Below, in pieces: positions 1 through 34,855 of a stretch of DNA of 34,855 nucleotides (its first letter is position 1; each line of letters opens with the position of its first letter). Origin of the DNA: an uncultured Bacteroidales bacterium (GTDB lineage: Bacteria > Bacteroidota > Bacteroidia > Bacteroidales > UBA4417). The DNA is taken from contig CAIJPI010000199.1 in assembly GCA_903822525.1 (NCBI GenBank), forward strand, positions 1 to 34,855. Direction: 5' to 3'. Made by a program: the position numbers and the translations under genes. The notes beneath the pieces are model-generated. The model did not search any database and was not told the DNA's origin. It saw only the letters and a program-made list of their open reading frames with translations.

Positions 1-901
1 CCAGGTTATGGTATTTGAAGGCGACGAATATCTCACCTCAGCACTTGATCTTCGCCCGAAATTTCATCTTTATAAACCGGATATTGCTTTGGTTAGCGGA
101 ATTGCATGGGATCATATGAATGTGTTTCCCACTTTTGAAAATTATATAGATCAGTTTCGCATTTTTATGCAGTTGGTTCCGGATACGGGGGCTTTAATCT
201 ATTGCAACGAAGATCCGGAAGTTCGGAAAGTGGCTGATTCGGTTCAGGGTAGTTTTAAAAGGCTGCCATACGGAATCCCCGGCTACAGAATTTTGGATGG
301 AAAAACCTTGCTTATTGCTCCGGAAGGAGAATTTAAACTGATGATTTTCGGGAAACATAATCTTATGAACCTCGAAGGTGCAAGGCTGGTCTGTAATCAA
401 TTAAATATCAGTAATGCTGATTTTTACGAGGCCATTTCCAGTTTTAACGGTGCTTCGAACCGACTGGAACTGATAGCATCAAAACCGGGATTTAATGCTT
501 ATCGCGACTTTGCACATGCACCTTCAAAATTAAAAGCTACCATACAGGCTGTAAAAGAACAATATCCTGATCGTAAGTTGGTTGCATGTTTTGAATTGCA
601 TACCTATAGCAGCCTGAATAAAGATTTTCTGAATCAGTATGCTGATTGCATGGCAAAAGCTGATGTTGCTGTTGTTTATTTCTCGCCGCATGCCCTCGAA
701 TTGAAGAAACTTCCTATGCTTGTACCTGCCGATATTCAACAGGCATTCGGAAGGAATGGGATGATGATTTTTTCGGATCCGAAACAGTTCCAGCAGTATT
801 TACTGGAACAGGATTGGGAAAATGCAAACCTGCTCCTGATGAGTTCAGGGAATTATGACGGAATGAATGTGAAAGAATTTGCCGGAAATCTTGTAAAGTA
901 G
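1..901 (+). CDS. mpl: Murein tripeptide ligase Mpl, C-terminal two thirds (5' end outside window)
   Basis: The frame is open to the left edge, so this is the C-terminal ~300 residues of a Mur ligase whose UDP-binding domain and P-loop lie upstream. The central-domain block EGDEYLTSALD followed by SGIAWDHMNVFPTF is typical of Mpl (UDP-MurNAc:L-Ala-gamma-D-Glu-mDAP ligase) rather than MurC. The C-terminal domain carries RDFAHAPSKLKA and ELHTYSSLN, the Mpl equivalents of the MurC motifs. Family role: cytoplasmic peptidoglycan recycling, in which recovered tripeptide is reattached to UDP-MurNAc using ATP. Mpl is normally about 450 residues, so about 150 are missing, consistent with truncation by the window and not a broken gene. 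It converges on a lipoprotein gene with about 80 bp between them and no convincing terminator. Confidence 0.9.
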   Translation, partial: QVMVFEGDEYLTSALDLRPKFHLYKPDIALVSGIAWDHMNVFPTFENYIDQFRIFMQLVPDTGALIYCNEDPEVRKVADSVQGSFKRLPYGIPGYRILDGKTLLIAPEGEFKLMIFGKHNLMNLEGARLVCNQLNISNADFYEAISSFNGASNRLELIASKPGFNAYRDFAHAPSKLKATIQAVKEQYPDRKLVACFELHTYSSLNKDFLNQYADCMAKADVAVVYFSPHALELKKLPMLVPADIQQAFGRNGMMIFSDPKQFQQYLLEQDWENANLLLMSSGNYDGMNVKEFAGNLVK

Positions 902-982
902 GTTGGACTGAACTTCTTTTCCTTTTGTCCGGAGGAACGGAATCGGAAATTTGAGGCTAAATAAAATACGCTCAGTAATATC

Positions 983-1546
983 TTAATAGGTATTGTTCTC
1001 CCATTGTTCGAGCATGCTGACACAGGTGCTGTCGGGAACAGCTATTTTTGTGCTGAACCTGAGGGTGCGTGCATCTTCGGGCCAGAAAACCACTGGCATC
1101 TGATCTCCACCGAATTCGCCGTTGGTTTGTGAAAAATTTTCTCCATCATCGTTAACGCCCGATAAGTTGAACATAAATGGGCCTTTGCCCATGTAGCGGT
1201 ATAAACGCACTTTTGATAAGTCGTCGAATTCCATTGTGACTTCCCCGCAAAGGGTGCCATTTTCTTCGAAAAGGCGCTTTCTGAATTTCTTAGCCTGGGG
1301 AAAATCTCGCTCAAGTTTTTCACCTTTAAGCCACATATCCATCATCTCATCGTAATCAGATCCTAATTCAGGGGTTGAATCGATAAGGCTCGAAAATATA
1401 TTTATGTATTTAATAGTGAGTTTTCCGGAATTCTGACTGGTGAGCTGAAAAACATATTCCTTTCGCTCACAGGTAAGACAGCCTGCAATGGTGATCGGAA
1501 CAAGAATCAGGATAAGAAAACGAAGCAATTTTTTAATGCCGGGCAT
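983..1546 (-). CDS. Small predicted lipoprotein of unknown function
   Basis: The 187-residue product starts with a basic/hydrophobic leader (residues 1-22) ending in the lipobox I-A-G-C, with C23 as the lipidated residue, so it should be membrane-anchored after signal peptidase II cleavage. The remainder is polar and beta-rich, with an acidic stretch (YDEMMDMW) near residue 65, and no enzymatic motif that I recognise. It is alone on its strand between mpl and pnuC. A TACTTTTG promoter element lies about 20 bp upstream of the start. The function is unknown; a conserved Bacteroidota envelope lipoprotein is the most that can be said. Confidence 0.75.
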   Translation of the reverse strand: MPGIKKLLRFLILILVPITIAGCLTCERKEYVFQLTSQNSGKLTIKYINIFSSLIDSTPELGSDYDEMMDMWLKGEKLERDFPQAKKFRKRLFEENGTLCGEVTMEFDDLSKVRLYRYMGKGPFMFNLSGVNDDGENFSQTNGEFGGDQMPVVFWPEDARTLRFSTKIAVPDSTCVSMLEQWENNTY

Positions 1547-1567
1547 ACCGTTGAAACAATTTGATTA

Positions 1568-1575
1568 CAAAAGTA
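1568..1575 (-). promoter_or_regulatory. -7 promoter element of the lipoprotein gene
   Basis: Read on the minus strand this is TACTTTTG, a perfect match to the Bacteroidota -7 consensus TAnnTTTG, 21 bp before the ATG. No clear TTTG -33 box is found at the expected 19-20 bp spacing. Confidence 0.5.
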
Positions 1576-1665
1576 AGAAAATAATGCTCTTTGAATTTTT
1601 ACAATTTCATAACAGCCGGAAAGTGGCGCAAAAGAACTGCTTTTACCGACTCGTTCACATTTCGC

Positions 1666-1673
1666 TATATTTG
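1666..1673 (+). promoter_or_regulatory. -7 promoter element of the pnuC-nadR operon
   Basis: TATATTTG matches TAnnTTTG and is followed by GC, 21 bp before the pnuC ATG. The -33 region is only a weak match (TTTTAC near 1641-1646). I see no conserved riboswitch core between this element and the start codon. Confidence 0.6.
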
Positions 1674-1694
1674 CAGCACTTTTAAAGAAGCATC

Positions 1695-2306
1695 ATGTCC
1701 GGAATTTTAAGCCAGTTATACTCCAATCTCCTTGATACATCATGGCTTGAAGCAGTTGCCGTAGTTTTTGGCATACTGAGCGTATGGTTTGCCCGGAAAG
1801 AGAATATCTGGGTGTATCCAACAGGAATTATAAATGTTCTCATTTATGTTTACCTCTGTTTTTTTGCCGGATTGTATGCCGATATGGGCATTAATGCCTT
1901 TTACTTTGTAATGAGTGTTTTCGGCTGGTATAACTGGTCGCGCCGGGATGAGAGCATGCAGCATGTTCCTATAAGCAGTCTGAGTATTGGTCAATGGCTT
2001 TTATATATATTGCTTATTGTTCTTGCGTTCGGAATAATTTATCTCGTTCTCCTGAACTATACTGACAGTACCGTGCCCATATTCGATTCGTTTACAACCG
2101 CTTTGTTTATTGCCGGCATGTGGCTGATGGCCATCAAGAAAATTGAAAACTGGCTGTTGTGGATTGCCGGCGATATACTTGTGATTCCGATGTTTGCTAT
2201 AAAAGGCCTGGCCTTTACAAGCATACAGTATATCGTTTTCCTGGTTTTGGCGGTGATGGGATATATCGAATGGCGCAAGCGTATGCATTCAAATGTGAAT
2301 TCATGA
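1695..2306 (+). CDS. pnuC: PnuC-family nicotinamide riboside transporter
   Basis: The product is a 203-residue polytopic inner-membrane protein with about seven hydrophobic segments. PnuC signatures are visible: KENIWVYPTGIINVLIY (residues 35-51), NAFYFVMSVFGWYNW (67-81) and ENWLLWIAGD (151-160). PnuC proteins import nicotinamide riboside by facilitated diffusion coupled to intracellular phosphorylation. The next gene, overlapping by 4 bp (ATGA), encodes the matching kinase, which supports NR and not thiamine (PnuT) as substrate; there is also no TPP riboswitch or TonB-dependent receptor alongside. The length is slightly below the 220-240 usual for the family but no signature region is missing. 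Confidence 0.93.
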   Translation: MSGILSQLYSNLLDTSWLEAVAVVFGILSVWFARKENIWVYPTGIINVLIYVYLCFFAGLYADMGINAFYFVMSVFGWYNWSRRDESMQHVPISSLSIGQWLLYILLIVLAFGIIYLVLLNYTDSTVPIFDSFTTALFIAGMWLMAIKKIENWLLWIAGDILVIPMFAIKGLAFTSIQYIVFLVLAVMGYIEWRKRMHSNVNS

Positions 2307-2821
2307 ACCGAATCTCAATAACAGGACCTGAATCGACAGGCAAATCCTGGTTAGCTCAGCAACTTGCCCAATATTACCAAGCACGCTGGCAACCTGAATA
2401 TGCGCGGCAGTATCTTGATGCTATTAAACGGCCTTATACCTACGATGATATTTTGCTGATTGCCCAGGCCCAATTCAGGGAAGAAAATACTATTGCCCCG
2501 GATACTGAACTGCTTTTCTGCGATACTGATTTCTGTGTTACAAGTATCTGGTGCCATGTAAAATACGGGCAGTGCCACGAATGGATAAATGCGAAACTGC
2601 AGGAGAATCATTATGAACTTTACCTGCTCTGCGATATCGATTTACCATGGCAGTACGACCCTTTGCGTGAGCATCCTGAAATGCGTTCCGAACTTTTTTC
2701 GATGTATAAGAATTTACTCGACAAACATGGCTTTAACTACCGCATTGTGAGTGGGAACGGAAACGACAGGCTTTTGAATGCAATTCGTTTCGTTGATGAA
2801 TATCTTCAGTCAGCCAAATAG
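2303..2821 (+). CDS. NadR-type ribosylnicotinamide kinase (kinase domain only)
   Basis: The predicted 172-residue protein starts at the ATG overlapping the pnuC stop codon (ATGA). An upstream in-frame ATG exists but would lie deep inside pnuC, so the overlapping start is preferred. The Walker A motif GPESTGKS occupies residues 8-15, followed by the NadR-like QPEYARQYLD. The family is the P-loop ATPase domain found at the C-terminus of E. coli NadR, which phosphorylates nicotinamide riboside to NMN. The helix-turn-helix and NMN adenylyltransferase domains of full-length NadR are absent, so NMN must be adenylylated by another enzyme. Coupling to pnuC fits metabolic trapping of imported riboside. 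Confidence 0.88.
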   Translation: MNRISITGPESTGKSWLAQQLAQYYQARWQPEYARQYLDAIKRPYTYDDILLIAQAQFREENTIAPDTELLFCDTDFCVTSIWCHVKYGQCHEWINAKLQENHYELYLLCDIDLPWQYDPLREHPEMRSELFSMYKNLLDKHGFNYRIVSGNGNDRLLNAIRFVDEYLQSAK

Positions 2822-2848
2822 CAGCACTTTCTTTGGAAGAACGCCTTA

Positions 2849-3925
2849 TTATGGTTTCGCGACAGGTTCAGCAATTTGATGCTCTCGGGGAACAATATCG
2901 TTAAATTCGAATTTAAATGTCTTCATAAAGTCAGCAAAAGGCTTTGTTTTGTATGATTCGCTGACAACATAATTCGAAAGCAGAAAAAGTGCTTCAGGAC
3001 TCAGGTATGAATTTTCATTCAGAATTAGCCTGTTTTTCTGGTCAAAATAGAAAATAGAAGGGAACTGCATTTTGTCTTTTAGCAGCGTTTTAGCAAGTTC
3101 ATGGTATTTATCAGCCTCGTGCCTGTTGTAATAAGGTTTATCCCAGGTAAGAGTATCCGATGTTTGTGCATCGAGTCGTACACAATAAAAATTATCGTTA
3201 AGGTAAGCGGCGACTTTATTATGGCTGAAAGCGTTGGCAAGCATAACCGACGAAGCGGCATTGCTTTTCGAATAAAATGTCAGAAAAATTCCTTTTGGAT
3301 TTTCTTTATTCAGTTTGAGGGCTTCTTTGAGAGGGATCCAGTTTACAACCAGGGGAATGCGGTTTTCTTTTTTATCGGTAGGGAAGGTGCGGAAATAGGC
3401 TGGAGACCAGATGTCGAAACGGGTGGTTTTCTGAACATTTTCGGATATATAAACCAGTATACAAAGCATTTCCGGGTATTTCTTAAACCCTTTGAATGAG
3501 AGTCCATTGTTCTGATCATCGTATAAAATCACCTCCGGAACTTCTGGTTTCGCGCCCAGAAGCAGAGTAGCCAGGTCATGATATGGTTTTGCAGGGTCTT
3601 TTTTGTAAACTTTCCCGTCCATAAAGGTCACATCCGGTTTGCTGCTGATATCAAATTTTACAGCATAATACTTGGAGTTTGTATAAATGCAGACTTCTTT
3701 ACGGGTAAAAGTTGTTTTCAACATAAGTTGTGATGAATCGTCACCTGCTTTGTAAAAAAACACCATTACCGGCTTTGAGTTCTCCTTATTTAAGGTTGTT
3801 ACCTGCTCGAAAGTAAGCCAGTTAATAGCATGTAAAGGTTCGGTTTGTGCAGAAAGGAATAAAGGAGAAAGAAAAACTGCAGCAAAAAAAGCAGAATGTA
3901 AAAGAGCTAACCTGATGATTCTCAT
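2849..3925 (-). CDS. Secreted protein with two tandem thioredoxin-like domains lacking CxxC
   Basis: The 358-residue product has a signal peptide (about 1-26, ending LSAQ). Two homologous halves follow: about 33-165 and about 193-325. They align clearly at INWLTFEQVTTLNKENSKP versus VNWIPLKEALKLNKENPKG, offset by 160 residues. Each half has the strand (VMVFFYKAG / IFLTFYSKS) that precedes the active site in thioredoxin folds, an aromatic-rich strand (YYAVKFD / FYCVRLD), and a cis-Pro-like VPEVILYDD / FPSIFYFDQ. At the active-site position the sequences read GDDSSQ and SNAASS, so neither half has a redox CxxC pair. A catalytic disulfide role is therefore unlikely; a binding or structural periplasmic role is inferred. 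It is monocistronic and divergent from the glycosyltransferase gene. Confidence 0.75.
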   Translation of the reverse strand: MRIIRLALLHSAFFAAVFLSPLFLSAQTEPLHAINWLTFEQVTTLNKENSKPVMVFFYKAGDDSSQLMLKTTFTRKEVCIYTNSKYYAVKFDISSKPDVTFMDGKVYKKDPAKPYHDLATLLLGAKPEVPEVILYDDQNNGLSFKGFKKYPEMLCILVYISENVQKTTRFDIWSPAYFRTFPTDKKENRIPLVVNWIPLKEALKLNKENPKGIFLTFYSKSNAASSVMLANAFSHNKVAAYLNDNFYCVRLDAQTSDTLTWDKPYYNRHEADKYHELAKTLLKDKMQFPSIFYFDQKNRLILNENSYLSPEALFLLSNYVVSESYKTKPFADFMKTFKFEFNDIVPREHQIAEPVAKP

Positions 3926-4022
3926 GACGTAAAGTTTCGAAATTTGTGCCTGATTTTGGTTTTGTAAAAGTAATAAGTATTTGATTGCTTATTTTATTCT
4001 GAATTGTTATTGTACTAATTTT

Positions 4023-4030
4023 TACTTTTG
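4023..4030 (+). promoter_or_regulatory. -7 promoter element of the glycosyltransferase operon
   Basis: TACTTTTG is a perfect TAnnTTTG match. It overlaps a possible TTG start codon at 4028-4030, which argues that translation begins at the next in-frame TTG (4055), 24 bp downstream. Confidence 0.55.
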
Positions 4031-4054
4031 ATAACAATTTTTAACATTCAGGTA

Positions 4055-5230
4055 TTGAAAACCGCTTCTAAAATACTCTTCCTTGCCCGCTGGTACCCCG
4101 ATCGCTACGATCCTATGACTGGCCTTTTTATCAAGAGGCATGCTGAGGTTGCAGCAGGATGTGCAGATGTGGCAGTTTTGTATTTGCGGTCGGCGCCCGA
4201 CAAGCCATTCGGGTTTTTAATCGAACAGAAAATTGAGAACGGTGTGCTGACCAATGAAGTTTACTTTGGGACAAAAAACAGTTTACCGGCATTTATTTCA
4301 AAAGCGGTTTCTGGGTTTATGTTTTTGGCAGCTTTTGTTAAAGGATACCGGTTTATTCTCGAAACCTGGGGCAGGCCCGATATAATCCATGTAAATATAC
4401 TTACCCGCCTGGGCGTTTTCGCTCTGTGGTTGCGTTGGTTCAGGGGTATTAAGTTTGTGGTGACCGAGCATTGGTCGAGGTACCTGCCAGTTACCGGAAC
4501 GTATAAAGGCGTTTTCCGTAAGATCATTACAAAACTGGTTGTACGGCAGGCATCAGCCATTAGCACCGTTTCGGAGAACCTGGCGAAAGCTATGCGCAGC
4601 CATGGACTTTTAAATACTCATTATATGGTATTGCCTAATGTTGTTGATACCGAAGTGTATGTGCCTTTATCTGAAAAAATGTACAATGAAAAAAAACGAT
4701 TTATTCATATCTCCTGTTTCGAAGACCGCTCGAAGAATATAAGCGGGCTGCTGCGTACCATCAGCAAGCTAGCCCTGTTGCGAAATGATTTTGAATGCAT
4801 CATGGTAGGCGAGGGGGTTGACCTTGAAAAAATGAAAGCTCTGGCTGCTGATCTGGGAATAAACGATACGCTGGTGCGATTCACCGGTTTGCTCGAAAAT
4901 GAAAACCTGGTCGATGCATACCAGAATGCTGATTTCATGGTTATGTTCAGCAATTATGAGAATATGCCGGTTGTGATAAGCGAAAGCCTTTCGTGCGGAA
5001 TTCCAGTGTTAGCCACTTCGGTAGGAGGTATACCTGAATATATCAACCCCGATAACGGCAGGCTGGTGGCTGCAGGTGATGAAACCGCCTTACTTGAAGC
5101 TATAAGCTTTATGCTGGATCATTACGATACTTTTGATAAAAAGGCAATCAGGCAAAATTCAATCAGGTACTTCAGTAGACCTGCTGTTGCCGAAAAGTTG
5201 CAGGAACTCTACAGCTTTGTAAATCAATAA
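4055..5230 (+). CDS. GT4-family glycosyltransferase (GT-B fold)
   Basis: I place the start at the TTG that gives MKTASKILFLARWYP, because an earlier TTG (4028) lies inside the promoter element. No ATG is available before the conserved N-terminus. The ~391-residue protein has the two Rossmann domains of GT-B enzymes. The C-terminal Glycos_transf_1 domain includes the sugar-nucleotide-binding E-x7-E motif (E302 and E310 in NYENMPVVISES), then SCGIPVLATSVGGIPEYI, typical of retaining GT4 enzymes. The cytoplasmic N-terminal domain carries the acceptor-side motif TGLFIKRHAE. It leads a tight operon with a formyltransferase-propeller fusion 17 bp downstream, suggesting it builds the glycan that the fusion modifies. 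Donor and acceptor cannot be read from sequence. Confidence 0.88.
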   Translation: MKTASKILFLARWYPDRYDPMTGLFIKRHAEVAAGCADVAVLYLRSAPDKPFGFLIEQKIENGVLTNEVYFGTKNSLPAFISKAVSGFMFLAAFVKGYRFILETWGRPDIIHVNILTRLGVFALWLRWFRGIKFVVTEHWSRYLPVTGTYKGVFRKIITKLVVRQASAISTVSENLAKAMRSHGLLNTHYMVLPNVVDTEVYVPLSEKMYNEKKRFIHISCFEDRSKNISGLLRTISKLALLRNDFECIMVGEGVDLEKMKALAADLGINDTLVRFTGLLENENLVDAYQNADFMVMFSNYENMPVVISESLSCGIPVLATSVGGIPEYINPDNGRLVAAGDETALLEAISFMLDHYDTFDKKAIRQNSIRYFSRPAVAEKLQELYSFVNQ

Positions 5231-5247
5231 TGTTATAAACATATTAC

Positions 5248-6909
5248 ATGGACTTTGGCGTACTATGCAACGGTAATACTTTCCAGCAGTGGCAGATCGA
5301 AACAATCAGGAACCTGGTTTCGGCAGGACACACTTGCTCGTTGCTGATTGTAAATTCGAACCCTGCCTTTAAAACCGGTTTTCGTAAAAAAGCGATTCAT
5401 TATCCGTATTCAAAGTTGTTTTACAGGGTTTGGTTCAGGTATATGATGCATCCTGAAGCAAAGAAAGACGTTGATATTACCAGTTATTATGCAGGTATTC
5501 CTGAAATACACTTTAAAACTGTAAAGAAAGGTTTTGCTGAGTATTTCGATGCAACGGATGTTGAAAAAGTAAAAGATTCCGGCCTTGATTTTATTCTCAG
5601 GTTTGGATTCGGCATTATTAAGGGTGATATTCTTGAAGCTGCCAAATACGGTATTTGGTCATACCACCACGACGATGAGCTTAAATACCGTGGGGTGCCG
5701 ACAGGTTTCTGGGAGATTATGTTTGACGATCCGGTGAATGCGGCTATACTGCAGCGACTGACCAGTAAACTTGATAGCGGTATCATCTTGCACAAAGCCT
5801 ATTTCGGAACCATAAACCATTCGTGGCAGTCCAATCTGGATAATCTGTTAAAAAGTTCAACCGAATGGCCCCTGCAGGTTTGTAACGGGATTGAAAACGG
5901 GAACCTCGAATTTCTTTCAGTTTCAAATCCGCCTTCTTCGAAAATATACAAGCTGCCTGGTAATTTAACGATGCTGCGTTTCCTGCTGAAACTGGCTGCC
6001 AATAAACTGAGATTTCATTATCATGACTTATTTCTGACTGAAAAATGGAATGTCGGGATTGTACCCATGTCCGTAGATAAATTCCTACAAGCCGGTGACT
6101 CTGATATTCCGGAACCTGTCTGGCTGAAAACAGGGGCAGCAAAATCGCTTTATCATGCCGACCCGTTTGGATTTGTTAAAGAGGATATGCTGCATATTAT
6201 TTGCGAAGAATACGATTATAAAAGTGCCAGGGGAATACTTACAGCTTTTAAACTGGATAAAAGATCATTCCGGATCGCTGAGAAGACTATTGCCCATGAG
6301 AAGGATTATCATCTTGCTTTTCCGTTTTTATTTGAACACGAGAGCAATTTTTATTGCATACCTGAAAATTCGGCAGGCGGGAATGTTGAATTATTCAAAT
6401 ATAACCCTGTTGGCAGTAAACTTGATTTTGTGATAACGCTGATACCTGATCTGCAGGCTGTTGATCCTACTTTGTTTTTCCATGAAGGATTTTGGTGGCT
6501 GTTTTTTACGGATAAAATTTCAACCAATGAACGGCTGAACATCTGGTATTCCGAAAATCTGCATGGTCCTTACCTGCCTCATGCAAACAACCCTGTAAAG
6601 GTTGATATCCGCTCATCGCGACCTGCCGGCAATCTTTTTATAATGGATGGCAAACTCATGCGGCCGGCCCAGGATTGTTCCATACGGTCGGGAAGACGTA
6701 TTTGTATCAACCAGGTTCTAAAACTGAGCCCGATTGATTTTCAGGAAACTAACTATGCAGTGCTGAACTCAGCCCCTCATTCAAAATTCGGTGATGGTAT
6801 GCATACTTTTTGTGTTGTAGATCAGGCGGTTATTGTGGATGGGAAAAGAGAACAGTTTGTATGGCAGGCTTTTAGAAGAAAGCTGATGAAAAAAATTAAT
6901 AACTTATAA
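5248..6909 (+). CDS. Formyltransferase-fold / GINT1-like beta-propeller fusion protein
   Basis: This 553-residue protein has two parts. Residues about 1-230 resemble the formyltransferase fold: GIWSYHHDDELKYRGVPTG (135-153) lines up with the Fmt NLHxSLLPxYRG motif, and LDSGIIL (175-181) with the IDTGNII Asp. The expected catalytic triad Asn-His-Asp reads Ser138-His140-Asp176, so the Asn is replaced. Residues about 265-553 look like the five-bladed propeller domain of plant GINT1 (glucosamine inositolphosphorylceramide transferase) N-terminal regions: WNVGIVP, HADPFGFVKEDMLHIICEE, and the AVDPTLFFHEGFWWLFFT repeat. No GT64 transferase domain is present. Family knowledge suggests transfer to an amino sugar or glycolipid, but the reaction is inference. 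The gene sits between a GT4 enzyme and an M28 peptidase with 17-bp and 2-bp gaps. Confidence 0.7.
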   Translation: MDFGVLCNGNTFQQWQIETIRNLVSAGHTCSLLIVNSNPAFKTGFRKKAIHYPYSKLFYRVWFRYMMHPEAKKDVDITSYYAGIPEIHFKTVKKGFAEYFDATDVEKVKDSGLDFILRFGFGIIKGDILEAAKYGIWSYHHDDELKYRGVPTGFWEIMFDDPVNAAILQRLTSKLDSGIILHKAYFGTINHSWQSNLDNLLKSSTEWPLQVCNGIENGNLEFLSVSNPPSSKIYKLPGNLTMLRFLLKLAANKLRFHYHDLFLTEKWNVGIVPMSVDKFLQAGDSDIPEPVWLKTGAAKSLYHADPFGFVKEDMLHIICEEYDYKSARGILTAFKLDKRSFRIAEKTIAHEKDYHLAFPFLFEHESNFYCIPENSAGGNVELFKYNPVGSKLDFVITLIPDLQAVDPTLFFHEGFWWLFFTDKISTNERLNIWYSENLHGPYLPHANNPVKVDIRSSRPAGNLFIMDGKLMRPAQDCSIRSGRRICINQVLKLSPIDFQETNYAVLNSAPHSKFGDGMHTFCVVDQAVIVDGKREQFVWQAFRRKLMKKINNL

Positions 6910-6911
6910 AA

Positions 6912-8342
6912 ATGAAAATGAAAAATTTCATACTGTTTCTCTTTGCATGCCTAATATTGCATTCTGATTATTTATACGCACAGAATGCTGGTGCAGGTTC
7001 AGTTGACAGGATGCATCGCGATGTTGCTTTACTTGCTTCTGATTCATTGCTGGGTCGCGAGGCCGGGACCATTGGCGAACAAATGGCGTCAGATTATATT
7101 TCGGGGCAGATGAAGCAGATTGGCTTGTTGCCTAAAGGTGACAGCCTGGGTTCATTCCTTAGCCCTTTCAGAATGAGCTACCCGGTAATTTTTAAGGAAG
7201 CAAAGTTGATGGTAAACGATATAGATTTTAAACATATCGAAGAATTCGGAGCTACCGATTTATCTTCACAAGGCAATATAACTGCTCCACTGATCAATAT
7301 TGGCCGGGGAATTAATAATTCAGATAATAGTAATGGAGATATACAGGAAAAGATCAGAGGCAAAATAGTAGTAATTGATATTGCTTACCGGCAGCGAAAT
7401 GCTGAAAATCCGGAAGTGCTCAGTCATATCATCAGCAACATTAAATCAGCTGTTCTGAATGGTGCCGTGGGTATCATTCTCCACAACAGCTCACGTAAAC
7501 CTACCGAGAACCTGCTATTTGGCTCACCTTTTACCGAGTCGCTAAATGTGCCGGTGGTATACATTGCCAGGCTTCCCTATAACAAGATTGCTAAAATAAA
7601 AACAGCTACCTGCAAGTTATCAGTCGAAATAGACAGGTCTATTTCCAAACCTGCAAATGTTGTTGGCTGGATTGATAACAAGTCGTCCAAAACAGTTGTA
7701 ATCGGGGCTCATTACGATCATGTCGGGATAACCCGTTCAAGAACCGGTGCTGATAAAACACCCCAGATACATAACGGAGCCGATGACAATGCCAGCGGAA
7801 CTGCAGCACTCCTCGAACTGGCCCGCTGGGCTGTTAATAATGAATCTTTAAAGTATAACTACATTTTTGTAGCCTTCAGCGCCGAAGAAAAAGGTTTGTT
7901 TGGATCGAAAGCCTTTTGCAGCCTCCCATGGATAAGCCCTTCCAATATAGTTTATATGCTCAATATGGATATGGTAGGACGGCTTGGATGCCAGGGTGAT
8001 ACAATGAGTGTACTTGGAGTGGCATCATCGCCTGCGTGGGATGGTCTTCTCGACAAAACCGCTCATCCCGGTTTTTCGTTAAAGAGAATAAACGGGGCTC
8101 CTGCCTTTTCCGATCATGCGCCATTCCTGAAAAAAGGAATTCCTGTTATTTATTTTACGACAGGAATACATCCCGATTATCACACACCCAAGGATGATAC
8201 GGAACTTATAAATTTTTCAGGAATGACAGAACTTATCGGGTACCTGCGGGAATTTATCCGCTCAGCCGAGGCGCTGCCCGAAATACCTTTTCATAAAATA
8301 AACCCCCTGCAGCATACAAAAGCCTACATTCAGACTTTTTAA
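6912..8342 (+). CDS. Secreted M28-family zinc aminopeptidase
   Basis: The product is 476 residues. A signal peptide covers about 1-23 (ends LYAQ). A PA-like insert (about 120-240) precedes the M28 catalytic domain. The di-zinc ligands are visible: H267 in GAHYDH, D291 in NGADDNASG, E326 with catalytic E325 in FSAEEKGLFGS, D353 in NMDMVGR, and H424 in PDYHTPKDD. All catalytic positions are intact, so an active periplasmic or extracellular aminopeptidase is expected. It begins 2 bp after the propeller fusion gene, implying cotranscription with the glycan genes. The functional link between a peptidase and the glycan enzymes is unknown. A second nearby ATG (two codons in) could also be the start. 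Confidence 0.9.
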   Translation: MKMKNFILFLFACLILHSDYLYAQNAGAGSVDRMHRDVALLASDSLLGREAGTIGEQMASDYISGQMKQIGLLPKGDSLGSFLSPFRMSYPVIFKEAKLMVNDIDFKHIEEFGATDLSSQGNITAPLINIGRGINNSDNSNGDIQEKIRGKIVVIDIAYRQRNAENPEVLSHIISNIKSAVLNGAVGIILHNSSRKPTENLLFGSPFTESLNVPVVYIARLPYNKIAKIKTATCKLSVEIDRSISKPANVVGWIDNKSSKTVVIGAHYDHVGITRSRTGADKTPQIHNGADDNASGTAALLELARWAVNNESLKYNYIFVAFSAEEKGLFGSKAFCSLPWISPSNIVYMLNMDMVGRLGCQGDTMSVLGVASSPAWDGLLDKTAHPGFSLKRINGAPAFSDHAPFLKKGIPVIYFTTGIHPDYHTPKDDTELINFSGMTELIGYLREFIRSAEALPEIPFHKINPLQHTKAYIQTF

Positions 8343-8346
8343 AAAT

Positions 8347-8396
8347 CTGATTTTACTTTTTCTCAGCTGTCAGCAAGATATTGAATGTAAAATCAG
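8347..8396. repeat. 10-bp inverted repeat at a convergent gene end
   Basis: CTGATTTTAC (8347-8356) and GTAAAATCAG (8387-8396) are perfect inverted copies separated by 30 bases, between the M28 gene end and the methyltransferase 3' coding end. The loop is long for an intrinsic terminator; it may be incidental. Confidence 0.3.
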
Positions 8397-9105
8397 TATT
8401 TGTTATACTGTTTTTCTCCAGGACGAATATTGCCAGGCCAAGCAGGCTGAGTATAGGAAGTAGCATTAGCAGCAATAAATACATAAGTGCTGAAACGATC
8501 TTTGCTATTATCTTTTTACATCTCCATATTTCAGGAAACGATCGCATAAAACGCATAAATAGGGCATAGGTTGTTGAACCGAATCCACCAAAACTTTCAG
8601 ATGCAGTCACTGTAAATCCATTTGCTTCAGCCAGTTGTTTCAGGTTAAATGCCGTATGGCGGAACCTGTCCTCGCTGCTCCAAACAGGGTAAAGGAAGTC
8701 GGAGGTAAGGATGAGTTTTCCTCCGGGTCGCAGTACACGGCTTATTTCATGAAAGAAATCCGCAGGCTCGTCAATAACCGATAAAACCTGGAAACAGGCC
8801 ACACCGTCGAGGGAATTATCCGATACAGGAAGAGTTTTTCCGTCCTCTATCCAATAGGTGGTTTGTTTCTCCAGTAATTCAAATCCTGCAGTGCTGTAGT
8901 GCCGTTTTGTGTTTGTAGTCAGGTATTCGGATGCGTTTGCAAAATACTGCTTATACGGTTGATCTCCGGCTCCGATATCCAGCCATCGCCCTTTTATTGA
9001 GGATGAAAGATGTTTTAATTTTGTGTGCATCAAGGCCTTGTGAATATCAAACTGCATGAGATTCAGGTACTGAAAAAGCAAGTGGGCCGGTTTTAGGTTC
9101 ACCAT
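8353..9105 (-). CDS. Class I SAM-dependent methyltransferase with C-terminal membrane segment
   Basis: The 250-residue protein carries SAM motif I at WLDIGAGDQ (41-49), an acidic motif II/III region (DNSLDGVACFQVL, 97-109), and RVLRPGGKLILTSDF (123-137), the Methyltransf_11 pattern. A strongly hydrophobic segment at about 202-229 should anchor the C-terminus in the membrane, which suggests a membrane-associated or lipid-linked acceptor. It converges on the glycan/peptidase operon with a 10-bp gap, so the neighbourhood hints at glycolipid or quinone-like substrates. The acceptor cannot be specified. Confidence 0.8.
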   Translation of the reverse strand: MVNLKPAHLLFQYLNLMQFDIHKALMHTKLKHLSSSIKGRWLDIGAGDQPYKQYFANASEYLTTNTKRHYSTAGFELLEKQTTYWIEDGKTLPVSDNSLDGVACFQVLSVIDEPADFFHEISRVLRPGGKLILTSDFLYPVWSSEDRFRHTAFNLKQLAEANGFTVTASESFGGFGSTTYALFMRFMRSFPEIWRCKKIIAKIVSALMYLLLLMLLPILSLLGLAIFVLEKNSITNTDFTFNILLTAEKK

Positions 9106-9404
9106 ATTCTGATTTTATGCAAACTTAGTAAATCGGACTGTAAACGGTAAATAAGTTTTGTGTTTTTACCAACTTACGGATGAAAGCAGGCTGTAATTGA
9201 GTAGGTTCAACATTTAAAGTATGCTGTTTTCATGCAAATTATGGTCGTACCTTTGCAAGCCCAATTTGATTTTGAGTAATTGGTTTTAGTTATAAACTGT
9301 TGGATTTAGGCCGATCATAATTATCACTATTTTATCTCCCATTAGAGTGTTTATTGGATTTTTCGTATTTTAGCCAATCATTTTCATCATCTGATTATTA
9401 TATT
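9106..9404. other. 299-bp divergent intergenic region
   Basis: Apart from the methyltransferase promoter there is a TACCTTTG element on the plus strand (9248-9255), a candidate promoter for the CAP-SPOR gene about 150 bp downstream. If used, it gives a long 5' untranslated region. I see no small ORF with a credible start and no strong hairpin. Confidence 0.4.
9120..9127 (-). promoter_or_regulatory. -7 promoter element of the methyltransferase gene
   Basis: On the minus strand this reads TAAGTTTG followed by CA, matching TAnnTTTG, 14 bp before the ATG. TTAC sits 19 bp further upstream as a weak -33 box. Confidence 0.55.
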
Positions 9405-10379
9405 ATGCTTAGAAGTAAGGTTCTGTTTCTTTTGTTCATGGTTCTGGCTTCTGCTTATCCGGTTCATGCCGCTGGGCTTATAACGGGTTCGTTTGCAAAT
9501 GATACTCTTACCTATGGAGTTTCGCAGGATGAAATGATACTGTATAATATGATTAATGATATGCGCAGGCAAAGCAAACTTCAACCTATTCCGTTTTCGG
9601 CTGATTTATGCATTGTCGCACATACACATATCGACGACCTTATCAAATGGAAGCCTCAGGAAAACGGATGCAGTCTTCACAGTTGGAGCAAATCAAAGAA
9701 GTGGACATCTTGCTGCAATTCAAAGGATCCTGCCGGAATTCAGTGTATGAAATCAAAACCCAGGGAAATTACAGGGTACCCTGGAAATGGTTACGAGCTG
9801 ATTTATTGGGGTGAAGAAAAAGCCAACCCGGCCGATGCCTCAGCCTTGTGGCAACAGGTAGAAGCATCGTCGGATATGATACTGAGCAAGGGGAAATGGA
9901 AAGGATTTCAGTGGAAAGCTCTGGGAGTCGCCTTAAATGCTGGTTATGCTGTTCTTTGGCTTGGCGATAAAGCTGAAAAAAAAGACCGGGAATACACTGC
10001 CGCCAATATTCCTGTGGTGGAACATCCGGTCGTAAAACCTGTAACAGTTGTCACCCCGCCTGTTATTCAGAAGAAAAAGTCCAAATCAGATACGTTGGTT
10101 CGGCAAAAAGTAATTCCTGTTGTTCCTGAAGCCATTAATCAGAATCTAGGGGGAACAGCAATAAAATATTATCTGATCGTAGGCAGCCTGAAAACTGCCG
10201 TAGCTGCGGACTCTGAATTAAAGAAAGTGAAACAGAAAGGCTATCAGGAGGCAACAATACTCAAAAGCGAATCAAACTTCAGGATAGCAATTGCTGCCTT
10301 CGATTCGTCACAAGATGCTTCGGTAAAACTCAAAGAGTTGAAGGGCTTATTTCCGGGTATCTGGATTCTGAAGCAATAA
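9405..10379 (+). CDS. Secreted CAP-domain protein with C-terminal SPOR domain
   Basis: I chose the ATG giving MLRSKVLFLL, because it starts a clean signal peptide (1-23, VHAAG); an upstream TTG would add 17 polar residues. Residues about 41-188 look like a CAP/SCP (PR-1) domain: short helices with MINDMRRQ, HTHIDDLI, a Cys-rich insert (GCSLHSW, SCC, QC) and GYELIYWGEE. A Pro/Val/Lys-rich linker (200-250) leads to a SPOR fold (252-324; YYLIVGSLKTAVAADSEL and FRIAIAAF). SPOR domains bind denuded septal peptidoglycan glycans, so this protein may be held at the division site. The function of bacterial CAP domains is mostly unknown. The four to six cysteines suggest disulfides. Confidence 0.78.
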   Translation: MLRSKVLFLLFMVLASAYPVHAAGLITGSFANDTLTYGVSQDEMILYNMINDMRRQSKLQPIPFSADLCIVAHTHIDDLIKWKPQENGCSLHSWSKSKKWTSCCNSKDPAGIQCMKSKPREITGYPGNGYELIYWGEEKANPADASALWQQVEASSDMILSKGKWKGFQWKALGVALNAGYAVLWLGDKAEKKDREYTAANIPVVEHPVVKPVTVVTPPVIQKKKSKSDTLVRQKVIPVVPEAINQNLGGTAIKYYLIVGSLKTAVAADSELKKVKQKGYQEATILKSESNFRIAIAAFDSSQDASVKLKELKGLFPGIWILKQ

Positions 10380-10505
10380 AATTATCCGTTTTTCCTGAAT
10401 ACAGATATTTCTTTTTAATCTGTTCCTCCGACAGACATCCAATCCGTCATCAGGCTTAGGTTCACCTGTGCAAAACTCATTAATAACTTCTGTGTTGAAG
10501 CATGC

Positions 10506-10521
10506 AATCCTTTTTGGGATT
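10506..10521 (+). promoter_or_regulatory. Small palindrome in the parE promoter region
   Basis: AATCC TTTTTG GGATT forms a 5-bp inverted repeat located in the -33 to -7 spacer just upstream of the parE -7 element, a position where a regulator could bind. The stem is short and could be chance. Confidence 0.25.
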
Positions 10522-10525
10522 GATT

Positions 10526-10533
10526 TATATTTG
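10526..10533 (+). promoter_or_regulatory. -7 promoter element of parE
   Basis: TATATTTG matches TAnnTTTG and ends 10 bp before the chosen ATG, predicting a leader of about 7 nucleotides. It lies inside a longer in-frame extension beginning at 10502, so it also decides the start codon. Confidence 0.6.
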
Positions 10534-10543
10534 TCCGCTCATT

Positions 10544-12412
10544 ATGGAAACAGTAGAAAAATATAACGAAGAAAGTATACGGTCGCTCGACTGGAAGGAA
10601 CATATCCGGCTTCGTCCAGGTATGTATATCGGGAAATTAGGCGATGGCTCATCGCACGATGATGGTATCTATGTGCTGATAAAGGAGATCATTGATAACT
10701 GTATCGATGAGTTTACCATGGGCCATGGGCGTAACATTGAGGTTACAATTAAAGAACATACGGTTTTTATACGCGATTATGGCCGTGGAATCCCGCTGGG
10801 AAAACTTGTTGAATGTGTTTCTCAGATCAATACAGGGGCTAAATACGATTCAAAAGTGTTTAAGAAAGCTGTTGGTCTGAATGGGGTTGGGTCAAAAGCC
10901 GTAAATGCGCTATCCAGTTTTTTTACTGCCCAGGCCGTGCGCGAAGGTCGTACCAATACAGTCGAATTCAGGCAGGGAGAACTTGTGAACGAAACAGGGG
11001 AGCAGCCTACCGATATGCGTAATGGTACTCTGATCAGTTTTACTCCCGATGTGCAATTGTTTGGCAATTACCATTTTCTGAAAGAATATATTGAGCAGAT
11101 GTTATGGAATTATTGTTTCCTGAACAACGGCTTAACGATAATTTTTAACGGGCAACGCTTCCTGGCAAAGAACGGCTTGCTCGATATGCTCGAAAAATCC
11201 AATAACGGAAGCCCTATCAATTACCCTATCATTCATATTAAGGATGAGGATTTTGAATGCGCTTTCACCCATAGTGCCAAGCAATATGGCGAGGAATATT
11301 ATTCGTTTGTAAACGGTCAGCATACTACGCAGGGAGGCACGCACCTGGCTGCTTTCCGCGATGCGCTTGTAAAAACAATACGCGAGTTTTACGGAAAGGA
11401 TTTCGAATACAGTGATATCCGGTCTTCCATCATTGCTGCTGTCAGTATTAAAGTGAGCGAACCCTTGTTCGAATCGCAGACCAAAACAAAACTCGGATCG
11501 CAACATATTGAACCAGGCGGAATTACAATTAATAAATTCATTGCCGATATCCTAAAAAAGAAGCTGGATAATTTCCTGCACATGAATTCGGATACTGCCG
11601 AAGCCCTTTACCGAAAAATTCTACAGTCGGAAAAAGAGCGGAAGGAAATGGCCAATATCAAGAAACTGGCGAAGGAAAGCGTTAAAAAAGTCAGCCTACA
11701 CAATAAAAAACTCCGCGATTGCCGCCTTCATTATAACAGCAACGACGAGCGCCGCCTCGAAACCACCCTGTTTATCACTGAGGGCGATTCGGCTAGCGGA
11801 TCTATCACCAAATCGCGAGATGTAAATACACAGGCCGTTTTCAGCCTGAAAGGAAAGCCTCTCAACTGTTATGGAAAAACTAAAAAGGTAGTTTACGAAA
11901 ATGAGGAATTTAACCTTTTGCAATCGGCTTTAAATATTGAAGACGACATTGAGAACCTGCGCTACAACAACATCGTGATAGCTACCGATGCCGATGTGGA
12001 TGGTATGCATATCCGTTTATTGCTGCTCACCTTTTTTCTGCAGTTTTTTCCTGATCTGGTAAAGTCAGGTCATGTGTATATCCTTCAAACACCTCTCTTC
12101 AGGGTTCGGAATAAGAAAAAAACCAATTACTGCTATTCGGAGCAGGAACGACAGGATGCTCTCAAAGAATTGGGGCCAAACCCTGAAATTACCCGTTTTA
12201 AAGGCCTTGGCGAAATATCACCTGATGAATTCCGACATTTTATCGGAGCCTCCATGCGCCTCGATCCGGTAATTCTGAAACATCTTTCAGAGATTGACGC
12301 CATTCTTTCATTCTATATGGGAAGCAATACGCCCGAACGCCAACTCTTTATTATTGATAACCTTCGGAATGAAGGGGAAATAGAGGCTGTGGTGCTGGAT
12401 GAAGTGGCTTGA
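10544..12412 (+). CDS. parE: DNA topoisomerase IV subunit B (type IIA, ParE/GyrB family)
   Basis: The ATG at 10544 is chosen because a -7 promoter element lies between it and the earlier in-frame ATG, giving 622 residues. The GHKL ATPase domain shows [18 protein letters not shown] and [14 protein letters not shown]. The TOPRIM domain carries [10 protein letters not shown] with catalytic E413 and ATDADVDG with D482 and D484. The variants [13 protein letters not shown] and [12 protein letters not shown] match what I recall of Bacteroidota ParE and not GyrB. It forms the ATP-driven half of the decatenase; the cutting subunit ParC is not adjacent, since the next gene is nnrD on the opposite strand. 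This assignment over GyrB rests on recalled sequence style. Confidence 0.87.
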
Positions 12413-12464
12413 GGAAAAGGTTTCATTTAAATTTGGTTGTCTTTCCTGATTTGGAAATTTCAAA

Positions 12465-12492
12465 GTGCTGAGTGCTCTGTGCTCTGTGCTAT
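12465..12492 (+). repeat. Heptamer tandem array GTGCTNN, copy 1
   Basis: Four 7-bp units (GTGCTGA, GTGCTCT, GTGCTCT, GTGCTAT), with a degenerate fifth (GTGTTTT), lie in the 249-bp noncoding gap between parE and nnrD. The same unit recurs in two arrays about 20 kb away. Confidence 0.7.
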
Positions 12493-12661
12493 GTGTTTTG
12501 TTTCTGCTTTGAAAGTGTTTGAGGGCTGCCATTACTTTATTGGGATGAATATTAATCCCTTTGTTATTCTGCATGAAAAATGATAATAATTTATAAAAAG
12601 GATTTGGTGTTCCAGATCCTCATTTTCTGATATTTCCCGAAAAAAATATTGTTTATTCCGA

Positions 12662-14170
12662 TTAATATAACTCCATAAAAGCTTTACCCAGGTTTTCGAT
12701 TATGTCACCGGCCGTCAGGGCTTCATAGCCTGTTTGCTCAAAGGCCAGATCACCGGCAAGTCCATGAATATATACTGCCAGTATACAAGCTTCTGTTGGA
12801 TTATAGCCTTGCGCCAGCAATCCTGCCAATAGTCCGGTGAGCACATCGCCGCTTCCTCCTGTTGCCATTCCAGGGTTCCCGGTAGGATTGAAATAGCAAT
12901 TCCCCAAAGGCGAGCAGGTAACCGTATTTGCCCCTTTTAAAACTACGTTTAAGCTGTATTTCACGCAGAATGCCATCAAACTTTCAAGCCGGTCAAATCC
13001 ATTTGACGTTTTTCCTGCCAGGCGTGCAAACTCGCCGGGATGAGGAGTGAGAACGGTTCCTTTCGGAAGAAAAGCAAGCCAGGTAGGGTTTTCGGATAAA
13101 ATATTCAGGGCATCAGCATCAAGCAGTAAAGGTTTATTTGCCTGCTGAATAAGCAGTTTCAGCATATTGGCTGCCTGTTTTCCGGTTCCCAGTCCAGGAC
13201 CGACAGCAAGAGCCGAGAATGTATCCAGATTGGGCAGTTGTGTACATTCATTTTCATCCTCATCAACAGAGGCAATCACCTCAGGAGCGGCACACTGCAT
13301 TGTAGTGTACCCGCAGTTTGGCAGATGAACTGTTACTAGTCCTGCGCCTGAATGTAAGCATGATCGGCCCATCAGAACGGCAGCTCCCATCATACCTTTG
13401 CGGCCTCCGATCAGGAGCGCATGCCCAAAAGTGCCTTTATGCGAAAATTTGGATCTGGGTTTCAGAATGCCTTTTACATCTTCATATTCAACGAGGTAGT
13501 TTCTGCATGGCTCACTGTTAATAAAATCAGGGTGAAGGCCAATTGGCAGAATATGCCATTCGCCTGTAACATACTCATTTTCGGAAAATAAAAATGCAAG
13601 TTTTGGAAACTGAAAACTCAGTGTATAATCAGATTTTACAATAGCATCTCTGTTTGGATCAGCAGGTCTGTCGGCATATAAGCCCGATGGAATGTCAATA
13701 GCTATGGTAATGCATTTGCTTTGATTGATCAGTTTTACAATTTCGCTGTATATTCCTTCCAACGGTTTTGATAACCCAGAACCGAAAAGAGCATCTACTA
13801 TAACGGTATTTCCGGCAAGCCATTCGGGACTATATTTATCGTTTTTACGGATTTCCACGCCACATTCTCTGGCTCGCCTCAGGTTGATCGAAAAATCTTC
13901 CGAAAATTTAGCGCTTTCATCAGGAATGCAGGCAATAACAGTAATGTTTTGTGCATGCAGTATCCGGGCTATAGCCAGACCATCGCCTCCATTATTTCCC
14001 GGACCACAGAAAATCAGGATGTTTTTTGTGCTCAGATCCTGGTAATGATTCATCCATTCCACACAAGCTGCGGCGGCACGTTCCATCAGGTCAATGGACG
14101 AAACAGGTTCATTCTGAATGGTATAAGCATCGGCTTTCCTTGCCTGAACTGAAGAAAATAGTTGAAGCAT
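12662..14170 (-). CDS. nnrD: Bifunctional NAD(P)H-hydrate epimerase / ADP-dependent dehydratase
   Basis: The start giving MLQLFSSVQARKADAYT is preferred over one 30 codons upstream, because that matches the family N-terminus and a TAACTTTG promoter lies just ahead. The 502-residue product has the YjeF_N epimerase domain (about 1-215; ILIFCGPGNNGGDGLAIARI, VDALFGSGL, AIDIPSGLYAD) and a ribokinase-like dehydratase domain (about 230-500; LIGGRKGMMGAAVL, AVGPGLGTGK, LLDADALNIL, LTPHPGEFARL, VLKGANTV, GNPGMATGGSGDVLTG). Together they repair hydrated NADH/NADPH, with NnrE epimerising R and S forms and NnrD dehydrating the S form using ADP. Both halves appear intact; the fused arrangement is the common bacterial one. 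Confidence 0.95.
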   Translation of the reverse strand: MLQLFSSVQARKADAYTIQNEPVSSIDLMERAAAACVEWMNHYQDLSTKNILIFCGPGNNGGDGLAIARILHAQNITVIACIPDESAKFSEDFSINLRRARECGVEIRKNDKYSPEWLAGNTVIVDALFGSGLSKPLEGIYSEIVKLINQSKCITIAIDIPSGLYADRPADPNRDAIVKSDYTLSFQFPKLAFLFSENEYVTGEWHILPIGLHPDFINSEPCRNYLVEYEDVKGILKPRSKFSHKGTFGHALLIGGRKGMMGAAVLMGRSCLHSGAGLVTVHLPNCGYTTMQCAAPEVIASVDEDENECTQLPNLDTFSALAVGPGLGTGKQAANMLKLLIQQANKPLLLDADALNILSENPTWLAFLPKGTVLTPHPGEFARLAGKTSNGFDRLESLMAFCVKYSLNVVLKGANTVTCSPLGNCYFNPTGNPGMATGGSGDVLTGLLAGLLAQGYNPTEACILAVYIHGLAGDLAFEQTGYEALTAGDIIENLGKAFMELY

Positions 14171-14187
14171 ATTCTGAAAATTATTTT

Positions 14188-14195
14188 CAAAGTTA
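14188..14195 (-). promoter_or_regulatory. -7 promoter element of nnrD
   Basis: The minus strand reads TAACTTTG, a perfect TAnnTTTG match, 17 bp before the chosen ATG. It supports the shorter start of the gene. Confidence 0.55.
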
Positions 14196-14298
14196 CGAAA
14201 CCCACAGTAAATGCGCTGGTATTCTTTTGCGCACGGAGCCTGCTTGATATTTCTCCGCATGTTCCGAATTCACATCCGATCGTTAATTACATTCGTTG

Positions 14299-14306
14299 TA
14301 CCTTTG
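14299..14306 (+). promoter_or_regulatory. -7 promoter element of rlmD
   Basis: TACCTTTG followed by C matches TAnnTTTG and would start a transcript with about 84 bases of leader before the rlmD ATG. No clear -33 box was found. Confidence 0.45.
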
Positions 14307-14393
14307 CCGTAGGATTATTCCTGCTCGCCAGTGAACTAAATCCTAAACCCTGCATCACACATCCCACATCATACATCCGAAATCCAACATTCT

Positions 14394-15860
14394 ATGCCCC
14401 GTCGTCAATTGCCTTTTTTTGAAAATGTCACTATCCTCGATGCCGGAGCCGAAGGCAAAGCCGTAGCCCGGGTGAACGATATGGTAGTATTTGTTCCGTT
14501 TTGTGTACCGGGCGATGTGGTTGATATACAGGTTATATCGAAGCGTAAAAGCTATTGTGAAGGGAAAGCCGTTAAATTCCATTCGTATAGTGAACTGAGG
14601 GTAGACCCTTTTTGCGAACACTTCGGGACCTGTGGCGGTTGCCGCTGGCAGAACCTTTCGTACGAGCAACAGTTAAAGTTCAAGCAGAAGCAGATTGACG
14701 ATCATTTTACACGGATTGGCAAGTTCAGTTACCCGCCAATTCTTCCTATTTTGCATTCGCCACTTATTACAGGGTACCGAAATAAACTCGAGTATACGTT
14801 CTCCGACCGGCGCTGGCTAAACGCTGATGATATGGCTTTGCCCGACGATCAGCGACAAACCAACGGACTCGGTTTTCATATTCCTACGATGTTTGATCGT
14901 GTTCTCGATATATCACATTGTTACCATCAGCCTGAACCTTCAAATGCTATTCGTTTGGCTGTGAGGGATTTTACTTTGCAGAAAGGCTGGAGTTTCTATA
15001 ATCCGCGTTCGCATGAAGGTTTGATGCGTAACCTGCTCATCAGGAATACTCTTGCAGGCGATTGGATGGTAATTGTAGTATTTGCATACGAAGCACCCGA
15101 AGAAGTTTCTGCTTTAATGACATTCCTGGCTGAAAGCTTTCAGCAGATAACATCGCTTATATATGTTATTAATACCAAGCAAAATGATGTTATTACCGAT
15201 CAGGAAATGCGCTTGTGGAAAGGAGAATCCTATATAACCGAATATATGGATGCACCGGTTGAAGGAGGCCGCAGGCTGCAATTCCGCATAGGCCCGGTTT
15301 CCTTCTACCAGACCAATCCGCACCAGGCATATTATTTATATAAGACTGCATTCGATCTGGCTGGTTTCACGGGTGAAGAACTGGTATATGATTTATATTG
15401 CGGTACCGGCACAATCACCAATTTTGTTGCTCCATATGTTAACAAAGCAGTGGGAGTGGAGTATGTTCCATCAGCAATTGACGATGCTCATACTAATTCA
15501 GGATTAAACGAGATCGGGAATACAGTTTTTTATGCCGGCGACCTGGCCAAAGTATTGAATGATGAATTTGTTTTGCAAAACGGTCGCCCCGACGTTATAA
15601 TTACTGATCCTCCCCGAAATGGGATGCACGAAAGTGTAGTAAAACAGATACTCCATATCAGCCCGCAGAAAATAGTGTATGTAAGCTGTAACCCTGCAAC
15701 CCAGGCACGCGATATAGCACTGATGATCGAAAAATATGAAGTTGCTGCTGTTCAGCCTGTGGATATGTTTCCACATACTCATCACGTCGAAAATGTGGTA
15801 CTGCTGACGTTACGCCAGGTCAGACTGCATAATTCAGGATCAGGTTTTTCAGATCTGTGA
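14394..15860 (+). CDS. rlmD: 23S rRNA uracil-C5 methyltransferase RlmD/RumA family
   Basis: The 488-residue protein begins with a TRAM RNA-binding domain (about 8-65). A [4Fe-4S] cluster site follows, with C74, C80 and C83 in CEHFGTCGGCRWQ and a fourth candidate C176 in DISHCYHQP. The Rossmann methyltransferase domain shows DLYCGTGTITN (333-343), ITDPPRNGMHE (403-413), and the catalytic nucleophile C432 in YVSCNPATQARD. Family reaction: SAM-dependent C5 methylation of a uridine in 23S rRNA (U1939 in E. coli RlmD) or in tRNA; specificity between RlmD, RlmC and TrmA-type enzymes cannot be settled by eye. The last 41 bp overlap the 3' end of aroK on the other strand. Confidence 0.88.
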   Translation: MPRRQLPFFENVTILDAGAEGKAVARVNDMVVFVPFCVPGDVVDIQVISKRKSYCEGKAVKFHSYSELRVDPFCEHFGTCGGCRWQNLSYEQQLKFKQKQIDDHFTRIGKFSYPPILPILHSPLITGYRNKLEYTFSDRRWLNADDMALPDDQRQTNGLGFHIPTMFDRVLDISHCYHQPEPSNAIRLAVRDFTLQKGWSFYNPRSHEGLMRNLLIRNTLAGDWMVIVVFAYEAPEEVSALMTFLAESFQQITSLIYVINTKQNDVITDQEMRLWKGESYITEYMDAPVEGGRRLQFRIGPVSFYQTNPHQAYYLYKTAFDLAGFTGEELVYDLYCGTGTITNFVAPYVNKAVGVEYVPSAIDDAHTNSGLNEIGNTVFYAGDLAKVLNDEFVLQNGRPDVIITDPPRNGMHESVVKQILHISPQKIVYVSCNPATQARDIALMIEKYEVAAVQPVDMFPHTHHVENVVLLTLRQVRLHNSGSGFSDL

Positions 15861-16329
15861 TATCGGGACTGGCGGCATCAATTGTAATACTGGCCTGCCG
15901 GTAATACGATTCTCTCGATTTCAGATGCTGTTCAATGTTTTGCAGGGAATTTTCTCCCTTCATCTGTTGAAAAACAGGCCTTTTACGTGCTGAAAATGCA
16001 ATACGTGATAATATAAGTTCGGGTGTGGCTGACAGGTAAACAGTCAATCCTGACTGATTCATCAGTTCCATATTATTTTTAAAACAAGGCGTGCCTCCTC
16101 CGGTTGATATAACAGCATCAGGCAGGCTCAAAGAATCGGCTAACAACTTGTTTTCCAGATCCCGGAAGGCGTTTTCGCCGTATTTTTCAAAGAAATTTGG
16201 AATGCTGATCTTGTATTTCAGTTCAAATTGTTCATCAAGGTCGATACTTGCTATACCAAGGGCTTCGGCAAGATCACGACCCAGTGTGCTCTTTCCGCTT
16301 CCCATATAACCAAGCAGGTAGATTCTCAT
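15820..16329 (-). CDS. aroK: Shikimate kinase
   Basis: The 169-residue protein matches the family length of about 170. The Walker A motif GYMGSGKS occupies residues 7-14; SIDLDEQFE carries the shikimate/Mg-binding Asp; ENAFRDLE supplies the substrate-binding Arg; STGGGTPCF is the conserved Walker B-like GGG; and ARKRPVF is the lid Arg region. It phosphorylates shikimate at the 3-OH with ATP in aromatic amino acid synthesis. It stands alone, divergent from recQ and convergent with rlmD, whose coding end it overlaps by 41 bp. A TAACTTTG element ends 4 bp before the ATG, so the mRNA should have essentially no leader. Confidence 0.95.
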   Translation of the reverse strand: MRIYLLGYMGSGKSTLGRDLAEALGIASIDLDEQFELKYKISIPNFFEKYGENAFRDLENKLLADSLSLPDAVISTGGGTPCFKNNMELMNQSGLTVYLSATPELILSRIAFSARKRPVFQQMKGENSLQNIEQHLKSRESYYRQASITIDAASPDITDLKNLILNYAV

Positions 16330-16333
16330 ACCG

Positions 16334-16341
16334 CAAAGTTA
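16334..16341 (-). promoter_or_regulatory. -7 promoter element abutting the aroK start codon
   Basis: On the minus strand the element TAACTTTG is followed by CGGT and then the aroK ATG. A TATG box sits 19 bp upstream, three of four bases of TTTG. If the transcript starts about 4 nt after the element, the leader is about 1 nt. Confidence 0.6.
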
Positions 16342-16392
16342 ATTCTCTTTATTAAATTAACATATTATTCTTCTGCTTTTCATGAATTACAC

Positions 16393-16400
16393 TAATTTTG
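16393..16400 (+). promoter_or_regulatory. Candidate -7 promoter element of recQ
   Basis: TAATTTTG matches TAnnTTTG, 95 bp upstream of the recQ ATG in the divergent aroK-recQ gap. No second element lies closer to the start. Confidence 0.4.
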
Positions 16401-16495
16401 GAGATGTGCTTATTCTGATGTTTCCATTACAGTAAAGTACATTGACGGATCAAAGCAAACAGACCAATAATAAAACATTCTATTATTCTTAATTA

Positions 16496-18400
16496 ATGAT
16501 TTCCTCACCACACGAAATATTGAAGAAATACTGGGGTTACGATTCATTCCGTACGCTGCAGGAGGATATCATTAATTCGGTATTACAGGGAAATGATACG
16601 CTTGCCTTGTTACCTACCGGTGGAGGGAAATCCATTTGTTTCCAGGTTCCTGCGTTGTGCAGGGAAGGGGTGTGCCTGGTGGTTACTCCCTTGGTAGCGC
16701 TTATGACCGACCAGGTCGAAAATCTGAAGAAATTAGGGATTGTTGCTGTTGAAATGCATTCGGGAATGCATCCGCGCGAGATTGAAATGGCTTTTGAGAA
16801 ATGTGCCGATGGTAGGGCCAAATTTCTGTACCTTTCGCCTGAACGGCTCGAGACGCGAAAATTCAGGGAGATGCTTCGTGGGATCAATGTGTCGCTTATT
16901 GCTGTCGACGAAGCGCATTGTATTTCGCAGTGGGGGTACGATTTCCGGCCTCCATACCTTAGGATTGCTGAAGTGCGTACTATTTTTCCGGATGTTCCTG
17001 TGCTTGCCCTTACAGCAACAGCAGTTCAGCGGGTTGTAACTGATATTCAACTAAAGCTTGAGTTCAAAGTCAATAATGTATTCAGCAAGAGTTTTGTACG
17101 AAAAAACCTGGCATATGTTATTTCGAAGGAAGATGATAAAATTAAAAAACTTCTGAGGATATGCAATGGAGTAAAAGGCTGCGGAATTATTTATGTAAGG
17201 AATCGAAGGCTTACCAAGGAAACAGCCGAATTATTAGTTCATAACGGTATTTCAGCCGACTTTTACCACGCCGGTCTTGAGCCTGCTGTTCGCGTATCGC
17301 GCCAGCACGACTGGATGGAAGGTCGCACCCGTATCATAGTGGCTACCAATGCTTTCGGGATGGGGATCGACAAGCCCGATGTCAGGCTGGTTGTGCATCT
17401 TGATCTGCCTGATACCCTGGAGGCCTATTACCAGGAAGCCGGCAGGGTAGGGCGCGACGGCGTGAAATCCTATGCAGTCATGTTGTTTAATGATCACGAT
17501 ATTGTTAATAGCCGCCACCATCTCGAACTGGCCTGGCCCGATCCGGAAACAGTAAGGCTTGTATATCAGGCACTTGGAAATTTCCTTCAATTACCGGTTG
17601 GCGCAGGAAAGGATGTTTCGTTTGATTTTGATTTCGAGAAATTCAGTGGTTCATACAAAATGAAGCCTGTTACTGTTTTTAGCGCATTGAAAATTCTTGA
17701 GCGCGACGGCTATATCACTTTGAATGATGCCTGGGACGATCCTTCCAGGATGTTTTTTGCCTGCTCAAAGGAAGATTTATACCGCTATCAGCTCGAAAAT
17801 GCTGAAGCTGACAAAATATTGCGGATTATACTCCGTTCCTACAGTGGAGTGTTTACCGACTTTACCCGAATCAGCGAAAATGAAATCGCCAGGCGCTCGG
17901 GAATCGATTCGCCGAAAGTAACCGAACTCCTTTTCAGGATGCAGAAACTTGGCATTCTCGATTATCTGCCGAATAAAGGTTCGCCACTGCTTATTTATAA
18001 TACGGAACGACTGAATCCGAATGATATAGCCCTTTCGAAAACATTTTATTCGCAACGCAAAAAGGAAGCATTCTCGATGCTCGATAGTATAATCCACTAT
18101 GCTACATCGGATTCTGAGTGCAGAAGCCGTATGCTGGTTGCCTACTTTGGCGAAATAAAATCGGAAGATTGCGGCATTTGCGATGTTTGCCTAAGCAGAA
18201 AGCGAAATGCAATCAGTCAAAAACAAGCAAAGGAAATAGAACTGAAAATACTGGAGATTTTAGCTGACAATCCTTTTACAATAAGTGAAATAGTTAGGAA
18301 AATAAACCGGTTTAAAGAAAATGATGTCCTGGCAATACTCCGGTGGCTTATAGAAGAAGGCCGGATTCAGGCTGATGGTGAATCTGTTAAGCTTCCCTGA
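16496..18400 (+). CDS. recQ: ATP-dependent DNA helicase RecQ, without HRDC domain
   Basis: The 634-residue protein has helicase motifs in order: Walker A PTGGGKS (40-46), TPLVALMTDQ (64-73), DEAHCISQWG (138-147), ALTATA, NAFGMGIDKPDVR, and motif VI YQEAGRVGRDG. The RecQ zinc-binding region supplies C542, C559, C562 and C565 (DCGICDVC). After it there is no HRDC domain; the last ~50 residues look like a compact winged-helix-type segment (ISEIVRKINRFKENDVLAIL). RecQ unwinds 3'-overhang duplexes and forks in recombination repair. HRDC modulates structure-specific binding in E. coli RecQ, so this paralogue class may differ in substrate choice. It is monocistronic. Confidence 0.93.
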   Translation: MISSPHEILKKYWGYDSFRTLQEDIINSVLQGNDTLALLPTGGGKSICFQVPALCREGVCLVVTPLVALMTDQVENLKKLGIVAVEMHSGMHPREIEMAFEKCADGRAKFLYLSPERLETRKFREMLRGINVSLIAVDEAHCISQWGYDFRPPYLRIAEVRTIFPDVPVLALTATAVQRVVTDIQLKLEFKVNNVFSKSFVRKNLAYVISKEDDKIKKLLRICNGVKGCGIIYVRNRRLTKETAELLVHNGISADFYHAGLEPAVRVSRQHDWMEGRTRIIVATNAFGMGIDKPDVRLVVHLDLPDTLEAYYQEAGRVGRDGVKSYAVMLFNDHDIVNSRHHLELAWPDPETVRLVYQALGNFLQLPVGAGKDVSFDFDFEKFSGSYKMKPVTVFSALKILERDGYITLNDAWDDPSRMFFACSKEDLYRYQLENAEADKILRIILRSYSGVFTDFTRISENEIARRSGIDSPKVTELLFRMQKLGILDYLPNKGSPLLIYNTERLNPNDIALSKTFYSQRKKEAFSMLDSIIHYATSDSECRSRMLVAYFGEIKSEDCGICDVCLSRKRNAISQKQAKEIELKILEILADNPFTISEIVRKINRFKENDVLAILRWLIEEGRIQADGESVKLP

Positions 18401-18521
18401 TTCATTTCACATTACAATATTTTGATATTTATCTCTAACATGAAGACACAAAGCCATTTAATGGAATAATGCAAATCATTAACAGGAAAATACATTAAAT
18501 AGCTATAAAAATACAGTTTGG

Positions 18522-19841
18522 ATGAAGTGCGTAAAAAACATAATTCTTATTTCCGTCCTGCTTCTGAATTCAATATTGTGCAGGGCTCAGCAATTGTATT
18601 TTCCACCCCTGAGTACTGGTGATTGGGAAATGACCTCGCCTGCCAGTCTGGGTTGGTGTGAAGAAAAAACAGATACGCTTTACAGCTTTCTCGAAAGTAA
18701 CAACACCAAAGCTTTTATGGTATTAAAGGATGGTAAAATTGTACTGGAGAAATACTTTGGAACGTTTAAGCCCGACAGTTTATGGTACTGGGCCTCAGCA
18801 GGCAAGACGCTTACAGCGACACTTGCCGGGATTGCCGTTGAAGAAGGCTTTTTATCCCTTGATCTGCCTGTGTCCGACTACCTTGGTGCCGGCTGGTCAA
18901 TGTGTCCGCCGGAAAAAGAAATTCTGATCCATGTGCGGAATCAGATCACGATGACAAGTGGCCTGAATGACGCCGTGACGGATCCTGATTGTACCTCACC
19001 GGAATGCCTTCAATACCTTGCCGATGCCGGAACGCGATGGGCTTACCATAATGCGCCCTATACTCTTCTTGAAGAAGTCATTCCTGCTGCCACCGGAATG
19101 GATTTTAATGCTTATTTCAATTCACGTATCCGGAATAAAACAGGGATGAATGGTTTGTGGATCAGTTTGGGATACAACCACATTTACTTCAGTTCAGCAC
19201 GGAGCATGGCAAGGTTTGGATTGCTACTGCTTGCTGAAGGGAAGTGGGATAGTCAGCCTGTTTTAAGCGATACTTCCTTTTTTATGGCTATGGTAAATTC
19301 CTCGCAGACCATGAACCGCTCATACGGCTACCTTACCTGGCTCAACGGGAAGGCTTCGTATATGCTGCCTCAGTCGCAGTTTGTATTTCCCGGGTTTCTT
19401 TGTCCTGATGCTCCGGAAGATATGTTCTCAGCTATGGGGAAAAACGGACAGATTGTTAATGTTGTGCCTTCGGAAGGGCTGGTGGTGATCCGCATGGGCA
19501 ATGCCCCGGATAACCAGTATGAAATCCCGAATGTTTTCAATAACCTGATCTGGCAGCACCTGAATAACGTGATCTGCAGTTCTTCCGGCATAGGGGCACA
19601 GAAAAGCGAAAGCAGTAAATTCGAAATATATCCAAACCCTGCTTCAACTGCGGTGAATATCATCCCGGCAAACTCCGTCGGAAATTACCAGACATTACTG
19701 TTTGATGTTGAGGGTAAACTGCTTAAATATTCCGAGAACACTCAAAAACTGGATGTTTCACATATTTTGCCAGGTATATATACTTTGCTGATTACTCAAA
19801 ATGGGATCAAAACTCATTTTGTCCTTTCAATTATCCGTTAA
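18522..19841 (+). CDS. Secreted beta-lactamase-like serine hydrolase with T9SS sorting domain
   Basis: The 439-residue product carries a signal peptide (1-22, LCRAQ). A class C beta-lactamase/penicillin-binding-like domain follows: the nucleophile motif S92-A-G-K95 and the second motif Y175-H-N177 (WAYHNAPYTLLEEV). The C-terminal ~75 residues (FEIYPNPAS, LLFDVEGKLLKYSE, ILPGIYTLLI) match the type A T9SS sorting domain, so it is exported across the outer membrane by the Por system and probably anchored or released at the surface. The substrate is unknown; relatives include esterases and D-aminopeptidases. The mpg gene starts 1 bp after its stop codon, so the two are probably cotranscribed despite unrelated roles. 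Confidence 0.88.
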   Translation: MKCVKNIILISVLLLNSILCRAQQLYFPPLSTGDWEMTSPASLGWCEEKTDTLYSFLESNNTKAFMVLKDGKIVLEKYFGTFKPDSLWYWASAGKTLTATLAGIAVEEGFLSLDLPVSDYLGAGWSMCPPEKEILIHVRNQITMTSGLNDAVTDPDCTSPECLQYLADAGTRWAYHNAPYTLLEEVIPAATGMDFNAYFNSRIRNKTGMNGLWISLGYNHIYFSSARSMARFGLLLLAEGKWDSQPVLSDTSFFMAMVNSSQTMNRSYGYLTWLNGKASYMLPQSQFVFPGFLCPDAPEDMFSAMGKNGQIVNVVPSEGLVVIRMGNAPDNQYEIPNVFNNLIWQHLNNVICSSSGIGAQKSESSKFEIYPNPASTAVNIIPANSVGNYQTLLFDVEGKLLKYSENTQKLDVSHILPGIYTLLITQNGIKTHFVLSIIR

Positions 19842-19842
19842 C

Positions 19843-20487
19843 ATGCAAAAAATCACTTTTAATCCCTTGCCGCTTGAGTTTTATACCCGAAGTAATGTTG
19901 TGAGCATCGCCCGCGATTTGCTCGGAAAAATACTCTATACCTCCATAGATAATGAGATAACGGCAGGAATCATAGTTGAAACCGAAGCTTATGCCGGTAT
20001 AACCGATAAAGCTTCGCATGCATACAACAACCGAAGGACATCGCGGACAGAGATCATGTACCTCGAAGGAGGGCACGCATATGTTTATCTATGCTACGGC
20101 ATGCATTCGCTGTTTAATGTCGTTACATCGGCCCGTTCGGACCCACAGGCCGTCCTGATCAGGGGGATTGAACCCTTACACGGGATGGATACCATGAAAT
20201 TGCGATCAGGTAAGAATATTTTAAAGAGGAACGATGCTATTGGTCCTGGAAAGATTTCGAAACTTTTGGGGATCAATACTGCTCACTCAGGAGTGAGCCT
20301 GTATCCGGAATTTGAAACCGGGGCGGTACTATGGATAACGGATGAAGGAATAAAGGTTTATGAAGATGAGATAATTTCGGGGCCACGGATAGGTATTGAC
20401 TACGCCGCGGAAGATGCTCTTTTGCCTTATCGCTTCCAGTGGGCTAAAAAGAATAAAGCTCCTGTTGGGGAGCTTTATTCTTTTTAA
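19843..20487 (+). CDS. mpg: 3-methyladenine DNA glycosylase (AAG/Mpg family)
   Basis: The ATG 1 bp after the upstream stop codon is chosen; a longer reading frame would overlap the hydrolase. The 214-residue protein shows the AAG fold motifs: ARDLLGKIL (23-31), VETEAYAG (45-52) with the catalytic Glu, RTSRTEIMYLEGGHAYVYL (65-83), and IRGIEPL. It excises alkylated adenines and related lesions in base-excision repair, in the cytoplasm. The final 13 codons (AAAAAG through TTTTT) form a 17-bp perfect inverted repeat, so the gene encodes its own terminator in its coding end. It converges on hup, 13 bp away. Confidence 0.92.
   Translation: MQKITFNPLPLEFYTRSNVVSIARDLLGKILYTSIDNEITAGIIVETEAYAGITDKASHAYNNRRTSRTEIMYLEGGHAYVYLCYGMHSLFNVVTSARSDPQAVLIRGIEPLHGMDTMKLRSGKNILKRNDAIGPGKISKLLGINTAHSGVSLYPEFETGAVLWITDEGIKVYEDEIISGPRIGIDYAAEDALLPYRFQWAKKNKAPVGELYSF
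20446..20485. terminator. Bidirectional terminator inside the mpg coding end
   Basis: AAAAAGAATAAAGCTCC (20446-20462) and GGAGCTTTATTCTTTTT (20469-20485) are perfect 17-bp inverted copies with a 6-base loop (TGTTGG). The T-run on each strand follows a GC-containing stem, so it can stop transcription of mpg and of the convergent hup gene. The hairpin lies within the last codons of mpg, with the stop codon TAA at 20485-20487. Confidence 0.9.
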
Positions 20488-20500
20488 AATCTTAATCTTA

Positions 20501-20773
20501 TTATTTTACATTCTTTGAAAGCTCAGATCCGGCTTTAAATTTCACTACTTTTTTAGCAGCGATCTTGATTTCCTTACCTGTCTGTGGGTTGCGTCCTTTA
20601 CGGGCAGCACGTTTTGAAACTGAGAACGATCCAAAGCCAACCAAAGCTACGCGGTCACCTTTTTTCAATGCTTTGTTTGTGGAGGCAACAAAAGCGTCAA
20701 GAGCCCTTTTGGCATCAGCTTTAGTCATTCCGGCTTCAGCGGCCATTGATTCAATTAATTCTGCTTTGTTCAT
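20501..20773 (-). CDS. hup: HU-family DNA-binding protein
   Basis: The 90-residue protein matches HU length and sequence: [18 protein letters not shown] at the N-terminus, [21 protein letters not shown] (47-67) with the intercalating Pro63 in the beta arm, and [11 protein letters not shown] at the C-terminus. An upstream in-frame ATG would add 12 residues unlike HU, so the internal ATG is used. HU dimers bend and compact DNA with little sequence specificity. It has the best promoter in the window, TTG plus a 19-bp spacer plus TATATTTG, and shares a bidirectional terminator with mpg. Confidence 0.96.
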
Positions 20774-20811
20774 TTTTGTGATTTTTAAGTTAATAATAAG
20801 GTTTATCAATA

Positions 20812-20841
20812 CAAATATAATGTAAAAATCAGTGATATCAA
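20812..20841 (-). promoter_or_regulatory. Promoter of hup (-33 and -7)
   Basis: On the minus strand, TTG (20839-20841) is followed by a 19-bp spacer and TATATTTG (20812-20819). This is the full Bacteroidota TTTG-N19-TAnnTTTG arrangement, giving a leader of about 36 nt to the hup ATG. Confidence 0.75.
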
Positions 20842-20865
20842 CATGTGTAGAAGAAATACCCCTTA

Positions 20866-20902
20866 ATTTGTTAATAAAGACGGGGATTTGTTAATAACTT
20901 TG
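20866..20902 (+). promoter_or_regulatory. Tandem 12-bp direct repeat overlapping an orphan promoter element
   Basis: ATTTGTTAATAA occurs at 20866-20877 and again at 20886-20897, 20 bp apart (about two helical turns). The second copy runs into TAACTTTG (20895-20902), a perfect -7 consensus pointing to the right, where no forward gene follows before fmt on the opposite strand. Confidence 0.5.
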
Positions 20903-21084
20903 CAGTAATACCAACGCTTTTAGCGTGTTTTTAGCTATTTCCCTGCTGTAAAATATAAAGATACTGACGGTTAAAGGCAGCATGGTATTGGGTTTAAAGC
21001 CTTTATAGGTTTGCCTAACGAGGTATAATGTTCCGGGAGAAACCGGTTCTCAGAGGGATAATATCTTGAAATGAGGAAACTGCA
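20903..21084 (+). other. Noncoding part of the hup-fmt gap, possible small RNA
   Basis: Downstream of the orphan promoter, about 180 bases carry small complementary segments: ACGC/GCGT (20914-20926), AATACC (20907) with GGTATT (20984), TGCTG (20944) with CAGCA (20979), and GAGAA/TTCTC (21037-21051). No plus-strand ORF looks real, and no known RNA family (6S, SRP, tmRNA, RNase P) is recognised. A structured transcript is possible but unproven. A 30-codon minus-strand frame here is too short to support. Confidence 0.25.
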
Positions 21085-22053
21085 CTATTCGAAGTGGAAA
21101 TGCTCAGTATACTGCAACCCGCGAAGGAATTCAGAAACAGTCATACGTTTTTTCCCTTCCAGTTGTAAATCTTCAATAAAAATTTCACCATCGGCAGCGG
21201 TAACAGAAAGCAAATTCCTGTTATCAGAAAATACTGTACCCGGTAACTTTTCTGTTTCTGTTATCCTGAACGAAGTACGGAATATTTTAACCTGCTTCAC
21301 GATCCCGTTATCGAAAGCCATAGTGGAAAAAGCGCCGGGAAAAGGAGAAAGTCCCCTTACCAGGTTATGAATCTTCTGGCCTGGGGCATTCCAGTTAATC
21401 TGGCAGTCTTTCCTGAATATCTTAGGTGCAGGACTAAGCATTGTATTATCATGAACCAGATTATACTGGCTCTTTGCTTCAACTGTTCCTTCAGCAATCA
21501 TTTTAAGCGTCTCCAGCATCACATCACCTCCGGCAACCATCAAACGGTCGTGAAGTGTGCCGGCATCGTCAGATGGCAGTATAGGGAGTTTCCGGGACAG
21601 AATGATGTTACCCGTGTCAATTTCTTTCTCAATAAAGAAAGTAGTCAGGCCGGTTTCTGTCTCCCCGTTAATTATAACATGGTTTATTGGTGCAGCACCC
21701 CTGTATTGAGGCAGAAGCGATGCATGCAGGTTCAGTGTCCCGAATTCGGGCATCTGCCATACCACTTCAGGAAGCATGCGGAAAGCTACAACTACCTGAA
21801 TGTTTGCGCCAATAGCCTTTAATTCATCAAGAAAACCCGGGTCTTTCAGGCTGACTGGCTGTAACAACGGAAGATGTTTACTGAGTGTGAATTCTTTTAC
21901 TGCTGAAAAACGGATTTTCTGTCCTCTTCCGGCAGGCTTGTCGGGGGCTGTAATTACGGCAGCTACGCTATATCCTGCATCGAGGATGGCGCGAAGGGGT
22001 TCAACCGCAAATTCCGGTGTTCCCATGTATATGATCCGTAATTCCCTGTTCAT
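21085..22053 (-). CDS. fmt: Methionyl-tRNA formyltransferase
   Basis: The 322-residue protein has the typical Fmt length of about 310-320. The N-terminal fold begins IIYMGTPEFAVEPL; catalytic N108, H110 and D146 are in TLNLHASLLPQYRGAAP and EKEIDTGNIILS; and the C-terminal OB-like tRNA-binding domain begins about residue 210. It formylates the amino group of Met-tRNA(fMet) using 10-formyl-tetrahydrofolate. No promoter element is seen in the 65 bp before it, and a hairpin separates it from the upstream TPR gene, so expression may depend on read-through. Confidence 0.97.
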   Translation of the reverse strand: MNRELRIIYMGTPEFAVEPLRAILDAGYSVAAVITAPDKPAGRGQKIRFSAVKEFTLSKHLPLLQPVSLKDPGFLDELKAIGANIQVVVAFRMLPEVVWQMPEFGTLNLHASLLPQYRGAAPINHVIINGETETGLTTFFIEKEIDTGNIILSRKLPILPSDDAGTLHDRLMVAGGDVMLETLKMIAEGTVEAKSQYNLVHDNTMLSPAPKIFRKDCQINWNAPGQKIHNLVRGLSPFPGAFSTMAFDNGIVKQVKIFRTSFRITETEKLPGTVFSDNRNLLSVTAADGEIFIEDLQLEGKKRMTVSEFLRGLQYTEHFHFE

Positions 22054-22069
22054 GAAGTGACGTTAAATG

Positions 22070-22100
22070 AAAAATACCTGAAGTTCATCCAGGTATTTTT
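22070..22100. terminator. Hairpin between the TPR gene and fmt
   Basis: AAAAATACCTG (22070-22080) and CAGGTATTTTT (22090-22100) form an 11-bp perfect stem with a 9-base loop and T-run ends on both strands. On the minus strand it follows the TPR gene, so it should end or weaken that transcript before fmt. Confidence 0.75.
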
Positions 22101-22118
22101 CTGAGTAGTATAATCGTA

Positions 22119-22808
22119 TTACTTTGCGAGTTTTGCCTTGGCTTCTTCAATATATTTTTCAATATCTCTGGCTTCGGTGCTCTTGGTATGTTCTTTTTGT
22201 ATTTTTTCGAAGAGTTCAACTGCTTTATCGAACTTTCCAAGATCTTCGTATACAAATGCAGCCCTCATCATATAAAGAGGAGTTGTGAGATCATTCACCT
22301 GCTGGCTTGATGCTTTGAGGTAATAATCAACTGCATTGTCTTTCTGACCCAGTTCCAGGTATGCATCGCCTATACCACCTGTTGCCATAGGACCGACAAA
22401 CTCATCTTCGCTATCGAATTTTTTAAGATACTTGATCGCATCTTCGAATTTTCCCTGTTTCAAATATATGATACCGGCATAATAATTAGCCAGGTTTGCC
22501 GACTTGGTCATACTGTATTCATCAATAATATCAAGAAATCCAACATCCTGTCCATTGCCATTCAAAGCTTTGTTCAGCGAATCCTGCTCAAAATATTTTT
22601 GTGCCATGAACATCTGTCCCTGGGCTGCTTTCTCACGTGGAGCAATATACAGTTTCTGGAAAGCAAATATGCCCAGAACGATAACAACGGCAGAACCAAT
22701 AATGATAGTCAGAATCTTCTGATTCTTTTCAATAAATTTTTCTGATTTCGACAGTGCTTCTTCAACTGCGTGGATTTTCTCTTCAGTAGTGTCAATTTTC
22801 TTGGCCAT
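22119..22808 (-). CDS. Membrane-anchored TPR protein (YfgM-like)
   Basis: The start giving MAKKIDTTEE is chosen because a TACTTTTG promoter element lies only 19 bp upstream; a longer frame would run through it. The 229-residue product has one transmembrane helix at about 32-52 and then tetratricopeptide repeats from about 60 on, ending in EYIEEAKAKLAK (for example LANYYAGIIYLKQGKFEDAI, GDAYLELGQKDNAVDYY, AFVYEDLGKFDKAVELF). The layout (short cytoplasmic N-terminus, one helix, periplasmic TPRs) resembles YfgM, a chaperone-like ancillary protein of the Sec translocon and periplasm, but that match is by architecture only. The specific partner is unknown. Confidence 0.75.
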   Translation of the reverse strand: MAKKIDTTEEKIHAVEEALSKSEKFIEKNQKILTIIIGSAVVIVLGIFAFQKLYIAPREKAAQGQMFMAQKYFEQDSLNKALNGNGQDVGFLDIIDEYSMTKSANLANYYAGIIYLKQGKFEDAIKYLKKFDSEDEFVGPMATGGIGDAYLELGQKDNAVDYYLKASSQQVNDLTTPLYMMRAAFVYEDLGKFDKAVELFEKIQKEHTKSTEARDIEKYIEEAKAKLAK

Positions 22809-22827
22809 AATTCTTATTTTTGAGGCG

Positions 22828-22835
22828 CAAAAGTA
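22828..22835 (-). promoter_or_regulatory. -7 promoter element of the TPR gene
   Basis: On the minus strand the element reads TACTTTTG followed by CGC, 19 bp before the TPR ATG, and supports the shorter start. No clear -33 box is at the expected distance. Confidence 0.55.
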
Positions 22836-22950
22836 GCCTTTTTTTAGGAAATAACACTCATAGCTTGCTTTTTTTACTAACATATGATTGTAAATTATAA
22901 TTTAATGGCTTTAATAGTGTTCTTTTGTTAATCTATCTAACCGTATTCGA

Positions 22951-23766
22951 ATGAAATATTATATCCGCATCACACTATTTGCATTACTGCTGTTACCTGT
23001 TATGTCGAAGGCAGGCTGGGTAATTACCGGCAGGTATATCGACCGTGACGGAAAAACTATTTTTAAAAGATATTTTATCCAGAACAACGATGTTAAAGTA
23101 GAGCAGTTTAATCTTATCTATTCAATCAACCTGAAAACGGAAAGCATTATACTTGTTGACCCTGAAAACCTTGTTTTTGTCAGAACAAATCTGAAAGCCT
23201 ACCAGCAGAAAGTGAAAGAAGCCCGTTTAACAAGACTCAGTGAACTATTGGAGCTCATTCCGGCAGACCAGAAAAGTGAAATTGAAAAAAAATACAGGGC
23301 CCAAGCGGAGCGGGAGATATTTCTACCCGAATACGATCAGGATTCTTTGATAATTAGGCAATTAGCTGATACAGTTAAGCTATTGGGAAAGCACACGGCA
23401 AAATTTATGGTTTTCGAAAACGGTCTTAAGAAAGAAGATTTCTTTTTTACAGACGAAATTGATATTTCCTCCGACTTTGATCTGGACAATTTTCTGAAGT
23501 ATCAGTATGTTCTTGAACCTTCTGATAAAACTATACGTTACAGATCATCAGGAAAATACCTTGATATTGTTAAAAAAGGACTGGTACTCCGAAGGTTTAT
23601 TTATGAAGACGGCTACCGTTCCGAATGGCAGGTAAATAAATATGAACATAAAGATATACCTGCCTACGAATTTGGTACTCCCGACCTGTGTAAAGAGCTG
23701 ACTCTCGAAAAGTGGCTTAGCAGGCAAAAGAACTCAGAAGACAAATATTACGACGATTATGAATGA
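22951..23766 (+). CDS. Exported protein of unknown function
   Basis: The 271-residue product has a signal peptide (1-21, ending MSKA). Mature segments such as GWVITGRYIDRDGKTIFKR, a charged helical stretch (about 85-130), and a Tyr/Asp-rich C-terminus have the feel of LolA-like or DUF4412-type envelope proteins, but I cannot assign a family with confidence. The stop codon overlaps the next gene's start by 8 bp, so it is translationally coupled to a TrmH-family methyltransferase. No role connecting the two is apparent. Confidence 0.65.
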   Translation: MKYYIRITLFALLLLPVMSKAGWVITGRYIDRDGKTIFKRYFIQNNDVKVEQFNLIYSINLKTESIILVDPENLVFVRTNLKAYQQKVKEARLTRLSELLELIPADQKSEIEKKYRAQAEREIFLPEYDQDSLIIRQLADTVKLLGKHTAKFMVFENGLKKEDFFFTDEIDISSDFDLDNFLKYQYVLEPSDKTIRYRSSGKYLDIVKKGLVLRRFIYEDGYRSEWQVNKYEHKDIPAYEFGTPDLCKELTLEKWLSRQKNSEDKYYDDYE

Positions 23767-24460
23767 AAACAAGGATGCAGCGTATAATGCCAGGCTTTGC
23801 GATTTTTTCAGGAGCATGAAACTCGAAAAACGCAATGAGCTAATGGATAAAGTTTTGCATGATCGCACCAGGTATATTGCAGTTGCTCTCGAAAATATCT
23901 ACCAGCCTCACAATGCCAGTGCCGTGCTCAGGTCGTGCGACTGTTTTGGCGTTCAGGATGTGCACATTATCGAAAACTCGTATCAGTATGAGCTCAACCC
24001 GCATGTTTCGCTCGGAGCCGCTCAATGGCTCAATTTACACAGGTACGATAGCGGCGACAACAATACCCCCGAATGCATCAACAACCTTAAAAAAGAAGGA
24101 TACCGCATTGTTGCCACAACACCAGATCCAGAAGCGGTTTCAATTCATGATTTTGATGTAACAAAAGGCAAATTTGCACTTTTGTTCGGTACCGAGAAGT
24201 TCGGACTTACAGCCGAAGCCTGTGCCATGGCAGATGAATCTATTCGGATTCCCATGTACGGATTTACCGAAAGTTTTAATATTTCCGTGTCTGTTTCCCT
24301 CTGCTTATTCCATTTTACTGAACGCATACGCGCCGAAAAAGCTTCATGGCGTTTATCAGCTGAAGAACAAACGGATATTTACCTGCAATGGTTGCGAAAT
24401 ACCATTACAAACAGCGAGATGATAGAAAGGAAATTTCATGCGGATTATTATTCCGGATAA
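23759..24460 (+). CDS. TrmH/SpoU-family tRNA 2'-O-methyltransferase
   Basis: The 233-residue protein carries the three SpoU motifs: NASAVLRSCDCFGV (52-65) with catalytic R58, LLFGTEKFGLTAEA (141-154), and IPMYGFTESFNISVSVSL (164-181), the trefoil-knot SAM site. In the family the likely target is G18 of tRNA (TrmH), but rRNA-specific relatives exist and specificity cannot be decided here. The start overlaps the preceding gene by 8 bp; a second in-frame ATG occurs four bases later, though not in the same frame, so the first is used. Confidence 0.85.
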   Translation: MNENKDAAYNARLCDFFRSMKLEKRNELMDKVLHDRTRYIAVALENIYQPHNASAVLRSCDCFGVQDVHIIENSYQYELNPHVSLGAAQWLNLHRYDSGDNNTPECINNLKKEGYRIVATTPDPEAVSIHDFDVTKGKFALLFGTEKFGLTAEACAMADESIRIPMYGFTESFNISVSVSLCLFHFTERIRAEKASWRLSAEEQTDIYLQWLRNTITNSEMIERKFHADYYSG

Positions 24461-24599
24461 ATTTCTGGTCTAAAGCCCTTTTGCATGAAGGTAATTAATT
24501 GTGTACTATCAAATGAGGCTAATCTATTTTTATTTTGCATTGGTATTCATTTTTAACTAATTTTACACCACTGCCTAACCATCACTAAAATATTGTATT

Positions 24600-24863
24600 A
24601 TGGGAAAAGGAGATAAAAAATCACGTAGAGGAAAAATAATTCTGGGTTCAAGCGGAGTTCGCAGGCCAAAAGCATCGAAAATCAAAAATTTTGTTGCTTC
24701 CGGTGTTGACGCAAAAGTTGCGAAAGTTGCTGAAACTGTAAAGCCTGAGGCTAAACCTAAGGCAAAAGTTACCACAGCTGATCCGGGAACAGACACAGTT
24801 GTTGCTGCTAAAACACTAAAAAAAGCAGTAAAGAAGCCAGCGACTGATGATACACCTGCATAA
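24600..24863 (+). CDS. 30S ribosomal protein bTHX with an extended tail
   Basis: The first ~25 residues (MGKGDKKSRRGKIILGSSGV, then RRPK) are the bTHX (Thx) signature known from Bacteroidota and Thermus, which sits at the head of the 30S subunit. Here about 60 further residues follow, low-complexity and rich in Ala, Lys, Val and Pro (KAKVTTADPGTD, KKAVKKPATDD), making 87 residues against the ~25-50 usual for the protein. The tail resembles the Ala/Lys tails of some ribosomal proteins and H1-like proteins. No perfect TAnnTTTG is seen upstream; TAATTTTA (24558-24565) matches seven of eight positions. Confidence 0.82.
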   Translation: MGKGDKKSRRGKIILGSSGVRRPKASKIKNFVASGVDAKVAKVAETVKPEAKPKAKVTTADPGTDTVVAAKTLKKAVKKPATDDTPA

Positions 24864-24891
24864 AGGTTGCTGAATTTAGCTTACACAACAT

Positions 24892-26286
24892 TTAAGGATG
24901 TGAAGGATTAAGTTCTTTCACATTTTTTTTATAGGTATCGCCTCTTTCTTCGAAATTTTTAAACATATCGTAACTGGCTGCGGCAGGCGATAATAAACAG
25001 ATTCTTCCTTTTTGGGTTACATCCCCCGCTATATTTACCACCTCGCTGTAATCGGAAGCTGTATATAAATTAACAGAGCCTTTCCCGTGGTTGATAAATT
25101 CTTTCATCATTCGCTTGCCGGCATCACCTACAAAAATCAGATTGGTGATTCCGGAGGACGGCAAAAAAGGATATAGTATCGTGTATTCAATTCCCCGGTC
25201 GAAACCGCCAAGTATTAATGTATCAACGGTCTGAAGTGTTCTGACAGCTTCGATGGTTGCCTCCGGAATAGTGGCTATTGAATCATTATACCATGAAATG
25301 CCGCCATATTCACCTACCGATTCAATACGATGTGCTAGCCCGTTAAATGATCTGATACCTGAACCTATTTGTTCGGTTGTAATACCGCATAAGTAACTGG
25401 CAACTGCTGCTGCCATAATATTGTAGAGATTATGGTGTCCTTTGAGTGGTTGCCCCGGACTGGTATCGTATAGTTTCACAGCGCCATGGGCTGACTGCAG
25501 TACAATACCCTGATCCTCTAAGCGCAGGGTGGCACGGGTGCCAGGCTCAAGCGAAAAGTCAATCTGCTGGTGATCCGGTTCTTCCGATCGGGCAATAAGC
25601 TGAAGCAGTGTCTCATTATCGGCATTATAAATAAAGAAATCATCAGCATGCTGGTATTTACCAATGTTGAATTTTGCCGATTTATATTCTTCATAAGTAT
25701 AATAATGGTCGAGATGTTCCTGGTAAAGGTTTAATAAAATGGCTATGTGCGGGGCATTTGCGACATATTCAAGCTGGTGGGATGATAGTTCGAGTACAAT
25801 GAATGAATCGGGCCTGATATCGTTAATGCAATCGAATGGAGGGATTCCGATATTTCCTACCAGCATGGTATTGAGTCCGGCATTTTTCAGGATATGGAAT
25901 ATCAGGCTTGAGGTGGTGCTTTTCCCTTTTGTTCCGGTGATGCCTATGGCCTGAGTGCCATAGCACTGAAGAAATATATCCGTTTGGGAGGTTAAATGTA
26001 CCCGCTTTAATTCCGTTGGCAGGGTGTTGGATGGAATGCCAGGCGATTTAATGGCTACATCAAATCCATCGATGGAGTGCATGCAGTTTTTACCGGTAAT
26101 AAATCGCAGAAAAGTATCCTCTTTAATCGTTTCATTGTCCCTGACAGCATCGTTTTCGTCGACAATGGTGAAGATTTTCGCGGGGAAAATCCTGCGCAAT
26201 AAATTATAAGTTGATTTCCCTTCTCTTCCAAAACCTAAAATGGCAATATCTTTGAATTCAAAAAGGCTCCGTATCAATTCATCCAT
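24892..26286 (-). CDS. murD2: MurD2-type UDP-MurNAc-L-Ala--L-Glu ligase
   Basis: The 464-residue protein is a MurD-like Mur ligase: N-terminal nucleotide-sugar domain (AILGFGREGKST, 15-26), ATP-binding GTKGKSTTSSL (118-128; most MurD proteins have GTNGKST), LELSSHQLEY, NLYQEHLDH, and a C-terminal domain with SIATIPEATIEA. The upstream gene is the MurL-like epimerase and its stop overlaps this start by 13 bp, so the two are translationally coupled. In Xanthomonas, MurD2 adds L-Glu, which MurL then epimerises; this context is the reason for preferring L-Glu ligase over the D-Glu enzyme MurD. A plain MurD assignment cannot be excluded from sequence alone. Confidence 0.8.
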   Translation of the reverse strand: MDELIRSLFEFKDIAILGFGREGKSTYNLLRRIFPAKIFTIVDENDAVRDNETIKEDTFLRFITGKNCMHSIDGFDVAIKSPGIPSNTLPTELKRVHLTSQTDIFLQCYGTQAIGITGTKGKSTTSSLIFHILKNAGLNTMLVGNIGIPPFDCINDIRPDSFIVLELSSHQLEYVANAPHIAILLNLYQEHLDHYYTYEEYKSAKFNIGKYQHADDFFIYNADNETLLQLIARSEEPDHQQIDFSLEPGTRATLRLEDQGIVLQSAHGAVKLYDTSPGQPLKGHHNLYNIMAAAVASYLCGITTEQIGSGIRSFNGLAHRIESVGEYGGISWYNDSIATIPEATIEAVRTLQTVDTLILGGFDRGIEYTILYPFLPSSGITNLIFVGDAGKRMMKEFINHGKGSVNLYTASDYSEVVNIAGDVTQKGRICLLSPAAASYDMFKNFEERGDTYKKNVKELNPSHP

Positions 26287-27677
26287 TTGAGTTTCTGTTT
26301 AATGATTTCCAGGAAACCTGATTCCAGAAAATGATCATCGTTATATTCATTCAGTATTTTGTCGGCCAGTTCTGAATTGTCGGGAGTAAAATTGGTAGTA
26401 TTGCTGTAATAATCAATCAATAAAGGAAGTTTTTCATTTTTATGCCTGGCAATAAACATATGCAATGCTGCATTCACTTCGTCGATAGTTCCTACGCATT
26501 CAAAAGGTTTTACCTCTTCAATTCCAGTAAGTTCTTTCAGGTAAACCAGCATCTTGGGTGAATCGAACAGGTTTGTCCCAAAAATATGTACCAATTCAAT
26601 CATCGGAATAAAAGGACTGAGAATAGTGAATGCAAACAGGCATTTCGGACAGTTACAGCACCAGACATCCGTTTTGCTTCCTGCATTGCAGCTTTTAAAC
26701 ACGGGGTAATATTTAATCTGTTCGGCGAAAATCCGGGCAATCTGAAGTTCATTCAAGGGCCGGAGAAAGCTGAAATAGTTGAAATCAGCCGAAATAAATT
26801 CATTCACATAGGCTCTGAAACCCGATTCGAACGCAAAGGACTTGGAGTACTGGTGATTGATGTCAGTACCAGCAACGGTGGGTTCGTTTGCGCTTGATTC
26901 GTTCGAGAGGGCTATATGCCTGTGTCCTGAAATGGCTGAGACCAACAGGCTGTAAAAAGCAAGCATGGCTGAGAAAGGTGTATGTCCGTTCAGGAAGCCA
27001 TTGGCATTGAGCTCAAACAGGAGAGGATCCAGACGACGGTTAATTTCGATAAATCCGTCGTTTCCAAAACCGGCTGCACGAACACATTCAATGGTTGCAC
27101 CCCTGGGATTCATGATAAAAGGGCGGATGTTTTCGCTCTTTCCCAGCAGTTCCAACGTTACCACGGAATCCTTTCCACCTCCAATAGGTACGATTACAGT
27201 TTCGTCGAGGCTGACAGATTGTGCTGCCATGCTGTCGCCTGATGATGATATATCCATAAACTCCTGCTGCGACGTTTTAATGCCATTGGTATAGAAAAAT
27301 TCGCCCAGGCCCTGATAATAAACATTTTTCCACCAGGCCATTTGTTTATCTGTAAGTGTTTGTCCTTTAATGATCAGGCGGGGAGGGCAGGCTGATTTCC
27401 AATAGCTGATAAGCTCTATAAGACCGATCTGGAAAAGAAGGTTTACGAAAAGCGGGCTGTTTAACGTTTCGGTTGTTGGAAAATTTGCAAAGAATTTTTT
27501 TTTCGGAATACTGAAGCCAGGACGGAACTTATATTTGCCAGCCAGGTTAAATTCATACGTAACATGCAAACCGGCCTGATCTGTTCTTGCTTCAAACCCG
27601 TTATATTCCATAAATGGATATTCTTCCCGCAGCCGATTAAACTTTTCCTGTCCTGCTATGTTTTCAGATTTGTTCAT
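26274..27677 (-). CDS. murL: MurL-type UDP-MurNAc-L-Ala-L-Glu epimerase
   Basis: The 467-residue protein matches what I recall of MurL (about 450 residues): an N-terminal all-purpose domain (about 1-155), then a PP-loop ATP-binding site VPIGGGKDSVVTLEL (163-177, key residues G166-G168, D170, S171). A Cys cluster (C330, C340, C341, C343, C346 in KSCNAGSKTDVWCCNCPKC) resembles the zinc site of PP-loop enzymes such as QueC. MurL converts the terminal L-Glu of UDP-MurNAc-L-Ala-L-Glu to D-Glu with ATP cleaved to AMP and PPi (EC 5.1.1.23). It overlaps murD2 by 13 bp and has a TATCTTTG promoter element 43 bp upstream. The presence of an intact PP-loop and the partner gene argue for function. Confidence 0.85.
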   Translation of the reverse strand: MNKSENIAGQEKFNRLREEYPFMEYNGFEARTDQAGLHVTYEFNLAGKYKFRPGFSIPKKKFFANFPTTETLNSPLFVNLLFQIGLIELISYWKSACPPRLIIKGQTLTDKQMAWWKNVYYQGLGEFFYTNGIKTSQQEFMDISSSGDSMAAQSVSLDETVIVPIGGGKDSVVTLELLGKSENIRPFIMNPRGATIECVRAAGFGNDGFIEINRRLDPLLFELNANGFLNGHTPFSAMLAFYSLLVSAISGHRHIALSNESSANEPTVAGTDINHQYSKSFAFESGFRAYVNEFISADFNYFSFLRPLNELQIARIFAEQIKYYPVFKSCNAGSKTDVWCCNCPKCLFAFTILSPFIPMIELVHIFGTNLFDSPKMLVYLKELTGIEEVKPFECVGTIDEVNAALHMFIARHKNEKLPLLIDYYSNTTNFTPDNSELADKILNEYNDDHFLESGFLEIIKQKLKWMN

Positions 27678-27720
27678 TCTTTTTACCGGTGGAAATAAAG
27701 GAATATGGATAATTGAACGT

Positions 27721-27728
27721 CAAAGATA
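27721..27728 (-). promoter_or_regulatory. -7 promoter element of the murL-murD2 operon
   Basis: The minus strand reads TATCTTTG (TAnnTTTG), 43 bp upstream of the murL ATG in the 152-bp divergent gap with yqgE. The -33 region is weak. Confidence 0.5.
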
Positions 27729-27816
27729 AAACAATCATGCAATCTGATACATGCTTTTGCGTTACTTTACTAACAGGAAGGTGATAACATCGCTTTACAA
27801 ATGCTATTATATTCTC

Positions 27817-27824
27817 TAAATTTG
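27817..27824 (+). promoter_or_regulatory. -7 promoter element abutting the yqgE start codon
   Basis: TAAATTTG is followed by CACTA and the yqgE ATG; TTTA lies 19 bp upstream as a near -33 box. The predicted transcript starts within about 2 nt of the ATG. Confidence 0.6.
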
Positions 27825-27829
27825 CACTA

Positions 27830-28393
27830 ATGACTTTACCCGATCAAAATCCAGCAGGTGGCCGCATTCTGGTAAGCCAGCCTTCACTCAACGACAGGTT
27901 TTTCAACAGGTCGGTTGTTATGCTGGCTGAACACGGACCGGATGGTAGTTTTGGCTTTATTGTCAATAAACCGGCCCGCATCAAACTAAGCTCGGTTACC
28001 GGCGAATTCGGAACATTTGACACAGACCTTTATCTGGGCGGTCCTGTACAGGTAAACAACCTTTTTTATGTTCATTCAAAAGGTGACATGATAAAGGGCA
28101 GCCTGAAAATTATTGAGGGCGTATATTGGGGAGGGGATATGAATGAAATCCGGAGCCTGTTGGCTTCAGGGAAACTAACCGAAAATGATATTCGTTTTTA
28201 TGCCGGATATTCAGGCTGGCAACCTTGCCAACTGGATGATGAAATGAAACAGAATTCGTGGATTGTATTGGATGGCATGAAAAAATACGTCTTCGGATTG
28301 CGCCCGGCATACCTGTGGAAGAGAATTGTATTAAATCTGGGTAAAGACTTTGCACCCTGGGTCAACTATCCTGACGATCCGAACATGAATTAA
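27830..28393 (+). CDS. yqgE: YqgE/AlgH family protein
   Basis: The 187-residue protein has the family hallmarks: AGGRILVSQPSLNDRFFNRSV in the N-terminal part (read in two pieces, ILVSQPSL and FNRSVVMLAEH), GFIVNKP, YLGGPVQ, and YAGYSGWQPCQLDDE at residues about 124-138. Family length is about 185. The molecular function of YqgE/AlgH is not established; it has been linked to alginate regulation in Pseudomonas by name only. The gene converges on the rhomboid gene with a 38-bp gap. Confidence 0.93.
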   Translation: MTLPDQNPAGGRILVSQPSLNDRFFNRSVVMLAEHGPDGSFGFIVNKPARIKLSSVTGEFGTFDTDLYLGGPVQVNNLFYVHSKGDMIKGSLKIIEGVYWGGDMNEIRSLLASGKLTENDIRFYAGYSGWQPCQLDDEMKQNSWIVLDGMKKYVFGLRPAYLWKRIVLNLGKDFAPWVNYPDDPNMN

Positions 28394-28431
28394 TAGCCCG
28401 ACTACATTTGATTACATTAAACTTGCTTTTT

Positions 28432-29049
28432 TCAGAATCTGCCAGTCAGTATTGAAAGTAAATGTCCGAAAAGAGCAGGTTTCAAAATGATTGTGAACAC
28501 GAATCCAAAAACTGCACCCCAGAAATGGGCATCGTGACCTACATTATCAATATTCTTTTTTCCCATATACCACGAATAAATCAGGTACAGAAATCCGAAC
28601 AGTATAGCCGGAATTCCAATCGGGATTGGAAAAATAATGAGTTTACTCCAGGGATCGAAAATGATACTTGCAAAAACCACTGCTGAAACTGCTCCTGAAG
28701 CACCTACAGCAGTGTAGCTGTAATCGTCCTTGTGTTTGCCGTACGAAGGAAGCGTTGATAATGCAGCCCCTCCGATATACAATAGAATGAAGTACAGAAT
28801 ACCTTTGCTCCCGAAATTATATCCATAATATACCTCAACATTCCGTCCGAAAGAATATAACACCATCATGTTAACAAGCAGGTGTATCCAATCGGCATGG
28901 ATAAGAGCATAGGATAAAAAGCGGTAGCTGTTTTTAAAATGCTTTATATCGTAAGCATTAAATGCAAGCCTTCTGAAAATATCATGGTTGCTGAAAGCCA
29001 ATATAGAAACAATTACGGTTACAGCAATGATTAATATGGTTACTATCAT
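28432..29049 (-). CDS. Rhomboid-family intramembrane serine protease
   Basis: The 205-residue protein has six or so hydrophobic helices. The catalytic Ser118 sits in GASGAVSAV and His175 in HDAHFWGAVFG; the oxyanion-supporting HADWIHLLVN (51-60) carries H56 and N60. These residues are all present, so an active protease is predicted. Rhomboids cleave substrate transmembrane helices in the membrane. It begins 1 bp after the stop codon of the upstream membrane-protein gene on the same strand, implying an operon and perhaps a substrate or regulator relationship, which is inference. Confidence 0.93.
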   Translation of the reverse strand: MIVTILIIAVTVIVSILAFSNHDIFRRLAFNAYDIKHFKNSYRFLSYALIHADWIHLLVNMMVLYSFGRNVEVYYGYNFGSKGILYFILLYIGGAALSTLPSYGKHKDDYSYTAVGASGAVSAVVFASIIFDPWSKLIIFPIPIGIPAILFGFLYLIYSWYMGKKNIDNVGHDAHFWGAVFGFVFTIILKPALFGHLLSILTGRF

Positions 29050-29050
29050 C

Positions 29051-29860
29051 CTATTTAGGTTGCTGTGTGTAATCTATTTCGGAGCCAAGCACACTATGAG
29101 GCACCATATAAACAGCAAGCAGAATAATAGCAGCGGCTATTGCCCAGGCACGTGCATTTGGATTTTTACGCAGTTTTATAACGGCTACCACCCACCCAAG
29201 CACGGCAAGTGCCGTTTTGTTATCAGTCAGGTCATGTCCGAAGGGCCATCCGGTCCAGTATGCACCAAATGCGAATTTCTGAACAATAGGGCCGAGTATC
29301 AGTCCGCCGGGAATAAAGAATATAAGCGTGAATAAGGCATAAAGATATGTGCTTTTGCCTTTTGTCAATGCTTCGATGCCGGCACGTGTGCTGAAAAGCA
29401 TGGCTAAAAACATCAGCAGAATATGGGGTAAAAGGATATAAAAAGGAACGGGCCCTTTAAAACGCATTACAACCGGGTGTTCTGTAACGGCTACCGTTTC
29501 TTTTCCATCTGAAAGGTTGACAGTATATTCCATTTTCCCTGCTGCAGGCTGCCTGGGCATCATAAAAGTGAGTTTCTCACCATCCCTTACCATGACAGCT
29601 GTGGTCAAAGTATCGTTGCTTTTAAAACGCTTGTACGTTATGGTCGCATTTACTGAATTGTCAGGAACCGTTATTGTGATCGGTGCATCTTTATCGGTTT
29701 CGGCTGTCCGTATCAGTTTATATTTAACCGAATTGTTATTTATTTTTACACTGCCATGAGTAGGGTAGGTTGGCCCGGTCATCCGCTGATAACTTGCAAT
29801 TCCGATAGTGAAAATTACTGCGAATATCCACCAGAGTGTCGATTTTAGGGATGATGTCAT
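29051..29860 (-). CDS. Polytopic membrane protein with a periplasmic domain, unknown function
   Basis: The 269-residue protein has predicted helices at about 9-25, 138-157, 171-191, 214-230 and 238-255, with a polar, beta-rich loop from about 26 to 137 between the first and second. The motif GAYWTGWPFGHDLTDNK (199-215) between helices three and four looks conserved and might bind a ligand. I know of no named family. It lies directly upstream of the rhomboid gene (1-bp gap) and is the first gene of that two-gene unit. Confidence 0.75.
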   Translation of the reverse strand: MTSSLKSTLWWIFAVIFTIGIASYQRMTGPTYPTHGSVKINNNSVKYKLIRTAETDKDAPITITVPDNSVNATITYKRFKSNDTLTTAVMVRDGEKLTFMMPRQPAAGKMEYTVNLSDGKETVAVTEHPVVMRFKGPVPFYILLPHILLMFLAMLFSTRAGIEALTKGKSTYLYALFTLIFFIPGGLILGPIVQKFAFGAYWTGWPFGHDLTDNKTALAVLGWVVAVIKLRKNPNARAWAIAAAIILLAVYMVPHSVLGSEIDYTQQPK

Positions 29861-29888
29861 AACTTAATTGTTGTGTTTATATAGGGTG

Positions 29889-29896
29889 CAAAAATA
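29889..29896 (-). promoter_or_regulatory. -7 promoter element of the membrane protein-rhomboid operon
   Basis: The minus strand reads TATTTTTG (TAnnTTTG), 28 bp before the operon's first ATG. Confidence 0.5.
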
Positions 29897-30026
29897 TCTC
29901 ATTATTTTCATATATCATTACAAATATGTTGTTTTCAGATTATATTTTCATATTAACGTAAATGCTGCAAAATAACAAAACTCATTTTTCGTTTGTTAAG
30001 TAACTAAGACTTTTACCAATTGCAAA

Positions 30027-31562
30027 TTGGCTGACCCGAAAAAACTACAATATCGCGATCGCAGGCTGAATTTCCCAAAGTTCATTGTCCTGATATTCAT
30101 AGTAATAGGCCATGAGGTATTAGTTGCCCAGGAAATGCTTGGAATTGTCAACAGCAGCTATGCAGGAATTACAGGTTCGGTAATCAATCCGGCGGTAACG
30201 GTGACTTCACCATTTTACCTTGATTTAAATATTATTGCAGCCGATATTTTTGTTGAGAATAATAATATTTATATGGCGAAAGACGAATACCGTTTTCGTC
30301 GTTTTCTGAGTAAAAACCCCGTCTTTCCTACACATGGTCCCGATAACAATCTGATAGTTTATGATTACTATAATCGGGTTGATAAAAAGGCCTATGCACA
30401 GGTTCGCTTGTTAGGCCCTTCCTTAGCCGTAACCGTGGGCAGGCATTCCATTGGGTTTGTAAGCGGTGCCAGGGCTGTTATGTCGGTCAGAAATGTGCCT
30501 TATGAACTGGCAAAATTCGGACTGGAAAAACTTGAGGTACCTGTGCAATACGATATCAATTATGTGGATAATCGTAACATGTACAATGCTGAACTGGCCT
30601 GGGCCGAAAATGGTATTAATTACTCGTATGTTTTTAAACAGAAGGGACTGGATTACTGGGCAGCAGGGATCACCGTGAAGGATCTCAGGGGTTTCGGAGG
30701 AGGCTATTTATATATTGACAATATTGATTATGTTGTTCTCGATCGTGATACCTTAATAGTTCGTAATGTGAATGCTGAAGGGGGTTTTTCGCTGCCTCTA
30801 AACTACCAGACTAATACAATAGATCTGAATCCGCTTTTTAAGGGCAAAGGCATTGGCCTGGATATCGGACTGATATATCAGAAAAAGAAACAATTTATGC
30901 ACGATGATCGTACTAACAAACTCTGTGCTCAGAATTATATTCCGTATCAATATAAAATAGGAGTCTCGCTTTTGGATATCGGGAGGATAAAATTTACAGA
31001 GAATGCCGAAAAACTTGTGTTTGACAATGCATCAACCTACTGGCCCGGAATAACTTCCACAGGATACACGAACATGAATGCAATGATTGATATGTTGAGT
31101 AATAGGTTTTATGGCAATCCGGCACAACTGGTGCAGGGTCACGAAATTAAGATTGCACTGCCAACAGCACTGAGTGTTCAGGCCGATGTAAATTATTATA
31201 AAAACTGGTACCTGAACGGAACCCTGGTATATCCTCTGCAGTTTTCGAAATCAGGATTGATCAGGCCTGTAATACTTGGTATCACGCCAAGGTATGAGAC
31301 GTATACCTTCGAGGCAAGCATGCCGCTTACACTTTATGATTGGACAAAACCACGTATAGGGCTTAGTGCCAGGTACAGAGGCTTTTTTATTGGAACGGAG
31401 AAATTAAGCGGGTATTTTCATTTTACCGACTTTACCGGTATCGATTTTTATTTCGGTTTGAAATTCTCGCTGAGGAAAGGATTCTGCCGTAATAATACAT
31501 CTGCTGATAACTGCGGGTACGATGAGTATAAAAAGTTTATTAAAAAGAAAAGAGGCAACTAA
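30027..31562 (+). CDS. DUF5723-like outer-membrane beta-barrel protein
   Basis: The frame opens only with a TTG, giving a 511-residue product with a hydrophobic leader (about 19-34, ending LVAQ). No ATG precedes the leader, and the previous in-frame stop is at 29997, so the TTG start is likely. Mature sequence begins EMLGIVNSSYAGITGSVINP and is dominated by short amphipathic strands with alternating aromatic and polar residues, typical of an outer-membrane barrel; the N-terminal NPA pattern resembles DUF5723 proteins of Bacteroidota. A soluble C-terminal tail (CRNNTSADNCGYDEYKKF) carries two Cys and a Lys-rich end. The function is unknown. Confidence 0.7.
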   Translation: MADPKKLQYRDRRLNFPKFIVLIFIVIGHEVLVAQEMLGIVNSSYAGITGSVINPAVTVTSPFYLDLNIIAADIFVENNNIYMAKDEYRFRRFLSKNPVFPTHGPDNNLIVYDYYNRVDKKAYAQVRLLGPSLAVTVGRHSIGFVSGARAVMSVRNVPYELAKFGLEKLEVPVQYDINYVDNRNMYNAELAWAENGINYSYVFKQKGLDYWAAGITVKDLRGFGGGYLYIDNIDYVVLDRDTLIVRNVNAEGGFSLPLNYQTNTIDLNPLFKGKGIGLDIGLIYQKKKQFMHDDRTNKLCAQNYIPYQYKIGVSLLDIGRIKFTENAEKLVFDNASTYWPGITSTGYTNMNAMIDMLSNRFYGNPAQLVQGHEIKIALPTALSVQADVNYYKNWYLNGTLVYPLQFSKSGLIRPVILGITPRYETYTFEASMPLTLYDWTKPRIGLSARYRGFFIGTEKLSGYFHFTDFTGIDFYFGLKFSLRKGFCRNNTSADNCGYDEYKKFIKKKRGN

Positions 31563-31610
31563 TCCTTAGCGATTCAGAAAGTTGCAGACTATTGTTGATC
31601 AGCCGGCAGT

Positions 31611-32831
31611 TTAGTCAACAGTCCTTACATCCAGAGCATCGCGCAATCCGTTGCCGATAAGCATAAAAGCCAGTACCATTATCATGATAGCAAGCCCGGG
31701 TAAAATGGCCAGGTATGCGTAATCCAGGATTATATAAGCATAGTTTTCTTTAATCATGCCGCCCCACGAAGGCATTGGCGGCTGAACGCCAATTCCCAGA
31801 AAACTCAGGCCTGCTTCGAGTAGTATGGCTGAAGCGAAGTTGGCGGCAGAAATAACGATTACCGGTGCCATGGCGTTAGGTAGTATATGCCGGAAAATGA
31901 TTCTGAAATTTCTATAACCAAGTGCCTTGGCTGCTTCAACAAATTCCTTTTCACGAAGGCTCATAAACTGCCCCCTGACCACCCTGGCTACTTCGACCCA
32001 CATCGTTAATCCAACAGCAACAAATACTTGCCAGAATCCCTTCCCTAAGGCAAAAGTAACGGCTATTACCAGCAATAATGTTGGCACAGCCCACACAACA
32101 TTTATAAACCAGGAAATTAAAGCATCGATTCGGCCACCAAAATAGCCGGCGAGGGCTCCCAGAAAAATACCGATAAGCAGAGAAATAGCTACCGAGATAA
32201 AACCCACGGAGAGGCTTACACGTGTACCCAAAATAAGCTGACTCAGAACATCTCTGCCATATCGATCGGTACCCAGGATAAAAGTTTTCTTTACAATATT
32301 ATTCTTTAGTATTACAGCCCTAAGTTCCTCAACTGAAGTGTTTACTGGTTCGCCTTTCAGCGTTATAAAGCGAAATTGATTGCTGGTTTTTATAATTCCC
32401 GAATTTTCACGGAGCGGGTAACAAACATTTGCCAGGTGAAAAGTGATTTCGAGGCCGGAGGAGTCTTTGCTGTATTCTTTAATCTGTATGGAGTCGTTGC
32501 TGAACCGGAATTCCGAAAGCGGGTATTCGGAATATCTGCTTTCCTGCCCATAGAGGAGCGTATAAAAAATATTTCGTTCCGGAATATCCTGGTTTTTAAC
32601 AACTTTCAATACAGTAATTCCAGAACCTGGTTTTTGTGTTGCCAGCAATAGGTTCTGCCCGTTCACCATAGGTGTTTTATCGGGTGTAATCCAATAGCCT
32701 GTTATGCTGATTACCGAAACCAGTCCAATAAATACCAGCGAACCGAATGCTATCCTGTTTTTACAGAAACGCATCCAGGCAAGCCTGCTTAAAGAACCTG
32801 TACTATCGTACTTTTTTTTTCGTAAGAACAA
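31611..32831 (-). CDS. OppC/DppC-type ABC transporter permease with a large periplasmic insert
   Basis: The 406-residue protein (start TTG) has a first helix at about 29-48, a periplasmic insert of about 135 residues, and then the binding-protein-dependent permease domain: GTDRYGRDVLSQL (about 193-205), the EAA loop FVEAAKALGYRNFRIIFRHI (305-325) that contacts the ATPase, and GLSFLGIGVQPPMPSWG. The usual OppC is about 300 residues, and the insert is the difference. No OppB partner, ATPase or binding protein is in the window, so those must be encoded elsewhere. A run of nine T's (32812-32820) near the start is a potential sequencing or slippage point; an ATG at codon 20 is an alternative start. 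Confidence 0.85.
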   Translation of the reverse strand: MFLRKKKYDSTGSLSRLAWMRFCKNRIAFGSLVFIGLVSVISITGYWITPDKTPMVNGQNLLLATQKPGSGITVLKVVKNQDIPERNIFYTLLYGQESRYSEYPLSEFRFSNDSIQIKEYSKDSSGLEITFHLANVCYPLRENSGIIKTSNQFRFITLKGEPVNTSVEELRAVILKNNIVKKTFILGTDRYGRDVLSQLILGTRVSLSVGFISVAISLLIGIFLGALAGYFGGRIDALISWFINVVWAVPTLLLVIAVTFALGKGFWQVFVAVGLTMWVEVARVVRGQFMSLREKEFVEAAKALGYRNFRIIFRHILPNAMAPVIVISAANFASAILLEAGLSFLGIGVQPPMPSWGGMIKENYAYIILDYAYLAILPGLAIMIMVLAFMLIGNGLRDALDVRTVD

Positions 32832-32951
32832 GTGTTTTATTTTAGAACTTTAGTTTACGTAAAGAGGTTTTCTTGGGGTCAATGAATGCTTTTCATTAAT
32901 TTTTTTGGTTCTGTTTTAGAATATTGTAGCAGGAATTGATTCTGTTATATA

Positions 32952-32979
32952 GTGCATTGTGCATAGTGCTATGTGCTTA
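32952..32979 (+). repeat. Heptamer tandem array GTGCTNN, copy 2
   Basis: Four units: GTGCATT, GTGCATA, GTGCTAT, GTGCTTA, head to tail on the plus strand. The unit matches the parE-nnrD array about 20 kb away. Confidence 0.7.
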
Positions 32980-33031
32980 GCATCATTTATTTGTATTTAT
33001 CAATCCTGCAGCTTGTCTGCAATATACTCTC

Positions 33032-33052
33032 TGAGCACTGAGCACTAAGCAC
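33032..33052 (-). repeat. Heptamer tandem array GTGCTNN, copy 3, inverted
   Basis: Read on the minus strand this is GTGCTTA, GTGCTCA, GTGCTCA. It is the same heptamer as copies 1 and 2 but inverted relative to copy 2, which lies 52 bp away, so the two can partly pair as a hairpin. Confidence 0.7.
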
Positions 33053-33163
33053 AAATGATTTTCCACATTTTCCTTAAACAGAACCATTTTTTTTAAGCAT
33101 GTTTTGCTGAATTCTCTTAAATATGGCCTGGTAATGTAAGTACCAATCCCCTTAAAGAAATCA

Positions 33164-33934
33164 TTAGAATTTCCGGTCACCACCCAATAATCCTCCCAGC
33201 AAGTCACCACCTATGCCTCCAATGCCACGCGACTCTTCGCGGTGGGTACGGGAGGATGAGATAATACGGTCAGCCAGGCGCGATAAAGGTAAGCTTTGAA
33301 GGTATACGGTCCCCGGACCAGTTAAACTTGCCAGGAAGAGCCCTTCGCCCCCGAAAAGCGCATTTTTGAAACCGCCAACAAATTGAATATCGTAATCAAC
33401 CGTTGGCGACATGGCTACAAGGCAACCGGTGTCAACACGCAAGGTTTCGCGTTCGCGCAGATCGCGTCGGATAATGGTTCCGCCGGCATGAACAAAAGCC
33501 AGTCCATCGCCCGAAAGACGCTGTAAAATAAAGCCTTCACCACCGAACAGACCTGTTCCAAGCTTTTTGGTAAATGCTATATCGATATCAATGCCATTGG
33601 CAGCACATAAAAATGAGTCTTTCTGGCAGATAAACGTGCCACCGACTTGTTGAAGGTCGAGAGGAATTATTTTCCCCGGATAAGGTGCGCCGAATGAGAC
33701 ACTCCGTTTAACAGAAGCTGTATTGTAAAAAGTGGATATGAAGAATCCGTCGCCGGTGAGCATTCGTTTCAGCCCTTTAAAAATTCCGCCACCGGTTCCT
33801 GTTTCCATCTGTATGCCTTCCTCCATGAACATCATTGCACCCACTTCTGCGCGAACGCCCTCCGAAGGATCCAGTTCTATTTCAACGATCTGCATATCGT
33901 CGCCATGAATTTTGTAATCGATTACATCAGCCAT
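33164..33934 (-). CDS. AIM24 / TIGR00266-family protein
   Basis: The 256-residue product matches the TIGR00266 (AIM24) family: [20 protein letters not shown] near the N-terminus, [11 protein letters not shown], repeated [20 protein letters not shown] and [16 protein letters not shown], and a Gly-rich C-terminal tail ([16 protein letters not shown]). These proteins form a trimeric beta-sandwich; AIM24 in yeast is mitochondrial, and bacterial function is unknown. A TAGATTTG element (34016-34023) on the minus strand, 82 bp upstream, is a candidate promoter. Confidence 0.9.
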
Positions 33935-34107
33935 TGGGAAAGAATTTAAGTTCGAATAAATTGAATTGCAACTGAAAAGGCTTGCGGTTTAAAATGCCTG
34001 CGATTCCTTTTTATGCAAATCTATAAAAAAATGACACGATATGAATTGAGGTATATTGACGAATTGCGATTTTTTTGTCAACACTTTTAAATTTAAAAAT
34101 TAAAGAT

Positions 34108-34115
34108 TACTTTTG
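34108..34115 (+). promoter_or_regulatory. -7 promoter element of the tRNA-His gene
   Basis: TACTTTTG followed by C matches TAnnTTTG, 18 bp before the mature tRNA; TTTT 19 bp upstream is a near -33 box. Confidence 0.6.
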
Positions 34116-34133
34116 CACCTTCAAATCCAGATG

Positions 34134-34207
<74 letters not shown>

Positions 34208-34215
34208 CTTATAAC

Positions 34216-34241
34216 AGGCTATCTTCGGGTAGCCTTTTTTT
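34216..34241 (+). terminator. Terminator of tRNA-His
   Basis: AGGCTA (34216-34221) and TAGCCT (34230-34235) form a 6-bp stem with loop TCTTCGGG, running into seven T's. CTTCGGGT in the loop and right arm can alternatively pair with ACCCGAAG at 34252-34259 (8 bp). Confidence 0.8.
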
Positions 34242-34271
34242 GTGTCTGCACACCCGAAGGGTGTCTGATAC

Positions 34272-34294
34272 AAAAAAAAAGCCAGCACCTGGCT
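34272..34294 (-). terminator. Terminator of the small minus-strand gene
   Basis: On the minus strand AGCCAG, a 3-base loop and CTGGCT (34280-34294) form a 6-bp stem followed by a T-run (A9 on the plus strand, 34272-34280), 20 bp after the gene's stop codon. Confidence 0.75.
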
Positions 34295-34314
34295 GACTCT
34301 CTTTTTAGTATTCA

Positions 34315-34644
34315 TTATTTTTCTTCGAATGTCCAGTATTCATCGACACATTCTGATGTTTTCTGATCCCAGTATGCCGGCGAAACAAATTTTCCGGCAG
34401 GGGTTTTCAGACTCATTTCGTACACCGCAATAACCGGGTTAAAAACAAGGTCAGTCACTCCAACGGTAAAGAGGGTAGGAGCGTCTTCGGTTTCTTTCTT
34501 GTCTTCGGCAACTTTAACTTCAAACTTGTTGAATTCTAGCAGGATTTTCAAAAATCCGACTCTTTCGGATGCAATTCCTTTTTCAATAATGGTACAGCGT
34601 TGACCATCAATTTCTTCAACTATATGTTTTGCTTTGAGTGGCAT
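34315..34644 (-). CDS. Small protein of unknown function
   Basis: The 109-residue, mostly charged protein has no signal peptide or membrane segment and no motif that I recognise; it starts MPLKAKHIVEEIDGQRC and ends near EYWTFEEK. It has its own downstream terminator and lies 39 bp after the stop codon of the gene at the right edge, on the same strand, so it may be its distal cotranscribed partner. A structured cytoplasmic protein is the most that can be said. Confidence 0.6.
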   Translation of the reverse strand: MPLKAKHIVEEIDGQRCTIIEKGIASERVGFLKILLEFNKFEVKVAEDKKETEDAPTLFTVGVTDLVFNPVIAVYEMSLKTPAGKFVSPAYWDQKTSECVDEYWTFEEK

Positions 34645-34683
34645 AAAATCAGCTTTAATGTATTAGTAATTTACTGTAAGCAA

Positions 34684-34855
34684 TTAGTTTACAATAGCAA
34701 AAGTAAGCTTGTCAATAAATTCGTAAACCTGGCTCCAGAACCCGATAACAAAAATACCCACTGCACAGGCAAATAAACCAATGCGTGTCATGGTATCACT
34801 TTTAAAGAAAGCTATTGGGTTATCATTTTTATTGATAAACATGGCTTTAACAACC
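34684..34855 (-). CDS. Partial C-terminus of an inner-membrane protein, possibly NuoN
   Basis: The frame is open to the right edge, and 57 codons are visible: VVKAMFINKNDNPIAFFKSD, then one hydrophobic helix (IGLFACAVGIFVIGFW) and a short tail YEFIDKLTFAIVN. The VVKAMF plus last helix layout resembles the C-terminus of NADH-quinone oxidoreductase subunit N (NuoN), the proton-pumping antiporter-like subunit of complex I. The identification is tentative because so little is visible. If an internal ATG were the start, the product would be only 52 residues. Confidence 0.5.
   Translation of the reverse strand, partial: VVKAMFINKNDNPIAFFKSDTMTRIGLFACAVGIFVIGFWSQVYEFIDKLTFAIVN

Follow-up and report, generated by a model that had tools for sequence, protein, structure and literature searches.

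D-Glutamate is a component of nearly all bacterial cell walls, and the pair of overlapping genes considered here raises the question of how an uncultured Bacteroidales bacterium supplies it. A sequence-only reading of the locus had proposed that L-glutamate is attached to the wall precursor by one gene product and then epimerised by the other, without the glutamate racemase MurI or in parallel with it. Such a pathway is already known: it is the MurD2–MurL pathway of Xanthomonas oryzae (XOO_1320 and XOO_1319; Feng et al. 2017, as recounted in PMC8788868), in which both reactions have been shown, MurL using ATP and forming AMP, whereas the adenylate intermediate of MurL is a hypothesis of the authors (PMC8788868). 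Orthologues from Micromonospora and Salinispora have been shown to function in vitro, and the pathway is described as restricted to comparatively few genera, with some Gamma- and Alphaproteobacteria listed together with rare actinobacteria (PMC8788868); low-similarity orthologues are also mentioned for a fungus, cyanobacteria and an amoeba (PMC5808125). The relevant passages of these two papers do not list Bacteroidota, and no report of the pathway in that phylum appeared among the listed matches of an open-access literature search, although the MurL name may already be present in protein databases through automatic annotation.

The overlapping gene pair and the MurL protein

The window (the whole 34,855-nt stretch that we analysed) corresponds to contig C199 of a draft genome of 4.1 Mb, which is 93% complete and in 354 contigs. 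Its closest titled relatives are Bacteroidales MAGs, 80–81% identical, in agreement with the Bacteroidota host that had been suspected from the letters alone. Both open reading frames are present as had been described (Table 1), with the GGGKDS loop and the Cys cluster SCNAGSKTDVWCCNCPKC in the MurL frame and the motif GTKGKST in the ligase frame; an origin of the two frames by chance or misreading was ruled out by the ORF check and by their matches to the MurL and murD families. The ATG of the ligase gene sits within the final codons of the MurL frame, and the overlap likely leads to translational coupling. The flanking genes lie on the opposite strand and are seemingly unrelated to the pair. 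Bacteroidetes promoters follow a −7/−33 pattern, which occurs once in the window (1.4 occurrences would be expected), at a site not upstream of murL. The pair was also said to stand away from any dcw cluster, and the genome bears this out: the dcw cluster, with its own MurD, MurC, MurG, MurE and MraY, is on a separate contig, C143.

Table 1. Features of the murL–ligase locus and its flanks, in window coordinates.
Feature	Position	Strand	Details
MurL ORF	26274-27677	-	467 aa; NF041275 E 2e-78; matched by profile to the annotated MurL of Xanthomonas sacchari
GGGKDS PP-loop	27165-27182	-	MurL residues 166-171
Cx9CxxCxxC, predicted zinc site	26640-26690	-	MurL C330-C346
Overlap of murL and ligase genes	26274-26286	-	13 nt; from ORFs and sequence read
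MurD2-type ligase ORF	24892-26286	-	464 aa; TIGR01087 311 bits; L-Glu-type residues
MurD2 E190	25717-25719	-	equivalent to E. coli MurD D182
MurD2 I337	25276-25278	-	equivalent to E. coli MurD K319
MurD2 R364	25195-25197	-	equivalent to E. coli MurD K348
AlgH-like gene	27830-28393	+	flank of the pair
87-residue ORF	24600-24863	+	other flank of the pair; sub-threshold Thx match
SpoU-type methyltransferase gene	23759-24460	+	same flank as the 87-residue ORF

Two further features of the window are recorded here in their own right. At the contig start (8–901, + strand) lies a 297-aa Mur ligase fragment whose best NCBIfam match is murC (116 bits), with mpl at 78 bits; it is perhaps the recycling ligase Mpl, and its N-terminal part may be the match seen at the end of contig C106. 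At 5248–6909 (+ strand), a 553-aa protein adjoins a glycosyltransferase; its GINT1_N domain takes its name from glucosamine inositolphosphorylceramide transferase.

The product of the first gene of the pair is clearly homologous to MurL. It matches NCBIfam NF041275 at 264 bits over 388 of the 447 model positions, below the curated cut-off of 700 bits of this Xanthomonadales-named equivalog (MurL_Xanthmoales), and is 36% identical to X. sacchari MurL over 321 aa. A profile of 66 MurLs from the sampled loci aligns with the X. sacchari protein over 428 columns (8.7e-63) and with a Pseudonocardia homologue at 5e-44; the 65 columns that are invariant in the 66 Bacteroidota MurLs are kept in 52 cases in X. 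sacchari, in 44 in Pseudonocardia and in 41 in both. C394, H232 and H275 are likewise invariant in all 66 and kept in the two other phyla. The PP-loop reads GGGKDS in 65 of the 66 aligned MurLs and SGGKDS in one, and the first spacing of the Cys motif is 9 in 64 and 10 in two, the Xanthomonas and Pseudonocardia homologues having the same four-Cys motif with a longer first spacing. Pfam gave no family for the window protein at E 0.001. The sequence-only reading had named membership in an unrelated PP-loop family as the outcome that would speak against it; the 467-residue protein matches the MurL model itself.

Among other loci, L106 and L107, from other groups of the phylum, have open frames of 784 and 803 residues that match MurL over just 60–75 columns and perhaps represent another PP-loop family. 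Locus L208 encodes a 466-aa MurL homologue on a Pseudonocardia plasmid with no annotated ligase adjoining, and two more Pseudonocardia plasmids have one.

The AlphaFold2 model of the window MurL (pLDDT 95.8, pTM 0.93) has no Foldseek match in the PDB at E 0.001. The best match, the QueC-type PP-loop enzyme QatC (9y02_B; probability 0.94, E 4.9e-3, TM 0.34/0.37), is remote; PH1313 ranks second and argininosuccinate synthases fourth, sixth and seventh, the others being unrelated folds. A single-sequence search found no solved MurL structure, and a search with the MurL profile returned TtuA PH0300 as its sole match, around the PP-loop (E 6e-4). MurL likely combines a PP-loop fold with a zinc site. 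PP-loop chemistry yields AMP, and these features therefore fit the AMP formation reported for MurL. The two MurL motifs also resemble those of QueC, which has SGGxDS and Cx8CxxCxxC, the latter a zinc site (PMC13329287); word searches for MurL in PMC13329287 and PMC13279940 were negative. The likeness to QueC is one of fold, and we do not file MurL as a QueC member: the window protein has no match at the gathering cut-off of Pfam QueC (PF06508), which matches nine of the 66 MurLs weakly (best E 0.018), and the MurL profile aligns with E. coli QueC only in the C-terminal Cys region (probability 6, as compared with 0.1 for E. coli MurD as a control). A defence-system role for this QueC-like protein was considered and rejected, the PADLOC QueC model being weak in three of the 66 MurLs and absent for the window protein.

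Predicted glutamate specificity of the ligase and its partnership with MurL

The second product, described beforehand as MurD-like, scores well above the TIGR01087 murD cut-off of 212 bits (Table 1). In X. oryzae MurD2, E197 and R358, the equivalents of E. coli D182 and K348, set the use of L-Glu, and E. coli MurD gains L-Glu use upon the change K319T (PMC8788868). The window ligase has the L-Glu-type residues E190, I337 and R364 at these three sites, and by these residues does not look like the D-Glu-preferring ligase that would also have spoken against the sequence-only reading; it has A437 and Y439 where X. oryzae MurD2 has P433 and F435, two residues that do not set stereospecificity (PMC8788868). 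As far as sequence can tell, it is a MurD2-type ligase that takes L-Glu.

Residues at E. coli positions 182/319/348, counted after removal of duplicate loci, divide the relatives in the same manner. Among 63 distinct MurL-paired ligases, 58 carry E/I/R and two D/I/R, the remaining three being truncated; fused ligases carry E/I/R in 7 of 7 cases, and so do 24 of the 25 unpaired MurDs of MurL-positive genomes outside the two-MurD set, the exception being the canonical second MurD of genome G774, where an E/I/R ligase is present too. D182 is kept in two paired ligases of relatives, one of them the sole MurD of genome G049. MurI-positive relatives, on the other hand, have D/K/K in 30 of 30 MurDs, as do all 21 of the second, unpaired canonical-type MurDs of MurL-positive relatives. 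E. coli positions 16 and 113 also split the classes, so that S/N/D/K/K at positions 16, 113, 182, 319 and 348 of the Bacteroidales proteins becomes E/K/E/I/R in MurD2, with Xanthomonas on the MurD2 side at all five. These counts include the canonical dcw MurDs L136 and L147, which fell below the 150-bit filter and were checked as S/N/D/K/K, and set apart two rows (L039, truncated, and L182, a repeat of L001). The window ligase belongs to the same fold family as canonical MurD (TIGR01087) and keeps 14 of the 14 E. coli residues that were chosen for the comparison, but MurD2 forms a separate branch in both a 93-row and a 52-row tree. X. sacchari MurD2 is included only in the 52-row tree, where it has a very long branch and is placed within the MurD2 rows of the Bacteroidales.

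Genomic linkage ties the ligase to MurL. Across 100 distinct MurL loci (duplicates between the sets of loci removed), the ligase gene overlaps murL by 50 nt or less in 53 and by more than 50 nt in three, these lengths being upper bounds given the use of longest ORFs; it lies across a short gap in seven, is fused in seven, and is not adjacent in 30, some of which are at contig ends. Since the ligase is adjacent or fused in 70 of the 100, chance pairing is excluded. The natural fusions (L045, L067, L087, L089, L091, L103 and L105) are ORFs of 903–929 aa, and the structure model of L091 has pLDDT 89.9 and pTM 0.85. MurL and ligase distances correlate at 0.92 over 60 pairs, a value reached in 0 of 2000 permutations. 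Where MurL is unpaired (28 genomes), 23 have a MurD at 1e-60, of which 22 have just one. On this comparative evidence, we consider that MurL and the ligase work together.

The pairing had been likened to that of Xanthomonas, and an X. sacchari plasmid record does hold murL and murD in the same order, with a 20-nt overlap as compared with 13 nt in the window. The two systems also share the residues at sites 182, 319 and 348 and the lack of MurI. They differ in phylum, in the ligase (only 28% identical, with A/Y in the window protein and P/F in Xanthomonas at sites 414/416), and in the occurrence among Bacteroidales relatives of fused pairs and unlinked genes. The window pair would presumably act as the X. 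oryzae pair does.

Sources of D-glutamate in the genome and its relatives

With regard to whether D-Glu is made without MurI or alongside it, the genome points to the former. Neither PF01177 (Pfam) nor TIGR00067 finds an Asp/Glu racemase in the 93% complete draft, and a hidden MurI was rejected on these two negatives. The whole-genome check that had been suggested likewise finds no D-amino-acid transaminase over the cut-off of 277 bits, the best match (37.5 bits) being a 342-residue frame that seems to be a putative branched-chain aminotransferase; none of the 60 relatives has one over the cut-off either, two MurI-positive ones coming near with 269 and 257 bits. The same check does reveal a second murD, in the dcw cluster, which looks D-Glu-type by its residues.

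The 60 relatives include 28 with MurL and 31 with MurI over the cut-off, and none with both; weaker racemase superfamily matches (best E 6e-19) occur in five of the 28. Within the genus, MurI is over the cut-off in 0 of 16 genomes, including one that is 100% and one that is 99% complete, with weak superfamily matches in G003, G007 and G013. Extending the count to 374 sampled genomes of the order gives 122 with MurL only (G461 among them, in which the match is confined to a short, stop-containing fragment), 227 with MurI only (called at E < 1e-25; 225 are over the model cut-off), none with both and 25 with neither, and at the level of families 45 have MurL and 73 have MurI, with none shared. 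Sub-threshold Asp/Glu racemase superfamily matches are present in 27 of the 122 (best E 6e-22), the window's own genome having none. A further 35 MurL-positive genomes, in which the two genes are fused or unpaired, were reached via the named loci and possibly overlap with the 374; none has MurI over the cut-off, and one has a weak match. In a survey of 395 genomes of the phylum, which covers mainly other classes and few genomes of this order, full-length MurL was found only in the window's own genome, plus two short matches, and MurI was over the cut-off in 331. Because the genomes are kin, a Fisher p-value for the exclusion of MurI by MurL is not independent evidence: the dcw MurDs of MurL-positive genomes group in the 93-row tree (22 rows, support 86, with one MurI-positive row inside), and one such row splits off in the 52-row tree, which allows for one or two switches from MurI to MurL in the order.

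One relative, G030 (2.1 Mb, 98% complete), has no match to MurL, MurI or MurD at 1e-60, and is possibly a wall-less or wall-modified member of the Bacteroidales.

Proposed pathway and the retained canonical MurD

Taking these observations together, we consider it very probable that the murL–MurD2 operon replaces MurI as the source of peptidoglycan D-Glu. MurD2 would attach L-Glu to the wall precursor before epimerisation; MurL would use ATP to activate the alpha-carboxylate of the terminal L-Glu, with release of AMP, and would then flip the alpha-carbon and hydrolyse the adenylate. The PP-loop and four-Cys features and the remote QatC fold match fit this AMP-forming mechanism, in which MurL would be a QueC-like zinc PP-loop enzyme, and in this genome, as in its MurL-positive relatives, D-Glu is presumably made de novo by MurL–MurD2 alone. 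What the sequence-only reading observed is thus confirmed, and its interpretation is supported by the comparisons made here.

The alternative that fares best is one of parallel routes, in which free D-Glu (scavenged, recycled or from an unrecognised enzyme) mainly feeds the dcw MurD and MurL–MurD2 is auxiliary. The genome does keep a canonical MurD (L182) among MurC, MurG, MraY and MurE on contig C143, with no visible source of D-Glu; second MurDs of MurL-positive relatives retain D/K/K throughout, as counted above. Over the 13 genomes compared, out of 16 in the genus, the canonical dcw MurD has a median dN/dS of 0.077 (17 of 78 pairs with dS < 1.5), as compared with 0.078 for MurD2 (7 of 78 pairs), and is the more conserved of the two (median identity 76% vs 58%). 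The canonical enzyme of the genus is under strong purifying selection, which suggests that free D-Glu is sometimes used. However, no MurI or D-amino-acid transaminase in the genome exceeds its cut-off, and just one MurD is present at 1e-60 in nearly all genomes with an unpaired MurL and a MurD (22 of 23) and in seven of the 12 MurL-positive genera outside the genus. The sole MurDs of both groups have I319 and R348 throughout, and E182 in every case but G049, which has D182 and is one of the seven genera. The canonical ligase is therefore dispensable. On balance we regard a mainly D-Glu-fed wall as unlikely. Far less probable still is that MurD was simply duplicated next to a PP-loop protein with some other role and that the ligase takes D-Glu: the window ligase is above the murD equivalog cut-off, and the X. 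sacchari record too names its gene a D-Glu ligase, but the residue signature, the fusions, the co-evolution and the strict exclusion of MurI all speak against it. Equally improbable is a MurI missed through incomplete assembly or divergence, for which the fragmented draft and the weak superfamily matches in three genomes of the genus could be cited, against the uniform absence of MurI over the cut-off from all 16 genomes and the negative PF01177 search.

The second MurD, where kept, must be under some selection, and the simplest guess is that it is kept for the salvage of free D-Glu. More tentatively, and as a possibility we would not yet favour, the genus may run two stereochemically opposite routes to one wall precursor, with MurD2–MurL working de novo from L-Glu and the strongly conserved canonical MurD capturing free D-Glu that neighbours or the recycling of the wall provide. 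MurI would have disappeared when the switch took place, and MurL would be a further branch of QueC-type zinc PP-loop proteins turned to alpha-carbon flipping.

For an epimerase with a mechanism that has been called unclear, these results supply many new homologues, a confident model and natural fusions with the ligase, and conservation indicates MurL residues that can be tested, namely the PP-loop, the four cysteines, C394, H232 and H275. The known range of the pathway now extends into another phylum, where 45 groups at the family level have MurL. MurI is a pursued drug target, and if the 122 of 374 sampled Bacteroidales indeed use MurL, glutamate-racemase inhibitors should miss them, whereas inhibitors of MurL or MurD2 should hit them.
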